A DNA stretch of 64,000 nucleotides from Rhodospirillales bacterium. Lineage in GTDB: Bacteria > Pseudomonadota > Alphaproteobacteria > Acetobacterales > Acetobacteraceae. A program made the position numbers and the translations under genes. The DNA is taken from contig JANXSM010000035.1 of the NCBI GenBank assembly GCA_025352665.1, positions 62,001 through 126,000 of the forward strand, written 5' to 3'. Below the pieces are notes generated by a model, which worked only from the letters and a program-made list of their open reading frames with translations, was not told where the DNA came from and did not search any database. Numbering within the stretch: position 1 is the stretch's first letter; each line of letters begins with the position of its first letter. Of this stretch, positions 1 through 64,000 are shown one piece after another.

Positions 1-459
1 CTGGTGCAGCAGCGGGTTGACCTTGTCGGCACCTATTCTGTGGCCGGCGGCGGTTTCAACCTGAAGTTCGCCAAAGAACAGCCGACGATCGCTGAGGGCA
101 TGATGGACTTCAACCATTGGTACGCCCCCAAAAATCCGCGCGGCATCGCCTTTCGTAAACGCATCGAGGACGCCGGACTGACGTTAACCTGGGAGATCTT
201 GTTCGGCTATTTCGCCGTCCAACTGCTGGCTGACGGCTGGTCGCGCGCCGGCAGCGCCGGCAAGGAGCCGACGATTGCGGCTCTGAACAGCTCCACCTTC
301 GCCGATCATTGGATGCCATACGGCCCCACCAAGTTCACCAACGGTCAGAACAGCGGCGCCCATGCCGTGGCTCTACAAATCCAGGGTGGGGACATGCACG
401 TGGTTTGGCCGGACAGCTTCGCCGATACCCCGGCGATCTTCCCGCGCGCCAAGACCTGA
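1..459 (+). CDS. ABC transporter substrate-binding protein, C-terminal part (cut by window start)
   Basis: Open from base 1 to the TGA at 457-459, so only the last ~152 residues are present and the signal peptide and N-lobe lie outside the window. The residues (a hinge-like WEILFGYFAVQLLADG stretch and an ending with HVVWPDSFADTPAIFP) resemble periplasmic amino-acid-type (LivK/HAAT) binding proteins, which capture substrate for an ABC importer. Two permease and two ATPase genes of the Liv family follow immediately, 7 bases or less apart, which supports the assignment. The substrate cannot be read from the sequence: branched-chain amino acids, urea or short amides are all possible for this family. 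Confidence 0.75.
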   Translation: MVQQRVDLVGTYSVAGGGFNLKFAKEQPTIAEGMMDFNHWYAPKNPRGIAFRKRIEDAGLTLTWEILFGYFAVQLLADGWSRAGSAGKEPTIAALNSSTFADHWMPYGPTKFTNGQNSGAHAVALQIQGGDMHVVWPDSFADTPAIFPRAKT

Positions 460-466
460 TCCCACC

Positions 467-1339
467 TTGCCTGGATTTGACATCGCAGCGGCCAGCCTGG
501 TCGGCGGGTTACTGACCGGAGGCGTGTATGCGCTGGTGGCCCTGGGGCTGACGCTGATCTACGGCGTGCTGCACATCGTCAACTTTGCCCATGGGGCGCT
601 GCTGATGGTTGGCATGTTCGCAGCCTACGTGCTGGCGGCGCGGTTCGGGATCGATCCCTTCCTCGCGGTGCCGCTGGTGGCAGCGTTCATGTTCTGCCTC
701 GGCTGGGCATTGTATCGGTTCGTTATCGGCCGTGTCTCCCGGGGCGAGGACCGGGCAATGCTGCTGGCCACGTTGGGCGTTGCCGTGGTGCTCGACAATG
801 CGGCGTTGGTGATCTTCACCGGCGACACCCGCACGATCGAGACGCCGCTCACCTTCGCGGTGCTGGAGGTCGGCCCGCTGCTGCTGCCGGTCGGAAAGCT
901 GGTGGCTTGCGGCATGGCGTTGCTGATGGCGGGGCTGCTATGGGCATTCATGGCACGCACCGGCACCGGGCGGGCCATCCGGGCGGTTGCGCGCGAACCG
1001 GAAGGCGCGCGGCTGGTCGGCATCCGGCCGGATCGCATGTTCGCCCTGGCCTATGGCATCGGGGTTGCCTGCCTGGGGGCCGCCGCCTGCCTGCTGCTGC
1101 CGTCGTTCTACGTCTCTCCCTCGGTGGGCGAGAACTTCGTCCTGATCGCCTTCACCATCGTGGTGCTCGGCGGCATGGGCAGCTTTCCCGGCGCCGTCGT
1201 GGGCGGCCTGCTGGTCGGAGTGGCGGAGAGTCTGGGCGGCTTGTTCTTGGGCGAAAGCCTGGGTCCGATCACCATCAGCCTGATGTTCATTCTCGTGCTG
1301 CTGCTCCGCCCGACAGGGTTGTTCGGGGTGGCGCGATGA
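467..1339 (+). CDS. livH: Branched-chain amino acid ABC transporter permease, LivH type
   Basis: Inner-membrane permease subunit of a HAAT importer, about 290 residues with 8 or so hydrophobic segments. Family signs are the early LTLIYGVLHIVNFAHGA segment and the late GGMGSFPGAVVGGLLVG loop, which contacts the ATPases. An ATG at 362 lies in frame but inside the upstream binding-protein gene and would add an unrelated hydrophilic leader. I prefer the TTG at 467, 7 bases after the upstream stop, because it places the first membrane segment at the usual distance. The start is therefore uncertain. The TGA overlaps the next gene (ATGA). Confidence 0.85.
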   Translation: MPGFDIAAASLVGGLLTGGVYALVALGLTLIYGVLHIVNFAHGALLMVGMFAAYVLAARFGIDPFLAVPLVAAFMFCLGWALYRFVIGRVSRGEDRAMLLATLGVAVVLDNAALVIFTGDTRTIETPLTFAVLEVGPLLLPVGKLVACGMALLMAGLLWAFMARTGTGRAIRAVAREPEGARLVGIRPDRMFALAYGIGVACLGAAACLLLPSFYVSPSVGENFVLIAFTIVVLGGMGSFPGAVVGGLLVGVAESLGGLFLGESLGPITISLMFILVLLLRPTGLFGVAR

Positions 1340-2259
1340 TCCGCATCATCATCGCGATCGTGGCGCTGCTGCCGTTCGCGGTTGGCTCGCCATTCCTGGT
1401 CAATCTCGCCATGCTGACAGCAGTTTCGGCGTTTCTCGGGCAATGCTGGAATATTTCCGGCGGTTTCGGTGGATTGACCAGCTTCGGCCACGCGGCCTTC
1501 TTCGGCATCGGCGCCTACGTCGTGGCCATCCTGCAGATCCGTTTCGGTCTTAGCCCATGGTTGGGGCTGCCGGCGGCCTTCCTGCTGGGCGGCGGCGTTG
1601 GGCTTGCGATCGGGTTTGCATCGTTTCGCGCAGGCCTTCGCGGCAGTTATTTCGCCCTCGTCACCTTGGCCTTTGCCGAGGTATTCCGCGTCCTGGCCAA
1701 TTCGCTCGACATCACCGGCGCTGGCCTGGGGATGCAGATCCGCCGACAGCCAGGCCTCATCACGTTCCAGTTCGTCGACGGGCGACTGATCTATGCGGCG
1801 GCATTGGCGCTCCTCGCACTTGCAACGTTGTGCGCCTGGCATTTACGGCGCAGCCGCTTCGGAGCCCAACTCGCCGCCGTGCGTGAGAGTGAGGATGCGG
1901 CGGCGGCACTGGGGATCGGCGTGGTACGCACCAAAAGCCTCGCCCTCGGCCTGTCTGGCGGCCTGACCGCGCTCGGCGGAGTGCTGTACGCGCAGACCTA
2001 CCTCTATATCGACCCGTCGATCGCCTTCGGATCCGCCCGCAGCGTGGAAATGCTGCTGGTGGCCATGATCGGGGGTGCCGGAACCATCTGGGGCCCGCTG
2101 CTCGGCGCCCTCGTGCTGCATGTCATCGCCGACGGAGCCCGCGTGTTCATCGACACGCCCGGAGCAGCACCCATGCTGTACGGCGTGCTGCTTCTGGTGG
2201 TGATCTGGCTGCTACCCGGCGGCATTGCGAGCCTAAAGCTGCGGCGTGCCCATGCTTGA
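1336..2259 (+). CDS. livM: Branched-chain amino acid ABC transporter permease, LivM type
   Basis: Second permease of the importer, 307 residues, strongly hydrophobic. SFGHAAFFGIGAYVVAIL near residue 55 and GGAGTIWGPLLGALVL near residue 240 are the LivM-type conserved segments. The ATG at 1336 overlaps the LivH stop by four bases, so translation is probably coupled; the frame stays open upstream to 907, but that part is a shadow of LivH. The product should pair with LivH to form the translocation channel. Confidence 0.9.
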   Translation: MIRIIIAIVALLPFAVGSPFLVNLAMLTAVSAFLGQCWNISGGFGGLTSFGHAAFFGIGAYVVAILQIRFGLSPWLGLPAAFLLGGGVGLAIGFASFRAGLRGSYFALVTLAFAEVFRVLANSLDITGAGLGMQIRRQPGLITFQFVDGRLIYAAALALLALATLCAWHLRRSRFGAQLAAVRESEDAAAALGIGVVRTKSLALGLSGGLTALGGVLYAQTYLYIDPSIAFGSARSVEMLLVAMIGGAGTIWGPLLGALVLHVIADGARVFIDTPGAAPMLYGVLLLVVIWLLPGGIASLKLRRAHA

Positions 2260-2986
2260 CGTGGTGGAGCTCAGCCGTCGCTTTGGCGGACTGCGCGCGG
2301 TCGACGGCGTCAGCCTGACACTGCCGGAGGGCGGGATTACTGCCCTGATCGGACCCAACGGTGCCGGCAAGACCACGTTCTTCGCCATGTTGGCGGGTTT
2401 TGTGCGGCCCGACTCGGGCACGGTGCGCTTTGCTGGCACCGATATCACCGGCTGGCGGCCCGACCTGATCGCCCGTGCCGGACTGGTGCGCACGTTCCAG
2501 ATTACCCAACCCTTCGCCGGCCTTTCGATCGCCGAGAACATCCGCGTCGGTGCCTTCCTGCGTGAGCCGAGCCCGGCCGCGGCCATGGACCAGGCGCGGG
2601 CGATCGGCACCAGGCTCGGGCTGGGCGGCATGCTCGATCGCCCGGCCGGCAGTCTTACGGTGGCAGGGCGCAAGCGGCTCGAGGTGGCCCGCGCGGTCGC
2701 CACCCGGCCCCGGCTGCTGCTGCTTGACGAAGTGATGGCCGGGCTCAATCCCAGCGAGATCCAGGAGATCGTCGGGCTGATCCGCGAGGTGCATGCCGGC
2801 GGCGTAACCATCCTGCTGATCGAGCACATCATGGCCGCGGTCGTGGCATTGGCCAGCCACGCCCATGTGCTGGCGCAGGGCCGGCTGATCGCCAGCGCCA
2901 CGCCACGCGCGCTCGCCGAGAACCAGGCGGTGATCGAGGCCTACCTCGGCCACGGCGCTGCAGCGCGCATGGCCGCCCATGCTTGA
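2252..2986 (+). CDS. livG: Branched-chain amino acid ABC transporter ATP-binding protein, LivG type
   Basis: ATPase subunit, 244 residues. Walker A is GPNGAGKTT near residue 35 and Walker B is LLLLDEVMAGLNP near residue 160, with the switch histidine in LLIEH. The ABC signature reads LTVAGRKRLEVARA instead of the LSxGQ-type sequence, an unusual form for the family. Start chosen at ATG 2252, overlapping the livM stop; a GTG at 2246 is also possible and adds two residues. It is followed with an 8-base overlap by LivF, as in other Liv operons. Confidence 0.9.
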   Translation: MLDVVELSRRFGGLRAVDGVSLTLPEGGITALIGPNGAGKTTFFAMLAGFVRPDSGTVRFAGTDITGWRPDLIARAGLVRTFQITQPFAGLSIAENIRVGAFLREPSPAAAMDQARAIGTRLGLGGMLDRPAGSLTVAGRKRLEVARAVATRPRLLLLDEVMAGLNPSEIQEIVGLIREVHAGGVTILLIEHIMAAVVALASHAHVLAQGRLIASATPRALAENQAVIEAYLGHGAAARMAAHA

Positions 2987-3680
2987 GGTCACCGATCTGC
3001 ACGCCGGTTACGGTGCCTTCCAGGTGTTGCAGGGGGTCAGCATCGCCGTCGGCCCCGGCGAGATCGTCGCCGTGCTCGGTGCCAACGGTGTGGGCAAGAC
3101 GACGCTCAACCGCGCGTTGTCCGGGCTGATCGCCGCGCGCCAGGGGCGGGTGCGTTTCGCAGGCGATGACATCACCGGCCTAGATTCGAGCGACATCGTG
3201 GCGCGTGGGCTGATCCACGTGCCGGAGGGGCGCAAGATCTTCGCCGATCTTTCGGTGCGCGATAACCTTCTGCTTGGCGCCTATCGCCGCGCCAGTTCCA
3301 CCCGTGCCGCGAACCTGGCCCGCGTGCTCGACATTTTCCCCCGCCTGGCCGAGCGCCTCGGCCAGCGCGCCGGCACGATGAGCGGCGGCGAGCAGCAGAT
3401 GCTGGCCATCGGGCGGGGGCTCATGTCGGAGCCACGGCTGCTGATCCTTGACGAGCCGTCGCTCGGCCTGTCGCCGCTGCTGACGGAACAACTGTTCAAC
3501 CTGATCGGGCGGCTGCACGACAGCGGCCTGGCCATTCTGCTGGTCGAGCAGAACGTGGTGCAGTCGCTGGCCATCGCCGGGCGCGCCTATGTTCTCGAGC
3601 ACGGTCAGGTTACCCTATCCGGCGACGCAACCCAGATCGCCGCAGACCCGCGTCTGAAATCCGCCTATCTCGGGCTATAG
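2979..3680 (+). CDS. livF: Branched-chain amino acid ABC transporter ATP-binding protein, LivF type
   Basis: Second ATPase of the importer, 233 residues, the normal LivF length. Walker A GANGVGKTT (near residue 37), signature MSGGEQQMLAIGRGL (near residue 135) and Walker B LLILDEPSLGLSP are all intact, unlike the altered signature of LivG. The ATG overlaps livG by eight bases. It is the last gene of the transporter operon; the next gene starts 7 bases later and may be co-transcribed. Confidence 0.92.
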   Translation: MLEVTDLHAGYGAFQVLQGVSIAVGPGEIVAVLGANGVGKTTLNRALSGLIAARQGRVRFAGDDITGLDSSDIVARGLIHVPEGRKIFADLSVRDNLLLGAYRRASSTRAANLARVLDIFPRLAERLGQRAGTMSGGEQQMLAIGRGLMSEPRLLILDEPSLGLSPLLTEQLFNLIGRLHDSGLAILLVEQNVVQSLAIAGRAYVLEHGQVTLSGDATQIAADPRLKSAYLGL

Positions 3681-3687
3681 GAGCGCC

Positions 3688-4356
3688 ATGACACCACGAA
3701 ACACACTGTTCCACATCGTAACGGGTCGGCCGCGATTCTTCGCGGCTGCGGTGATCGGTGTGCTTTGCATGCTGCTGCTGCCACATGACCTTCGGCTGGC
3801 CACTCGCGGGATTATTGCGTGGGATGTGTTCATCACGGCCTTCATGGTGCTGGTGGCGTTCCTGTTCACCTCGCAGAAGTCGGAGCGTATGCCGGCCGAT
3901 GCGCAGGCACAGGAGGAGGGCGAGTGGACCATCTTCTGGATCACGGTGGGCGCTGTGCTGGCGAGTTTCGCCGCCATCATCATCGAGTTTTCGGCAAGCA
4001 AGGACGCCCCCCCGGCCGAGCGCGGAGGCCAGGTCACCTTGGTTGCCTTCACCCTGCTGGCGTCCTGGCTCATGACGCACACCGTTTTCGCCATGCGCTA
4101 CGCCCATGAATATTACAGCACCGCGTTGGGCAGCACGGGTGTCGATGGCGGCCTCGTGTTCCCCGGCGACGAGCCGCCGGATTATTGGGACTTCTTTTAC
4201 TTTGCCCTGGTACTCGGGATGACCTTCCAGGTGTCGGACGTGCAGATCACGTCGCGCAAACTGCGGAGGCTGGGAACCGTGCACGGTCTGCTGGGCTTCC
4301 TGTTCAACACCGTGATCATTGCCTTGACCGTCAATATCGGGGCCAGCCTTTTGTGA
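3688..4356 (+). CDS. DUF1345 family membrane protein
   Basis: A 222-residue protein with about six hydrophobic segments (residues ~15-35, 45-62, 85-100, 115-135, 170-190, 200-220). The central DYWDFFYFALVLGMTFQVSDV motif is typical of DUF1345, an inner-membrane family of unknown function. A TAGGAG-like ribosome site lies 7-12 bases before the ATG. It follows livF by only 7 bases, so it may be read with the transporter, but nothing ties its function to amino-acid uptake. Confidence 0.82.
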   Translation: MTPRNTLFHIVTGRPRFFAAAVIGVLCMLLLPHDLRLATRGIIAWDVFITAFMVLVAFLFTSQKSERMPADAQAQEEGEWTIFWITVGAVLASFAAIIIEFSASKDAPPAERGGQVTLVAFTLLASWLMTHTVFAMRYAHEYYSTALGSTGVDGGLVFPGDEPPDYWDFFYFALVLGMTFQVSDVQITSRKLRRLGTVHGLLGFLFNTVIIALTVNIGASLL

Positions 4357-4487
4357 CCTCAGGCCGACAGGTTTCCAGGCTCCTACGCGCCACACGCCTC
4401 AATTGCGCCATGTGTTCCGGCCATCTTGGCGAACCGGTCCATTTAGCTTAGTTCCTCGCACCCCTCGGCGCGAAGTCTCACTACAGG

Positions 4488-6110
4488 ATGCGACTCCCAA
4501 TCATGATGACAGACTGGAATGCATCGGGTTGGATCAGCCGGGGTCGCGCCCGTGCAGGCGACTTAGTACCCCTTGCGATCCTCGTGGTCGTTCTCGCACT
4601 GGTGCTGATCACCGCCATTCGCTCTCCGCTGAAGGATGACGTTGCGTGGCTGCTGTATGTCGCGCGCAACTGGCTGGCCGGACAGCGGCTGTATGAGGAT
4701 CTCATCGAGGTAAATCCGCCGCTGATCATCTGGATTTACGCGGTTCCCGCCGCGATCGCTGGCTGGCTGAGCACGCCGCCCAAGTTGATCGCCATTCCGC
4801 TGTTCGCGATTCTAGTACTTGGTTCGGCTTGGTGGTGCGCCAATCTGCTGCGTCACCAGGGGCCGTTGTTCGCGCGCCGGACGCCGGTGTTTGCCGTTAT
4901 CGGCATCGTTCTGCTGGCCATCCCCGGCGTGGAGTTCGGTCAACGCGAGCACCTGATGTCCGCCGCCTTGCTGCCGTATCTTTGCCTGATGGCGGCATGG
5001 CTCGACGGCCAGAAGGAAAAGCACCTCGCAGCGATCGCGGCGGGCGTGGTCGCGGGCCTTGGCTGCGCACTGAAACCCACCTACGGCCTTGCATTCCTGT
5101 TGCCGGAGGCGATCTGCCTGCTCGTCACCCGCCGTGCCCTGCGGATCGCGCCGATGGCGGCGATCGGCGCCGCGCTGGTCTATGGCGCGTCGGTGCTGGT
5201 GTTCTGCCCAGCCTATCTCTCCCGCGCGGTGCCGCTCGCCCTTGCCTTGTATGGCGGCACCGACACGCCGCTGTGGGGCCTCATCGTCGAAGCGCGCACG
5301 CTGATGTTCGGCGTGGCGGCTGCCCTGGTCCTGTGGGCGCTGAGCCGCGGCGGCCTCGGCCTGCGCGGACGGTTTACCGGCAATCTCATGACCGTTCTTG
5401 TGGCGTTCTCGATCGGCGCTGCAGTGGTCTATCTGCTGCAGGGCAAGAACTGGTTCTATCACCGCCTGCCGGCCATCACCGTCACCGTGCTGGCCATTGT
5501 TTTATGGTCGGCGGAGATGCTGCCGCGTCTGCGCATCGTTTTGCCGCCACGCCAGCGCATCCCCTCGGCGGCCCTGGCCTGCGTGGCGTTGCTGGCATTC
5601 CTGTATGCCGATATCCAGCGCATGCGGCCCTGGATCGAGGACGCCGTAGAGCCGGATCTGTCCACCGAGGTGCGGCTCGAGAAGATTATCCGCCGCGAGA
5701 AGGTGCGTACCTACGTCGCCTTTTCCGAGTGGATCGGTCTTGGTTTCCCCGTGGTCAACAACACCGGCGTGATATGGACGTCGCGTTTCGACTCGATGTG
5801 GGCGCTGAAGGGCGAACTCTGGCGCGCCCGCCAGGACGGCCGCGCTCCCGCGGAATGGCCGATCCGCCGCTGGGTGGCGCGCGATTTCATTACCGGCTGC
5901 CCCGATCTCGTGGTGGTCGACGTGCGCGGCGGCGGCATCAATTACATCAGCGTGCTCGTTGCCTCCGATCCCGCGTTCGCCCATGTCTGGACGCGCTATC
6001 GGCAGATCGCATTGTTCAACGGCCTGCGGGTCTTGAAGCGCGACAGCAGGGATTGCGGGGAAACTGGACCACGCCCGCGCATGGCAGCGACAGAACTCGA
6101 ACTTCCATAA
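4488..6110 (+). CDS. Multi-pass membrane glycosyltransferase-like protein (GT-C/ArnT type)
   Basis: A 540-residue, very hydrophobic protein. After a short cytoplasmic leader and first membrane segment (about 27-45) comes SPLKDDVAWLLYVARNWLAG followed by RLYEDLIEVNPPL. This acidic first loop after TM1 is characteristic of GT-C enzymes that use polyprenyl-linked sugar donors. About ten further membrane helices follow, then a soluble C-terminal part. Acceptor and donor are unknown. The start is not certain: ATG 4488 has a poorly spaced AGG, and in-frame ATGs at 4503 and 4506 are alternatives. The stop lies three bases from the end of the convergent ligase gene. Confidence 0.65.
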   Translation: MRLPIMMTDWNASGWISRGRARAGDLVPLAILVVVLALVLITAIRSPLKDDVAWLLYVARNWLAGQRLYEDLIEVNPPLIIWIYAVPAAIAGWLSTPPKLIAIPLFAILVLGSAWWCANLLRHQGPLFARRTPVFAVIGIVLLAIPGVEFGQREHLMSAALLPYLCLMAAWLDGQKEKHLAAIAAGVVAGLGCALKPTYGLAFLLPEAICLLVTRRALRIAPMAAIGAALVYGASVLVFCPAYLSRAVPLALALYGGTDTPLWGLIVEARTLMFGVAAALVLWALSRGGLGLRGRFTGNLMTVLVAFSIGAAVVYLLQGKNWFYHRLPAITVTVLAIVLWSAEMLPRLRIVLPPRQRIPSAALACVALLAFLYADIQRMRPWIEDAVEPDLSTEVRLEKIIRREKVRTYVAFSEWIGLGFPVVNNTGVIWTSRFDSMWALKGELWRARQDGRAPAEWPIRRWVARDFITGCPDLVVVDVRGGGINYISVLVASDPAFAHVWTRYRQIALFNGLRVLKRDSRDCGETGPRPRMAATELELP

Positions 6111-6113
6111 GTC

Positions 6114-7682
6114 CTACTCGACCAGGGCCATCAGCGTGTGAAGCTGATCGGCCTCGTCGGCCGGCTTGTCGGTCCGGATCCTGGAAATCCTTGGAAACCG
6201 CAGCGCCACGCCGGATTTATGCCGGGTTGAGCGCTGGGCGGCGTCGAACGCCACCTCCAGCACCAGGCCCCGGGCGACTTCACGCACCGGACCAAAGCGG
6301 TTGATCGTGTGGTCGCGCACCCATTTGTCGAGAAACAGCAGTTCCAGGTCGGTGAAGCCGAAATAGGCCTTGCCGACCGGCAACAGCTGGTCGTCCTGCC
6401 ACAGGCCGAAGGTGAAGTCGGAATAATAGCTCGAACGTTTGCCGTGGCCACGCTGGGCATACATCAGCACCGCGTCGATGGTCAGCGGGTCGCGTTTCCA
6501 TTTCCACCACTGGCCCTTAGGGCGGCCGGGCACATAGGCGCTGTCGGCACGCTTGAGCATCAGGCCCTCGATGGAGGCGGCGCGGGCGTGCAGGCGCTTT
6601 TCCGCAAGTTCGGGCACGGTGTCGAAAGGGATCAGCTGCGACAGATCCATTCGCTCCGGTTGCGTCCGCGCGTACCATGCCTCAAGCCGCCGGCGCCGCT
6701 CATCGAACGGCAGCCCCCGGATGTCCTCCGCGCCCTCGAACAGCAGGTCATAAAGCCGAACGCCGACCGGGTAGCTGGTTTGGATGCGTGCGTTGACGGT
6801 CTTGCGGTTCAACCGCTGTTGCAAATCCGAGAACGGGGCCACGTTGCCGTCGCGCATCACCAGCAGTTCGCCATCGAGCACGGCATGAAAATCCATGGCC
6901 GCGAGAATTTCCGGAAACCCACCACCGATGTCCTCCGCCCCGCGCGAATACAACGCGCGTCCGCCAAGGGTTGCGGCAAGCTGCACGCGAATGCCGTCCC
7001 ATTTCCACTCTGCGCGATAGTTCGCCGGATCCAACGCCGCAATATCCTGCGCCTCAAGCGGATGCGCCAGCATGGGCGGGCGAAACACCGGTGCATCCGC
7101 CGGGTCTGGTCGCTCGCCATGGCCCTCGACCCAGGCGAACAGCGGCAGATATGGCGGCTTCAGCCCGTACCAAACCTCTTCGATATCGTCGGCCTGCAGC
7201 CCCTCGCCGAGCTCTGCCAAGGCCGTCTTGGCTAGCCGGGCCGATGCGCCGACACGCAGGCCGCCGGTGATCAGCTTGAGCAAGGCGAAGCGCACCGAGG
7301 CGTCAGACGCATCGAGCCAGCCGGCAACGATATCAGGCAAGGCTGATTTCGGCTCGTTCTGCAGAGACGTCACGACTTCGGATAACGAAGGCGGTGCGGC
7401 GTTGGTCGCACGCGGCGGCCACATCAGCGCCACCGTCTCGGCGAGATCGCCGACATAGTCGTAGGCCAAAGCGAACAGCACCGGGTCGGTGCGAGATGCA
7501 GCCAACTCGCGGATCAATCCGGGCTTGGCGGCTGCGAATTTCAGGTCGCCGGTGATGGCAGCAAGGCCAATGCCGCGCTCCGGATCGGGCTGTGTCGCAA
7601 AATATTGGCGGATCAGGGCGACCTTGGCGAGCCGACCAGGTGAGAACACCAGGCGTTCGAGCAAATGGCCGAACGCGATCAC
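6114..7682 (-). CDS. ATP-dependent DNA ligase, ligase-associated DNA repair type
   Basis: A 522-residue ATP-dependent ligase that should seal nicks via a covalent lysine-AMP intermediate. The nucleotidyl motif EWKWDGIRVQL puts the catalytic lysine at residue 227; DGELLV, GLMLKR and QWWKWKRD further on fit motifs III-V. The first ~200 residues are a helical DNA-binding domain. The start is a GTG at 7682, 19 bases after the exonuclease stop, so the two genes form an operon. With the Lhr-like helicase and PdeM-like phosphoesterase at 11-14 kb it completes the four-protein ligase-associated DNA damage response set. This is not the replicative NAD-dependent LigA. Confidence 0.93.
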   Translation of the reverse strand: MIAFGHLLERLVFSPGRLAKVALIRQYFATQPDPERGIGLAAITGDLKFAAAKPGLIRELAASRTDPVLFALAYDYVGDLAETVALMWPPRATNAAPPSLSEVVTSLQNEPKSALPDIVAGWLDASDASVRFALLKLITGGLRVGASARLAKTALAELGEGLQADDIEEVWYGLKPPYLPLFAWVEGHGERPDPADAPVFRPPMLAHPLEAQDIAALDPANYRAEWKWDGIRVQLAATLGGRALYSRGAEDIGGGFPEILAAMDFHAVLDGELLVMRDGNVAPFSDLQQRLNRKTVNARIQTSYPVGVRLYDLLFEGAEDIRGLPFDERRRRLEAWYARTQPERMDLSQLIPFDTVPELAEKRLHARAASIEGLMLKRADSAYVPGRPKGQWWKWKRDPLTIDAVLMYAQRGHGKRSSYYSDFTFGLWQDDQLLPVGKAYFGFTDLELLFLDKWVRDHTINRFGPVREVARGLVLEVAFDAAQRSTRHKSGVALRFPRISRIRTDKPADEADQLHTLMALVE

Positions 7683-7701
7683 GTTCCATCACCATCTGTG
7701 A

Positions 7702-8709
7702 TCACGTCTCATCCTCCTCGTAGCCCACCAGACGCAACGCACGTCCCTTGATCCCGCGTTGTTCGGCGGCGTGGATCAGCGCCTCCTCGCGTCCGTGCGT
7801 GACCCATATCTCGGGTGCGGCCACCTCGTCGATCGTGGCCAGAAGTTCCGGCCAGTCGGCGTGGTCGGAAATAATCAGTGGCAGCTCCACACCGGCTTGC
7901 TTCGCTCGCTGACGCACGCGCATCCAGCCGGAGGCGAGGCAGACCACTGGCTCGGCGAGGCGGCGGGCCCAGCGATCGGCAATGGCCGATGGCGGCGCCA
8001 GCACAATCTGGCCAACCAGCGCATCCTTCGCAGCGACTGTGGCCGGACGCAGATCGCCAAGTGGCACGCCATACGTTTCATACACGCCACACAGCGGAAT
8101 GAGCGCGCCGTGCAGCCACACCGGCGCGTCCCACCCAGCCTGGCGCAGCAGCGAGATCAGCCGCTGTGTCTTGCCCAACGCGTAGCAGCCGACGACATGA
8201 GTACGCTCGGGAAACAATGCCACGCTTTCGAGCAGCTTGCGGATTTCGTCGAGCGGGTCGGGATGCTGGAACACGGGCAGAGCAAAGGTCGCCTCGGTCA
8301 CAAACACGTCGCAGCCCACCGGTTCGAAGGCGCGACAAGTGGCATCCGCCGTGCGCTTGTAGTCACCGCTGACAACGACGCGAGACCCCTGGTATTCCAT
8401 GCAGATCTGTGCCGATCCCAGCACGTGGCCGGCCGGTGCCAGCCAGACCGTCACATCGCCAACGCGCATCCGCTCGCCCCATTCCAGCGATTGAATGGAG
8501 CCGAACGCGCCCGCCCCCATTCTTGTCGCCATCAGCACCTGGGTTGCGGGGCTGGCGAGTACATGGTCGTGCCCCGAGCGGGCGTGATCGGAATGGGCGT
8601 GGGAAATGATGGCGCGCGGAACCGGCCGCACGGGGTCGATGAAAAACCCGCCTGGCGCACAAAATAGACCTTCGGAGCGCACGGTGAGCCAAGTCTGTGG
8701 ATGCGGCAT
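7702..8709 (-). CDS. Ligase-associated exonuclease (metallo-beta-lactamase fold)
   Basis: A 335-residue protein of the beta-CASP/MBL superfamily, annotated elsewhere as ligase-associated DNA damage response exonuclease or mRNA 3-end processing factor. The metal-binding HAHSDHARSGH motif lies near residue 35 and GSAQICMEYQGSRVVVSGDYKR follows with the next ligands. The frame runs open upstream to 8883, but the ATG at 8709 gives the family length and leads directly into the first strand (TWLTVRSEGLF). It is the first gene of a two-gene operon with the ligase. Predicted role: trimming ends for the ligase; the substrate is not demonstrated. Confidence 0.88.
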   Translation of the reverse strand: MPHPQTWLTVRSEGLFCAPGGFFIDPVRPVPRAIISHAHSDHARSGHDHVLASPATQVLMATRMGAGAFGSIQSLEWGERMRVGDVTVWLAPAGHVLGSAQICMEYQGSRVVVSGDYKRTADATCRAFEPVGCDVFVTEATFALPVFQHPDPLDEIRKLLESVALFPERTHVVGCYALGKTQRLISLLRQAGWDAPVWLHGALIPLCGVYETYGVPLGDLRPATVAAKDALVGQIVLAPPSAIADRWARRLAEPVVCLASGWMRVRQRAKQAGVELPLIISDHADWPELLATIDEVAAPEIWVTHGREEALIHAAEQRGIKGRALRLVGYEEDET

Positions 8710-8828
8710 GTCGGAGATTTCGGGTTTGGAAACGCCAGTGCAAGGCCTTGACCGAGGTGACAAAAATTGTCTGCGCCGCTCGAATGACCCTCCGTTGCAT
8801 CGCAACGACCACTGACACCGTCTGCGAT

Positions 8829-8849
8829 ACGACACGATTGACGTGTCGT
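8829..8849. other. Perfect 8-bp inverted repeat upstream of the exonuclease-ligase operon
   Basis: ACGACACG and CGTGTCGT flank a 5-base spacer in the 219-bp gap between the TPR/GT41 gene and the exonuclease start. It could be an operator or the end of the upstream transcript; there is no T-run. The rest of the gap (8710-8928) shows no gene. Confidence 0.4.
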
Positions 8850-8928
8850 GAGGCCGCGGCGGTTGCCAAGGCTGCAGCCGCATGACCGAAACGGCCGCAA
8901 TTTCGGCTGAAGCCGTGATGTGCTCGGC

Positions 8929-10926
8929 TCATGAGAGCGCCGTCGACAGGCGACAGTGGTGTTGCCAGCACCCTCGAAGCAGCGTCAGCAAGTTGGCGCC
9001 AAACCTGGGGCCATCGCACAGAGCCGATTGTGCCAGGCGTTCACGCAAAGCGGTTCGCCACGTTGCAAGCAGCGCCGGGTCACGCGCGAGTTTTGCGACA
9101 ATTGCCACATACGCGTTGGCGTCGCGGGCCACGAACTCTGCCAGACCTGCGGCGTTCAAATGGCTCTGCGTATGACGCTCGGCAAAGCTCAGCCCCGGCC
9201 AGGTCACCACGGGCAGTCCCATCCACAAAGCGTCGCAGGTGATGGCGCCGCCGGAGTATGGGCGGGGATCGAGCCCGATATCCATTTCGCCGAGATGGGC
9301 GAGATAGGCGTCAGGTGGCAAGGCGCCGGTGAAGTGAAGTTGCCCGGCAGCGATCCCCGCCGCGGTGAACCAGGTGGTGATGCGCGCCTGCACCTCCGGC
9401 TGTTCGAATCCGGCATAGACGAGATGCAAGCTTGCCCCAGGCCCGCAGGCCTCCTGCAGCACCCTCGCCCAAAGTTGCACCAGGGGCTGGTTGATCTTCG
9501 CCGGATGATGAAAGGCCGCCAATTTAAGTGCCGTTCCACCATGGCTATGCGTGACATCCGGTGCGCTCGGCGGGTCGTAACAGAGATAGCCGTCAGGCAG
9601 CCGCAGCACCTCCTCACGATAGGCGCCATCTTCGTGGTTTGGGACCAAATGGCGATCGGCGATCAGGCCGTCGATCGCTGCGGCACCGGTGGTGCCGAAA
9701 TAACCGGCCCAGCTCAGCTGCACCGGCGCGGGCTTGTGGGCAAACGCACCCAGCCGAATATTTGTCGTGTGGCCGGCCATGTCGATGAGTATGTCGATCT
9801 CGTATTGCGCGATCGTTTCCGCCAATTTCGTGTCGCTCCAGCCGGAGACATCGCGCCAGATGTTGGCACGCGCTCTGAAACGCGCCTCCGTGGCGCTACC
9901 ATCCGGCACACCGGTGTAGGCGGCGACCTCGATCTCGGCCGTATCGAGCGCCTCGATGCCGCGCACCGTGAACTGACCGACGGGATGAGCGCGCAGATCG
10001 CCGGAGACGAGGCCGACACGCAGGCGCCGATCCGGGTCCCGATCGATCGGGTGACGGAGCACGGCGGGGGCCGCGAGTGCCGCCACCCGATCTTGCCAAA
10101 GATGATCATACAGTTTTCGTAGCTGGGCGGCGGTGACGCCGGGCACGTATTGCGCCGCCATCAGGCGGTTGGAAATGACGCCGGGGTCGGCGGGATGCCG
10201 ATCGAGCCAGGCATTGTTGCCCGCAATAGCGGCATCGACGTCACCTAGGCGGAGCTCGAGATCGCCCAGGTTGATTGCCGGCAGCTGCTTTGCGTGATCG
10301 GCGGCGACGGCCCTCCGGTAAAGCCGCAGCGCCTCGCCGATGTCCCAGGCGTCATCGTGCAGCGTCGCGGGGTTGTAGAGGGCCAGCGCGCAATGGGGGT
10401 CACGATCAAGCGCCTGGGCGAAGGCCGCGCGCGCCGCCGCACGCCGGCCGTTGTGCAGCAGCACCAAATCGAATTGGGTCGCAATTTCCGGCACTTGGGC
10501 AAACCGGGCATTCGCCGCGGCCGCCGTGGTTTCGGCTTCGTCGACGCGGCCCAATTTGCCCAGCGCTGCGATCGTATCGAGCCAGATACTCATATCATCG
10601 GGATCAAGGGCCAGAGCGCGCCGGAAATGAAACAAGGCGCGGGTTGCCTTGTCCTCGTGGCGCAGCAAACGCGCGGTCAACGCGTGGGCCGCGGCCATGT
10701 CGGGGCTCGCCTTCAACAGCTTTTCAAGCTGCCGCTGCGCCTCGCGGGGCCGGCCCGTCTCAGCCAGGATCGCAGCGAGGTTGCAGGAGGCGACCGGTTG
10801 CTGCGGCAAGCCGGCCAGGACCTTCAGATACAGCGCCTCTGCGCGGCCGAGGTCGCCGGCGCCGTGGTGGTGCAGCGCTTGGTGCAGCAGGTCCGCCAGA
10901 TCGGCCCGGCGATTCGGGGGCAGCAT
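8929..10926 (-). CDS. TPR repeat protein with O-GlcNAc-transferase-like (GT41) domain
   Basis: A 665-residue protein. Residues ~1-270 hold about six to seven TPR repeats (for example the pair around ALFHFRRALALDPDD). Residues ~290-640 are a GT41/OGT catalytic region: RVGLVSGDLRAHPVGQF, then DILIDMAGHT, then PAPVQLSWAGYFGTTG and DALWMGLPVVTWPG, all hallmarks of UDP-GlcNAc-type protein O-glycosyltransferases. The histidine of HPVGQF and the lysine of HPAKINQP match conserved catalytic-site positions. Bacterial members often modify surface or flagellar proteins; the acceptor here is unknown. It sits between the two halves of the ligase-associated repair cluster, divergent from the helicase, and has no obvious functional link to it. 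Confidence 0.88.
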   Translation of the reverse strand: MLPPNRRADLADLLHQALHHHGAGDLGRAEALYLKVLAGLPQQPVASCNLAAILAETGRPREAQRQLEKLLKASPDMAAAHALTARLLRHEDKATRALFHFRRALALDPDDMSIWLDTIAALGKLGRVDEAETTAAAANARFAQVPEIATQFDLVLLHNGRRAAARAAFAQALDRDPHCALALYNPATLHDDAWDIGEALRLYRRAVAADHAKQLPAINLGDLELRLGDVDAAIAGNNAWLDRHPADPGVISNRLMAAQYVPGVTAAQLRKLYDHLWQDRVAALAAPAVLRHPIDRDPDRRLRVGLVSGDLRAHPVGQFTVRGIEALDTAEIEVAAYTGVPDGSATEARFRARANIWRDVSGWSDTKLAETIAQYEIDILIDMAGHTTNIRLGAFAHKPAPVQLSWAGYFGTTGAAAIDGLIADRHLVPNHEDGAYREEVLRLPDGYLCYDPPSAPDVTHSHGGTALKLAAFHHPAKINQPLVQLWARVLQEACGPGASLHLVYAGFEQPEVQARITTWFTAAGIAAGQLHFTGALPPDAYLAHLGEMDIGLDPRPYSGGAITCDALWMGLPVVTWPGLSFAERHTQSHLNAAGLAEFVARDANAYVAIVAKLARDPALLATWRTALRERLAQSALCDGPRFGANLLTLLRGCWQHHCRLSTALS

Positions 10927-11021
10927 CTTGTTGCCGCTTTCGATCGATTGGACCCCTGTCCCAGGTGATCTGAAACCGACGGCGCAAGCGGACCCGCTTC
11001 CCGTATCGGCCGCGAGGCTTT

Positions 11022-13526
11022 ATGCAGGGCGGCATGACGGGAACATTGCCGGAACTCTTTCGGTCCTGGTTTGCCAGCCGGGGCTGGGCGCCGCGGCCGC
11101 ATCAGCTGGCCGTGCTGGCGGCGGCGCGGGCCGGGCGCAGCACCCTGCTGATCGCGCCCACCGGCGGCGGCAAGACATTGGCTGGGTTTCTGCCGTCTCT
11201 CGTCGAGCTGGCGGAGGCACCGCGGCCTGGCCTGCACACCCTTTATGTCAGCCCGCTGAAAGCGTTATCGGCCGATGTCGCCCGCAACCTCACAGCACCG
11301 GTGACGGAGATGGCGCTCGGCATCTCGATCGAGACCCGCAGCGGCGACACCACGCAGGAGCGGCGGCGGCGGCAGCGGGAGATGCCGCCGAACATGTTGC
11401 TGACCACGCCGGAAAGCCTCGCCGTGCTGCTCTCTCAGCCCCATGCGGCAGAGTTCTTCGCACCTCTGCGCCGCGTGGTGATCGACGAGGCGCATGCCTT
11501 GGCGGGCACCAAGCGCGGCGACCAGCTGGCACTTTGCCTGGCGCGGATCGCAGCCCTTGCCCCTGGCGTGCACCGCATCGGGCTGTCGGCCACCGTCGCC
11601 CATCGCGACGCCATCCGGGCCTATGTCGCGCCGGACGCCGAGATCATCGATGTCGCCGGCGGAGCGGCGCCGGAGATATCGATGATCCTGCCCGAGGGCC
11701 GGCTGCCCTGGTCGGGCCATATGGGGCTGTTCTCGGCACCTGAGATCCTCGCGCGCATTCGCGCAGCCCGCATGACGATCGTCTTCGTCAACACCCGCGC
11801 CCAGGCGGAGCTGATGTTCCAGGAGCTGTGGAAACTCAACGACGAGACGCTGCCAATCGCCATTCATCATGGCAGCCTCGAAATGGTGCAGCGGCTGCGG
11901 GTGGAAGCGGCGATGTCGGAAGGCCTGCTGCGCGCCGTGGTGGCAACATCCTCACTCGATCTCGGCATCGACTGGGGCGGCGTCGACCAGGTGCTGCAGG
12001 TGGGTGCCCCCAAGGGCGTGTCGCGCCTGCTGCAGCGAGTCGGCCGCGCCAATCATCGGATGGATGAGGCCAGCCGGGCGATCCTGGTGCCGGCCAACCG
12101 GTTCGAGGTGCTGGAATGCGAGGCCGCCATCGCGGGGGTGGCCGCGAACGAACTTGACGGCGATCCACCACAACCGGGCGGGCTCGACGTGCTGGCCCAG
12201 CATCTGCTCGGTTGCGCCTGCGCGGCACCGTTCCAGGCGGATGCGATGTTTGCCGAAATCACCCAGGCGGCACCCTACGCAGACCTCACCCGCCGCGATT
12301 TCGACGACACACTGGAATTCGTCGAAAACGGCGGTTACGCGCTGGCTGCCTACGAGACCTATCGCAAGCTGTTCCGCGACAGCGAGGGCTGGTTGCATGT
12401 CCGCTCCGAGCGGGTGATGCGCCAGCACCGGATGAACATCGGCACCATCGTCGAGGCGCCTACGCTCAAGGTGCGTTACGCCGGCCGCGGCCAGGCTCTG
12501 GGGGAAATCGAGGAATATTTCGTCAACATGCTCACTCCCGGCGACACCTTCATGTTCGCCGGCCGCCTGCTGCGGTTCATCCGGCTGCATGAGACGGTCG
12601 TGGAAGTGACGGACGGCGGCACCGGCGAGCCGAAGGTGCCGGCCTATGCCGGCGGGCGCATGCCGATGACCACCAACCTCGCCCGCCGCGTGCGCGCTAT
12701 GCTGAACAGCCCGGAGCTGTGGCAGGATTTTCCGGCGCCGGTCCGCGAATGGCTCGAGCTGCAGGTCAGTCGCTCCGTCATGCCAGGACCTGACGATCTG
12801 CTGGTCGAGACCTTCCCGCGTGGCGACCGCTGGTATCTGGTCGCCTATTGCTTCGAGGGCCGCAACGCGCATCAGAGCCTGGGTATGCTGGTGACCCGCC
12901 GTATGGAGCGCTTCGGGCTGCAGCCGTTGGGCTTCGTCGCCACCGACTATGTGCTGGGCGTGTGGAGTGCCGTCGAGCCCACGGACGTGGCACGGCTGTT
13001 CGAACAGGACATGCTGGGCGAGGACCTCGAGGCCTGGATGGACGACAGCTCCATGCTGCGGCGCACGTTTCGTACCGTGGCCGTCATTGCCGGGCTGATC
13101 GCCCGCCACTATCCAGGCATGGACAAGAACCGACGCCAGGTGACCGTGAATTCCGACCTGATTTACGACGTGCTGCGCAAGCACCAGCCCGACCACATTC
13201 TGCTGCGCGCCACGCGGCTGGATGCCGCGCGCGGGCTTACCGATATCGGCCGCATCGCTGAAATGCTGGTGCGCATCGATGGCCGGGTTCGCCACCAGCG
13301 ACTGCGCCGGGTGAGCCCTCTGGCGGTGCCGGTGCTGCTGGAGATCGGCCGCGAGTCGGTGCGCACCGAAGGGTCGGACGATGCGTTGCTGGAGGAGGCG
13401 GCCCTGATCGCCGAGGCCACAACGGATGCCGAGCCGCCGCCGTTCCGGCCGCGGCCGGTGCCAGCCGTGCATCGGGCCAATGTCGCGCGCAGCAAACGCT
13501 CGCCGCAGGGCAGGCTGTTCGGATGA
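11022..13526 (+). CDS. Ligase-associated DEXH-box helicase (Lhr-Core type)
   Basis: An 834-residue superfamily 2 helicase. Walker A is APTGGGKT near residue 46 and the Walker B box is IDEAHAL near residue 155. SATVAHRD is motif III, and the second RecA domain carries TSSLDLGIDWGGVDQV and LLQRVGRANHR (motif VI). A winged-helix and Lhr-type C-terminal domain fill residues ~400-800. Lhr-Core proteins translocate 3 to 5 on single-stranded DNA. An ATG at 11034 is an alternative start. The stop overlaps the phosphoesterase start by four bases, so the two are coupled; the partners ligase and exonuclease are on the other strand 2.3 kb away. Confidence 0.92.
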   Translation: MQGGMTGTLPELFRSWFASRGWAPRPHQLAVLAAARAGRSTLLIAPTGGGKTLAGFLPSLVELAEAPRPGLHTLYVSPLKALSADVARNLTAPVTEMALGISIETRSGDTTQERRRRQREMPPNMLLTTPESLAVLLSQPHAAEFFAPLRRVVIDEAHALAGTKRGDQLALCLARIAALAPGVHRIGLSATVAHRDAIRAYVAPDAEIIDVAGGAAPEISMILPEGRLPWSGHMGLFSAPEILARIRAARMTIVFVNTRAQAELMFQELWKLNDETLPIAIHHGSLEMVQRLRVEAAMSEGLLRAVVATSSLDLGIDWGGVDQVLQVGAPKGVSRLLQRVGRANHRMDEASRAILVPANRFEVLECEAAIAGVAANELDGDPPQPGGLDVLAQHLLGCACAAPFQADAMFAEITQAAPYADLTRRDFDDTLEFVENGGYALAAYETYRKLFRDSEGWLHVRSERVMRQHRMNIGTIVEAPTLKVRYAGRGQALGEIEEYFVNMLTPGDTFMFAGRLLRFIRLHETVVEVTDGGTGEPKVPAYAGGRMPMTTNLARRVRAMLNSPELWQDFPAPVREWLELQVSRSVMPGPDDLLVETFPRGDRWYLVAYCFEGRNAHQSLGMLVTRRMERFGLQPLGFVATDYVLGVWSAVEPTDVARLFEQDMLGEDLEAWMDDSSMLRRTFRTVAVIAGLIARHYPGMDKNRRQVTVNSDLIYDVLRKHQPDHILLRATRLDAARGLTDIGRIAEMLVRIDGRVRHQRLRRVSPLAVPVLLEIGRESVRTEGSDDALLEEAALIAEATTDAEPPPFRPRPVPAVHRANVARSKRSPQGRLFG

Positions 13527-14242
13527 CGGCGGCACCCATTCATCTCGCCGGCGAACGGCTGATGCTCGATCCCACCGGCGCCCTGCACTGGCCGGCGCAG
13601 CGGCTGCTTGTGGTGGCCGATCTGCATTTCGAGAAATCCACCGCCGCCGCCGCGCGCGGCCAGCTGCTGCCGCCGTTCGACACGCGTGAGACGCTGGCGC
13701 TGCTTTCAGGCCTGATCCGCAAATACGGGCCCCGCACGCTGGTCGCACTCGGCGACAGCTTTCATGACGCAAAAGGCCCTGCCCGACTGCAACCGCGCGA
13801 TCAGGCGAGCATCGCGGCGCTGGCCAAGCAGACCAACATCGTCTGGGTGCACGGCAACCACGACCCCGAGGCGCCGGACGGCCTGGCCGGCGAGAGCACG
13901 CCGGAGTTTCGCGTCGGCCCGCTCATTTTCCGCCACCAGGCGAGCCCTGGGAGGGTGATGGGCGAACTCAGCGGCCATTTCCATCCCAAGGCACATGTGG
14001 CCGTTCGCGGCACCACACTGTGCCGACCTTGTTTCGTGGCTGATGGCTACCGGCTGATGCTGCCGGCGATCGGCGCCTATACCGGCGGGCTCGACGTGCG
14101 CGACGGCGCGATCGCGGGCCTGTTTCCGCGCGGCGGCCGGGTGTTCCTGGTGGGCCGCGAAAGGCTCTACAGCTTTCCATTGGCGGCCCACCGGCAGGCG
14201 CGTAACGCGCAGGCAGAGCCACAGTTGCTGGGTGGGCCATGA
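13523..14242 (+). CDS. pdeM: Ligase-associated metallophosphoesterase (PdeM-like)
   Basis: A 239-residue calcineurin-fold phosphoesterase of the ligase-associated family (PdeM in Pseudomonas-type nomenclature). The metal-binding series is complete: DLHFEK near residue 33, GDSFHD near 78, GNHD near 112 and GHFHPKA near 152. These ligands should hold two metal ions for phosphodiester cleavage. It overlaps the helicase stop by four bases and in turn overlaps the ATG of the broken GNAT gene behind it, so three genes were once translationally coupled. Confidence 0.9.
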   Translation: MTAAPIHLAGERLMLDPTGALHWPAQRLLVVADLHFEKSTAAAARGQLLPPFDTRETLALLSGLIRKYGPRTLVALGDSFHDAKGPARLQPRDQASIAALAKQTNIVWVHGNHDPEAPDGLAGESTPEFRVGPLIFRHQASPGRVMGELSGHFHPKAHVAVRGTTLCRPCFVADGYRLMLPAIGAYTGGLDVRDGAIAGLFPRGGRVFLVGRERLYSFPLAAHRQARNAQAEPQLLGGP

Positions 14243-14427
14243 TCACAACGCACTTTACCATCCGCACGGCAACGCTTGCCGACCTGCCGGCGATGCTGGA
14301 ACTTTATCGCCATCTGATACCAGCCCGCCTTGATGCAGACTCTTCCAGCATCAAGGCGAGCTGGTATCGCGCGCCGGGCTGGCCGGTGGCGGCGCAAAAA
14401 ATACGACTCATGCTGAACCGTCGTTGA
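14239..14427 (+). pseudogene. GNAT acetyltransferase fragment, truncated by palindromic repeats
   Basis: The first ~27 residues (FTIRTATLADLPAMLELYRHL) are a typical GNAT N-terminus and begin at an ATG that overlaps the pdeM stop by four bases. The similarity ends where a large palindrome (14316-14368) begins. The remaining residues are translated repeat DNA, and the stop codon comes from the next repeat (14410-14432). The acetyl-CoA-binding core is missing, so the gene is not functional as an acetyltransferase. The open frame is only 62 codons. Confidence 0.7.
14316..14368. repeat. Palindromic repeat, 21-bp arms
   Basis: Left arm 14316-14336 and right arm 14348-14368 are inverted copies with one mismatch around an 11-base loop. 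The right arm recurs as a direct partial copy at 14449-14465 (one mismatch in 17), so this is a multi-copy element and not a simple terminator. It interrupts the GNAT frame. Confidence 0.8.
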
Positions 14428-14465
14428 CACATCCCTCATATGTCAGCCTCAAGGCGAGTTGGTAT
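14410..14465. repeat. Composite of two palindromic-repeat halves
   Basis: 14410-14432 is a near copy of the left arm of the hairpin at 59780-59830: they share AACCGTCGTTGACACAT, with differences only near the outer end. 14449-14465 is a copy of the arm at 14352-14367. Two different repeat families are therefore joined here. The first half supplies the stop codon of the GNAT fragment, exactly as the 59.8-kb copy supplies the stop of the glycosyltransferase there. Confidence 0.7.
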
Positions 14466-14483
14466 GAGCGGAAATATCCTCTT

Positions 14484-15050
14484 TCAGGCGCGCCGCGATT
14501 GACCTTGGCGCAGCTTGGCGATGAACCGGGCGAGATGCGGGTCGGTTCGGTCGAACGGTGCCTCGTCGAAGGAAAACCAACGAATGGTTTCAAATTCCTC
14601 GTGGTCGAACGCCATCGCCTGCTGACGCCCGGCCCGCACGACATACCAGAGCGAGACATCGATATGCCCGGCGGTGAGGCCCACGGTCTCGGTGCAGGTG
14701 ATCATCACCGGCGCTTCGATTGCGTGCGCCGCGGCAAAGCCGAGTTCTTCCTCGATCTCACGCAGAACGGTCGTTCGCGGGTGTTCGCCCGGCTCGACAT
14801 GTCCGCCCGTGGGTAGCCACATCTGGGCATTGCGATGGTCGACCAGCAGGATGTGATCCCCGTCGACGACGACGGCATACGAAACCAGATGCTGCGCAGG
14901 CGTCGCCGGCCGTGCGCGGCGAAACAGCTCCACACCGGAATCTATCCATGCGATGGCTTCGCCCTGGTGAACGGCTTCCAGTGCATCGAGCGGCGCGATG
15001 GCTTCGATCTCGGCTCTGACGCCGGCACGCAAACGCGGTTCATCTCCCAT
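14484..15050 (-). CDS. NUDIX hydrolase
   Basis: A 188-residue protein with a perfect Nudix box starting near residue 97: GHVEPGE, then REIEEELGF, fitting Gx5Ex7REUxEExGU. Members hydrolyse nucleoside diphosphates linked to another group; the substrate cannot be predicted. A helical N-terminal extension of ~60 residues precedes the fold, as in Nudix proteins of the IPP-isomerase/YfcD-like kind. The frame is open far upstream (to 15764), but that part is antisense to the photolyase. ATG 15050 is the best start. It is divergent from the photolyase gene. Confidence 0.85.
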   Translation of the reverse strand: MGDEPRLRAGVRAEIEAIAPLDALEAVHQGEAIAWIDSGVELFRRARPATPAQHLVSYAVVVDGDHILLVDHRNAQMWLPTGGHVEPGEHPRTTVLREIEEELGFAAAHAIEAPVMITCTETVGLTAGHIDVSLWYVVRAGRQQAMAFDHEEFETIRWFSFDEAPFDRTDPHLARFIAKLRQGQSRRA

Positions 15051-15164
15051 TATGCCAGTGTATACGTCCTCGTGAGCCTGGGCCGCCATTGCCCCTTGAC
15101 GCGGCACGCATCTAGTTTCCGCTGCCGCCGGTATAAATGATACAGAAAGGAGCGTCCGAAGCCC

Positions 15165-16553
15165 ATGATGTCCCCCCAACCTGTGCTGTACTGGTTCCGA
15201 CGCGACCTGCGCCTTGCCGATAACCCTGGGCTCGCGGCGGCGATCGCCACTGGCCGAAAGGTGATCGCGGTGTTCATTCTTGATGAGGAGACCGGCGGAC
15301 GCTGGGCCGCGGGCGCGGCCTCGAAGTGGTGGCTGCACCACTCGCTGTCGGCGCTGGCGGCGGATCTGCAGACGCGGGGCGCCACGCTGGTTCTGCGGCG
15401 CGGGCGGATTGCGACAGAGCTGCCGCGTCTGCTGGCCGAGACCGATGCGTGCGAGGTGCATGTCGGCGAAGCGATCGAACCCTGGGCGCGCCGCGCGATC
15501 GATACCTTGGCACAAACCATTCCGCTGCGTCGCCACCGCACGTCGCTGATGTTTTCTCCAGAGGAAATCCGCACCGGCGCCGGCACGCCGTACAGCGTGT
15601 TCACGCCGTTTTCCAAAGAATGCCGCAAATGCTACACGCCGCACCCGCCAGCTGAAGCACCACGCCAGATTCCAGCGGGCAAAGCCCCGCCCAGCGACAC
15701 GCTGAAAGACTGGGCGCTGCTGCCGTCCCACCCCGACTGGGCCGCCGGCCTGCGTGCGACGCACACACCTGGCGAGGCCGGCGCACAGGCGCGGCTGGCA
15801 AAATTCCTACCCCGTATCGGAGTCTATGGCGAAGCGCGAAATCGGCCGGATCAGCCGGGGACCTCGATGCTGTCGCCGCATTTGGCGTGGGGCGAAATCT
15901 CGCCCGGCGCCATCTGGCACGCCACGCTGGCCCATGCCGGCCGCGACGTTGAGGTGTTTCAGAGCGAGGTGCTCTGGCGGGAATTCTCGGCGCATCTTCT
16001 GTGGAATTCACCCACTCTGCCGGATGCACCGCTCAAACCCCAATATTCTGCCTTTCCGTGGCGCCAGGACAGCGCTGGGCTGACGGCGTGGCAGCAGGGC
16101 CGCACCGGTATCCCGATCGTGGACGCCGGTATGCGCCAGCTTTGGCAGACCGGCTGGATGCACAACCGCGTCCGCATGATCACGGCGAGCTTCCTGATCA
16201 AACATCTGCTGATCCGCTGGCAGGACGGCGAAGCCTGGTTCTGGAATTGCCTGGTTGATGCCGAGCTCGCGGCGAACGCGGCCTCCTGGCAATGGGTCGC
16301 CGGCAGCGGGGCCGACGCGGCACCGTTCTTTCGCATCTTCAACCCAGTGTTGCAGGGCGGGAAGTTCGACCCCGCGGGCGACTACGTGCGCAAATACGTG
16401 CCGGAACTGGCGGATGTTCCGGTCAAGCACATCCACACCCCTTGGGAATCCGCTGTAAAGCCAAGGAATTACCCGACGCCGATTGTCGATCTCGCTTTTG
16501 GTCGCGCTCGGGCCCTGGACGCTTTGAAGATCATCACGAGATCCACGGCATGA
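15165..16553 (+). CDS. phrB: Deoxyribodipyrimidine photolyase (class I/CPD type)
   Basis: A 462-residue flavoprotein that uses blue light to split cyclobutane pyrimidine dimers. The N-terminal Rossmann antenna domain (VLYWFRRDLRLADNPGL) is followed by the FAD-binding helical domain with WREF, GMRQLWQTGWMHNRVRM and the WQWVAGSGADAAPFFRIFNP segment of class I enzymes. An AAAGGAG site lies well placed before the ATG at 15165. It starts a co-directional run of seven genes, most joined by four-base overlaps. Photolyase with a Cfa-like and an amine-oxidase-like gene is a combination seen in singlet-oxygen-induced regulons of related bacteria. Confidence 0.95.
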   Translation: MMSPQPVLYWFRRDLRLADNPGLAAAIATGRKVIAVFILDEETGGRWAAGAASKWWLHHSLSALAADLQTRGATLVLRRGRIATELPRLLAETDACEVHVGEAIEPWARRAIDTLAQTIPLRRHRTSLMFSPEEIRTGAGTPYSVFTPFSKECRKCYTPHPPAEAPRQIPAGKAPPSDTLKDWALLPSHPDWAAGLRATHTPGEAGAQARLAKFLPRIGVYGEARNRPDQPGTSMLSPHLAWGEISPGAIWHATLAHAGRDVEVFQSEVLWREFSAHLLWNSPTLPDAPLKPQYSAFPWRQDSAGLTAWQQGRTGIPIVDAGMRQLWQTGWMHNRVRMITASFLIKHLLIRWQDGEAWFWNCLVDAELAANAASWQWVAGSGADAAPFFRIFNPVLQGGKFDPAGDYVRKYVPELADVPVKHIHTPWESAVKPRNYPTPIVDLAFGRARALDALKIITRSTA

Positions 16554-17836
16554 GCTTAAAACCACGCCTCGCCGTGATCGGTGCCGGCATTTCCGGATTG
16601 TCCGCCGCTTGGCTGGCGCGCCACACCTATGAGGTGTCGCTGTTCGAGGCGGAGCCTCGCGCCGGCGGCCATGCCGATACGCAACTGGTGGAGGTCGCCG
16701 GCGAGCCGGTGGCTGTCGATACCGGCTTCATCGTTTACAACGGTCTTAATTACCCCAATCTGGTCGGCCTGTTCGACCATCTCGGCGTGGTCACCAAACC
16801 GACCGACATGTCGTTCGGCGTGTCGATCGGCCGCGGTCGCATGGAGTATGCCGGCGGCGAACTGGCACAGATGTTTGCCCAGAAGCGGAACCTGATGCGG
16901 CCACGGTTCTGGTCGATGGTGTCGGACATCCTGCGCTTCTATCGCAGCGCCCCCGCTCTGCTGTCAGCCGACCCGAAACTGTCGCTGGGCGAGTGGCTGA
17001 CCGCCAACCACTACGGCGAGGCCTTCGTGAACGACCATATCCTGCCGATGGGCGCTGCCATCTGGTCCGCCTCGGTCGAGGGTATGCGGGCGTTTCCAGT
17101 GCGCCATTTTGCCCGCTTCTTCCAGAACCACGGCCTGCTGCGGATAACCAACCGGCCAGCATGGCGGACGGTGGAGGGCGGCAGCCGGGCCTACGTGGCG
17201 CGCATGCTGGCCGACCTCGGCGATGTTCGGCTCGGCCAGGCCGTCCAGACGGTGACACGCGCAGAGGGCTGCGTGATGATCCAGACCGCAGGGGGCCAAG
17301 AGGCGTTCGATGCCGTCGTGCTTGCCTGCCACGCCGACCAGGCGCTGGCGATTCTCGCGCAGCCTACGGCCGACGAGTGTCGCGTGCTGGGCGCGTTCCG
17401 CTGCCAGGACAATTTCGCGGTGCTGCACACCGATGCGAGCCTGATGCCGGTCCGCCGCGCCGTTTGGTCGGCCTGGAACTATCTCTCCGAGGACGCGACC
17501 GATCACAGCCAGACCGTCAGCGTCACCTACTGGATGAACCGGCTGCAGTCGCTGGAGACGAAGCTGCCCCTGCTCGTCTCGCTCAACCCGCTGCGGCCGC
17601 CGGATCCCGCAGCCGTGCTGCTCACCCGCCACTATCGCCACCCGCAGTTCGACGCCGCGGCGTTGGCGGCACAGGAACAGTTGCCAGCCATCCAGGGCGT
17701 CGGCTGCGTGTATTTCGCTGGCGCCTGGAGCGGTTGGGGTTTCCATGAGGATGGCATCGCCTCGGCGGTACGGGTGGCGAAGCTGCTCGGAATCACGCCG
17801 CCCTGGGAAGCGGTCACCGAACGCGTCGCCGCATGA
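16550..17836 (+). CDS. FAD-dependent amine oxidase-like oxidoreductase
   Basis: A 428-residue flavoprotein. The N-terminal dinucleotide fold reads VIGAGISGLSAAW, followed by the acidic end of strand 2 (LFEAE) and RAGGHA. The C-terminal FAD motif is YFAGAWSGWGFHEDGIASA. Together they match the NAD(P)-binding/amine-oxidase family found next to DUF1365 and Cfa-type genes. In Rhodobacter a member of this family acts in furan fatty acid formation; that role here is inference. ATG 16550 overlaps the photolyase stop by four bases and gives a start directly before the FAD fold; the open frame upstream is a shadow. Confidence 0.87.
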   Translation: MSLKPRLAVIGAGISGLSAAWLARHTYEVSLFEAEPRAGGHADTQLVEVAGEPVAVDTGFIVYNGLNYPNLVGLFDHLGVVTKPTDMSFGVSIGRGRMEYAGGELAQMFAQKRNLMRPRFWSMVSDILRFYRSAPALLSADPKLSLGEWLTANHYGEAFVNDHILPMGAAIWSASVEGMRAFPVRHFARFFQNHGLLRITNRPAWRTVEGGSRAYVARMLADLGDVRLGQAVQTVTRAEGCVMIQTAGGQEAFDAVVLACHADQALAILAQPTADECRVLGAFRCQDNFAVLHTDASLMPVRRAVWSAWNYLSEDATDHSQTVSVTYWMNRLQSLETKLPLLVSLNPLRPPDPAAVLLTRHYRHPQFDAAALAAQEQLPAIQGVGCVYFAGAWSGWGFHEDGIASAVRVAKLLGITPPWEAVTERVAA

Positions 17837-18576
17837 GCGCGATGCTGCACGTCGGGCGCGTCAGCCATGTGCGGCACAGTCCGTTTCAGCACCGGTTTTC
17901 CTACCGCATGTGGATGCTGTCGGTGGATCTGGACGCGCCTTGCGAAACACGGCTGTTTCACCGTAACCGCGCAGGCCTGGTATCTCTGCACGATGCCGAC
18001 CACGGGCCGCGCGATGGCACCGGCTTGCGCCCCTGGGTCGAGGCCCAGCTGGCAGCACAGCATCTGGAGGCCTTCGCCGTGCGTATTCGCTTCATGATGA
18101 TCCCGCGCGTTCTCGGCTACGCATTCAACCCGATCGCGCTCTTTGCCTGTCATGACGCGGACGGCCGGTTGGGTGCCGTGATCCATCAGGTCAAGAACAC
18201 GTTCGGCGATCAGACTGCCTATGTGTTGCCGGTTGCGCTGCACGACGGCACGATCCGGCAGGCGAGCGTCAAACGCATGCATGTCTCGCCGTTCTTCGAC
18301 ATGCGCGGCGGCTATCGCTTCGCCTTCAACGACCCGGCCAGCCCCGATTTTCATCTGACCATTCGTTACGGTGTAGACGATCAGCCGCGGATGACGGCTG
18401 CGATGCAACTGCGGGCGCGGCCATTGTCGGACAGCGCCCTGGCCCGCCTGCTGCTGTCCATGCCGTTGATGCCGGTCAAGGTGTTCGCGGCCATTCTTTG
18501 GGAGGCTCTGCGTCTGAAGTTGCGCGGTGCCGTCTATCACCCTGTTCCCGACCCACTCGATGGAAAGCACGCATGA
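17833..18576 (+). CDS. DUF1365 family protein
   Basis: A 247-residue soluble protein. The opening GRVSHVRHSPFQHRFSYRMW and the central RVLGYAFNPIALF and HQVKNTFGD segments are the conserved blocks of DUF1365. Its biochemical role is unknown, but the family is almost always found between the amine-oxidase-like flavoprotein and a Cfa-like methyltransferase, as here, suggesting work on the same modified acyl chains. It overlaps both neighbours by four bases. Confidence 0.88.
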   Translation: MSAMLHVGRVSHVRHSPFQHRFSYRMWMLSVDLDAPCETRLFHRNRAGLVSLHDADHGPRDGTGLRPWVEAQLAAQHLEAFAVRIRFMMIPRVLGYAFNPIALFACHDADGRLGAVIHQVKNTFGDQTAYVLPVALHDGTIRQASVKRMHVSPFFDMRGGYRFAFNDPASPDFHLTIRYGVDDQPRMTAAMQLRARPLSDSALARLLLSMPLMPVKVFAAILWEALRLKLRGAVYHPVPDPLDGKHA

Positions 18577-19814
18577 GCGGCACCCACACGACAGTTCAAA
18601 GCGTTCTCGCTACCCCGCCGCGCGATCGCTGGTCACGCCTGGCACTGCGTCTGGCCGCGGTGATCCGCTGTGGAAGGCTGACCATCGTGCTGCCCGATGG
18701 CACCAGCCACCGAATCGCTGCGGTGAATGAGGGGCCAGACGCGACGGTGGTGCTGAAGGACAAGGCGGCCATCCGCAAACTCGTGACCGGCGGCAGCGTC
18801 GGCTGGGCGGAGGCGTATATCGAGGGTCTTTGGGAAACGCCCGACCTGCGTGCGGTGATGGCGCTGGCGGCGGCCAACGAAACCGAGTGGATGGCCATGC
18901 TGGCCGGCAATCGCTTGATGCGCGCCCTCAACGTGGTGATGCACAGGCTGCGGCCGAACACCCGCAGAGGCGCGCGGCGCAACATCGTCGAACACTACGA
19001 CCTCGGTAACGCGTTCTACGCACAGTGGCTGGACCCCACCATGACCTACAGCTCCGCCCTGTTCGAGCATGAGGGTCAGGATCTCGAGGCCGCCCAGCTG
19101 GCCAAGATCCACAATCTGTGCCGCGCGCTGGACCTGCGCCCAGGCATGCGCATGCTGGAGATCGGTTGCGGCTGGGGCGCCTTCGCCGAGGTGGCCGCGC
19201 GCGACTATGGCGTGCAGGTGGTTGGGATCACGCTGTCCCCCTCACAACTCGATCACGCCCGCGCCCGCATCGCGCGCGCCGGGCTGTCCGACCGCGTTGA
19301 ATTCCGCCTGCAGGACTACCGCGACGTGCCAGAGAGCTTCGATCGCATCGCGTCGATCGAAATGTTCGAAGCGGTCGGCGAGCAGTTTTGGCCGGCCTAT
19401 TTCGCCACGCTGCGGGATCGCCTGGTGCCCGGAGGCCTCGTGGGCCTGCAGACCATCACCATCGAGGACCGGCTGTTCCCGAGCTACCAGAGCAGTGCCG
19501 ATTTCATTCAGCGCCATATTTTCCCCGGCGGCATGCTGCCCTCACCCAGCCGGCTGCGCGAGGAGGTGGCGCGCGCCGGCCTCGACTGGTGCCGGGAGCA
19601 TTGGTTCGGCATCGATTACGCCGAGACGCTGGCCCGTTGGAATTCCAGATTCCAGGACGTCTGGCCGCGTATCGCCGGCGCCACCCGCCTGTCTCGCATG
19701 CCGTGCGATGCCAGGTTCAAACGGCTGTGGGAATATTACCTGTTGTACTGCGAGACAGGGTTTCGCGCAGGATGGACCGATGTTGGCCAGATCCTTCTGG
19801 CCAGGCCTGCATGA
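18573..19814 (+). CDS. Cyclopropane-fatty-acyl-phospholipid synthase-family methyltransferase
   Basis: A 413-residue SAM-dependent enzyme. An N-terminal lipid-binding region (residues ~1-140) precedes the methyltransferase fold: LEIGCGWGAFAEVAA (SAM motif I) near residue 195, VVGITLSPSQ, and IEMFEAVG. EHYDLGNAFYAQWLDPTMTYS is the typical Cfa entry segment. It methylates acyl chains of membrane phospholipids to give cyclopropane or branched products. Next to the flavin oxidase it could equally be the UfaM-like methylase of furan fatty acid synthesis; sequence alone does not decide. The ATG at 18573 overlaps the DUF1365 stop. Confidence 0.9.
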   Translation: MSGTHTTVQSVLATPPRDRWSRLALRLAAVIRCGRLTIVLPDGTSHRIAAVNEGPDATVVLKDKAAIRKLVTGGSVGWAEAYIEGLWETPDLRAVMALAAANETEWMAMLAGNRLMRALNVVMHRLRPNTRRGARRNIVEHYDLGNAFYAQWLDPTMTYSSALFEHEGQDLEAAQLAKIHNLCRALDLRPGMRMLEIGCGWGAFAEVAARDYGVQVVGITLSPSQLDHARARIARAGLSDRVEFRLQDYRDVPESFDRIASIEMFEAVGEQFWPAYFATLRDRLVPGGLVGLQTITIEDRLFPSYQSSADFIQRHIFPGGMLPSPSRLREEVARAGLDWCREHWFGIDYAETLARWNSRFQDVWPRIAGATRLSRMPCDARFKRLWEYYLLYCETGFRAGWTDVGQILLARPA

Positions 19815-19852
19815 GCACCCTGGCCTGATGACGCCTGCTTGAGCGTTGTTTC

Positions 19853-21163
19853 ATGAGACGACTGGGCTGGAGCACCCTGGCCCCATACGCCGCGCCGGCG
19901 CTTCCGCTGGCGATCCTGGGCCTGCCGCTTAACGTCTATCTGCCGGCGTTCTGGGCTGGGCCGATGGCGCTCGGCCTTGGAAGCGTCGGGCTGGTGCTGA
20001 CCTTGGTGCGGCTGCTGGACGTGGTGGTGGACCCCGCCATCGGCCGCCTGTCCGACCGCTGGCGGACGCGCATCGGCCGGCGCCGGCCGCCGATCGTGAT
20101 GGCGGTCCCGATCGGCCTCGCCGGCGGTGCGGCGCTGTTCTTTCCGCCCCCGGGCGCTGGGGCAGTGTGGCTGTTTGCTGCCTACCTCGCGCTCACCCTG
20201 GCGTGGAGCCTGATCGCCTTGCCGTGGCAGGCGTGGGGCGCCGAGCTGTCCACCGATTACAACGAGCGAATCCGCATCACCTCCTGGCGGGAAACCGGCA
20301 CGTTGCTCGGTGTCGTGCTGTCGGCGGTGGTGCCGGCCGCCTTCGGCCTTTCCGATCCCGCTTCCAGCCTGCATGTACTTACATTGTTATGCGCGGTGCT
20401 CAGCCTGCCGACGCTGCTGGCGCTGCTGACCCTGGTGCCGGAGCCGCAGTTCGCCGCACCCGTCGAGCAGCCCGGGTTGCGCGAGTCGCTGCGGACCGCG
20501 CTGGCCAACCGGCCATTCCGGCGATTGCTGGCGGCCTGGGCGGTCAACGGCATCGCCAATGGATTGCCGGCAGTGCTGTTTTTGTTGCTATGCCGGTTTA
20601 TCCTGGTCGACCCCGCAGCCTCCGGGCCGCTGTTGTTGGCGTATTTCGTGGCCGGCATTGCCTCGGTGCCGCTTTGGACCCTCGTGGCACGGCGGATCGG
20701 CAAGCATCGCGCCTGGTGCTGGGCGATGCTGTGGACCTGCGCCGGTTTTCTCCCTGTGCTCCTGCTGGGCCCGGGCGATACCTGGGCGTTCTTTGCAATC
20801 TGCATCGCCACCGGCGCCGGGCTGGGTGCCGACCTGGCCTTGCCGCCGGCGATGCAGGCCGATGTCATCGATCTCGACACGCTGGAACACGGTGAGCCCC
20901 GCGCCGGGCTTTTCTTTGCCGCCTGGACGATGGCGCAAAAGGCGGGCAACGGTCTGTCCGCCGGCCTCGCCTTCGGATTGCTCGACCTCGCGGGCTTCTC
21001 CGCCGAGGGGGCGAACGGCCCGCCGCAGCTGCTGAGCTTGGCCGTGTTGTATTGCCTGGTGCCAGTGGTGCTAAAGCTGGTCGCCGTGACTCTGGTATGG
21101 AATTTTCCGATCGACGCGGCCGAGCAGAGCCGCATCCGGCTCGCTCTGGACGCGCGTAAATGA
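19853..21163 (+). CDS. MFS transporter, GPH (glycoside-pentoside-hexuronide) type
   Basis: A 436-residue protein with 12 predicted membrane segments. The first cytoplasmic loop DPAIGRLSDR followed by GRRRP is the GPH-family cation symporter signature, repeated weakly in the second half. The substrate is unknown; in the homologous stress clusters of purple bacteria this gene is kept with the lipid genes and probably does not carry sugar. It starts 38 bases after the Cfa-like gene and overlaps the next gene by four. Confidence 0.88.
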   Translation: MRRLGWSTLAPYAAPALPLAILGLPLNVYLPAFWAGPMALGLGSVGLVLTLVRLLDVVVDPAIGRLSDRWRTRIGRRRPPIVMAVPIGLAGGAALFFPPPGAGAVWLFAAYLALTLAWSLIALPWQAWGAELSTDYNERIRITSWRETGTLLGVVLSAVVPAAFGLSDPASSLHVLTLLCAVLSLPTLLALLTLVPEPQFAAPVEQPGLRESLRTALANRPFRRLLAAWAVNGIANGLPAVLFLLLCRFILVDPAASGPLLLAYFVAGIASVPLWTLVARRIGKHRAWCWAMLWTCAGFLPVLLLGPGDTWAFFAICIATGAGLGADLALPPAMQADVIDLDTLEHGEPRAGLFFAAWTMAQKAGNGLSAGLAFGLLDLAGFSAEGANGPPQLLSLAVLYCLVPVVLKLVAVTLVWNFPIDAAEQSRIRLALDARK

Positions 21164-21849
21164 CGCCTGCGGAACTTGTCCCGACAGGCCAGGGCATTCG
21201 CGTGGTCGGCGACGTTCACGGCGACGCCCGTGCGTTCGCCGCCGCCGTGCAGACCGACCTGTTCGTCATCCAACTCGGCGATCTCGTGGACTATGGGCCC
21301 GACAGTTGCGAGACCTTGCGCATCGCCTTCGAGCTGCGCGCCAGCGGTCGTGGCCTGTTCCTGCTCGGCAATCACGATCTGAAGCTCGCCCGCGCCCTGG
21401 CGGGCCAGGAGGTGCGCATGGACGCGCGGCTGGCCGCCACCCTCACCCAGCTCGATGAGGCGATGCGCAACCGCGCGCGGGAGGAACTTGCCCGCGCGCC
21501 GGCTTGGCTGTTGCAGCGCGATCGGATGTTCGTGCATGCAGGGTTTCACACCGCCATGCTGGACGAAGCGCCACCTTTGACACCGAACGGCCGTGTGCAA
21601 GGCGTGTTGTCGCGGGCCTTGTACGGCGAGCCCACCGGCCGCACCCAGGCGGACGGATTTCCCGAGCGTTCGTTGCGTTGGGTGGACCGCATTCCTGGCT
21701 TCCTGACCGTTTATTGCGGGCACGACCGTCGCAGTACCGACGGGCGCCCTTATATCCGCAAAGGCGCGCAAGGCGGCACTGCGGTGTTTCTCGACACCGG
21801 TGCTGGAAAGGGCGGCCATCTGTCCTGGATCGATCTGCCACCGGAGTGA
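21160..21849 (+). CDS. Metallophosphoesterase, PPP-type phosphatase-like
   Basis: A 229-residue calcineurin-fold phosphatase. The PPP series is visible: GDVHG near residue 19, GDLVDYGP near 42, GNHD near 71, HAGF near 127 and GHDRR near 188. Both metal sites look complete. Targets may be phosphoproteins or small phosphoesters (ApaH-like). The start overlaps the transporter stop by four bases, so it is co-translated with the stress-cluster genes. Confidence 0.88.
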   Translation: MTPAELVPTGQGIRVVGDVHGDARAFAAAVQTDLFVIQLGDLVDYGPDSCETLRIAFELRASGRGLFLLGNHDLKLARALAGQEVRMDARLAATLTQLDEAMRNRAREELARAPAWLLQRDRMFVHAGFHTAMLDEAPPLTPNGRVQGVLSRALYGEPTGRTQADGFPERSLRWVDRIPGFLTVYCGHDRRSTDGRPYIRKGAQGGTAVFLDTGAGKGGHLSWIDLPPE

Positions 21850-21853
21850 AACC

Positions 21854-22372
21854 ATGCGTTATCTCAAAGCCGCCTTGCTGCTGCTTCCCGTTGTTGGCTG
21901 CGCTGCCCAGCCCGTGGATCATTTTGCCGCCGGCCGCCCGGAAATGCGGTTGGAGGAATATTTCAACGGCAACGCCACAGCATATGGCTTGTTCTTCGAC
22001 CGCTCTCACGACGTGCGGCGCCAGTTCAAGGTCGCCATGCACGGCGCCTGGAATGGCAGCCAGCTCACGCTCGACGAGGATTTCACCTACGACGATGGTG
22101 AGAAGCAGCAGCGTCACTGGACTTTCCACAAGACCGGAGCCGACACCTGGGAAGGCACGGCCCCGGACGTGATCGGGGTGGCGCACGGCCAATATTCCGG
22201 CAATGCGTACCGGATGAGCTACACGGCCGATCTGAAGTCGGGCGATACAACCTATCGCCTCGACTTCGACGATTGGCTGTATCGGCAGAGCGACAATGTG
22301 GTGCTCAACAACGCCCGCGTGACCAAGTTCGGCTTCGATGTCGGTGAGATCCAGTTGGTGTTCGTGAAGTAG
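21854..22372 (+). CDS. DUF3833 family lipoprotein
   Basis: A 172-residue protein with an N-terminal signal peptide and lipobox (LPVVGC, cysteine near residue 17), so it should be a lipid-anchored envelope protein. MRLEEYFNGNATAYGLFFDR and HWTFHKTGADTWEGTA match DUF3833, a beta-rich family of unknown function. Starts at ATG 21854, four bases after the phosphatase stop. DUF3833, a GPH transporter and an SDR occur together near Cfa-like genes in other alphaproteobacteria; the SDR lies 2.2 kb downstream on the other strand here. Confidence 0.85.
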   Translation: MRYLKAALLLLPVVGCAAQPVDHFAAGRPEMRLEEYFNGNATAYGLFFDRSHDVRRQFKVAMHGAWNGSQLTLDEDFTYDDGEKQQRHWTFHKTGADTWEGTAPDVIGVAHGQYSGNAYRMSYTADLKSGDTTYRLDFDDWLYRQSDNVVLNNARVTKFGFDVGEIQLVFVK

Positions 22373-22473
22373 CTTGAAAGGATCGTCTGCGCACCTTAAA
22401 GCCTGAAAGGCCGCACGTTGCGGTGGAGCGGACCGGAGAAACCGCCCCTTAAGTCGGTCAAGGGACGTCCCAC

Positions 22474-24366
22474 ATGAACGAAGCCGGCTTTGCTGCAAGC
22501 GAGTTGCTCACCCGTGCCGCGGCAGTGGCACGTGAGGATGATGCGTCGGCACGCACCAGCCGCGTGCGCCGGTTCAGTCAGGGCAGTCGCCCGGTGATCC
22601 GCTGGATCAAGGGCAACGGGCGCGACGACGTGGTGACACGGGCAGCTATCGCTCAGGCCACGCGACTTTTCGGCGATCGCGTCGACTACTGCCTTTGCAC
22701 GCAAGGGATCGATGCGGTCCGAGCGCGGTGGATCTTGGCCTGGGCCGTGCAGCCGGTGGAATGGTGGCCTGTGACGGCGGCCGATAACCCTGCCCTCGCC
22801 GCCCATTTGACGGCTTCGGGATGCGCCGAGGAAAACTTTGGCTATTGGTGGAAATGGTTCCCCGAACGCGTGCGACCGGACGGTCCCGAATGGATCCTGG
22901 ACGGCGACATGGTGGTAACGGCGATGCCGCCATGGTTCGACATCTGGGCCGAAGGGCTCGATCGCATCCGCGTGGCGCAGGACGATCATTACCCGATCGA
23001 CATGCTCTACGGGCGCTACCGCGACCTGGCGGACGACCAGCTGTGCCTGTATTCGGGCCTGATATCGCTGCCGCCGCGGTTGACCTATATGTCCGCGGTT
23101 GACGATGTCCTCGCCCTGCGCCCGCTGGCCAGACCGCACAACGGCACAATCGACATGTGCGAGCAGGGGGTGATCGCCGCGGCCTTCGCAGTACTCGGGG
23201 CCGTGCCGATCCCGCTGGAGGAGTTTCCGTTCGGCCGCAGCTTTCAGCCGGCATTGGATTTTGGTGGCCGTGGCGATCAGGGCCGGCACTGGGGGTACCA
23301 TTTCGGCTGCTCGTTCCGCGGTCCCAACCGACATTTCGAAGCGCTGAGTGCTGCCGGGACAGTCTATTCGCAGGCCGAGCAGCCGGATGACACGCTGCGG
23401 TTCGCCTGGCTCGGCGGGCAAAGCCAGTGGGGCACGCCGGGCTGGAGCATGCCCGAGGCGGCATCCGCCTTCATCCTCGACCACGCACGCCGCCTCGCCG
23501 GACGCAGGCTTCTGGAGCTTGGTACGTCGCGCGGGCGGATGACGGCTGTGCTGGCGTCATCAGGGTTTCACGTTACCACGATCGACCGGCACGACCGCGG
23601 TGCCGCTCAGAACCTGGATGCGCTTGCGGTGCGGGTGGTGATTGACGACGCGCTGCACTTTCTGGCCACCACGACCGAGCGTTTCGACGCCGTGGTGGTC
23701 GATCTGCATGGCAATTCAGTCGCCGAATGGATGCGGTTGGGCCCCTTGCTGGCCCGGGTGCTGCGCGCCGACGGCAGTCTGATCATCAGCAACGCAGCCC
23801 TGTGGCAGATCGAGGAGTGGCGGCAGGAGCGGGGCGTTCTCTGGTTCCTTGACAGCCTGGGGCCGGAATGGCGCCATGTCGTTCATGAGCAGCCGGTGCC
23901 TGGAATCGCGCTCGCCACCCGCCCGCATGCCTGGCAGCCGACGGTCCAGACCGATGATCCTGGCGTTCATTTGATCGTGGATGGGCTGGATGTGTGGCCG
24001 CTTTCCCAGACCGGAGGCGTTTACGTTTTCCGCGCGGTCTGCTTCACCGGCGCGATCCAAATCCGTTCCCGACACGCGGTTCCGAACCAATGCAGCCTCC
24101 CAACCAGTGACGATCGCAGGCTCGGCGTGGCTCTGGTTCGCCTGCGCATTACCGCCCCAGGTTTGGAGCTGGTGTTAGGACCGGATTGGGCAGGGTTTGG
24201 CGAAGGATTTCACAGCTCCGAGGGAACCCATCGCTGGACCGATGGCGACGGGCGGCTGGTGGCCCTCGCCTATCCCGGGATGCCCAACACTGTCACCATC
24301 GAACTTACTTCGTTTGTTTTGCCCTTTTACCCATGGAATGCGCCTGCGCCGCTGGTTCTGGCGTAA
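22474..24366 (+). CDS. Multidomain protein: GT-A-like N-terminus, methyltransferase fold, C-terminal glycan-associated domain
   Basis: A 630-residue cytoplasmic protein. Residues ~30-290 look like a nucleotide-sugar transferase fold, with an acidic DGD triplet in PEWILDGDMVV near residue 148. Residues ~335-480 are a Rossmann methyltransferase domain, with LLELGTSRGRMTAVLASSG as the SAM loop and DAVVVDLHG as the post-II strand. Residues ~500-630 carry RRLGVALVRLRI and HSSEGTHRWTDGDG, a module I associate with alphaproteobacterial glycosyltransferases. It is a lone gene, 101 bp after the DUF3833 gene, and ends at a strong convergent hairpin. Substrates are unknown and the domain reading is from motifs only. 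Confidence 0.6.
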   Translation: MNEAGFAASELLTRAAAVAREDDASARTSRVRRFSQGSRPVIRWIKGNGRDDVVTRAAIAQATRLFGDRVDYCLCTQGIDAVRARWILAWAVQPVEWWPVTAADNPALAAHLTASGCAEENFGYWWKWFPERVRPDGPEWILDGDMVVTAMPPWFDIWAEGLDRIRVAQDDHYPIDMLYGRYRDLADDQLCLYSGLISLPPRLTYMSAVDDVLALRPLARPHNGTIDMCEQGVIAAAFAVLGAVPIPLEEFPFGRSFQPALDFGGRGDQGRHWGYHFGCSFRGPNRHFEALSAAGTVYSQAEQPDDTLRFAWLGGQSQWGTPGWSMPEAASAFILDHARRLAGRRLLELGTSRGRMTAVLASSGFHVTTIDRHDRGAAQNLDALAVRVVIDDALHFLATTTERFDAVVVDLHGNSVAEWMRLGPLLARVLRADGSLIISNAALWQIEEWRQERGVLWFLDSLGPEWRHVVHEQPVPGIALATRPHAWQPTVQTDDPGVHLIVDGLDVWPLSQTGGVYVFRAVCFTGAIQIRSRHAVPNQCSLPTSDDRRLGVALVRLRITAPGLELVLGPDWAGFGEGFHSSEGTHRWTDGDGRLVALAYPGMPNTVTIELTSFVLPFYPWNAPAPLVLA

Positions 24367-24388
24367 CCAGGCCGGCATGACCTGATGT

Positions 24389-24408
24389 GGACCACTGAAC
24401 AGTGGTCC
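24389..24408. terminator. Perfect 9-bp hairpin between convergent genes
   Basis: GGACCACTG and CAGTGGTCC are separated by two bases. It lies 23 bases after the multidomain gene and could end transcription from both sides, although there is no clear T-run on either strand. Confidence 0.5.
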
Positions 24409-24518
24409 GATGGCGATCCGGTTCGTTCGCTGTTGACGCCTCGCCTAACCCACGCACCCGAACTTGAAATGCCTTTGCGTTGAACCCAGAGCTTGATGGC
24501 CGAAGCTGGACTCGCCGA

Positions 24519-24550
24519 GACGTCTGATAGGCGACGTCATTCCGCTCTAA
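24519..24550. repeat. Half copy of the 41-kb palindromic repeat, inverted
   Basis: GACGTCTGATAGGCGACGT followed by CATTCCGCTCTA is, on the other strand, the loop and one arm of the 41055-41100 palindrome, including its whole 8-base loop. The other arm has decayed. The repeat overlaps the last codons/stop of the SDR gene. Confidence 0.6.
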
Positions 24551-25311
24551 TGCGGCATGGCGCGCGCCATCAGCGCATAGAACAGCCGGTGCGGCAGCAG
24601 CGCCAGCACCTGCAGCGGCAAGGAGAGCTGCCAGGGGAATGTGATCTCGAACCGCCCCCGCGACAGGCCGCGCACGATGCGACGAGCGGCATCGTCGACC
24701 TCCAGCAGGAACGGCATCGGAAAGCGGTTGGTAGCGGTCATCGGCGTGCGGACGAAGCCGGGATTGACCACGTTGACAGTGATGCCGCGTGGCTTGAGGT
24801 CGAATTCCAGGCTTTCCGCCATGCTGATCAGGGCCGCCTTGCTGGCCCCATACGCTACCGCGCGGGGCAGGCCACGGTAGCCCGCCACCGATGCGACGAT
24901 CACGATCTGGCCGGATTTGCGGGCCAGCATGCGCGGCATGACCGCTGCAAGCACGTTCGCGGTGCCGACCAGATTGACCTCGACCGTGTTGCGAAATCCC
25001 GCGAGGTCGAAATCGAGCGCGCCCATTTCGTGCCAGGCGCCGGCGTTGAGCATCGCCAGCGCCACCGGGCGGCCGCTCTGCGCCTCGATCCGCGCGCAAA
25101 TCTCCGCCATGCCCGCGGCATCGCTGACATCGCCGGGTGCTGCGATCATGCGACCGGGATGGGCAGCGGCGAGCGCTTCCAGCCGGTCCCCCGCACGCGC
25201 GGTGATGGCAACGGTCCAACCCTTGCGCACCAGCTGCTCGGCAACTGCAGCACCAATGCCGCTGGATGCACCAGTGATCCAGGCAATGCCGTCAGTGGGC
25301 TTCGCGATCAT
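24547..25311 (-). CDS. Short-chain dehydrogenase/reductase
   Basis: A 254-residue SDR. The cofactor loop TGASSGIGAAVAEQL is near residue 14, NAGA near 89, and the catalytic residues appear as S in IVASVAGY and YGASK near residue 155. The basic residue pattern after strand 2 (TARAGDR) suggests NADP(H). The C-terminal ~45 residues are hydrophobic (LSLPLQVLALLPHRLFYALM), which fits a membrane-associated enzyme acting on lipids. It overlaps the upstream FeS photolyase stop by four bases: the last gene of a three-gene operon. Confidence 0.9.
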   Translation of the reverse strand: MIAKPTDGIAWITGASSGIGAAVAEQLVRKGWTVAITARAGDRLEALAAAHPGRMIAAPGDVSDAAGMAEICARIEAQSGRPVALAMLNAGAWHEMGALDFDLAGFRNTVEVNLVGTANVLAAVMPRMLARKSGQIVIVASVAGYRGLPRAVAYGASKAALISMAESLEFDLKPRGITVNVVNPGFVRTPMTATNRFPMPFLLEVDDAARRIVRGLSRGRFEITFPWQLSLPLQVLALLPHRLFYALMARAMPH

Positions 25312-26843
25312 ACCGGCTCTCCCTGGTCCATGGCGGTCAGAAACGCACCAGCGCGCGCGCGCAAGGCGGCCACGCGGGCTGGTGCCATCTTGCCAAGTGT
25401 TGCAAGCGGCATGGCCATACGGTTGTTGCCTTTGAAGCGTTCGGTGTGGCGGGCAATGAAGTCCCAGTACAGCGCGTTGAAAGGGCAGGCATTCGGCCCC
25501 GTCGCATCCTTCACCTGGTAGCTGCAAGAGCCGCAGTAATTGCTCATTTTGCTGATATAGGCGCCCGAGGCTGCGTAGGGCTTGGAGCCGACGATGCCGC
25601 CATCGGCAAACAGCGCCATGCCCCGCACGTTGGGCATTTCAACCCATTCATAGGCATCGGCGTAGACAGCGAGATACCACGCATCAACTTCGGCGGGGTC
25701 GAGGCCTGCGAGCAAGGCGAAGTTACCCGTGATCATCAGGCGCTGAATGTGATGGGCGTAAGCATATTCGATCGTGTTGCCGATGGCGTCGGCCATGCAA
25801 CGCATGCGTGTTTGGCCGGTCCAATAGAACTTGGGCAGTTTGCGATGCGCATCCAACGCGTTGAGCTGGGCGTATTCGGGCATCCGCAGCCAGTAGATGC
25901 CGCGCATATACTCGCGCCAGCCCAGGATCTGGCGGATGAACCCCTCGACCGCGTTGATCGGCGCCAGCCCGCGGCGGAACATGTCCTCAGCTCGCCGGCA
26001 AATGTCGAGCGGTTCGAGCAAGCCAATGTTCAGCGACGTCGAAATCAGGCTGTGGAACAAGGTCGGCGCGCCGATTTGCATGGCGTCTTGCCAATCGCCG
26101 AATTCAGGCAGGCGTGTCGCAAGAAACACTTCGAGTGTGTGCTGCGCCTGCTCGGCCGTCACTGGCAAAGCGAAACTGGCGACGTCGCCGATGTGCTCAC
26201 CGAAGCGATCAGCCACCATCACCATCACGGCCTGCGTGACAGCATCCGGTGGAAATTGCGGTGCCTGTGGCGCCACAACGCCCGCAGGCAGCTTCTTGCG
26301 GTTTTCCGCGTCGTAGTTCCATTGCCCGCCAACCGGTCCACCATCGTCGAGCAAGATCTCGTGATTGCGGCGCATGTCGCGATAGAAGAATTCCATCCGC
26401 AGGCCGCGCCGTCCCGCGGCCCAGTCGCGAAACTGCGCGATCCCACACAGGAAACGGGTATCGACGCGGATATCGACCTCGCGGTTGGTCAACAAGTGCC
26501 AGCCGCGCATATCCGCCAACAGGCGGTATTCGCCAGGCTCGGTGACCACGACGCGGTCCACTTCGTGGGTCGCCGCAGCTCGCATAACTTCCCCGCGCAA
26601 GCTGTGCGTGTTGGCGGGATCGTCCAAGGTGACATACTCGACTGCCGCTCCTCGTTCGCGCAACTCGGCTGCGAAGTGGCGCATGGCGGAGAGCACCAAG
26701 GTGATCTTGAAGACGTGATGCGGCACGTAGGTGCACTCGTCCAGCACCTCCGCCATCAGCACCACGTCGCCGGGATCGATATCGCGCAAGGTGGCGAGAC
26801 CGTGTGAGAGCTGGTCGCCCAGCACCAGGCGCAGAGTTGTCAT
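25308..26843 (-). CDS. Iron-sulfur bacterial cryptochrome/photolyase (FeS-BCP, PhrB/CryB type)
   Basis: A 511-residue cryptochrome/photolyase-family protein. It opens with LRLVLGDQLS, the FeS-BCP start. The four cluster cysteines are visible: one in TRMRCMADA, two in NYCGSC and one in NACPFN, spaced as in Agrobacterium PhrB, where they bind [4Fe-4S]. Members repair 6-4 photoproducts or act as light receptors and bind FAD plus a lumazine antenna. Start at ATG 26843, four bases inside the upstream DUF6134 gene; the open frame further upstream is a shadow. It is the second photolyase in the window, beside a lipid-type SDR. Confidence 0.93.
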   Translation of the reverse strand: MTTLRLVLGDQLSHGLATLRDIDPGDVVLMAEVLDECTYVPHHVFKITLVLSAMRHFAAELRERGAAVEYVTLDDPANTHSLRGEVMRAAATHEVDRVVVTEPGEYRLLADMRGWHLLTNREVDIRVDTRFLCGIAQFRDWAAGRRGLRMEFFYRDMRRNHEILLDDGGPVGGQWNYDAENRKKLPAGVVAPQAPQFPPDAVTQAVMVMVADRFGEHIGDVASFALPVTAEQAQHTLEVFLATRLPEFGDWQDAMQIGAPTLFHSLISTSLNIGLLEPLDICRRAEDMFRRGLAPINAVEGFIRQILGWREYMRGIYWLRMPEYAQLNALDAHRKLPKFYWTGQTRMRCMADAIGNTIEYAYAHHIQRLMITGNFALLAGLDPAEVDAWYLAVYADAYEWVEMPNVRGMALFADGGIVGSKPYAASGAYISKMSNYCGSCSYQVKDATGPNACPFNALYWDFIARHTERFKGNNRMAMPLATLGKMAPARVAALRARAGAFLTAMDQGEPV

Positions 26844-27535
26844 AGCTTTTGATACACCACGGCGAAATTGTCCTTGGTGAATTCCAGATGCGCCCATTGG
26901 CCGGCGGCATCATACCAAAGATCAATGTTGAGCGCGCCGCGCACCCGCACATGCCGCGCCGCCTGGGTCTGGCCGGAAGCCATCGCCACGGGCTCGATGG
27001 CACCTTCGGTCACGGCGAAGGGCAGCAGGACGCCGTCCTCCGAACTGATCACCTGGGGCTGCAGCATGGCGCGGTTCCAATAGGTGGTCGGCAGCGCCGA
27101 GTCAGGCGCCACGTAGCGCCTGGCGTTGGTGCCTTCGACCACCAGCCCCTCGGCGCCGCGCACCGCGTGCATCTCGCGCGGCGAGCCGTCCTTGTCGCTG
27201 CGCGACTCGATGCTCATCAACCGACCGCCCTGCCAACGCTCGGTGGCGCGATGGCTGTAGCGATAGACGGGAATGCGTAGCATGTGCACCACGATGTCGA
27301 TTGTGATCGTCACCACGAGCGCCTCGCCCAGACGCGCGAAGGCCAGCTCGTGGGTGCCGATGACATCGCCGTCATGCAGCACCTGAAACCCCACGCGGCC
27401 GCTTGGTGGCACTGGCAGGGCTGTCCCTGCCGCGCCGCCGGCGCTCTGCGGCGGCGTGGGCTGGCCTGCCGCACGCCCGGCCCGCATGAGCGGAACCAGA
27501 CCGGTTACGGCCGCAAGGTCTCGACGCGAAATCAT
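26840..27535 (-). CDS. DUF6134 family exported protein
   Basis: A 231-residue protein with a twin-arginine-like leader (MISRRDLAAVTGLVPLM) and a proline/glycine-rich linker to about residue 45, so export by Tat is likely. The body (GFQVLHDGDVIGTHEL, VYRYSHRATERWQGGRL, TTYWNRAML) matches DUF6134, a beta-rich family of unknown function. First gene of the operon with the FeS photolyase and SDR. The 129-bp gap to the divergent sixA should hold its promoter, but I could not identify a box with confidence. Confidence 0.8.
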   Translation of the reverse strand: MISRRDLAAVTGLVPLMRAGRAAGQPTPPQSAGGAAGTALPVPPSGRVGFQVLHDGDVIGTHELAFARLGEALVVTITIDIVVHMLRIPVYRYSHRATERWQGGRLMSIESRSDKDGSPREMHAVRGAEGLVVEGTNARRYVAPDSALPTTYWNRAMLQPQVISSEDGVLLPFAVTEGAIEPVAMASGQTQAARHVRVRGALNIDLWYDAAGQWAHLEFTKDNFAVVYQKL

Positions 27536-27664
27536 ACAACTCTCCCCGCCGGCAGCGCTCAGCCAACATTGCCGGGGTTCAAAAATGCCCTGGCCTCATG
27601 ATGGCACAAGTGGGGGCGGCCGTGGCAGTGTCAAACCCGACACCGGGAAAGGCTTGGTAGGACC

Positions 27665-28210
27665 TTGCACCAGCTGCTGCTCATGCGCCACGCGAAGTCG
27701 CTGTGGGACGATCCGAAGTTGTCCGACCACGCAAGGCCGCTGAACGCGCGCGGTCGCGCGTCTGCGATCGCCATGCGTCGCGCCTTGCGTGAGCTCGGGC
27801 TGCTGCCGGACCTGGTGCTGGTCTCCTCCGCGCGCCGCACGCTGCAAACGCTGGAGGCGCTTGGCCCGTGGGACAGGACACCCTCGGTCGAACCGATGGA
27901 CGCGCTCTATCTCGCCAGCAGCGGCGCCATGTTAGATGTGCTGCACGACGTGACGGAGACCGTGCGCAGCGTGCTGGTGCTGGGCCATAATCCCGGCATG
28001 CACGAGCTGGCCATGACGCTGGTCGGCGCGCAGGGCTTCAGTCGCCCTGGGACCGGCGACCGCGCCATGTTGACCGAACTCACCGAAGGCTATCCGACCG
28101 GGGCGCTGTGCGAATTCGCCGTGTCCACCAGCTGGTCGGCGCTCGGTGAAGGCTCTGGCCGGCTCCAGCACTTCCTGACCCCGCGCGACCTGCCGGACCC
28201 GTTCGCCTGA
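27665..28210 (+). CDS. sixA: Phosphohistidine phosphatase SixA-like
   Basis: A 181-residue histidine phosphatase. LLLMRHAKSLWDD gives the catalytic RH near residue 8, SSARRTLQT the second arginine, and VLGHNPGMHEL the second histidine. The start is a TTG at 27665 behind a GGTAGGA-like site; the first internal ATG would remove the beta strand that carries RHA. SixA removes phosphate from histidine of signalling proteins. It overlaps the CYTH/CHAD gene by one base (TGATG). Confidence 0.88.
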   Translation: MHQLLLMRHAKSLWDDPKLSDHARPLNARGRASAIAMRRALRELGLLPDLVLVSSARRTLQTLEALGPWDRTPSVEPMDALYLASSGAMLDVLHDVTETVRSVLVLGHNPGMHELAMTLVGAQGFSRPGTGDRAMLTELTEGYPTGALCEFAVSTSWSALGEGSGRLQHFLTPRDLPDPFA

Positions 28211-29718
28211 TGGCGGTCGAACCATCCCGCCCGCAAGCAGCCCTGTGGCTATGCGTGCACCCCGACGATGTCGCGGAGCTGCTGCGCCAACCCGAGCTGC
28301 GCCGCGGCCCGATCAAGGGCCAGCGCCAATCCTCCGTCTGGTACGACACGCAGGATCAGCAGCTGGCAAGCGCCGGACTGTCGCTGGCCCTTTGCCATGA
28401 GGGCGGCCCACCGATCTGGCGCCTGGAACGTTTGGTCGCTGACAGTCGCTGGGCGTGGCCACCGGGCGGTCTGCCGCCGCCGCTGGGGGCTGCGGAAAAA
28501 ATTGCCGACCTGCCATTGGACGACGCTTCCAGCCTCGAGGCCCGCCTGATGCCGGTGGTCGCCTGCGAGTGCCAGCTGCGTCAGCTGCCCACGGTCGATC
28601 CGGATCTCACGGCCACCTTGCAGGAAGGCACGTTGCGCGCCGTCGTCGACCTGCAGCCGATCTGCCGTCTGCTGTTGCAGGGGCCGGCCTCCGGTCGCGT
28701 AGCCCTTGCGCTGTCCAGCCGGCTGCGCGTGTCCGTCGCCGCCCATAGCCTGGCCGCTGCCGCCATCAGGCTGGCTGGGCGAAAGGTTGCGACCCGCCCG
28801 CTCGGAGCCCCGCTGCTGGACAACACGCTCGATGTCGATAGCGGCTTCGCCTTCGTGGTCGCGCATCTGGCCGGCGTCATCGCCCACCACGGTGCTTTTG
28901 TCCGCGCGCCGGATGGACCGGAGCCGGTGCACCAGATGCGTGTTGCCGTGCGAAGGCTCCGCTCGGCCCTCAAGCTGTTCCGCAAGGCCGCTGCCTGCCC
29001 CGAACTCGACGACCTCGACGGTCGCCTGAAGGCACTCGCCCAGGTGCTCGGACCCGCACGCGACTGGGATGTGTTCACCCTCGGCGTCGGGCGCAAACTG
29101 TCGACCGCCTTTGCCGACGAAACCGCCGTCACCCAGTTGCTCACTGCCGCCGCGCATCGTCGTCGGACCGCCTACTTCGAGCTGAACATCTATCTCGACA
29201 GCGCGGACTACCGCAGTCTCGGCGTGGCGGTGAGCCTGCTCGCGCTCACCCGCCCGTGGCTCGAACATCCACCCCAAACGCCAGAGGATGTTGAACGGCG
29301 CGACACCATCCAGCACGCCAGCCTGCCCCATTACGCCGCCCGGGCACTCGACCGCAGGCTGGCCGAGGTCATCGCCCCCGGTTCCGACCTGTCCGGACTG
29401 GAGCCCGCGCAGCTGCACGCAATCCGCCTGCATGCGAAGCGGCTCCGTTACGCTGCCGAGTTTTTCTCGCCGCTGTTCTCCGGCAGCGAAACGCGCCGCT
29501 TCCTGCGTCGACTGTCCGCCTTGCAGGAGCGACTGGGGCACCTCAACGACGGCACCGTCGCCGCGGAACTCATGGCGCGACTGCCGCAAACCGGCCGGCC
29601 TCGCGCATTGGCCATCGGCATCGTTCGCGGATTTGTGGCAGCGAGCTCTGCTGGCGGACGGCGCAAGATGGAACGGACCTGGCACCGTTTTCTGAAGCTC
29701 GAACCATTTTGGCATTGA
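28210..29718 (+). CDS. CYTH and CHAD domain protein
   Basis: A 502-residue protein. Residues ~5-200 resemble a CYTH (triphosphate tunnel) domain, and residues ~210-490 are a CHAD helical domain with VHQMRVAVRRLRSALKLF and LHAKRLRYAAEFF, histidine- and arginine-rich helices that bind polyphosphate. The usual ExExK motif at the start of CYTH is not present (the region reads AALWLCVHPDD), so catalysis is doubtful and the protein may mainly bind polyphosphate. It is translationally linked to sixA. Confidence 0.83.
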   Translation: MAVEPSRPQAALWLCVHPDDVAELLRQPELRRGPIKGQRQSSVWYDTQDQQLASAGLSLALCHEGGPPIWRLERLVADSRWAWPPGGLPPPLGAAEKIADLPLDDASSLEARLMPVVACECQLRQLPTVDPDLTATLQEGTLRAVVDLQPICRLLLQGPASGRVALALSSRLRVSVAAHSLAAAAIRLAGRKVATRPLGAPLLDNTLDVDSGFAFVVAHLAGVIAHHGAFVRAPDGPEPVHQMRVAVRRLRSALKLFRKAAACPELDDLDGRLKALAQVLGPARDWDVFTLGVGRKLSTAFADETAVTQLLTAAAHRRRTAYFELNIYLDSADYRSLGVAVSLLALTRPWLEHPPQTPEDVERRDTIQHASLPHYAARALDRRLAEVIAPGSDLSGLEPAQLHAIRLHAKRLRYAAEFFSPLFSGSETRRFLRRLSALQERLGHLNDGTVAAELMARLPQTGRPRALAIGIVRGFVAASSAGGRRKMERTWHRFLKLEPFWH

Positions 29719-29813
29719 CTTCACAACCAGTGTCAACTTGTAGCGAATCGGGCGTTGCGGCGGGGGCAACATCGCGGTAGGCGTTGCATCGATGGTGCCG
29801 CATTGGCTTCAGG

Positions 29814-29830
29814 GGTGCCTTCGAGGCACC
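29814..29830. other. Hairpin, 7-bp stem with TCG loop
   Basis: GGTGCCT TCG AGGCACC in the 194-bp gap between the CYTH/CHAD gene and the nuclease-like gene. GGGGCACCGAT repeats part of it about 20 bases later. Possible terminator of the sixA operon, without T-run. Confidence 0.35.
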
Positions 29831-29912
29831 GATCTGCCCGGTAGTCGCGGGGCACCGATCGGCCGCCAGCCCGTTTGGCTTGAGACCACGACAAGCAATG
29901 AGGAGAAACGGC

Positions 29913-30473
29913 GTGCCCGTTCGCCGTCCGCGCCGCATCTTTGCGCAAAACAGCTCCGGCCTGAACGGCGGCACCGTCGGGCGGACCGTGGCCGCGGGGC
30001 TGTTCGGCGCCCTCGCCGGTGCGTTTGTGGTGATGCTGGCCCTGCCCTCGGATCTGTTCGGCCGCGTGCCGCAACCCTCTGGCACCGTCTCGGCCGAACC
30101 GGCGGCCATCGCTGTGGTGGATGGCGACACGCTGCGCGTGCACGACACCGTGCTGCGACTGCAAGGCGTTGCAGCCCCACCACGTGGGCGTATGTGCCAA
30201 CGCGACGATGGCACCAGCTTCGACTGCGGTGCCGCGGCCGCTGCTGCCCTGGCCGACCTCGTCCGCAACCGACGTGTCGTATGCCAGCTCGCCGGACGCG
30301 ACGACACGGGATACCCCCAGGCCCAATGCATCGCCGGCGAGACCGACATCAACCGCCAACTCGTTGCCAACGGCTGGGCCCACGCCCGCACTGACGCTCC
30401 GACCTTCGGCCCAGAAGAAACCCGCGCTCACTCGGAGCTGCGCGGCCTTTGGCGGGGCGGAGCGACATTCTGA
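29913..30473 (+). CDS. Membrane-anchored staphylococcal-nuclease-like protein, probably inactive
   Basis: A 186-residue protein with an N-terminal membrane segment (residues ~28-48) and an OB-fold nuclease-like domain beginning AVVDGDTLRVHD and RLQGVAAPPRGR. In active SNase-like enzymes the second motif carries an aspartate and a catalytic glutamate (DAPE-type). Here these are AAPP, so nuclease activity is unlikely. Start chosen as GTG 29913 because an AGGAG lies seven bases before it; ATG 29898 is an alternative. The domain would face the periplasm. Confidence 0.65.
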   Translation: MPVRRPRRIFAQNSSGLNGGTVGRTVAAGLFGALAGAFVVMLALPSDLFGRVPQPSGTVSAEPAAIAVVDGDTLRVHDTVLRLQGVAAPPRGRMCQRDDGTSFDCGAAAAAALADLVRNRRVVCQLAGRDDTGYPQAQCIAGETDINRQLVANGWAHARTDAPTFGPEETRAHSELRGLWRGGATF

Positions 30474-30699
30474 TAGGCTGAGGAAGGCAAACCGGCCCGG
30501 CACTTCGCGTTAGGCGCGTGTTTCCCCTGCCTTGCTGGCTCTCGCATGCGCGCCGCCGCGGCGTCATCTCGGCCAGGCTGTGCTGCAACCGCGAAGGTTG
30601 CGCTGGGGTGGGCTTGGATCTAACACTTTGAGGCACATTCGGGGCACGGATGTGTTCGTAACATGGCGGCGCAAAGCTGCCACCAGCAAGGGAATACCC

Positions 30700-32022
30700 A
30701 TGAGCGGCACGGCAGCGTCTGGTGGCGGCGACGGCACTGTAACAATCACCTTGAATGGCACCAACAAAAGCACGACAATCAAGCTTATCGATGGGACGAT
30801 TGGGCCGTCGGTGGCGGACATTCGCAAGCTTTACGCAGATCTGGGGATTTTCACCTACGACCCCGGCTATGGTGGCACGGCGGCGTGCGTCAGCAAGATC
30901 ACGTATATCGATGGCGACGAAGGCATTCTGCTGCATCGTGGTTACCCGATCGAACAGCTGGCCGAGCAGTCAACGTTCCTGGAAGTGGCGCACCTGTTGC
31001 TGAATGGCGAGTTGCCGAACGCGGACGAGAAGGTGGCTTTCGAGGCTGGCGTGATGCGCCACACCATGCTGCACGAGCAGATTCGCAGCATTTATCAGGG
31101 CTTCCGGCGCGACGCGCATCCGATGGCGGTGCTGTGCGGCGTGGTGGGCGCGTTGAGCGCGTTCTACCATGACAGCCTGGACATCAATAATCCCGAACAT
31201 CGCCGCATCAGCGCATTCCGGCTGATTGCCAAGCTGCCGACGATTGCGGCCTGGGCCTACAAATATTCCATCGGTCAGCCTTTCATGTATCCACGCAACG
31301 ACCTCGGCTATGCCGAGAACTTCCTGTATATGATGAACGCGGTTCCGGCCGAGCCTTACACCGTCAACCCGGTTCTGGCGCGTGCGCTGGACCGCATCAT
31401 GATCCTGCATGCCGATCATGAGCAGAACGCCTCGACCTCCACGGTCCGTCTGGCGGGTTCGACGGGCGCCAACCCGTTTGCCTGCATCGCGGCTGGTATC
31501 GCCTCGCTATGGGGTCCTGCGCATGGTGGGGCGAATGAGGCGGTGTTGAAGATGCTGGCCGAGATCGGCCATGTCGACAACGTGCCGGAGTTCCTGGCCC
31601 AGGTGAAGGACAAGAACAGCCATTCGCGGCTGATGGGTTTTGGGCATCGCGTCTACAAGAACTTCGATCCGCGCGCCAAGATCCTGCAGGCGAGTTGCCA
31701 CGAGGTTCTGGCGGAACTGGGCATCAAGAACGATCCGATGCTCGATCTGGCGATGGAGCTGGAGCGGATTGCCTTGCACGACGAGTATTTCATTGCGCGC
31801 AAGCTCTATCCTAACGTTGATTTCTATTCGGGCATCATTCTCAAGGCGATGGGCATTCCGACCAGCATGTTCACCGTGCTGTTCGCCGTCGCCCGCACCG
31901 TTGGCTGGATCAGCCAGTGGAAGGAGATGATCGAGGATCCGTCGCAGCGTATCGGTCGTCCTCGGCAGGTCTATACGGGTCCAACGGCGCGGGATTACGT
32001 TCCGATGGAGAAGCGCGGCTGA
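30700..32022 (+). CDS. gltA: Citrate synthase (type II)
   Basis: A 440-residue citrate synthase that condenses acetyl-CoA and oxaloacetate in the TCA cycle. Active-site segments are [12 protein letters not shown] (histidine) and [15 protein letters not shown] (histidine and arginine), and the aspartate lies near FYSGIIL. The N-terminal beta-rich extension ([18 protein letters not shown]) is that of hexameric, NADH-regulated type II enzymes. ATG 30700 follows a GGGAA site; earlier in-frame codons add no homology. A short GCAACC hairpin with a GCGAA loop lies in its leader (30585-30601). A clear intrinsic terminator follows. Confidence 0.96.
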
Positions 32023-32076
32023 TCGCCCTGGTGGCTCATTTGCTCGGCCACTGAACGAGGCTTTCGCTGATCTGGG

Positions 32077-32110
32077 AACCTGGCAGGTGCAAACCTGCCA
32101 GGTTTTTTGT
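32077..32110 (+). terminator. Intrinsic terminator of gltA
   Basis: AACCTGGCAGG and CCTGCCAGGTT form a perfect 11-bp stem with a 6-base loop, followed by a TTTTTTGTT run. It ends 88 bases after the gltA stop. Confidence 0.95.
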
Positions 32111-32487
32111 TGTTTTCAGCGTCTCAAAGCGTGATGTGCAATTTTTTTTGATTTTCTTTTGCGATGAATTTCACATTGGTGAGATGAATCGTTATTTTCT
32201 GAGTGATTTTGAATTTATATCGGAACAACTTCTCTTAATAGACTGTTTTTACGTAATTCTTCTGAACCAGATCAAGTGTGACGCGGTTCTATCGTTTCAG
32301 CATCATTCACGGTCACTTGATGATTTGGACACAGATTGTTTTGCGAGAACTTTCTGCTAATTCTGATATTTGTACAAGAAAACTAAGAAACGTCTTAACT
32401 TAGGCCTTTTTTCTGGACGCAGTTACGTTTTAGCATGCGGTTGTAGGTTGCTGATCGGGGCCGCCTAGGATTGAGGAGGGGCTACAA
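32111..32487. other. AT-rich gap before the interrupted gene
   Basis: About 380 bases of clearly AT-rich DNA among GC-rich neighbours. A GTG-started frame (32136-32360) encodes a phenylalanine-rich peptide of poor coding character, and I see no convincing gene. TTGCGA and TGATAT separated by 17 bases (around 32341-32369) could be the promoter of the downstream gene, whose GAGGAGGGG ribosome site ends just before 32488. Low GC suggests acquired or regulatory DNA. Confidence 0.45.
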
Positions 32488-32736
32488 ATGGTGGGCGTTC
32501 CAACCCTGGACAAACTTGTGAGAGAGCGGCTCCGGGAATGGCCACAACGGCCGCCCGGCCTGAAGCCTGGCGCTGAGGCAGATGAGACGGGGCGTGACGG
32601 ATGGCTGCGCGGTCGGCCCGATGAACGTACGGTTTCGAACTTTCCGTATCTGAAGCTGCCAGGCGCGGATCGTTTCCGGACCTTGCCTGACGGATTGTGG
32701 ATGAATTTTGGAGGTACAGTCGACGAGCCGTACGTC

Positions 32737-32744
32737 GATATCTT
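32737..32744. repeat. Target-site duplication, copy 1 (GATATCTT)
   Basis: The 8-bp host sequence GATATCTT immediately before the left end of element A. Identical copies lie at 37448-37455 and 40556-40563. Eight bases is the duplication length known for IS1595-family insertions. Confidence 0.9.
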
Positions 32745-32829
32745 CGGTATTATGTAGCAAGCACACCTAAATCGTTGACGCCAACGATAAGCATTTATGT
32801 TATACTAATTGCCTCACTCGGAGGCATGC

Positions 32830-33261
32830 ATGACGAACGCCCTCATTTTGCAACTGGCTGCACGTCGCGCCGAACTGGCCGGCGAGATGCACACCATACA
32901 GACCCGACTCCACGAGATCCACGCGGACCTCGCCAGCTTGGACGCGGTGATCAAGCAGTTCGACCCAGAATATGAGTTGGCAGCGATCCGACCGAAATAC
33001 CGCCGCGCGGAGACCCCTGCTGAGGTTGCTTCCATCAGCCGGTCGGTTCTGGACACGCTGCGGCGTGCTGGGGAGGCGATGACCGTGAAACAGGTTGCCG
33101 AGGCTATCGTGGCTGAGCGGGGACTCGACGCCACGGACAGGGCATTAGCGCGGTCCATGCGCAAGCGGGTGGATATGGCGCTGCGGTATCAGCGGACGAA
33201 TGGGATGGTTGAGGAAGTGGCGGGGGATGGGGTCTTGGTGGCATGGCAACTCTCAAGCTAA
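32830..33261 (+). CDS. Coiled-coil plus winged-helix protein, element A end gene
   Basis: A 143-residue protein. Residues ~8-50 are a charged coiled coil (ELAGEMHTIQTRLHEIHADL), and residues ~75-143 look like a winged helix (SVLDTLRRAGEAMTVKQVAEAI). A GGAGG lies five bases before ATG 32830. A protein of exactly the same length and layout sits at the corresponding end of element B (39996-40427), pointing inward in both. TTGACG (32775) and TATACT (32801) may be a promoter, although their 20-base spacing is long. Likely a DNA-binding protein belonging to the element backbone; function unknown. Confidence 0.7.
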   Translation: MTNALILQLAARRAELAGEMHTIQTRLHEIHADLASLDAVIKQFDPEYELAAIRPKYRRAETPAEVASISRSVLDTLRRAGEAMTVKQVAEAIVAERGLDATDRALARSMRKRVDMALRYQRTNGMVEEVAGDGVLVAWQLSS

Positions 33262-33300
33262 TGTCATTCCGATGATAATGTCGCTCTAAGGGTTGATGAA

Positions 33301-34341
33301 ATGCCGTTTCAAGAACGTCGCTTACTAATTCAGAAACTGGAAGATTTGCGTGGTTCCAAAGTTCTTTGTTATGTGACGTCACTCCGGCCCAATGTAAATG
33401 CTCAGATCTCAGATGACGCCGTGCGTGAGTTCATTGATCATTTACAAAAATTACCTGAGCACCCAACGGCAAAAATCGATCTTTTGATTATTAGCAACGG
33501 TGGCGACGGCGTTGTTCCTTGGCGTTTAATTCCGATTTTACGGGAGTATAGCGAAAAGATTGGGGTTCTGATCCCGTTCAAGGCGTATTCTGCCGCTACG
33601 ATAATGGCGTTAGGTGCGGATGAAATCGTAATGCACAAGTTTGCTGCGATGGGACCTATTGATCCAACCGTAACCAATGAATTCAACCCCATGGAGCAGG
33701 GGTCGGGGAGAAAGTTAGGAATTAGCGTAGAGGACGTAAAAGCTTACATTTCGTTCATTCGTGAGACTGTTGGTATCAACCACGAAGAAGAGGTGATCAA
33801 AGCCGTAGAGATCCTGGCTAATAAAGTTCATCCATTAGCGCTTGGAAATGTTGAAAGATTTATATCTCAGTCCAGAATGATCGCCCGGAAACTTTTGGAA
33901 CTACATACGGAAAAATCCGATGACCATACTATTAGTCCAATAATCGAAGCGTTAGCTTCTAAACTGTATTTTCATGGGCATCCTATCAATCGAAGAGAGG
34001 CAGTTCAACTCGGACTTAAAGTATTGCAGAACGTTCCAGAAGAAATTGAAACTCTACTTTGGGATATTTATGTTGACTTCGAAAAAGAAATGGATTTTAG
34101 GGAGCCATATGACCCAATTGGTAAACTGCAAGCTTTGCCACAAATGGTTGCCCAAATAGGACTTTACACTGAATTGGCAAAGCTCGATGCTGATTTAACA
34201 TATGCCGTTGTTGAAAGTCTAAGACTTTCAAGTCGTTTTAACGCGCAAACTCGGTATGCTCTACTGTCTGACCCGCAACTCCAACAGTCTATGTCTATTA
34301 CCGTGTTGAGTCAGAAGTGGGATCAGACGCTATCCCCCTAG
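33301..34341 (+). CDS. SDH-type ClpP-fold serine protease-like protein
   Basis: A 346-residue protein of the ClpP/crotonase fold, closest by motif to the SDH (serine dehydrogenase proteinase, SppA-like) family. LLIISNGGDGVVPWRLIPIL supplies the oxyanion glycine region, and AYSAATIMALGADEIVMHKF the nucleophile serine near residue 98. AAMGPIDPTV follows, as in that family. About 150 extra C-terminal residues are helical. No signal peptide is visible. The gene is far poorer in GC than the host genes and than the transposase, pointing to a foreign origin. In a mobile element such a gene may serve maintenance or defence; that is inference. Confidence 0.7.
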   Translation: MPFQERRLLIQKLEDLRGSKVLCYVTSLRPNVNAQISDDAVREFIDHLQKLPEHPTAKIDLLIISNGGDGVVPWRLIPILREYSEKIGVLIPFKAYSAATIMALGADEIVMHKFAAMGPIDPTVTNEFNPMEQGSGRKLGISVEDVKAYISFIRETVGINHEEEVIKAVEILANKVHPLALGNVERFISQSRMIARKLLELHTEKSDDHTISPIIEALASKLYFHGHPINRREAVQLGLKVLQNVPEEIETLLWDIYVDFEKEMDFREPYDPIGKLQALPQMVAQIGLYTELAKLDADLTYAVVESLRLSSRFNAQTRYALLSDPQLQQSMSITVLSQKWDQTLSP

Positions 34342-34658
34342 ATCCGGACTCAAAAATTGCAGATCCCTTGAAACTAGCGGGAGCTTCTGTCCTTTTTGGT
34401 TCAATAAACCTAGGGGACCTCATGGCAGTGGGGGATTGCGATGGGGAAGCTACTCGGGAGCCTAGGGGGAATAGGTCAACATGGCACCCGGTCCGTATGC
34501 GGAGGCGCGTGATTGTAAGGGTCGGTGCAATTTTGACTGCATTACCGAACGCATCCATCATAGCATCACCCTTGTACGTTGCATAAGTACCACATCTCTT
34601 CAATATGATTAGAACAGAAATTTATAAACGACAAATTAAACTGTCTGTTCCCACGGCT
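34342..34658. other. Gap in element A with two opposing weak ORFs
   Basis: On the plus strand a GTG-started frame (34317-34586) overlaps the SDH-like gene; on the minus strand a frame from about 34561 down to 34298 has an AAGGGTGA-like site before ATGATG. Each is the shadow of the other, neither shows a recognisable domain, and I cannot choose. The end next to the transposase is AT-rich. Confidence 0.3.
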
Positions 34659-35615
34659 TCAACCGCGCTGCCAATACCCAGCCCACACCCGCGAAACCGG
34701 ATGACCCAACGCCGCGCCCGTAGCGGCCTCGTGCTGCCCACCGTTCGAAACGAGGCGCGCATCTTCGCGCCAAGCCATCTCAGCGGCGTAAAAGCCAAGA
34801 TACTTGCCGCTGATGTGGTGGTGCTGGCCAACCTCAGCGCGGCGAAGCCGGGAGAAGAAAGACTCGGCCATGTTCGTGCACGCACCGTCCTTCGAGAACG
34901 CAACCGAGTGGTTGATGCGCTTCATCTCGTAGCGAGCGTGCAGCGCATCCCACCCGGCCGCTTCGTCCGCATGCACCACTGAGCCGGGTGCTACCACGGA
35001 GCGGATGAACGCAACGCCCATCGCCTCTTTGCCCACAACCGCCGTCAGGGTGCGGCCGTCACGCTCGCGCGCCACGATGACGGACTGGCGCTTGCCAGTC
35101 TGAGCGGCGGTCAGGCGACGGTCTTTGCGCTCCGCCTTGTTGTTCTCCTGTTTGGCATGGCCGCCGAAGTAAGCCCCGTCGACCTCAACCGTGCCGGACA
35201 GCGACACGCCCGCCTGACCTGCGCCGATTGCTTCGCGGATCTTGTGGGCCATCACGAACGCCGTCTTATACTGAACGTCCAGATCGCGGCCGAGCTGCAG
35301 GGCCGAGATGCCCTTGACCGCGTTCACGAAGATCGCGATGGCGGCGAGGTAATCGCGGATAGCCAGTTTGCGGCTGGCGAAGATGGTCCCGCTGGTAACG
35401 CTGAACTGGTGCGAGCAAGCCTTGCACTTCCAGATGCGCCGAGCGGCGTAGGTGTAAACAGCCGTGCACTCGCAGCGCGGGCAGAAGGCAGCGCCGCCGT
35501 TGTCGGCGAACCGGATCGCGGTGAAGTGGTCGTGAGCGGCATCGTCCGTCATCTGGAAGATGGCCTTGAGGCTCAGCGTGCGGGCCTTGGCGGAGAGGAG
35601 GAAGTGCTGAGCCAT
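34659..35615 (-). CDS. IS1595-family transposase, element A
   Basis: A 318-residue transposase. An N-terminal zinc ribbon (FCPRCEC near residue 45 and WKCKACSHQF near 65) is followed by the DDE-type ISXO2-like domain: VEVDGAYFGG (first aspartate), HADEAAGWDAL (second aspartate) and CTNMAESFFSRLRR (asparagine/glutamate). Start set at ATG 35615, giving MAQHFLLSAKARTLSL, which matches the start of the element B enzyme. A TTG 15 bases upstream overlaps the operator-like palindrome. TTGACC and TATGAA with 17-base spacing lie upstream. Clearly diverged from the element B transposase, so A and B are not recent copies of one another. Confidence 0.93.
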   Translation of the reverse strand: MAQHFLLSAKARTLSLKAIFQMTDDAAHDHFTAIRFADNGGAAFCPRCECTAVYTYAARRIWKCKACSHQFSVTSGTIFASRKLAIRDYLAAIAIFVNAVKGISALQLGRDLDVQYKTAFVMAHKIREAIGAGQAGVSLSGTVEVDGAYFGGHAKQENNKAERKDRRLTAAQTGKRQSVIVARERDGRTLTAVVGKEAMGVAFIRSVVAPGSVVHADEAAGWDALHARYEMKRINHSVAFSKDGACTNMAESFFSRLRRAEVGQHHHISGKYLGFYAAEMAWREDARLVSNGGQHEAATGAALGHPVSRVWAGYWQRG

Positions 35616-35627
35616 CGGGGTAAACCT

Positions 35628-35693
35628 CAACGATATTCGTTGAGATCATTCATATCCACGGATATATGCTAGGTCAATGGAATTCGTTGACCT
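35628..35693. promoter_or_regulatory. Divergent promoter and operator region between transposase A and XRE regulator
   Basis: Minus strand: TTGACC (35672-35677) and TATGAA (35649-35654), 17 bases apart, drive the transposase. Plus strand: TTGAGA (35640-35645) and TATATG (35663-35668), also 17 apart, drive the XRE gene. Three inverted repeats overlay them: CAACGA TAT TCGTTG (35628-35642), CATATCC/GGATATA (35651-35666) and AGGTCAA/TTGACCT (35671-35693). The XRE protein is the natural candidate to bind here. Confidence 0.6.
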
Positions 35694-35722
35694 CAGACAG
35701 CATTTCTGCGATCTTCCCTCCC

Positions 35723-35965
35723 ATGCTTACACCAGAACAAAGCCGGGCAGCGCGTGGTTGGCTAGATTGGAGCCAGGAAGATTTGGCAAAGCGCGCCAAC
35801 GTCTCCATGAGCACAGTTCGCGATTTTGAAAAAAACCGGCGAACGCCAATCAACAATAACTTGATGGCGCTCGCCGCTGCGCTGAAACACGCAGGAGTTA
35901 CCCCGACCTTCGATGAACATGGGAAGCCCCACGGGATCGTCAGTCGGGGTGCTGGTGAAGTTTAA
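35723..35965 (+). CDS. XRE-type helix-turn-helix regulator
   Basis: An 80-residue DNA-binding protein. SRAARGWLDWSQEDLAKRANVSMSTVRDFEKNRR is given here only as positions 6-39 of the protein: the helix-turn-helix lies at about residues 16-38. It is divergent from the transposase across a region packed with inverted repeats, so it probably represses transposase and its own expression. Start ATG 35723 is chosen because the HTH follows directly; the open frame upstream to 35666 covers promoter DNA. Confidence 0.8.
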   Translation: MLTPEQSRAARGWLDWSQEDLAKRANVSMSTVRDFEKNRRTPINNNLMALAAALKHAGVTPTFDEHGKPHGIVSRGAGEV

Positions 35966-36333
35966 AACCTAGGCATTGGTATGGGGTAAGCGTTCGGGAA
36001 GCGACGCCCATGAACGATGTGGCAGACGGTGCCCAGGTTCAGTTCAGCGGAGATAGATGCCTGGGTCTGCGTTTTACGTTCCACGTAGACAAGATGCAGA
36101 ACCCAGCAGGCTTTTTGAAAATTACACGGATTGCGACTCATGGTCGGGCGGCTCCAAGTTTGAAACAAAAACTTGAAATCCAAGCGCAAGCATGCGACTT
36201 TCCAGAGCCGTTGGACCGGCATGCCTACGCTGGACTTCTCCGAAGGAAGTTGGCTTTGGTTTCGGCGCCGTCAGATGCTCGAACATCTGACGGCGCTACC
36301 TACTTCGTAGGAACCGAACAGCAAAAAATATGA
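35966..36333. other. Gap in element A with competing ORFs
   Basis: A plus frame (36010-36333) and a minus frame (35962-36222) overlap in this stretch. Neither has a recognisable domain, and the plus frame runs through a strong hairpin at 36265-36296. I leave both uncalled. Confidence 0.3.
36265..36296 (-). terminator. Perfect 13-bp hairpin after the minus-strand cargo unit
   Basis: GCGCCGTCAGATG and CATCTGACGGCGC with a 6-base loop. It lies 38 bases after the stop of the 189-residue gene and is preceded on that strand by a small CCTAC GAA GTAGG hairpin. There is no T-run directly behind it, so termination is inferred from strength and position. Confidence 0.55.
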
Positions 36334-36903
36334 TCATTCGAACGGATCAATCGACGGGTCGTCGTGGTCCGATATCTCTGGCATCCGCTCGAAGCCTTCT
36401 GCGGTGGACCCGAAATGTCGGTTTTGCTGATGATGGTCGGCCTCTGGATTCCCAGGCGGCAATTTCACCAACACCCACTCACCGTGTCCGACTTGGACTG
36501 CCACACCCTTGTCGCGAAGTGTCCGCAGCGCCATCCGAACCGAAGATGGATTGAGATCAATTCCCTCGGACTGCGCCAACGTTACAATTTTCAGCGGCTT
36601 CACCGGGCCAGCGTATTTCCGCAAAACTCGCTCGACATGCTCAGCGATTTTGCCAGGACGCGCACGAGACGTTGGGTAATTAAGCGTCCGCACCGCGTTG
36701 GCAGGAACCGTGTCGTTTGGCGCATCCACTGCCTGAGATGGCTCCGTGATTGACCCAAATCTATCGAATACGTTTTTCATATCCGCTAGAAGCGCGCCGG
36801 TCTTCTGGCGCTCAAATCTGCAACCGGCGTCAAATGCCTCCGCGATCGCGTCAAGAAGAATACCGGAGTACTTTTCCTGCAGAAACTCCAGCGCATCTTC
36901 CAT
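36334..36903 (-). CDS. Winged-helix-like cargo protein of element A
   Basis: A 189-residue protein. Residues ~1-50 are helical (EFLQEKYSGILLDAIAEAF), followed by a polar linker. Residues ~85-150 look like a winged helix (AEHVERVLRKYAG, SSVRMALRTLRDKGVAVQVG), ending with a histidine/aspartate-rich tail. The architecture (helices, linker, wHTH) is reminiscent of the end genes of both elements, but the helical part comes in a different form. It starts three bases after the stop of the 68-residue ORF, so the two are co-translated. Family not recognised. Confidence 0.6.
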   Translation of the reverse strand: MEDALEFLQEKYSGILLDAIAEAFDAGCRFERQKTGALLADMKNVFDRFGSITEPSQAVDAPNDTVPANAVRTLNYPTSRARPGKIAEHVERVLRKYAGPVKPLKIVTLAQSEGIDLNPSSVRMALRTLRDKGVAVQVGHGEWVLVKLPPGNPEADHHQQNRHFGSTAEGFERMPEISDHDDPSIDPFE

Positions 36904-36906
36904 CGC

Positions 36907-37113
36907 CTAGACTCCTATCTTGCGAATCAGTTTTCGCACAGAGTCGCGCGTCGCGTCAATCGCGAACGCGTTTTCCGGTAAAAAGTTTTCAGGTTTGTCA
37001 ATCTGTTTGTTCCCACAGTTGCAAACGACTACGAAACGGTTTTCGCGGTTGATTTTGACTGTTTCCCGTGGGAAAATGCCTGCGGTGATCGCCGCCAATC
37101 TTTCCAGATGCAC
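36907..37113 (-). CDS. Small hypothetical protein, 68 residues
   Basis: A small basic protein starting at GTG 37113. It has an isolated CNCG motif (VVVCNCGNKQIDKP) that could hold a metal with another site, and a helical end (DSVRKLIRKIGV). It lies directly before the winged-helix gene (TAG, three bases, ATG), which argues for real translation. No clear ribosome site is visible for the GTG. Function unknown. Confidence 0.45.
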   Translation of the reverse strand: MHLERLAAITAGIFPRETVKINRENRFVVVCNCGNKQIDKPENFLPENAFAIDATRDSVRKLIRKIGV

Positions 37114-37194
37114 CCCAAGCCCTAAGGGCGGGGGCGCAGGGGTGCCCCGGCTCCAGGGATATCAGCCCCGGAGCCATGGAAGGAGGTGAACGCG

Positions 37195-37308
37195 ATGAGA
37201 GTAACTTGCTCTTGGCCTAAGGCGGTATCAGTGATCGACTACACCCGCTTTAGGCTTGGACGGTGGGAATACGTGAGTTCCCATTGTCGGTCGTGGCCCC
37301 GGCGTTAG
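37195..37308 (+). CDS. 37-residue ORF with perfect Shine-Dalgarno, near right end of element A
   Basis: MRVTCSWPKAVSVIDYTRFR is the first part of a 37-residue frame ending at TAG 37306-37308. AAGGAGGTGA ends seven bases before the ATG, the strongest ribosome site in the window. The product is basic and rich in Trp, Arg and Tyr. Inside the frame CCTAAGGCGG and CCGCTTTAGG form an inverted repeat, and GGGAA/TTCCC another, so the RNA may also be structured. It could be a tiny cargo gene, a leader peptide or part of a structured RNA. Confidence 0.45.
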   Translation: MRVTCSWPKAVSVIDYTRFRLGRWEYVSSHCRSWPRR

Positions 37309-37447
37309 CGCGCTGAAGCCATAACCAAGGCGGCGGTCACCACCCTGTCTCTTATAGAATCATGTCTATGCGCTGTAGTCCAGTGGATTGACGCCAGATG
37401 AGCTTAACGTCAACGAAAAGCGTTGGTGTGGTTGCTACATAATGCCG

Positions 37448-37455
37448 GATATCTT
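37448..37455. repeat. Target-site duplication, copy 2, shared by elements A and B
   Basis: GATATCTT lies exactly between the right end of A and the left end of B, so both elements abut a single copy. This is expected if the second element inserted into the duplicated target left by the first. Confidence 0.9.
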
Positions 37456-37553
37456 CGGTATTATGTAGCAACCGCCACCACGGCGCGGCGCGGAGGTTGA
37501 CGATTTTCCGGTATGGTTTCAGCTTCGCACTTGAACCTGTGCAAGCATGAAAA

Positions 37554-37874
37554 ATGTTCCCGGCTCCCACCGAACCAAACCCTGGCCTATTGACACAAGC
37601 TCAGCGATTGCTGGTCGACAAGTGGATAAAGGACCATTGGAACAACGCATTCCGATGTCCTTTATGCGGTTCAGATGCTTGGACCGTTTCCGAACATATC
37701 CTAGAGATGCGGCCCTTTACCGGCGGAAATCTTACAATTGGAGGAACGGTTTACCCATTTGTGGTAATCACATCAACGCTTTGCGGATATTCGATGCTAA
37801 TCAATGCGGTTGCATCAGGCATCATGCCTGCCGCACAGCCTACAGAAGTTACGCCTGGGGGCGCGAATGTCTGA
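37554..37874 (+). CDS. Zinc-ribbon-like small protein, element B cargo
   Basis: A 106-residue protein. FRCPLCGSDAWTVSEHILEMRP (22 residues, residues ~33-54) holds a CPLCG knuckle; later TLCGYSMLINAVASG offers one more cysteine, so a complete CxxC pair is not visible there. Proteins of this pattern with a glycine-rich middle (FTGGNLTIGGTVYPFVVI) occur as small hypothetical proteins in alphaproteobacteria. Its stop overlaps the next gene by eight bases. Function unknown. Confidence 0.6.
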   Translation: MFPAPTEPNPGLLTQAQRLLVDKWIKDHWNNAFRCPLCGSDAWTVSEHILEMRPFTGGNLTIGGTVYPFVVITSTLCGYSMLINAVASGIMPAAQPTEVTPGGANV

Positions 37875-38280
37875 GCCGCTTACTATCGGTGCGGAGCAAG
37901 CAAGGCCCCCGGCGTGGGGAGCGTCCAACGTCGCGATTGTATTTAGCCGTCCGGAAAACGTTGTTTTCCATTGGGTGCAGACTCATGAGTTGGAGAGTCT
38001 CATGAAGATAGAAAAGCCGTTTTCCCTCGCGATTGCTGCGGCTGCGACGGGGTGTGCGTTAGGACTTCTCCCAACATTACAAGCTGGTATCAGTGCGCTA
38101 CACGACCTCAGTAAAGTCAGTGTGTCCGATGTCTATTGGGACATGGGTTATGCAGCGATTTTCGCTTTGTCCGTTGGCGTGGCCATTGTGACATGGATCA
38201 ATGCAACATCGGGCGAGAGTGAGGCTAAGGCACTCCTAGAAGAGATTAAAAAACGTCCCATGCTGCCGATGGCGCGCTAA
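37867..38280 (+). CDS. Two-TM membrane protein, element B cargo
   Basis: A 137-residue protein with two hydrophobic segments (about 52-75 and 93-112) and a charged C-terminal tail (SEAKALLEEIKKRP). ATG 37867 overlaps the stop of the zinc-ribbon gene by eight bases, so the two act as a translational pair. No family recognised. The frame upstream of 37867 is a shadow of the partner. Confidence 0.6.
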   Translation: MSEPLTIGAEQARPPAWGASNVAIVFSRPENVVFHWVQTHELESLMKIEKPFSLAIAAAATGCALGLLPTLQAGISALHDLSKVSVSDVYWDMGYAAIFALSVGVAIVTWINATSGESEAKALLEEIKKRPMLPMAR

Positions 38281-38286
38281 AACAAA

Positions 38287-38529
38287 TCAGAGATCCTCCA
38301 GCCTAATCCCTTCCATCTCCAAGGCAGCCAGAGCAGCTAGCAAGAACGTTGCGGCAAACGTCCCGCGCTTAAGCTTCGCCTTGATCGAAGCTTCAGTTTC
38401 TCCATTTAGCCCATGACCCTTGAGCCTTTCTGCAAGCTGGGCATAGGTGACGTTTGCCCGCTTTAGTTCGGCCTTGATGAAGCGCGATGTGCGCTCTGCC
38501 AATTCCTGCTCCGTCTCCGCGAGTCCCAT
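38287..38529 (-). CDS. DUF6471 family protein
   Basis: An 80-residue protein. RFIKAELKRANVTYAQLAER followed by NGETEASIKAKLKRGTFAAT and EMEGIRLEDL matches DUF6471, a small helix-turn-helix-like family of unknown role. It is divergent from the transposase, in the place where element A carries its XRE regulator, so I infer a regulatory role for the element. It ends six bases from the membrane-protein stop (convergent). Confidence 0.8.
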   Translation of the reverse strand: MGLAETEQELAERTSRFIKAELKRANVTYAQLAERLKGHGLNGETEASIKAKLKRGTFAATFLLAALAALEMEGIRLEDL

Positions 38530-38573
38530 GGGCTTGATCCAATTTTAAAGGGTCATATTCGACACTTTAGTTC

Positions 38574-38602
38574 TTGACGTGATCTCTTGCAAGGTTCATA
38601 TA
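38574..38602 (+). promoter_or_regulatory. Transposase B promoter
   Basis: TTGACG (38574-38579) and CATATA (38597-38602) with 17-base spacing. The predicted transcript start falls after ATG 38602, which supports the internal ATG 38629 as the translation start. Confidence 0.6.
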
Positions 38603-38628
38603 TGGCTCTAAGGAGTCACATACGCACC

Positions 38629-39609
38629 ATGTCTCAACACTTCCTCTTGTCAGCAAAGGCCCGCACGCTCTCGCTAGCGTCGTGCCTGCGTATGACGGAT
38701 CTGGAAGCCGAGACGCTGTTCCGTTCGATTCGCTGGCCCGCGACGAACGGCAAGCCGATCTGCCCGCACTGTGAATGCCCAACCGTGTATGAGGCTCGTC
38801 GCCCGTCCGGCGCTCTGCGCTTCCGCTGCAAGGCATGCCGCAAGGATTTCAGCATCACCAGCGGCGCGCTGTTCGCGTTTCACAAGATGCCGCTGCAAAC
38901 CTATCTCGCGGCCATCGTGATCTTCTGCAACGAGGTGAAGGGCAAATCCGCCCTGGCGCTCTCCCGCGATTTGGACGTGCAATACAAGACTGCCTACGTG
39001 CTGGCCCACAAGCTGCGCGAAGCAATGGCCGTGGAGAGCAAGGGCCTGCACCTGGGCGGCGAAGGCGAGACGGTAGAGGTCGATGGCGGCTATTTCGGCG
39101 GCTACGTGAAGCCGTCCAACCACAAGGAAAACCGTCGCGATCGTCGCTTGGCCAAAAACCAGAACGGCAAGCGCCAGGTTGTGGTTGTGATGCGCGAGCG
39201 GGGCGGCAGCACCTTACCTGCGGTGTTCTCCAGCGAAGGCGCCTCGGTTGGCTTCATCACGGCGCGGGTGGCCAAGGAAACGCGCCTGATCGCCGACGAG
39301 GCTGGTTCATGGAACGCGCTGCATGCCCGGTTCGCCATGGACCGGATCGACCACAGCACGCTCTATAGCGACCGGGCAGGCATCTACACGAACGGGGCCG
39401 AAGGGTTCTTCTCCCGCATGCGCCGCGCCGAAATTGGTCATCACCACCACATCGCAGGTGCGTATCTGGTCCGCTACGCACAAGAGGCGGCGTTTCGCGA
39501 GGACCATCGCCGCGAGAGCAACGGCATTCAGGTTCAGCGGGTTATGGGGCTGGCGCTGGCTTCGCGGCCTAGCGTGGATTTTTGCGGTTATTGGCAGCGG
39601 GCAAATTAA
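38629..39609 (+). CDS. IS1595-family transposase, element B
   Basis: A 326-residue transposase. Zinc ribbon: CPHCECPTV near residue 44 and FRCKACRKDF near residue 65. Catalytic ISXO2-like domain: VEVDGGYFGGYV, IADEAGSWNAL and TNGAEGFFSRMRR. The C-terminal FCGYWQRAN resembles the GYWQRG end of transposase A. ATG 38629 gives MSQHFLLSAKARTLSL, as in A, and a TAAGGAG site lies upstream. The two transposases share the same plan with many differences, so they are distant relatives acting on nearly the same ends. Confidence 0.94.
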   Translation: MSQHFLLSAKARTLSLASCLRMTDLEAETLFRSIRWPATNGKPICPHCECPTVYEARRPSGALRFRCKACRKDFSITSGALFAFHKMPLQTYLAAIVIFCNEVKGKSALALSRDLDVQYKTAYVLAHKLREAMAVESKGLHLGGEGETVEVDGGYFGGYVKPSNHKENRRDRRLAKNQNGKRQVVVVMRERGGSTLPAVFSSEGASVGFITARVAKETRLIADEAGSWNALHARFAMDRIDHSTLYSDRAGIYTNGAEGFFSRMRRAEIGHHHHIAGAYLVRYAQEAAFREDHRRESNGIQVQRVMGLALASRPSVDFCGYWQRAN

Positions 39610-39615
39610 ACAAAA

Positions 39616-39641
39616 ACGGGCCATGCAAAAGCATGACCCGT
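39616..39641. terminator. Hairpin after transposase B
   Basis: ACGGG.CATGC, an AAAA loop, then GCATG.CCCGT, seven bases after the transposase stop. There is no T-run behind it. It may separate the transposase from the opposing tRNA-like transcript. Confidence 0.5.
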
Positions 39642-39799
39642 CATGAGGCTTTCGCCCTCGCCACCGGCCATTTCTGGCCGAACCTGCTGCCATCGCACGA
39701 TTCGGAAATCGAGTGACCTCGATGACAACAGGGTAAATTTGGTAGCAGTTTTAGAAATACACAATACGCATTTCTCAACGCAGATGAGCGTGCGTGAAC

Positions 39800-39828
39800 G
39801 GGAGCCCTCTTGCGAGTGACCGGCTCCC
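39800..39828 (-). terminator. Hairpin downstream of the tRNA-like gene
   Basis: GGGAGCC and GGCTCCC, 15-base loop, about 37 bases beyond the 3 end of the tRNA-like gene on its strand. Possible end of the wHTH/tRNA transcript. 39642-39799 shows no gene. Confidence 0.4.
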
Positions 39829-39864
39829 ATTCACTTCACAATCCGCTCGCGCCACAGCGGAAGG

Positions 39865-39951
39865 TGGCGAGGGCGACGGGAATCGAACCCGCTCGGCCGG
39901 TCAAAGCCCACGGATTAACAGTCCGCTCCATCACCATTCTGTCTCGCCCCC
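39865..39951 (-). tRNA. tRNA-Asn(GTT)-like gene with long variable loop and weak D arm
   Basis: 87 bases with encoded CCA. The acceptor 39945-39951 (GGGGGCG) pairs with 39869-39875 (CGCCCTC, one G-T), and the discriminator is G as in tRNA-Asn. The anticodon arm 39910-39926 has a 5-bp stem and loop CTGTTAA, with anticodon GTT at 39917-39919. The T arm 39876-39892 has a 5-bp stem and loop TTCGATT. The variable region (39893-39909) is 17 bases, far longer than the usual 4-5 of tRNA-Asn, and the D arm forms only two to three pairs. It lies 44 bases after the winged-helix gene on the same strand. Confidence 0.7.
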
Positions 39952-39995
39952 ACATCGAATATGTTAGCTACATCAATCCTTTTAACAACCCGATT

Positions 39996-40427
39996 CTAGT
40001 TAAAAGACGCACTCGCCAAAGCCCGCTTGGCCGTCCGCCCGTTCCCCACGTTCACCGACACGCCGCGCTTCTGCCAAGCCGAGAACACGTTCTGCAACCG
40101 CGTCCGCGTCACCTTCAACGTGCGCGAATCCGGCAGCGTGATGCCCTTCCGCGCCAACGCCCGCACAGCTACCTCCCGCGTCGCCAGCGGCTCTCCGGCG
40201 CGGCGTAGGATGTCCATGGCCAACCGTGGAAGCTCGCCGCGTGCGAAGTGAGGGTTGGGCGCATAGCGCCTGGGTGGCAGCGTCAACTCCGGGGCGATTT
40301 CGTGTATCTGCGCCTCTAGCTCGGCGAGCTTGGCGTAGTAGCCCGCTAACTGCGGCTCTAGCAGTTGAATGCGCATCGTCACGCGAGCGCGTGCGCGGCG
40401 TAGCTTGGTCAGGTCAGAATCACCCAT
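39996..40427 (-). CDS. Coiled-coil plus winged-helix protein, element B end gene
   Basis: A 143-residue protein from ATG 40427 (a GTG at 40433 is an alternative). Residues ~15-50 are a coiled coil (LLEPQLAGYYAKLAELEAQI), then an arginine/proline linker, and a winged-helix part from about 70 (LAMDILRRAGEPLATREVAV). It has the same length, order and orientation relative to the element end as the element A gene at 32830, with an alike DxLRRAGE core. The tail is basic. It is probably part of the transposition or regulation machinery; function unknown. Confidence 0.7.
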   Translation of the reverse strand: MGDSDLTKLRRARARVTMRIQLLEPQLAGYYAKLAELEAQIHEIAPELTLPPRRYAPNPHFARGELPRLAMDILRRAGEPLATREVAVRALARKGITLPDSRTLKVTRTRLQNVFSAWQKRGVSVNVGNGRTAKRALASASFN

Positions 40428-40555
40428 ATTCACGGATACTCACGATAGATCACGGAACGTATGAATCCGCCTGAATCGGGCGGTTTCACCGTGATTATGG
40501 CCATAAATTGGGGGTTTTGCTTGTACGGGCTGGTGGCGGTTGCTACATAATACCG

Positions 40556-40563
40556 GATATCTT
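40556..40563. repeat. Target-site duplication, copy 3
   Basis: GATATCTT directly after the right end of element B, continuing in frame into the 3 part of the interrupted host gene. Confidence 0.9.
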
Positions 40564-40950
40564 CGCCATCGAGGCCTGTGGATCGTTGACCAACCTGCTC
40601 GACAAACGGTCGCGTTTTGCGCCCAGCACACATTCGCTGTTGGCGGTGTGCCCGATGCAATGGTTGTTGCGCCCGGCAACCCAGAACGACCCGACGCCGC
40701 GCTGGCAGGTGACCCGGGTGTTGAAAACCGAGCCGGTGCGGCCGTTGGTGCTGCCGGTGAGGGACATCAAGGTGATGTATGCGTTGAAGATGCGGCACTA
40801 TCGCGGCTTCACCGAGACGCAGATCCCGCATCCGCATGAGTATTTCGTGCCGATGGACGCAATCACCGCAAAGGACGGCCATGAAAGCCCGGCGATCCGC
40901 GCCTTGGTCTCACGTGCGTCCGTGACTGCCAACTTCCTTGCCACCACCTG

Positions 40951-40993
40951 AGCGAGAGCGACGCGGGGATGTCTCCCTCGCGTTGCTTTCGCT
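40951..40993. terminator. Very strong hairpin at the stop of the interrupted gene
   Basis: An 18-bp stem with three G-T pairs and a short loop begins on the last base of the TGA stop. AGCGAGAGCGACGCG on the left pairs with CGCGTTGCTTTCGCT on the right. There is no T-run. Confidence 0.6.
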
Positions 40994-40996
40994 TAG

Positions 40997-41042
40997 AGCG
41001 TGATGACCGAAGGTGGAATCACCGAAAGGTCTGAACCACGCT
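40997..41042. repeat. Nested palindromic repeat unit
   Basis: Three nested arms: AGCGTG/CACGCT outside, GACC/GGTC, and GGTG/CACC around GAAT. This AGCGTGATGACC-type unit resembles the short dispersed palindromes common in alphaproteobacterial chromosomes. Confidence 0.6.
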
Positions 41043-41054
41043 ATAAAACAAATA

Positions 41055-41100
41055 GCTAGAGCGGGATAACGTCGCCTATCAGACGTCATCCCGCTCTAGC
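41055..41100. repeat. Palindromic repeat, 19-bp arms
   Basis: 41055-41073 and 41082-41100 are inverted copies with one mismatch around GCCTATCA. One arm and the loop recur inverted at 24519-24550. It lies just after the crotonase gene end and could also stop transcription. Confidence 0.8.
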
Positions 41101-41113
41101 GCGATGCGGCGGT

Positions 41114-41905
41114 TCAGCGCCCGGTGAAGTGCGGACTCCGCTTTTCCATGAAGGCCTTGCGGCCTTCCTTATAGTCTGCGCTGTCGAAACAGGCAGCGAC
41201 CTCGGCATTGACCCGAGCCGGATCCGGCTCGGCCTTCAGCACCTCGGCCACCACCTGCTTGGCGGTCCTGATCGACAACGGCGCATTGTCGGCGATGGTG
41301 CGGGCGATGCCCACCACAACGTCCGATAGTTCCTCGTCCGTGGTGACCTGGTTGACCAAGCCGATGCGCTCAGCCTCCCGCGCGTCGATGCGCGTACCGG
41401 TGTAGAGCATCATCTTGGCGTGGGCCGGGCCGACCAGATCGACCAGTTTGCGGGTCATGTCGAAACCATAGGCGATACCGAGCTTGGCTGCGGGAATGCC
41501 GAACTCGCTGTCCACGGCAGCGATCCGGATATCGGCCTGCATGGCGATCCCGAGGCCACCACCGAGGCAGAAGCCGCGAATGCGGGCGATCACCGGCTTG
41601 GGGAAAGTGGCGAGCTTGGCGCGTCCGGCGCTGGTCAGCCGGTCGTATTCAATCTGGGCGTTGGCGTCCGCCCGCTGCTGGTCGAACTGGCTGATATCGG
41701 CACCGCTGACAAAGGCCTTGTGGCCCGCCCCGGTCAGCACGACGACCCGCACACTGTCATCCTGCTCGAAGGTGTCGAGGATCTGGGTCAGCCCGTCCCA
41801 CATCGCAACCGACATGGCGTTGCGCTTTTCCGGCTGGTTGAAGGTGATCAGGCCCACCCCCTGCTCGACTTCGGCGAGCATCTTGCCGTCTGCGTATTTC
41901 GTCAT
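41114..41905 (-). CDS. Enoyl-CoA hydratase/isomerase family protein (crotonase)
   Basis: A 263-residue crotonase. The oxyanion hole is formed by KAFVSGADISQF near residue 62 and by RGFCLGGGLGIAMQADIRIA near residue 109. EFGIPAAKLGIAYG carries the position of the first catalytic glutamate and is altered compared with hydratases, so the reaction may be isomerisation or another crotonase chemistry. It is coupled by a four-base overlap to the upstream CoA-transferase, suggesting degradation of a specific acyl-CoA. Confidence 0.9.
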   Translation of the reverse strand: MTKYADGKMLAEVEQGVGLITFNQPEKRNAMSVAMWDGLTQILDTFEQDDSVRVVVLTGAGHKAFVSGADISQFDQQRADANAQIEYDRLTSAGRAKLATFPKPVIARIRGFCLGGGLGIAMQADIRIAAVDSEFGIPAAKLGIAYGFDMTRKLVDLVGPAHAKMMLYTGTRIDAREAERIGLVNQVTTDEELSDVVVGIARTIADNAPLSIRTAKQVVAEVLKAEPDPARVNAEVAACFDSADYKEGRKAFMEKRSPHFTGR

Positions 41906-43077
41906 GTGATAATTCCTCGGCCGCGAAGTTCGGCAATCTGTTCGGGGGTGTAGCCCAGCGAGGCCATGACGGCATCCGTGTCCTGACCGGCCGCAGGTGT
42001 CGGGGTGCGGATGGTCTTGGGCACACCGGATAAATTAAGCGCGGAGGCGATCATTCCGAGTTCGCCGAGCTTGGGGTGCACCACGGTCGTGGCGATGCCG
42101 AGATGCTTGACCTGCGGATCGGCGAACACACGGTCGATGCTGTAGATCGGCCCGCAGGGAATGCCGGCTTCCTCGAACAACTCGATCCAATGCGCGGACG
42201 GCTTGTGGCGGGTGACCTCGGCGATGGCGGCGTTGATGGCGACGCGGTCGTCGCTGCGCCCCTTCATGGTCGCCCATTCCGGTTTGGTCGCCCATTCCGG
42301 ATGGCCGATGGTTTCGGCAAACCGTGTGAACAGCCGAGCCGAGGAGGCGGCGATGTTGATGTGGCCGTCGCTTGAGGGAAACACACCGGTGGGAATCCCG
42401 GTGGGATGGTCGTTGCCGGCCTGCTGGGCCACTTCGCCCTTTTGCAGCCAACGCGATGCCTGGAAATCGAGCATAAAAATCTGGCATTCGAGCAGGGACG
42501 TGTGGACCCAACGGCCGACGCCCGTGGTCACGCGCTCGAACAGCGCCACCATGATGCCGAAGGCGAGCAGGTTTCCGGCGGTCAGGTCCGCAATCGGAAT
42601 GCCCACGCGCATCGGCCCGCGGCCTGGCTCGCCGGTGATCGACATCAGACCGCCCATGCCCTGTGCGATCTGGTCGACGCCGGCGCGCTTGCCGTAGGGG
42701 CCATCCTGCCCGAAGCCGCTGATGCTGCCATAGACGATGCGCGGGTTGACCGCCTTCACGTCGTCGTAGGCGATGTGCAGGCGGTGCTTCACGCTGGCCC
42801 GCATGTTCTCGACGATGACATCGGCGGTGGCCGCCAGCTTCATGAAGGCTGCGTGACCCTCGGGAGATTTCAGGTCGAGGTTGACGGTTTTCTTGTTGCG
42901 ATGAAGGTTCTGGAAGTCGAACCCGTCACGGGCACCGCCGATATCCTCGCCGGCCGAGGCGGGCGGCTCGATACGGATGACGTTGGCCCCCCAATCGGCG
43001 AGGTGGCGCACGCAGGTAGGGCCGGCGCGGGCCAGGGTGAGGTCCAGCACCGTGAGCGATGACAGGGGAAGCGTCAT
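41902..43077 (-). CDS. CaiB/BaiF family (type III) CoA-transferase
   Basis: A 391-residue CoA-transferase moving CoA between organic acids through an aspartyl-CoA intermediate. LTLARAGPTCVRHLADWGANVIRIEPP is the family start (residues ~14-40), and NLHRNKKTVNLDLKSPEG and IVYGSISGFGQDGPYGKRAGVD follow with the conserved regions. ATG 43077 has a GGAAGA-type site; in-frame ATGs at 43110 and 43116 are possible. The acceptor acid is unknown. First gene of a two-gene operon with the crotonase. Confidence 0.9.
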   Translation of the reverse strand: MTLPLSSLTVLDLTLARAGPTCVRHLADWGANVIRIEPPASAGEDIGGARDGFDFQNLHRNKKTVNLDLKSPEGHAAFMKLAATADVIVENMRASVKHRLHIAYDDVKAVNPRIVYGSISGFGQDGPYGKRAGVDQIAQGMGGLMSITGEPGRGPMRVGIPIADLTAGNLLAFGIMVALFERVTTGVGRWVHTSLLECQIFMLDFQASRWLQKGEVAQQAGNDHPTGIPTGVFPSSDGHINIAASSARLFTRFAETIGHPEWATKPEWATMKGRSDDRVAINAAIAEVTRHKPSAHWIELFEEAGIPCGPIYSIDRVFADPQVKHLGIATTVVHPKLGELGMIASALNLSGVPKTIRTPTPAAGQDTDAVMASLGYTPEQIAELRGRGIIT

Positions 43078-43372
43078 GCGGATCGTTTCTTCCGGAGTTT
43101 CGGTCGGCATGTTCATCCGGATCGCGGCCGGGCTCAATCCCCTGTCGCGTGGTCATGTCTGCATCTGTGCCGCGGGTGCGATCGCGGGGTCGCACGGCGG
43201 AGGCCTCCGGGGCGATGCAACCGAGCCCATCCCTTAGGATGGCGCTTCGGCCAATGCGGCGTGGCGGGCTGATGCGCCGAACACAGCGGGATATCGCAGT
43301 CGCGGATCTGGTCGCAGACGTCATGGTAGCTCTGAGGCGCCAGTTCGGACAGGATATCGAACGGGTATCGTC

Positions 43373-44032
43373 ATGCCCCGCTTCGAACGCGACGACGGCC
43401 CCGTCGCCAGCCCAAGGGAGCGCCTCGTGGATGATGTCGATCTGGCTCTCGTGCTGCTGTTCGATGCGTCGGCCAGCGTGACCTTCGAAAGCTTTGGGCT
43501 GATCGCCGACGGCACGGCAGCGGCCCTACGCGATCCGGACGTGTCGGCCGGTCTGTTGGGCGGGCCCCGTGGAGCGAGTTTGATGGCACTGATGCTGTTC
43601 TCGGCCGAGCCGGGCCAGGAGCTGATGGTGGAATGGACCCGCATCGCGACACCCGCGGCTTTGGAGGCATTCGCCGAACTCGTGCAGAACGTGGCACGGG
43701 CAGTGCCTGCGGGCACCACGGCGATCGGTGCTGCGCTGATCGCCTGCGAGACGCTGCTGCATCTGGCGCCGGCGAAGGCCACCCGCCAGGTGGTCGACAT
43801 CGCCGGCGACGGTCGCAACAACGCGGGGCCGGAAAGTGGCCCAGTGCGCGACCGGCTGGTGGATGCCGGCGTGGTCATCAACGGGCTTTGCATTCTGCAC
43901 GAAGAGCCGGATCTGGTGGAAAGCTACAGACGCGAGGTGATCGGCGGTCTCGGCTCGTTTGCGCTGCAATGCGCCGATTACACTGGCTTCGCTGTCGCCA
44001 TGCGTCAAAAACTGCGCCAGGAGATCGCCTGA
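43373..44032 (+). CDS. DUF1194 family (von Willebrand A-like) protein
   Basis: A 219-residue protein. VDLALVLLFDASASVTFESF carries a DxSxS metal site near residue 31, and DIAGDGRNNAG and GLCILHEEPDL match DUF1194, a vWA-like family. Many members are exported, but no signal peptide is visible at this start; the ~295-bp gap upstream contains no better start. It ends where the opposing membrane-protein gene ends. Function unknown; metal-dependent protein binding is likely. Confidence 0.8.
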   Translation: MPRFERDDGPVASPRERLVDDVDLALVLLFDASASVTFESFGLIADGTAAALRDPDVSAGLLGGPRGASLMALMLFSAEPGQELMVEWTRIATPAALEAFAELVQNVARAVPAGTTAIGAALIACETLLHLAPAKATRQVVDIAGDGRNNAGPESGPVRDRLVDAGVVINGLCILHEEPDLVESYRREVIGGLGSFALQCADYTGFAVAMRQKLRQEIA

Positions 44033-46141
44033 TCAGCGCAGCAGCGCGACGCCGCCGAGCTTCAGGCTTGCCCGCGAGACCGGCGCCGTAAGCCCCCGCC
44101 GCGCCGGATCGACGGGACGGACGACATCCAGTGCCAGCCAGGCGACGCCATTGACCAGGGCTGACGCGGGTAGCGGGACCGTGACGCTGGTAGCGGTGAG
44201 GTCTGGCAGGTCGATCATCGCGACCGGCTCGCCGTTCAGCGAGATCCAGAGGCGGCGCGGGTCGCCGGCGGCGAATGCAATTCCGGTCAGGTCGAGCCTG
44301 ATGGCGTGATCGCCGGGTGCTGCAAGGCGCAGCCGCAAGGAGGTGCGGGGGCCTTCCGACCAGATCATCCCCTGCCCGTCCGTCTTCCAACCGAACCCCA
44401 GAAACGGCTGCGGGTCGGTTGATCCCAGTTGCAGCCGGGCGACGCTGTCGGGGCCGGGGAGCGGATATGGCTGCCCTGCGAGAGCGCCGGTCTGGTCGCT
44501 GCAGAACAGCACATCGCCTTGCTTGGCGCAGGTTGCGTTGCCAAATACGCCGAGTCCCAGGCCGGTCCAGGTTGCAGGATCGGTGAAGCTGCGCAGTTCG
44601 TGCGGATGCAGCGGGGATTCCAAGCCTTCCGAGAGAAATTTCTCGCAGTTGAACCATTTCGGCTGACGGCCGAGACCGACATCGCCCAGCGCCATGCCGG
44701 CGCGCACGCCCTTCAGCAATAGGGGAGAGCTGACCACGATGCCGTGCGGATCCGTGGCGCAGCCGGGCGCCGGGGCAACGCTGAGGACGTTCGCCCCGCC
44801 CGGCAATGCCGGCAAAGTGAGGATTTCGCTGTGACCTTCGAAGATGTTCCGCGCATCGCGCAAAAAGGGCGCGGTGTCGAGGACCTGGAGCACCAGGGCT
44901 ATGGCCAGCACCGGCCAGGCGATGATGGCCGGACGGCGCGCGGCGGAGGCGACGCCCACCAGCATCAACGCGGCCGCGACCGGCCAGATGGCGCGGCCGT
45001 TGGCGCGGAATACGCCAAAAATATCCTCCCACGGCTTCAGGCCGAGGTTCAGCACGAGTGTTTTGCCGACATAGACCTGGCTGCCGAGCGCCAGGACGAA
45101 CAGGCCGATCATCACCACGAGCATGCCGCGATAGGGCGCCGATCGCCGCCAGGGCCGGGTCGTCAGCCACAGGGCCACCAGCAGCAGCACGCCGGCGCCA
45201 AGATAGGCGAAGCCTTCGTACTGGCCGCCGGTGCCATCCTGCATCGCAAGCTCCGGTCCGAACAGGCCGGAATGCACGGGCATCACCAGCGACAGCACGT
45301 TCATGGAGTATTTGGCAAAACCCTTGTCGCCACCGCCGAGTGCCCCGGAGGCGATGGTGAGCACCACCACCGGCAGTACGATCGCAAGCCCGGTTCGCCG
45401 CCACAGTCGCCAGTCTGGCCGGCGCGTGCGGATCAGGCCATGCATGGCGGGCGCTGCCAACATCGCAGCGCACAGCATGTAGATGTAGGGATGCGTCAGC
45501 ACGGCTGTGAGCAGCACCAGAAATGCCATTACCCAGTCGCGATCGCGGCTGCGCTGCATCAGGCGCAGCCCCAGCCCAAAGGCCAGGATGAACAGGAAGT
45601 GGCCGAGCAGGTTCATGTGCATCAGCCGCGCCAGCAGCGCCGGCGACATCACGCCGAGTGCTGCCGCTACGAGGCAGGGGATCACGCGGTGTTCACCCAG
45701 GCCGTACATGGCATAGACGCAGGCTGGCGGCAGCAGGACCCAGCAGAAGGCGTACCAGACGCCCATCAGGTTGATCGGGTGGCTGCCGGTGATGCGAACG
45801 ATCGCCTTGGCGACCAACGAGAACAGCGGATTGAGATCGCCCATCGAGGCGGCCGCACCATGTGGCCAGAACAGCTGGGTGGTCCAAAGCGGTGGCCACT
45901 GCCAGGCATCGTTCTGGAACGCCAAATGCATCGAGAGTGATTGTGCGTTATCGCCCATCACCACGTCCCAGTACGGACCGAAACCGGCGATTGTTGCAAG
46001 CGGCATCAGCCAAAACAGAGCGGCGAACCCCAGCGCGAACGCCCCGAGCCAGGTCAGCCAATCCTTGGAATTCAGCACATGCCGCCCTTCGTGTTTCGCC
46101 GAAGACCCGGCACGCCAGACGCGTATCAGACCTGAAGCCAT
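44033..46141 (-). CDS. Large DUF6311-like membrane protein
   Basis: A 702-residue protein. About eleven membrane segments fill residues ~30-440, including a WDVVMGDNAQSLSMHLAFQND first loop. A periplasmic C-terminal part of ~260 residues looks beta-rich and may bind glycans. The pattern matches DUF6311, a GT-C-like family linked to cell-surface polysaccharide. ATG 46141 overlaps the GNAT gene by 16 bases; a GTG at 46078 with a GAAGGGCGG site is a good alternative start that would remove 21 polar residues. Donor and acceptor unknown. Confidence 0.72.
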   Translation of the reverse strand: MASGLIRVWRAGSSAKHEGRHVLNSKDWLTWLGAFALGFAALFWLMPLATIAGFGPYWDVVMGDNAQSLSMHLAFQNDAWQWPPLWTTQLFWPHGAAASMGDLNPLFSLVAKAIVRITGSHPINLMGVWYAFCWVLLPPACVYAMYGLGEHRVIPCLVAAALGVMSPALLARLMHMNLLGHFLFILAFGLGLRLMQRSRDRDWVMAFLVLLTAVLTHPYIYMLCAAMLAAPAMHGLIRTRRPDWRLWRRTGLAIVLPVVVLTIASGALGGGDKGFAKYSMNVLSLVMPVHSGLFGPELAMQDGTGGQYEGFAYLGAGVLLLVALWLTTRPWRRSAPYRGMLVVMIGLFVLALGSQVYVGKTLVLNLGLKPWEDIFGVFRANGRAIWPVAAALMLVGVASAARRPAIIAWPVLAIALVLQVLDTAPFLRDARNIFEGHSEILTLPALPGGANVLSVAPAPGCATDPHGIVVSSPLLLKGVRAGMALGDVGLGRQPKWFNCEKFLSEGLESPLHPHELRSFTDPATWTGLGLGVFGNATCAKQGDVLFCSDQTGALAGQPYPLPGPDSVARLQLGSTDPQPFLGFGWKTDGQGMIWSEGPRTSLRLRLAAPGDHAIRLDLTGIAFAAGDPRRLWISLNGEPVAMIDLPDLTATSVTVPLPASALVNGVAWLALDVVRPVDPARRGLTAPVSRASLKLGGVALLR

Positions 46142-46695
46142 TCCGGAATGACCAGACCGAGGCGAGCCGGCACGTCCCAGATCTCGCGCGCCTCACGCAC
46201 CGGCCGGAAGCCTGCCTTGAGATAGGCGGGCAAGGCGCGGGGATGGTCGGCGGTGCAGGTGTTCACCGTCATCGCCTTGGCGCCCATGGCAAAGCCTGCG
46301 TCGATGGCATGACGCAGGAAGGCAAAGCCAAATCCGGAGCCGACGGTATGTGGCATCAGGCCGAAATAGCTGAGGTTCACCGCCGGCCAATGCGACGTGT
46401 CGAGTTCGTAGAAGCCGCCCTCGACACCATTGACCGACAACACATGGATCGACACCGCGGGATGGCGCAGTAGCATGCCGAGTTCCTTGTCGCTCAACAG
46501 CCGCCGCAGCCACCAGACGTAAGGGCCGCCGACGGTGTCGTACAGCCTGCGATACTGCGCGACCGAGCACCAGGGCAGGCGCTCGACCGCAACGCCTTCC
46601 GGCAGGGCGGGGCCGCGTTCGCCCGGTGCCTGGTCCATGCGCAGGAATGTGACCGTGACACCGACTGCGATGGTTCGCTCCAACGTGGGGCTCAC
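46126..46695 (-). CDS. GNAT family N-acetyltransferase
   Basis: A 189-residue protein with the GNAT core in its second half: SYFGLMPHTVGSGFGFAFLR gives strand 4 and the acetyl-CoA loop, MTVNTCTADHPRALPAYLKA follows, and GFRPVREAREIWDVP closes the fold. Substrate unknown. The start is GTG 46695, six bases after the rpoD stop on the same strand, so it can be read through from the sigma factor operon; it then overlaps the DUF6311-like gene. Confidence 0.85.
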   Translation of the reverse strand: MSPTLERTIAVGVTVTFLRMDQAPGERGPALPEGVAVERLPWCSVAQYRRLYDTVGGPYVWWLRRLLSDKELGMLLRHPAVSIHVLSVNGVEGGFYELDTSHWPAVNLSYFGLMPHTVGSGFGFAFLRHAIDAGFAMGAKAMTVNTCTADHPRALPAYLKAGFRPVREAREIWDVPARLGLVIPEWLQV

Positions 46696-46701
46696 AGCTG
46701 C

Positions 46702-48660
<1,959 letters not shown>

Positions 48661-48725
48661 TCAGCGGGCTCCGGAAATCTGGGTCATCGTGTCTTGGTCA
48701 GCGAAAATCTTAGGCATGGTCAAAA

Positions 48726-50561
48726 CTAAGCATGGTCCTCTGGGCCGTTGTCGTCCCACCCGGTGCGGCCGCGACGCAGAGCGTCACGCGCAGCGCACAG
48801 CGCGATCAGCCGGCGCTGGGCCATTTCGTCAGGCATTGTCTCGAAGGCGCGGCTGGCATTTGCGACTTCATCCTCCAGGCGGTCGGGGTTCATGAGCCCG
48901 AAAAAATGCCACCATCCCGACTCGGCCTCCGCGGGCATCGCATCCGCAGATGCGCAAGCCGGGAGCGGTGTCGGAACCGCCGAAAGGGCCTGTGCGGCTT
49001 GCGCCGCCAAACCGGTTTGCGTGAGGTGGGTGATCAGCGCCTCGGTGTCAAGCGTCGAGCCTGCAGCTCCCCATTGCAAGATAGAATCTCGTAGCTTTTG
49101 GTGATCGGGCGAAAGCTCCAGAAGTCCGAAGGCTTCTTCCACGTCGTGCAGCAGATATGGGTGGCGGAGTAGAATGGCGAGGAGCATGCGCGCGCGCTCG
49201 ACGGAAGCTGTGTGTGCCCCCGGGGTGGGGCGGTGGAAGGCTGGCGGTGGCTTGACCGAACGGAACCCGGAGCGGCCGCCGAACGCACTCGGATTGCGCG
49301 CGGGCTGCGGGCGGCTTTCCTTGAACTGCAGCAAAAACGCCTGAAACATCTCTGAGGAAAGCGACCTGTCAGGTATTAGGTCCGCAGCCGCTTTCAGCTT
49401 CGTTCTCAGGGAGGCCCGCTGTTCTGGAGACGGCCCCACGCCCTCAGCTATCATGCTGAACAGAGCGGTCGATATGGGACGAGCCTCACCCAGGACCTGC
49501 TGAAACGCTCTCGAACCCGAACGCCGCACGAGAGTGTCGGGGTCCTCGTTGGCCGGCAAAGCGACGAGTCTCAGGCTTTGTTCCGCAGTCAGCTTGGGTA
49601 GCGCCAGCTCCACAGCTTTGAGAGCCGCGCGGGCGCCAGCAGCGTCTCCGTCGAAACAAAGAATGGGAACGGGCGACAGTCGCCAAAGCTCATCGAGTTG
49701 TTCTTCGGTCAGCGCCGTGCCGAGCGGGGCGACGGCACCGCCGAAACCTGCCTGGTGCAGGGCGATCACATCCATGTAGCCCTCCACGACCACGACATCG
49801 CAGCCGTTGCGGGTATTTTCCCGCGCAAGATCGAGGGCGAACAGGGTGCGGCGTTTGGAGAACAGCGCGGTTTCAGGACCGTTCACGTATTTCGGCTGGC
49901 CGTCGCCGAGGATGCGGCCGCCGAAGCTGATGACGCGGCCACGCCGGTCGCGGATCGGGAACATGACGCGGTTGAAGAACAGATCGTAGGGCGGGCGCCC
50001 ATCGTCGCTCTCCCGCAGCAGCCCGGCTTCGACCAGCAGCCCCGTGTCGATCTCCTGGCTGGCGAGGCCGCTTGCGAGCTGGCCGCGGACCGGGCCGGTC
50101 CAACCGAGGCCGAATTTCTCGATCGTGGCATCGGTCAGGCCACGATCCCTGAGATAGGCGAGTGCTAAGGCGCCGTCCTGGGTGAACAGGCGGCGCTGGT
50201 AGAGCTGGGCGGCGGCTGCGAGCACGCCGTGCAGGTCGACCCGGCGGCGCTCCTCCTCGACAGCTGCGAGACTCGGGCGGGGCATTTCGAGCCCCGCCTC
50301 GCCGGCCAGCATCTCCACCGCGTCCATGAACCCGAGGCCCTGCGACTGCATGACGAAGCCGACGGCATCGCCGTGTGCGCCGCAGCCGAAGCAGTGGAAG
50401 CCGTCCTCGTAAACATAAAAGGACGGCGACTTCTCGTTGTGAAACGGGCAGCAGCCTTTCGACTGGCGGCCGGAGCGGGCGAGCTTGACCCGCCGGCCGA
50501 TCACCGCAGCCAGTGGGGTGCGGGCGCGCAGTTCGTCGAGGAAGCCGTCCGGGAGCCTCAT
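48726..50561 (-). CDS. dnaG: DNA primase DnaG
   Basis: A 611-residue primase that makes RNA primers at the replication fork. The CHC2 zinc finger is C38, H41, C57 and C60 (CCPFHNEKSPSF and CFGCG). The TOPRIM core has E260 in VVVEGYMDV and the FDGDAAG acidic pair near residue 308. The C-terminal DnaB-interaction region covers about 450-611. ATG 50561 starts next to the yqeY stop, so yqeY-dnaG-rpoD is probably one operon. Confidence 0.98.
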   Translation of the reverse strand: MRLPDGFLDELRARTPLAAVIGRRVKLARSGRQSKGCCPFHNEKSPSFYVYEDGFHCFGCGAHGDAVGFVMQSQGLGFMDAVEMLAGEAGLEMPRPSLAAVEEERRRVDLHGVLAAAAQLYQRRLFTQDGALALAYLRDRGLTDATIEKFGLGWTGPVRGQLASGLASQEIDTGLLVEAGLLRESDDGRPPYDLFFNRVMFPIRDRRGRVISFGGRILGDGQPKYVNGPETALFSKRRTLFALDLARENTRNGCDVVVVEGYMDVIALHQAGFGGAVAPLGTALTEEQLDELWRLSPVPILCFDGDAAGARAALKAVELALPKLTAEQSLRLVALPANEDPDTLVRRSGSRAFQQVLGEARPISTALFSMIAEGVGPSPEQRASLRTKLKAAADLIPDRSLSSEMFQAFLLQFKESRPQPARNPSAFGGRSGFRSVKPPPAFHRPTPGAHTASVERARMLLAILLRHPYLLHDVEEAFGLLELSPDHQKLRDSILQWGAAGSTLDTEALITHLTQTGLAAQAAQALSAVPTPLPACASADAMPAEAESGWWHFFGLMNPDRLEDEVANASRAFETMPDEMAQRRLIALCAARDALRRGRTGWDDNGPEDHA

Positions 50562-50562
50562 G

Positions 50563-51018
50563 TCAGCTGAGCTTGGCCTTCACCAGCGGGTTGACCTTAG
50601 CCATGTCGAGACTGGCCGCGTGTTTCGCCTTCAGGACGGCCATGACCTTGCCCATGTCCTTCATGGTGGCGGCGCCAGTTTCGGCGATCGCATCGGTGAC
50701 GGCTGCTTCGGTTGCGGCATCGTCCATCTGCGCGGGCAGGAATTCCTCGACGACGGCGATTTCGGCCAGTTCCTTGTCGGCGAGGTCCTGCCGCTTGCCC
50801 TGCACGAAGAGCTCCACGCTTTCGCGGCGGGTCTTCACCATGGTCTTGAGCATGGCGATGATCTCGTCGTCCGGCACCGCCGTGACGCCCTTGGGCCGGG
50901 CGGCGATGTCGAAATCCTTCAGCTTGGCGGTGATCATCCGAATCGCTGCGACGCGGGCCGCTTGCTTGGCCAGCATGGCGGTCTTGAGTTCGGCAGTGAA
51001 ACGCTCGCGCAATGTCAT
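50563..51018 (-). CDS. GatB/YqeY domain protein
   Basis: A 151-residue helical protein. RFTAELKTAMLAKQAARVAA, VAAIRMITAKLKDFDI and VVEEFLPAQM are YqeY-family segments; the fold is shared with the tRNA-binding tail of GatB, but the cellular role is unsettled. ATG 51018 gives the standard start. The long open frame upstream is antisense to carA. It is divergent from the HTH-carA gene across the twin palindromes. Confidence 0.9.
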   Translation of the reverse strand: MTLRERFTAELKTAMLAKQAARVAAIRMITAKLKDFDIAARPKGVTAVPDDEIIAMLKTMVKTRRESVELFVQGKRQDLADKELAEIAVVEEFLPAQMDDAATEAAVTDAIAETGAATMKDMGKVMAVLKAKHAASLDMAKVNPLVKAKLS

Positions 51019-51038
51019 GTCAGTCTCCCAGGGCCTCC

Positions 51039-51094
51039 GGGAAGATAATTCCCATTCGCCGCTTCTTTTGTTGTGTTGGGAAAATAATTCCCAT
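51039..51094. promoter_or_regulatory. Two operator-like palindromes between yqeY and carA
   Basis: GGGAAGATAATTCCCAT (51039-51055) and GGGAAAATAATTCCCAT (51078-51094) are direct copies differing at one base. Each is a GGGAA-N5-TTCCC palindrome, and the centres are 39 bases apart. They sit right before the start of the carA gene that carries an N-terminal helix-turn-helix, so they look like binding sites of that domain or of another repressor. Confidence 0.7.
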
Positions 51095-51120
51095 ATTCTT
51101 TGTCCAAGAGGGGCAGATAT

Positions 51121-52473
51121 ATGACAACCGTCGAGAGCATCATAGATCGTATGGGCGGCGCCGAGGTGACGGCCCGTTTGCTGGGCGTTGGCACCGAGGC
51201 GCTGCGCAAGTGGCGACAGGCGCGCGCGATCCCGCCCCGACATTACGCCGCCGTGCTGGCGGCGACCGGCCTTACCCTGCCCGATCTTCCCGGCTTTCAA
51301 CAAACGAGCGCTGCCATGCAAGATCCTGATGCCGCCCCCGTGGGTGCGACCGCCGTTCTCGTGCTCGCCGACGGCAGCCTGTTCTGGGGCCGCGGCTTTG
51401 GCGCCTTCAGCACGGCCGCCGTCGGTGAGGTGTGCTTCAGCACGGGGATGACGGGCTATGAGGAGACGCTGACCGATCCTTCGTTCGCAGGCCAGATCAT
51501 CACCTTTACCTTTCCCCATATCGGCAATGTCGGCACCAACTTCGAAGATCTCGAGGCGGCGCAGATCGCGGCATCCGGCCTGGTGGTGAAGCAGGATGTG
51601 ACCGAGCCGAGCAATTGGCGCAGTACCCAGAGCCTGCAGAAATGGCTGGTGAGCCAGGGCATTCCGGGGATTTCCGGGGTCGACACCCGCGCGCTGACTT
51701 TGCGCATCCGCGACGGGGGGGCGCCCACCGGGGTGCTGTGCTACCCGGACGGTAGCCGCTTCGACATCCCAGCACTGCTGGCGCAGGCCAAGGCGTGGCC
51801 GGGCCTGGAAGGCATGGATCTGGCAAAGCGGGTCAGCTGCACGCAGAGCTACCAATGGGATGAGACCACCTGGTCATGGCCCGGCGGCACCGGCCGGCAG
51901 ACCGCGCCCAAATTCCGGGTGGTCGCGGTCGATTACGGCGCCAAACGCAACATCCTGCGCTCGCTGGCCTCGGCCGGCTGCGCCGTGACGGTGGTGCCGG
52001 CGACGGCCACGGCCGAGGAGATCCTGTCCCATCGCCCCGATGGCGTGTTTCTGTCCAACGGCCCAGGCGATCCGGCGGCCACGGGCGTTTATGCCGTGCC
52101 CGCGATCCAGGGCGTGATGGCGGCGGGCAAGCCGATCTTTGGCATCTGCCTCGGCCACCAGCTGCTCGGCATCGCGCTGGGCGGCCGCACCTTCAAGCTG
52201 GCGCGCGGGCATCGCGGCGCCAACCAGCCGGTGCAGGAGCTGGCCACGGGGAAGGTCGAAATCACCAGCCAGAACCACGGCTTCGCGGTCGACGACGCAT
52301 CCTTGCCAGAAGGCGTGGTGGTCACCCATGTCAGCCTGTTCGACGGTAGCAACGAGGGCCTGGCCTGCGCCGAGAAACGCTGCTTTTCCGTGCAATACCA
52401 CCCCGAGGCGAGCCCGGGCCCGGCCGACAGCCAGCATCTGTTCCAGCGCTTTGTCGCCACCATGGCAGCCTGA
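51121..52473 (+). CDS. carA: Carbamoyl-phosphate synthase small subunit with N-terminal helix-turn-helix extension
   Basis: 450 residues. Residues ~65-450 are normal Car[36 protein letters not shown], and the class I glutaminase domain with its cysteine in [15 protein letters not shown] and histidine in [10 protein letters not shown]. It supplies ammonia from glutamine to CarB for arginine and pyrimidine synthesis. Residues ~1-60 are extra and look like a small Cro/YdaS-type helix-turn-helix ([20 protein letters not shown]). ATG 51121 has an AGAGGGG site; an internal ATG 51316 would give plain CarA but lacks a good site. Either one fusion protein or two products are possible. Confidence 0.92.
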
Positions 52474-52484
52474 GAGGACATTTT

Positions 52485-55400
52485 ATGCCCAAGCGCACCG
52501 ACATCAAATCCATCCTCATCATCGGCGCCGGGCCGATCGTCATCGGCCAGGCCTGTGAGTTCGACTATTCCGGCGCCCAGGCCTGCAAGGCGCTGCGGGC
52601 GGAGGGCTATCGGATCATTCTGGTGAACTCCAATCCGGCGACGATCATGACCGATCCGGACCTGGCGGATGCCACCTATATCGAGCCGATCACGCCTGAA
52701 ATCGTCGAGAAGATCATCGCCCGCGAGAAGCCCGATGCGCTGCTGCCGACGATGGGTGGGCAGACCGCGTTGAACACGGCGATGAAGCTGGAAGCTTCCG
52801 GCGCCCTCGCGCGGCACGGCGTCGAGCTGATCGGTGCCAAGGCCGATGTGATCGACCGTGCCGAGGACCGGTTGAAGTTTCGCGACGCCATGACCGAGAT
52901 CGGCCTGGAAAGCCCGCGCTCGGCGATCGCCCATAATCTGGAGGAGGCCCGCGCCGGCATGGCGCTGGTGGGGCTTCCCGCGGTGATCCGCCCCAGCTTC
53001 ACGATGGGCGGCACCGGCGGCGGCATCGCCTACAACCGCGAGGAATTCGAACACATCGTCGCCACCGGCCTGGAAGCCTCGCCGACCACCGAGGTGCTGG
53101 TCGAGGAGAGCGTGCTCGGCTGGAAGGAGTTCGAGATGGAGGTGGTGCGCGACAGCGCGGACAACTGCATCATCATCTGCGCCATCGAGAACGTCGATCC
53201 GATGGGCATTCATACCGGCGACAGCGTGACGGTGGCGCCGACGCTGACGCTAACCGACAAAGAATACCAGATCATGCGCGATGCCTCGATCGCGTGTCTG
53301 CGCAAGATCGGCGTCGACACCGGCGGGTCCAACGTGCAGTTCGCGGTCAACCCGGCCGATGGCCGCATGCTCGTCATCGAGATGAACCCACGGGTGTCGC
53401 GCAGCTCGGCGCTGGCGTCCAAGGCCACCGGTTTCCCGATCGCCAAGATCGCGGCGAAGCTTGCGGTGGGCTACACGCTGGATGAGCTCAAGAACAACAT
53501 CACCATGACCACGCCGGCCAGCTTCGAGCCGACCATCGACTATGTGGTAGTCAAAATTCCACGCTTCACCTTCGAGAAATTTCCCGGCACACCTGCCCTG
53601 CTCGGCACCGCCATGAAGTCGGTCGGCGAAGCGATGGCAATCGGGCGCAGCTTTGCCGAAGCCCTGCAGAAGGGTCTGCGGAGCATGGAAACCGGGTTCT
53701 CCGGTCTCGACCCGGTCGAGCCTCCGGGGGATGGCACGCTCGATGCCTATCGCGCGGCGCTGAGCCAGCCGAAACCCGACCGCCTCCTGATGGCGGCCCA
53801 GGCGCTGCGGGCTGGATTGTCGGTGGAGGACATTCACGACACCAGCAAGTTCGACCCGTGGTTCATCCGCGAGCTGGAGCGCATCGTCCATGCGGAACGC
53901 GAGGTGACGGCGTCTGGTCTGCCGCGCGATGCCTATGGGCTGCGACGGCTGAAGGCTTTGGGATTCTCCGACAAGCGGCTGGCCGAGTTGGCCACGGTGA
54001 AGGAAACGGAGGTCACGGCGCTGCGGGCGACGCTTGGCGTGCAGCCGGTGTACAAGCGTATCGACACCTGCGCCGGCGAGTTCAACTCCGCAACACCCTA
54101 TATGTATTCGACCTATGAAGGCGGCTTCGGCACGCCGTCGTGCGAGGCGGATCCGACCGACCGCGAGAAGATCATCATCCTCGGCGGCGGTCCGAACCGG
54201 ATCGGCCAGGGTATCGAGTTCGACTATTGCTGCGTGCACGCCGCCTACGCGCTGCGTGAGGCCGGTTTCGAGACCATCATGGTCAATTGCAACCCGGAGA
54301 CCGTCAGCACCGATTACGACACATCGGACCGGCTGTATTTCGAGCCGCTGACTGAGGAGGACGTGATCGCGATCGTTCGCCGCGAGCAAACGAACGGCAC
54401 GTTGAAGGGCTGCATCGTGCAGTATGGCGGGCAAACCCCGCTGAAGCTGAGCCAGGCCCTGTCGAAGGCGGGGATCCCGATTCTGGGCACTTCGGCCGAT
54501 GCGATTGATGTGGCCGAGGACCGCGAGCGCTTCCAGCATCTGCTGCACCGTCTCGGCCTGCGCCAGCCGGAGAACGGCATCGCGCGCTCTGCCGACGAGG
54601 CCGAGGCGATCACCGAGCGGATCGGCTATCCCGTGGTGATCCGCCCCAGCTACGTGCTCGGCGGGCGGGCCATGGAAATCGTCTACGATCATCGCGGTCT
54701 ACACCGCTACATGCGCGAGGCCGTGCGCGTGTCCGGCGACAATCCCGTGCTGATCGACCGCTACCTCAACGATGCCATCGAGGTCGATGTCGACTGCATC
54801 AGCGATGGCGAGACCGTCTATGTTGCAGGAGTGATGGAGCATATCGAGGAGGCCGGCATTCATTCCGGCGACAGCGCCTGCGCCTTGCCGCCGTACACGC
54901 TGAGCCCGGCCACCGTCACCGAGCTCAAGGCCGAGACCGAGGCGATGGCCAAGGCGATCGGCGTGGTTGGGCTGATGAATGTGCAATATGCGATCAAAGG
55001 CAACGAAGTCTTTGTTCTTGAGGTAAATCCGCGCGCATCACGCACGGTTCCCTTCGTCGCCAAGGCGACCGGTGTGGCGATTGCCAAGATCGGTGCGCGG
55101 GTGATGGCGGGCGCCAAGCTCTCTGAATTCAGGCTCGACGACGACGCGGTGGCGCGGCACGTGGCGGTGAAGGAGGCGGTGTTTCCGTTCAACCGCTTCC
55201 CAGAGGTCGACACCATCCTGGGGCCTGAGATGAAGTCGACCGGCGAGGTCATGGGACTGGATGCGAGTTTCGAGCGCGCCTTCGCCAAGGCACAGCTGGG
55301 TGCGGGGGTGAAGCTGCCGCTGTCAGGCCGGGTGTTCCTGTCGGTGCGCGATGCCGACAAGCAGGCCTGCGTGGGCGTGGCGCGGCGCCTGGTGGAAATG

Positions 55401-55727
55401 GGCTTTTCGATCACCGCCACACGCGGCACCGCGGCCCGGCTGCGCGAAGCCGGCATGGAGGTGACGGTGGTGAACAAGGTGCTGGAAGGCCGGCCGCATT
55501 GTGTGGATGCGATCCGGTCCGGCGATATCCAGTTGGTGATCAACACCGCCTCCGGGGCGCAATCGGTGACGGACAGTTTCGATATCCGCCGCTCGGCCCT
55601 CACCCATGGCCTGCCGCATTACACCACCATCGCCGGCGCGCGGGCGGCAGCGCACGCGGTGGCAGCCCTGAAATCAGGCACCCTTGAAGTTGCCCCTCTG
55701 CAGTCGTATTTTCGTGGTTCGTTCTGA
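52485..55727 (+). CDS. carB: Carbamoyl-phosphate synthase large subunit
   Basis: 1080 residues, the normal size. Two homologous ATP-grasp halves: [20 protein letters not shown] opens the first and [20 protein letters not shown] the second (near residue 563). [20 protein letters not shown] and [20 protein letters not shown] carry the metal/ATP sites. The C-terminal MGS-like allosteric domain (about 940-1080) includes [14 protein letters not shown]. It makes carbamoyl phosphate from bicarbonate, ammonia and two ATP. It starts 11 bases after carA behind a GAGGA site. Confidence 0.98.
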
Positions 55728-55811
55728 TCCCCGTCGCGGCTGGGAGTCCCCTCGGGGAGTTCCTTGCCGCGGCGCTCTTGTTTCAACCCGAACCCCCGCC
55801 GAGGTCTCGAC

Positions 55812-56285
55812 GTGCAGAAATTTCCGATGACCCTTCCTGGCCTTCAGCGCCTTGAAGAAGAGCTGCGTACGCTGAAAAGCATCGAGCGGCCGGCGGTCAT
55901 CGTGGCCATCGCCGAGGCGCGCAGCCATGGCGATTTGAGTGAAAATGCCGAATACCATGCGGCTCGCGAACGCCAGAGCTTCATTGAAGGGCGCGTTCAG
56001 GAGCTCGAGGAAGTGATTTCGGCGGTCGAGGTGATCGATCCGAGCACATTGTCGGGCGACCAGGTAAAGTTCGGCGCCTTCGTCCAACTGCTGGACGAGG
56101 AGACCGAGAAGGAAACGACCTACCAGCTGGTGGGCCAGCACGAGGCCGAGATCAAGCAGGCACGCCTGTCGATCACGAGTCCGTTGTCCAAGGCGCTGAT
56201 CGGCAAGAAGGTCGGTGACACTATTTCCGTGCCGGCGCCGGGCGGCGACCGCACCTACGAGATCCTGTCCGTCAAGTTCGTCTGA
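55812..56285 (+). CDS. greA: Transcription elongation factor GreA
   Basis: 157 residues, the normal GreA length, from GTG 55812 with GAGGTC upstream. The N-terminal coiled coil (LPGLQRLEEELRTLKSIERP) carries the acidic tip in RSHGDLSENAEYHAARE, which enters the polymerase secondary channel and triggers RNA cleavage in stalled complexes. The C-terminal FKBP-like part ends SVPAPGGDRTYEILSVKF. The frame upstream to 55764 is not homologous. It follows carB by 84 bases. Confidence 0.96.
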   Translation: MQKFPMTLPGLQRLEEELRTLKSIERPAVIVAIAEARSHGDLSENAEYHAARERQSFIEGRVQELEEVISAVEVIDPSTLSGDQVKFGAFVQLLDEETEKETTYQLVGQHEAEIKQARLSITSPLSKALIGKKVGDTISVPAPGGDRTYEILSVKFV

Positions 56286-56286
56286 G

Positions 56287-57483
56287 ATGATCTCGCTTGC
56301 GGATGTGCAGGCGGCGGCCGGGCGGATCGCCGGCCGGGTGCTGCGTACGCCGATGATCGAGTCGGCATCGCTGTCGAAGGCAACCGGAGCGCAGGTCTTT
56401 CTCAAGTTGGAGAATCTGCAGGCGACCGGAGCGTTCAAGGAACGTGGCGCCGCCAATCGACTGGCACAGTTCACGGCCGAGGAACGCAAGCGGGGCGTGA
56501 TCGCCATGTCCGCCGGAAACCACGCCCAGGCCGTGGCACGACATGCCAGCCTGCTCGGCATCGATGCCGTCATCGTCATGCCCAAGTTCACGCCGCTGAC
56601 CAAGGTGACGCGGACCGCCGGCTGGGGGGCACGCGTGGTGCTGTATGGCGACACGCTCGCCGAGACGGCCGAGCACGCGCTGGAGCTGGCGGCGTCCGAG
56701 GGGATGGTGTTCGTGCATCCCTATGACGATCCCGCCGTGATGGCGGGACAGGGCACCATGGCGCTGGAAATGCTGGAAGATGAGCCGGGGCTGGATTGCC
56801 TGGTCATTCCCGTCGGCGGCGGCGGGTTGATCGCCGGTTGTGCCACGGTGGCCGCAGCCCTGCGGCCGGGCATGGAGGTGATCGGCGTCGAGGTGTCCGC
56901 CTATGCCGCACTCGCCCAGCGGCTGGCGGGCCAGGCGGTTTCGGTGGGCGGTCCCACCATCGCCGAGGGCATCGCTGTACGCGATATCGGAGTGAACCCG
57001 ATGGCGGTCATCCGCGCCCATGTGCATGACGTGCTGGTAGTGCCGGAACGCGCCGTGGAGGAGGCGATCGCGCTGCTGGCCGAGGGTGCCAAGCTGGTCG
57101 CCGAGGGCGCCGGTGCCACGGGTGTGGCAGCCTTGCTGGCGTTCCCCGAGCGTTTCGCGGGCAAGCGGGTCGGTACGACCGTATGCGGCGGCAATATCGA
57201 TGCGCGCATCCTCGCCAACGTGCTGCTGCGCAACCTGCTGCGCGACGGGCGGATCATGCGGCTGCTGCTGGAAATTCCGGACCGTCCTGGCGTGCTCGCC
57301 GATATCGCTGGCAAGATCGGCGGCGCCGGCGGCAACATCATCGAGGTTTCGCACCAGCGCCTATTCGCCTCGCCCTCGGTTCAGACCGCGGAGCTCGAGG
57401 TCATGTTCGAGGCGCGCGACGCCGCCCATGCGGGCGATATCCTGCGCATGCTGGAAGAAACCTACATCGTCCGCAGCATCTGA
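56287..57483 (+). CDS. ilvA: Threonine ammonia-lyase
   Basis: 398 residues. The PLP lysine is in TGAFKERGAANRL near residue 48; SAGNHAQAVA and VPVGGGGLIAG-type loops (here IPVGGGGLIAGC) hold the cofactor phosphate. A C-terminal ACT-like domain (about 325-398, LEIPDRPGVLADIAGKIG) is single, as in catabolic/short threonine dehydratases rather than the double-domain biosynthetic form. It converts threonine to 2-oxobutyrate and ammonia. ATG 56287 is one base after the greA stop; the upstream open frame is a shadow of greA. Confidence 0.93.
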   Translation: MISLADVQAAAGRIAGRVLRTPMIESASLSKATGAQVFLKLENLQATGAFKERGAANRLAQFTAEERKRGVIAMSAGNHAQAVARHASLLGIDAVIVMPKFTPLTKVTRTAGWGARVVLYGDTLAETAEHALELAASEGMVFVHPYDDPAVMAGQGTMALEMLEDEPGLDCLVIPVGGGGLIAGCATVAAALRPGMEVIGVEVSAYAALAQRLAGQAVSVGGPTIAEGIAVRDIGVNPMAVIRAHVHDVLVVPERAVEEAIALLAEGAKLVAEGAGATGVAALLAFPERFAGKRVGTTVCGGNIDARILANVLLRNLLRDGRIMRLLLEIPDRPGVLADIAGKIGGAGGNIIEVSHQRLFASPSVQTAELEVMFEARDAAHAGDILRMLEETYIVRSI

Positions 57484-57488
57484 CCGGG

Positions 57489-58568
57489 ATGCGCGTTTGG
57501 CTCGACCTGACCGGGATCGTGCCAGGATCGGACGCAGCCTTGCTCGCGCAATGCCTGGCCCCGTCGTTGCACGCGTTGTTGGGTGAGCGGTTGGTGCTAT
57601 GCCGCAGGGAACCTGGGTTAGTACGGCTCGAACCGACTGCCCTCGCCAGCCTGGCGGCGCCGCCTCGCCCGACGCCGCGTCGCAATCGGTTCGGCTGGGT
57701 CGCGCGCCTGGCCGTCGACCTGCCCCCCGCGACACGGACGGGGCTTCGGCGGGCGTTGCGCTTACAAATGGCCGTGCTGCGTGCTTTGCGTCCCATTCGT
57801 CCCGCCGCGTCGACACCTGCCGCTTCGCTCGTCGATCAGGAATCGCCGTCGCGCGGCGATACGCTGCTCATGTTGCTGCCGCGTGGGGATGTCTCTCGCT
57901 TTCATCACGCGGGGGTCTTTGTCGCGGCCCTGCTCGCCGAGACGCTGGGTCTGGATCGACCGGACCTGCTCGATTCCCGGGCTGCCGCCGATGTGGCCCA
58001 GTGGAAGGCAACCAGCCTCGGCGTGACCCATCCCCTGCTTACCCTTGGCGAAATGGGATTGCCCGCCGCTGCAACCGCCGCGGTGGCGGGGGCTCGGACA
58101 CTCCCACCAGATTTCGTGTTGGCCGATGGACACATCGGCATGGCCGGTGGGACCCACACCTTGCTGCTGGCCTGGCGCAGGCTGCTGGAAACCGTGCCGG
58201 ACGCCGTGCCGCATCTGGTGCTGGCTGGCCCGCTCGGGCCTCTCGCTGACGATTTGCTGGTGCAACTGCGCAACAGCCACTGTTTCGCCGGTGCGATCAC
58301 GCTGGCGGCGGGGCCGTCGGAAGCCGAGCGCGCTGCACTGCGGCGGGATTGCCGGCTTGTGCTGGAACTTGAGCTGGGGTCATGGGGGCGCGCGGCTCTG
58401 GATGCGGCGCAGGCCGGTAAGCCGTGCCTTTCGATGGCCGTGCCAGATGCTGCGGCGTTGGCGGTGTTGCTGCAACGCTGGCTCGTCGCACCGCCGCCAT
58501 CGCGACCGCCGTCGTCACGCAACTGGCACGATGTGGCCAGGGATTTGGCAGCGGCACTCGGCGCATGA
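57489..58568 (+). CDS. Glycosyltransferase-like protein, divergent
   Basis: 359 residues, cytoplasmic. It opens with VWLDLTGIVPGSD, close to the WIDVEDLFAY start of the next gene, and shows a GT-B-like second half (HTLLLAWRRLLETVPDAVPHLVLAGPLG and LELELGSWGRAALDAAQAGKPCLSMAV). The usual ExFG(L/F)xxxE donor motif of family GT4 is poorly kept, so activity is uncertain. ATG 57489 lies five bases after the ilvA stop; the end overlaps the next gene by four bases. It may form a pair with the canonical GT4 enzyme behind it. Confidence 0.55.
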   Translation: MRVWLDLTGIVPGSDAALLAQCLAPSLHALLGERLVLCRREPGLVRLEPTALASLAAPPRPTPRRNRFGWVARLAVDLPPATRTGLRRALRLQMAVLRALRPIRPAASTPAASLVDQESPSRGDTLLMLLPRGDVSRFHHAGVFVAALLAETLGLDRPDLLDSRAAADVAQWKATSLGVTHPLLTLGEMGLPAAATAAVAGARTLPPDFVLADGHIGMAGGTHTLLLAWRRLLETVPDAVPHLVLAGPLGPLADDLLVQLRNSHCFAGAITLAAGPSEAERAALRRDCRLVLELELGSWGRAALDAAQAGKPCLSMAVPDAAALAVLLQRWLVAPPPSRPPSSRNWHDVARDLAAALGA

Positions 58569-59797
58569 GCCGGATCTGGATCGATGTGGAGGATCTGTTC
58601 GCCTATGCCATGGTGTTCCGCAGGCCAAGCGGCATTCAGCGCACAGTGTTCGAATTTTGCCGGGCGTTCGCAGAACATCCGGAGGTCGGGTATCTGCGTC
58701 ACGCTGGCCACGACGGTTTCAGCCAGACCAGCTGGCGGGACATCGAAGCCTTGTTCGCGCAGCTAGCGACAGGAACCGCTGCGGCCGGCGTGGCACCTTC
58801 GACAGCCTGGCAGCTCCAGACGGCAGCACTGCGCTCGGTTCGACAGGCGCTGGCCGGATTGCTCCCGGCGGTCTCGCGCGCGGCAACGCCGGCTCCATTC
58901 AGCTCTGGCGACGTGCTGCTGGTGGCGGGCGCCGGCTGGGACGATCCCACCCACACCCGCCGGTTGCTGGCGACCCGCCGCCGCTTCGGTCTGAAGTTGG
59001 CCGTGCTGATCTACGATCTGATACCGTTGCGCCGGCCAGAATGGGCCGACCCATCGACTGCCAGGCGCTTTGGCCATTGGATCGACGCATTGCTGCGCGA
59101 GGCCGATGTCCTTCTCGCGATATCGGCGGCCACCGCCGGCGACGTGGCATCCCGCCGCGCCACGTTGGGATTGGCGAGCCTGCCCTGCCAGCTGGTCCGG
59201 CTGGGGGACGGATTCTCGGCGGCAGAGGGTGCGGCTGCGACCCTCAGAGTTCCCTACGCGCTGTTCGTATCGACATTGGAGATTCGCAAGAACCACGCCT
59301 TGCTGGTGGAGGCTTGGCGGGTGCTGCTGGCCCGGTTCGACCCGCAAGTCGTGCCGAGGCTGGTGTTCGCCGGCCGCCAGGGGCCGTTGGCCGGCGATCT
59401 GCTGACGATGCTGAAGGCCAGCGATTGGCTCGGGGGACATATCATCCTGAAGCAGGAGGCCGGTGACGCGGAACTGGCGGCACTTTATCGCGGCAGCAGC
59501 TTCACGCTGTTTCCGTCGCATTACGAGGGCTGGGGACTGCCGGTGGCGGAGAGCCTCTGCTTCGGCAAGCCCTGCCTTGCCACCAGCGCCACCTCGGTGC
59601 CGGAGGTGGGCGGCGCGCTGGTGCGTTATTTCGATCCGCTGGATCTCGCGGGGACGATCGCTGCCATTGCCGCGGTGATCGCAGCACCTGCGGATCTGGC
59701 CGCCTGGGAAGAGCGAATTCGTCGCGAGTTTCGGCCGACATCGTGGCGGTCGACGGCCGCGGCGGTGGTTGCGGCTGTCATGCCAAACCGTCGTTGA
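58565..59797 (+). CDS. Glycosyltransferase family 4 protein
   Basis: 410 residues. GT-B fold: LKLAVLIYDLIPLRRPEW in the N-terminal half, then FVSTLEIRKNHALLVEAWRV, LVFAGRQG and SSFTLFPSHYEGWGLPVAES with the ExxGLxxxE donor site, and GKPCLATSATSVPEVGG. It transfers a nucleotide-activated sugar to an unknown acceptor, probably surface polysaccharide. It overlaps the preceding divergent homologue by four bases. Its last codons (ATG CCA AAC CGT CGT TGA) are contributed by the palindromic repeat at 59780. Confidence 0.88.
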   Translation: MSRIWIDVEDLFAYAMVFRRPSGIQRTVFEFCRAFAEHPEVGYLRHAGHDGFSQTSWRDIEALFAQLATGTAAAGVAPSTAWQLQTAALRSVRQALAGLLPAVSRAATPAPFSSGDVLLVAGAGWDDPTHTRRLLATRRRFGLKLAVLIYDLIPLRRPEWADPSTARRFGHWIDALLREADVLLAISAATAGDVASRRATLGLASLPCQLVRLGDGFSAAEGAAATLRVPYALFVSTLEIRKNHALLVEAWRVLLARFDPQVVPRLVFAGRQGPLAGDLLTMLKASDWLGGHIILKQEAGDAELAALYRGSSFTLFPSHYEGWGLPVAESLCFGKPCLATSATSVPEVGGALVRYFDPLDLAGTIAAIAAVIAAPADLAAWEERIRREFRPTSWRSTAAAVVAAVMPNRR

Positions 59798-59830
59798 CAC
59801 ATAAAAGATGTGTCAACAACGGTTTGGCAT
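59780..59830. repeat. Palindromic repeat, 23-bp arms, overlapping a stop codon
   Basis: 59780-59802 and 59808-59830 are inverted copies with one mismatch around AAAAG. The left arm is nearly repeated at 14410-14432. It covers the last five codons and stop of the GT4 gene and lies eight bases from the stop of the convergent TPR gene, so it probably serves as a bidirectional terminator as well. Confidence 0.85.
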
Positions 59831-59838
59831 GAGTCATA

Positions 59839-60699
59839 TCAGTCGGTGAGTTCACCGATGGGACGCGGGCGAGATGCCAGCACGGCCTCCGCCTCGGCCT
59901 CGCGGCCCAGTTCCCGCAAGGCGGCGGCACCGTTTTCGTAGGCCGGTTTGAAGAACACAAAGTTCTGGTAGACGGCTTCCCACCGCTTGGCCGCCTCCTC
60001 CCAGTCGCCGCGATCATGGGCGATCTGAGCGAAGAGCACGGCGAGTTCCTGGCCCCGCTCCATCCGAAGGAGCCCCGCCTGGAGTTCCGCTTCGGCTTCC
60101 TCGGTGCGTCCCGCGGCGATCAGTTCTTTGGCGAAACGTTCGGTGAGACCCACGTCCTCCGGGAAGCGTTCCACCGCATCTGCGAATCGGATCAATGCGA
60201 GATCGCTGTCGCCACGGCGCATCGCAATTTCGGCAGACAGCGCCGCCAGCCCGGGATGGGCAAACTGAAATTTCAGTCCCTTCTGAACGAGCCTCTCAGC
60301 CTCATCCGACCGGCCGTTATGCGCTAAGATACGAGCAAGAACCATCGTTTCGATCGGCGCGCCCCGGTCCACTTCACCGCCAAACCGCCGGGCACGTCTG
60401 ATGTAGGATTTCAGCAGACGAATAGCCTCCTGCGGCCGATCCTGCTCGGCCAGGAACTCTGCATGCTGGAGGGTGATCCAGTCGATGCAATTCCATTTTC
60501 TGGCGAGCCGACCCAGGCAGGCATCGATCACGGCCAGATCCCTGGTTGCGCGCGCCGCCTCCAGCTCCGTGCCGACCTCCTTTTCGTGCGTGAAGAACCA
60601 TTGTTGCTGGTTCGAGACCTGATACTGCCGGTAATAAAGCAGCGCCATCACCGCCCAAGCGGCCAACGCAAAGGCGGCCGCGATCCACCAGATCTTCAT
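59839..60699 (-). CDS. Membrane-anchored TPR protein
   Basis: 286 residues. An N-terminal membrane segment (IWWIAAAFALAAWAVMALLY, residues 3-22) is followed by TPR-like helical repeats over ~45-275 (AEFLAEQDRPQEAIRLLKSY, DEAERLVQKGLKFQFAHPGL, AERFPEDVGLTERFAKELI-type units). It should act as a scaffold facing one side of the inner membrane. No enzymatic domain. It lies between a glycosyltransferase gene and an amidohydrolase gene with no clear operon partner. Confidence 0.75.
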   Translation of the reverse strand: MKIWWIAAAFALAAWAVMALLYYRQYQVSNQQQWFFTHEKEVGTELEAARATRDLAVIDACLGRLARKWNCIDWITLQHAEFLAEQDRPQEAIRLLKSYIRRARRFGGEVDRGAPIETMVLARILAHNGRSDEAERLVQKGLKFQFAHPGLAALSAEIAMRRGDSDLALIRFADAVERFPEDVGLTERFAKELIAAGRTEEAEAELQAGLLRMERGQELAVLFAQIAHDRGDWEEAAKRWEAVYQNFVFFKPAYENGAAALRELGREAEAEAVLASRPRPIGELTD

Positions 60700-60799
60700 G
60701 TGGCCTCATTCCGATTTCGCCGTTCGGCGGCTGGGCAAATGTGCCAAAGGCGGTCAGCATGGTGCACGCCTGCACCCCTGACGGACGTAGAGATACGAC

Positions 60800-62047
60800 A
60801 TGCCGATCGACATCGCCAATCTTGCCGTGAATGCCGATCGGTTGTGGGAGACGATCCTGCAGACGGCCGAGATCGGCGCTACGCCGAAGGGTGGGATCAA
60901 TCGTCAGGCGCTGACCGCACTGGACGGGCGGGTGCGGGACTGGTTCGCGGCGGCTTGCACAGAGCTGGGCTGTGGCGTCGGGATCGATGCGGTCGGCAAC
61001 ATGTTTGCGCGCCGGCCGGGTCGTGACCCGTCGCGTGCGCCCATTGCCATGGGCAGCCATCTCGACACCCAGCCGACCGGTGGCAAGTTCGACGGCATCG
61101 TCGGGGTGCTGGCGGGGCTTGAGGTGCTGCGCACGCTGGCCGAGGCGGGCATCGAGACGGAGGCGCCGATCGAGTTGATCAACTGGACCAATGAGGAGGG
61201 CGCGCGATTTGCACCAGCCATGCTGGCGTCCGGGGTGTTCGCGGGCGTGTTCGATGCCGCATTCGCCTATTCCCGAACGGACCGGGACGGGGACAGTTTC
61301 GCAGCAGCGCTGGACCGCATCGGCTATCGCGGCACCGCGGCGCCGCACGCGCTGGCGGCGCATTTCGAGCTGCATATCGAACAGGGACCGATCCTGGAAG
61401 CGGAACAGAAAACCATCGGCGTGGTCACCGGCGTGCAGGGGATGCGGTGGTACGAGGTGAAGCTCGTTGGACTGGATGGGCACGCGGGTGCCACGCCGAT
61501 GCGGCTGCGGCGAGATGCGCTGCTGGGTGCGGCGCGCATGATCGAGGCTGTTCATCGCATCGGCACCCACTTCGCACCTGACGCGGTGGCGACTGTCGGA
61601 CTGATCGAAAACAAACCGAACAGCCGCAACGTTATACCGGGTGAGGTGTTTTTCAGCGTCGATCTGCGACACCCAGACGATACCGTGGTGACGGCCATGG
61701 ACGCGATGCTGCAGCAGGCGCTTGCCGACATCGCCACAGCAAATCATTTGGAACTGTCCATCGCGTGCACGTGGGATTCGCCTGCGGTGCGGTTTGACCC
61801 GGACTGCATCGAAGCTGTTCGCGCGGCCGCTGCGGCGATCGGAGCACCCAGCCGAGACATCGTCTCTGGCGCCGGGCATGACAGTGCCTACATCGCCCGC
61901 GTGGCCCCCACGACGATGATCTTTATCCCGTGCGCCGGCGGGCTCAGCCATAACGAGGCGGAATCTGCCACCAAGGCGGACATCGCAGCCGGCGCGCAGG
62001 TGTTGCTGCGCGCCGTGCTGGCGACCGATCAAAGATTGGCGGAGTAG
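60800..62047 (+). CDS. M20 family amidohydrolase (N-carbamoyl-amino acid hydrolase/allantoate amidohydrolase type)
   Basis: 415 residues. Zinc-binding segments of the Zn-dependent hydrolase group: GSHLDTQPTGGKFDGIVGVL near residue 83, NWTNEEGARFAPAM near 128, HIEQGPILEAE near 192 and a final HNE (GGLSHNEAE) near 385. GHAGATPMRLRRDAL is the dimerisation lid region. Such enzymes cleave carbamoyl or related amides (beta-ureidopropionate, N-carbamoyl-L-amino acids, allantoate); the exact substrate cannot be told. Transcribed divergently from the TPR gene and convergent with ctpA. Confidence 0.88.
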   Translation: MPIDIANLAVNADRLWETILQTAEIGATPKGGINRQALTALDGRVRDWFAAACTELGCGVGIDAVGNMFARRPGRDPSRAPIAMGSHLDTQPTGGKFDGIVGVLAGLEVLRTLAEAGIETEAPIELINWTNEEGARFAPAMLASGVFAGVFDAAFAYSRTDRDGDSFAAALDRIGYRGTAAPHALAAHFELHIEQGPILEAEQKTIGVVTGVQGMRWYEVKLVGLDGHAGATPMRLRRDALLGAARMIEAVHRIGTHFAPDAVATVGLIENKPNSRNVIPGEVFFSVDLRHPDDTVVTAMDAMLQQALADIATANHLELSIACTWDSPAVRFDPDCIEAVRAAAAAIGAPSRDIVSGAGHDSAYIARVAPTTMIFIPCAGGLSHNEAESATKADIAAGAQVLLRAVLATDQRLAE

Positions 62048-62049
62048 GT

Positions 62050-63438
62050 TTACTTCGAGGCGCGCTTGGAGATCGGCATGGCGCGGACGACCAGCAGAGC
62101 CTGCTGCAGCTGGAAATCCGTCTCGGGCTTGGTGGGGTCGAACGCGACCTGATTTTCTGGCGGCAGCTTGGGGATGTCCTTGGCGATCGGCGGCAGATCG
62201 GTGCGCGGCGGCAGCGAGCCGGTCGGCGCACCGCCCTTGTTGGTGATCGCCTTGCCGTAATCCGCCTCATGATCCGGCCCGTAATGCGGGACTTCGGTGC
62301 GGCTGGCGGCGACTTCGATGTCGGGTTCGATGCCGAGCCCCTGGATGGAGCGGCCAGACGGCGTGTAATAGCGCGCCGTGGTCAGCCGCATGGCGCCGCC
62401 GCTGCCTGGCAAGGGGATAACGGTCTGCACCGAGCCTTTGCCGAAGCTGCGCGTGCCCATAATGATGGCACGGCGGTGATCCTGCAAAGCACCGCCGACG
62501 ATCTCGCTGGCCGAGGCGGAGCCGCTGTTCATCAGCACGACCATGGGCAGCCCGTCGGTCAGATCGCCGTCATGGGCGTTCCAGCGCTGGCTGTCCTCTG
62601 GGTGACGCGCGCGGGTGGAGACGATCTCGCCATCTTTGATGAAATCGTCGGACACCGCGATCGCCTGGTCGAGGAGGCCGCCGGGGTTGTTGCGCAGGTC
62701 GAGCACGATGCCGCGCAGCTTGTCGCCCGATTTCGCCTTGAGGTCGGCAAACGCCTTGCGGACGCCCGCATCGGTCTGCTCGGAGAAGCTGGTGATACGG
62801 ATATAGCCGATATCCGGCGCTTCGAGATGGGACTTCACCACCTGGATCTTGATGACCTCGCGGTTCATCGAGACGTCCATCGGCTTCTCGACGCCCTCGC
62901 GCTTGATGGTCAACTTGATCTTGCTGTTGGCGGGACCGCGCATCTTGTCGACCGCTTCGTTGAGGCTGAGCCCCTGCACGGTCTGGCCGTCAAGTGCGAG
63001 GATCAGGTCGCCCGCCTTCATGCCGGCGCGGGCGGCGGGCGTGTCGTCGATCGGGCTGATCACTTTGATGAAGCCGCTGTCCGCCGTCACTTCGAGGCCG
63101 AGGCCGCCGAACTGGCCGGAGGTCTGCACCTGCATGTCCTGGAAGGACTTAGCGTTCATGTAGCTGCTGTGCGGGTCAAGCCCGGTCAGCATGCCATTGA
63201 TGGCGTTCTCCACCAGGTCCTTGTCGACCACCGGCTCGACATACTCGGCGCGCACGCGCTCGAACACGTCGCTGAACAGGTTGAGCAGGCGATAGGTGTC
63301 GGCTCGGCTGCCGTCCTGCGCGAAGGCGGACGGGAAGATCTGCAAACCGAACTGACGCGCCAGGATGCCGCTGACGGGCGCCGCGGTGATCCCTGCGACA
63401 AAGGCGGTGGTCAGCAGCAGACCGGTGCGAAGCTTCAT
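62050..63438 (-). CDS. ctpA: Carboxy-terminal processing protease (S41 peptidase, CtpA type)
   Basis: 462 residues with an N-terminal signal peptide (KLRTGLLLTTAFVAGITAAP), so periplasmic. The PDZ domain covers about 90-175 (ISPIDDTPAARAGMKAGDLI). The protease core has the serine in MNSGSASASEIVGGAL and the lysine in GTRSFGKGSVQ. It trims C-termini of envelope proteins such as peptidoglycan hydrolases. Start set at ATG 63438, eight bases after GAGGA; two earlier in-frame ATGs add a polar leader. It lies just downstream of the EnvC-like gene, a common alphaproteobacterial order. Confidence 0.94.
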   Translation of the reverse strand: MKLRTGLLLTTAFVAGITAAPVSGILARQFGLQIFPSAFAQDGSRADTYRLLNLFSDVFERVRAEYVEPVVDKDLVENAINGMLTGLDPHSSYMNAKSFQDMQVQTSGQFGGLGLEVTADSGFIKVISPIDDTPAARAGMKAGDLILALDGQTVQGLSLNEAVDKMRGPANSKIKLTIKREGVEKPMDVSMNREVIKIQVVKSHLEAPDIGYIRITSFSEQTDAGVRKAFADLKAKSGDKLRGIVLDLRNNPGGLLDQAIAVSDDFIKDGEIVSTRARHPEDSQRWNAHDGDLTDGLPMVVLMNSGSASASEIVGGALQDHRRAIIMGTRSFGKGSVQTVIPLPGSGGAMRLTTARYYTPSGRSIQGLGIEPDIEVAASRTEVPHYGPDHEADYGKAITNKGGAPTGSLPPRTDLPPIAKDIPKLPPENQVAFDPTKPETDFQLQQALLVVRAMPISKRASK

Positions 63439-63572
63439 CACGTATGTCCTCATGCGTTCCCGACCGGAGATGGTCATGACGGGGCATGTTTCTAGACTGA
63501 GGGGAGGTGTCGCTTCAATGCAAGCAACTCGTCGTGCAGCGCGCGTGACGATTGTGTCAGGAAATTGGCCGG

Positions 63573-64000
63573 TCAGGACTTGGCATGCAGATAGGGCGTG
63601 GGGTTGACAGGGTTGCCGTCACGCCGGAGTTCCAGCGACAAGGTCGGTCGGCCACGACCGGATTGCGGGTCGAAACCGGGCATCGCGCCAACTGGCTCGC
63701 CAGGCTGCAGTCGCTGGCCGAGACTTGCGTCGAGTCGCTCAAAGCCGCTCAGCACCGCGTGCCAGCCGCCGCCGCAATCGATGATCATGAGCAAGCCGAA
63801 GCTTCGGAACGGAGCTGCGAACACCACGCGGCCGCCACAGGGCGAGACCACGCGCGCGCCAGGCGGCACGAGATAGCCGATGCCCGAGGACGTGCCACCA
63901 TCCTGGCTGTCGCCGAAACCGCGCACCAGCGAACCTGCGACGGGCGTGATGAGGCCCGCTGGGCCGCCAGAGGCTGCCGAGCCGACAGGATCCGTCGGCA
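63573..64000 (-). CDS. EnvC-like murein hydrolase activator (M23 fold), C-terminal part (cut by window end)
   Basis: Open from the window edge to the stop at 63573, about 141 residues. GYLVPPGARVVSPCGGRVVFAAPFRSFG and LLMIIDCGGGWHAVLSGFER form the LytM/M23 peptidase-like fold. Of the usual zinc ligands (HxxxD and HxH) I see YLVPPG in place of the first and HAVLSG in the last, so the domain looks degenerate, as in EnvC-type activators that bind rather than cut peptidoglycan. It is upstream of and co-oriented with ctpA. Confidence 0.82.
   Translation of the reverse strand, partial: PTDPVGSAASGGPAGLITPVAGSLVRGFGDSQDGGTSSGIGYLVPPGARVVSPCGGRVVFAAPFRSFGLLMIIDCGGGWHAVLSGFERLDASLGQRLQPGEPVGAMPGFDPQSGRGRPTLSLELRRDGNPVNPTPYLHAKS

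What the first reader, a model, noticed from the sequence alone, without database searches (positions are those of the whole stretch)
32737..40563. Two different IS1595-type elements in tandem sharing one target site, with GATATCTT three times
Seen directly: nearly the same terminal inverted repeats at 32745, 37447, 37456 and 40555, and the 8-bp GATATCTT left of A, between A and B, and right of B. Joining the outer flanks restores an uninterrupted 214-codon frame. The transposases are clearly diverged and B is in the opposite orientation to A, so this is not a tandem duplication. It implies successive insertion into the same 8-bp target, either by target preference or by attraction to an existing element end.
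Basis: seen in the sequence. Interest (0 to 1): 0.9.

Follow-up and report, generated by a model that had tools for sequence, protein, structure and literature searches.

The report
Two site-seeking transposons stacked at one hotspot
Two different jumping genes of the IS1595 kind sit back to back in one gene because each seeks the same short site, a site hit repeatedly in related bacteria; a small gene that both carry is probably what aims them, which would be a new way for such transposons to choose a landing place.

Summary
Confirmed. A (32745-37447) and B (37456-40555) are complete IS1595-family elements with near-identical ends, flanked and separated by GATATCTT (three copies). The joined 214-codon gene is real: 118 of 200 sampled genomes of the host's family have it. 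The open question, target preference or attraction to an existing end, resolves in favour of target preference. In five other genomes of the family, elements sit at the same 8 bp of this gene; an A-type element alone in one (L205) and a B-type element alone in another (L206). The half of the site right of the insertion (GCCATCGAGGCCTG) is conserved, so each 8-bp duplication next to it restores the target and elements can stack; B is then the later arrival. Relatives of these elements use other precise sites: two in comM (eight and three genomes; the first at the Walker-B motif), a glycosyltransferase gene and tRNA-Arg 3' ends. A second tandem of diverged elements lies in the comM Walker-B site. 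Across elements, the target follows a small accessory protein (coiled coil plus winged helix) carried at one end (nearest neighbour shares the target 11/11), not the transposase (0/11) or DUF6471 (1/11). I propose it is the target selector; that is inferred, untested and has exceptions.

The parts
32488..32744 (+). 5' part of the interrupted 214-codon host gene, up to and including the first GATATCTT
   Evidence: homologues 72-74% identical in congeners, present in 118/200 family genomes; no Pfam or NCBIfam match
32737..32744 (.). target duplication copy 1, GATATCTT
32745..37447 (.). element A, IS1595-family, 4703 bp
   Evidence: terminal inverted repeats and 8-bp duplications; A-type relative alone at the same site in L205
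32745..32767 (+). left terminal inverted repeat of A (CGGTATTATGTAGCAAGCACACC)
32830..33261 (+). ACC-A, accessory protein (coiled coil + winged helix), proposed target selector
   Evidence: no Pfam/NCBIfam hit above cut-off; model pLDDT 93, winged-helix matches; nearest relatives mostly at the same target
33301..34341 (+). cargo of A: ClpP-like SDH serine protease family protein
   Evidence: PF01972 E 6.9e-18
34659..35630 (-). transposase of A
   Evidence: PF12762 E 6.7e-41 and PF12760, NF033547
35666..35965 (+). XRE-like HTH gene in the place where relatives carry DUF6471
   Evidence: PF01381, architecture
36334..36903 (-). cargo ORF of A, unknown
   Evidence: no Pfam hit
37425..37447 (-). 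right terminal inverted repeat of A (CGGCATTATGTAGCAACCACACC)
37448..37455 (.). target duplication copy 2, GATATCTT, shared by A and B
37456..40555 (.). element B, IS1595-family, 3100 bp
   Evidence: B-type relative alone at the same site in L206
37456..37479 (+). left terminal inverted repeat of B (CGGTATTATGTAGCAACCGCCACC)
38287..38529 (-). DUF6471 gene of B, third core gene of this group
   Evidence: PF20075 E 2.7e-20; conserved position
38629..39609 (+). transposase of B
   Evidence: PF12762 E 1.4e-34 and PF12760, NF033547
39868..39951 (-). tRNA-like gene carried by B (GUU in the anticodon position, read by eye)
   Evidence: Rfam RF00005 44.3 bits; not found by ARAGORN
39996..40433 (-). 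ACC-B, accessory protein, proposed target selector of B
   Evidence: 27.5% identical to ACC-A, E 2e-11; 74% to ACC of the element at the same site in L206, about 33-36% at most to any other
40532..40555 (-). right terminal inverted repeat of B
40556..40563 (.). target duplication copy 3, GATATCTT
40564..40951 (+). 3' part of the interrupted host gene; begins with the conserved half-site CGCCATCGAGGCCTG

Best explanation
A and B are IS1595-family transposons that insert into sequence-specific hotspots. Both use the same 8 bp (codons D-I-F of a conserved gene of the host's family), next to a conserved half-site to the right (GCCATCGAGGCCTGCGGC). A inserted first and duplicated the 8 bp; its right-hand copy together with the untouched right half-site rebuilt the complete target; B, with its own selector for the same site, then inserted there, leaving three copies of GATATCTT and B next to the half-site. 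Shown: both elements, their ends and duplications, the intact gene in relatives, and recurrent insertion at the same position. Inferred: that the site is chosen by the accessory protein ACC at one end of each element, that recognition is one-sided (right half), and hence the order A then B. ACC-A and ACC-B are only about 26% identical, so two different selector types would have come to the same site.
For: Homologues of the host gene are in 118 of 200 family genomes; elements sit at the identical position in G097 (L205, GATATCTT, 3639 bp), G189 (L206, GATATCTT, 3739 bp), G250 (L207/L208), G831 (L209/L214, GACATCCT) and G857 (L212). Right flank mean identity 0.88 against 0.73 left. Other precise hotspots of the same group: comM site 1 GVLFLDELPE|F in 8 genomes, always the same 8 bp; comM site 2 in 3; a glycosyltransferase site in 2 plus one close by; 3' of tRNA-Arg in 2; one further site hit in both orientations in two genomes. 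A second tandem of diverged elements, with GAAAACTC at the junction and behind the second element, lies in comM site 1 (L146), the second element next to the Walker-B half. Same target goes with ACC similarity after removing transposase similarity (partial r 0.54, p 0.0002), not the reverse (p 0.76); nearest neighbour shares the target 11/11 for ACC, 0/11 for transposase, 1/11 for DUF6471. Check on elements not used in that test: ACC-B is 74% identical to ACC of the L206 element and far less to others; ACC-A is 54-59% to those of L205, L208, L209 against about 41% at most for elements at other known targets in that set.
Against: ACC identity does not fully predict the target: G257 carries an ACC 57-62% identical to ACC-A at another site, and a damaged copy on own contig C94 (ACC 76%, stop codon) has the flank GGAATGTG outside this gene. 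In the window class the transposases of A and its site-mates are also close (77%), so only the wider set separates ACC from transposase. Recognition side and order are read from conservation, which protein coding alone could give. Many insertions lie at sites seen once. No experiment exists.
Confidence: 0.8

Rival explanations
1. End attraction: the transposase of the second element was drawn to the terminal repeat of the first, whose first 16 bases are nearly identical, and cut the adjacent 8 bp, whatever the host sequence.
For: Shared end sequence. Other junctions of two ends with 8 bp between: L146 and L263, where the second end is a bare remnant.
Against: A-type and B-type elements occur alone at this same site in other genomes, so no resident end is needed. 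A genome with 68+64 such ends (G413) has no such junction with up to 3 mismatches; none in viral contigs, and of 385 genomes of the class only the own has one. The other good tandem is in a known hotspot.
Confidence: 0.08
2. Survivorship: insertions are random but only those in dispensable conserved genes persist.
For: comM and the 214-codon gene are interrupted without loss of the lineage.
Against: Insertions fall on the identical 8 bp within each gene, in both orientations, while selection acts on the whole gene.
Confidence: 0.04
3. The sites are hotspots but the transposase itself, not ACC, chooses them; ACC is a regulator or structural partner that travels with the end.
For: ACC is always next to one terminus, so it could be co-inherited with the end sequence; exceptions to ACC-target agreement exist.
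Against: Transposases 80-86% identical go to different sites with ACC 31-38% identical, while elements sharing a site have similar ACC even when transposases are no closer.
Confidence: 0.25
4. Assembly or recombination artefact.
For: Draft genome of 177 contigs.
Against: Elements differ throughout, junctions are base-perfect, the pair is far inside a 144.8 kb contig, and each element type occurs at the same site in independent assemblies.
Confidence: 0.01

Closest known systems
IS1595 family of insertion sequences and transposons (ISXO2-like transposases; Siguier et al. 2009, cited in PMC3281130)
   Same: DDE domain PF12762, zinc ribbon PF12760, terminal inverted repeats, 8-bp duplications, passenger genes
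   Different: Recurrent base-exact hotspots in conserved genes and a conserved second gene (ACC) that covaries with the target; no paper found in the held library reports either
Tn6022-like Tn7 transposons with the target selector TnsF (PMC10293859)
   Different: TnsA/B/C/TniQ machinery and a tyrosine-recombinase-derived selector; here a single IS1595 transposase and a 145-aa coiled-coil/winged-helix protein
Tsy elements (PMC10293859)
   Same: Insert into comM by recognising the Walker-B region
   Different: Tyrosine recombinases, no inverted repeats or 8-bp duplications
Tn7 at attTn7 (general knowledge)
   Same: Selector reads a conserved gene sequence on one side of the insertion point, so the site survives insertion
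   Different: Tn7 inserts outside the gene and has target immunity; here the gene is split and a second, different element was accepted

Membership tests
IS1595 family | DDE transposase with ISXO2-like domain | tested here: met
   PF12762 E 6.7e-41 (A), 1.4e-34 (B); NF033547 above cut-off
IS1595 family | N-terminal zinc ribbon | tested here: met
   PF12760 above cut-off in both
IS1595 family | 8-bp target duplication | tested here: met
   GATATCTT for A and B; perfect 8-mers in more than 20 complete relatives
IS1595 family | Conserved terminal inverted repeats | tested here: met
IS1595 family | Catalytic activity and residues | not tested
   Intact frames only; no residue-level check or assay
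Tn7-like transposons | TnsB/TnsC/TniQ machinery | tested here: not met
   None among the ten A/B proteins scanned with Pfam
Tn6022/Tsy target selector TnsF | Tyrosine-recombinase fold of the selector | tested here: not met
   ACC model is one long helix plus a winged helix; matches are mostly winged-helix DNA-binding proteins
RNA-guided transposons | Guide-like match between element and target flank | tested here: not met
   No match above the level of swapped flanks in A, B or nearly all others

The most novel reading that the evidence does not exclude
ACC is a new, exchangeable class of target selector that lets a simple one-transposase element of the IS1595 family home onto conserved sites in genes (comM Walker-B, a second comM site, an IEACG-coding site, glycosyltransferase genes, tRNA ends), with one-sided recognition that rebuilds the target and permits stacking of different elements.
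Probability: 0.55. Interest if true: 0.88.

Novelty: new variant of a known kind. Interest (0 to 1): 0.75.

Why it matters
Simple transposons are usually thought to choose targets loosely. Here a compact system (one transposase plus one protein of about 145 residues) appears to achieve gene-level, base-exact targeting, with natural examples of the same transposase type sent to different sites and different transposases sent to the same site. That makes target choice directly testable by exchanging one small gene. It also shows the comM Walker-B motif reached independently by a third kind of mobile element, and explains how different transposons come to stack at one site.

Tried and rejected
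Guide sequence inside the element matching the target flank: nothing above background. Long shared motif around all targets: only a weak palindromic GANNNNTC-like preference inside the 8 bp. More tandem junctions by pattern in viral contigs, in 46 genomes with such ends (one found: L146) and in 385 genomes of the class (only the own). Own comM as an insertion site: intact. Pfam and NCBIfam gave no name for ACC or for the interrupted gene; PDB sequence search gave only weak coiled-coil matches. Literature searches for IS1595 with target specificity, magnesium chelatase or DUF6471 found no prior report.

Full report
Observation. A (32745-37447, 4703 bp) and B (37456-40555, 3100 bp) have near-identical ends (CGG(T/C)ATTATGTAGCAA) and are flanked and separated by GATATCTT, which occurs only at these three places in the window. 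Removing the pair and two of the three 8-mers gives an open frame of 214 codons. Both transposases carry the IS1595 DDE and zinc-ribbon domains; they are 54% identical and on opposite strands, so this is not a duplication.

The interrupted gene. Five of seven congeners hold an uninterrupted homologue, 72-74% identical over the full length. In a sample of 200 genomes of the host's family, 118 have a match. No Pfam or NCBIfam model matches it.

The site is a hotspot. The same search showed the gene split near residue 85 in other genomes. Fetched and inspected: G097 (L205) has a 3639-bp element between two GATATCTT; G189 (L206) a 3739-bp element between two GATATCTT; G250 (L207/L208), G831 (L209/L214) and G857 (L212) have GACATCCT or its complement at the same codons, with an element end. 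The L205 element is A-like (transposase 77%, ACC 56%), the L206 element B-like (transposase 80%, ACC 72-74%). The DNA right of the 8 bp (GCCATCGAGGCCTGCGGC) is strongly conserved, the left side less.

Relatives elsewhere. An end-pattern scan of the public genome collection gave 59 stretches, and further searches more. Complete elements show perfect 8-bp duplications. Many targets recur exactly: eight genomes at comM site 1, coding GVLFLDELPE|F, all at the same 8 bp; three at comM site 2; two at one glycosyltransferase site and one about 30 bp away; two directly behind tRNA-Arg genes; one site in two genomes in opposite orientations. Element orientation relative to the site varies. Over all ends the 8-mer has only a weak palindromic preference, so the 8 bp alone cannot explain the precision. 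The comM Walker-B motif is also the experimentally shown target of Tn6022 and Tsy through TnsF (PMC10293859).

A second tandem. In Phenylobacterium SCN 69-14 (L146) the right end of one element, GAAAACTC, and a 6429-bp second element with different but mutually identical 23-bp ends and GAAAACTC behind it sit in comM site 1. The second lies next to the Walker-B half. The first element's left end is off the contig, and the second stretch holds two ACC genes, so it may itself be composite. In L043/L147 a truncated element and an intact one share CTCACTTC/CTCATTTC/CTCATTTC at the 3' end of mnmE. In L263 a bare end adjoins a complete element across GCCTATTG.

The accessory protein. Most elements have the order end-ACC-transposase-DUF6471-end, with cargo between; ACC lies near one end and converges on the transposase. 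A has an XRE-like gene where others have DUF6471. Minimal two-gene versions of 1.6-1.7 kb are on Skermanella and Rhodovastum plasmids. A model of ACC-A has mean pLDDT 93 with a 43-residue helix and a winged helix; PDB fold matches are mostly winged-helix DNA-binding proteins, none with E below 0.001. Target class follows ACC, not the transposase: partial Mantel r 0.54, p 0.0002, against no effect of the transposase; nearest neighbours share the target 11/11 for ACC, 0/11 for transposase, 1/11 for DUF6471. Window elements were left out of that test, and then behaved as predicted. Exceptions are the damaged own copy on C94 and the G257 element.

Mechanism. Shown: precise recurrent targets, the same site used by A-type and B-type elements alone, the tandem. 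Inferred: ACC binds the conserved half-site and directs the transposase to the adjacent 8 bp; the duplication next to the half-site rebuilds the target; a second element with a selector for the same site can insert, pushing the first away. This predicts A before B here, and in L146 the first element before the second. End attraction is not needed and is disfavoured.

Standing. By its transposases, ends and duplications the pair belongs to the IS1595 family. The hotspot behaviour and the covarying accessory protein were not found described in the held literature; subscription papers, including the founding IS1595 paper, could not be read.

Noticed in passing
window 39868-39951; L040 1371-1442; L054 2889-2977; L060 2842-2913; L153 6361-6433: Five of these elements carry a tRNA or tRNA-like gene as cargo, each different, some odd (Thr AGT, an 8-nt anticodon loop, a long variable arm in B). 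Possibly a defence against tRNA-cutting systems.
   Followed up: partly
L048, L060, L079, L182, L081, L153, L184/L185, L146: Eight genomes have an IS1595-type element at the same 8 bp of the comM Walker-B coding sequence, the region also targeted by Tn6022 and Tsy.
   Followed up: yes
L054, L063, L068: A second exact site in comM, upstream of the first, is used by elements with another ACC type.
   Followed up: yes
L186, L187/L188, L075: Glycosyltransferase genes in sphingomonads are hit on either side of a conserved stretch coding GPTTKADCLN.
   Followed up: partly
L147 19-4422: A truncated element and an intact one share the 8-mer at the 3' end of mnmE; the truncated one ends at the shared 8-mer without a terminal repeat.
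   Followed up: partly
L263 2378-6750: A complete element abuts a lone element end across GCCTATTG with no recognisable second element behind it.
   Followed up: partly
L156, L157, L235, L237: Insertions about 9-10 bp from a repeat-like ATACCAACCGGC motif, which suggests one-sided recognition at fixed spacing.
   Followed up: no
L036 4026-4115; L087 3394-3483: 90-bp mini-elements with the same ends and 8-bp duplications in methane-oxidising bacteria.
   Followed up: no
genome G413 (Candidatus Thiodictyon intracellulare): More than 130 such ends in 3 Mb, some pairs only about 100-200 bp apart, an expansion in a symbiont; no shared-target junction found.
   Followed up: partly
L149 7066 (own contig C94): Own genome holds a further element end with a damaged ACC gene 76% identical to ACC-A, with another flank; no second end found within 12 kb.
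   Followed up: partly
window 33301-34341: A carries a ClpP-like SDH serine protease gene as cargo.
   Followed up: no
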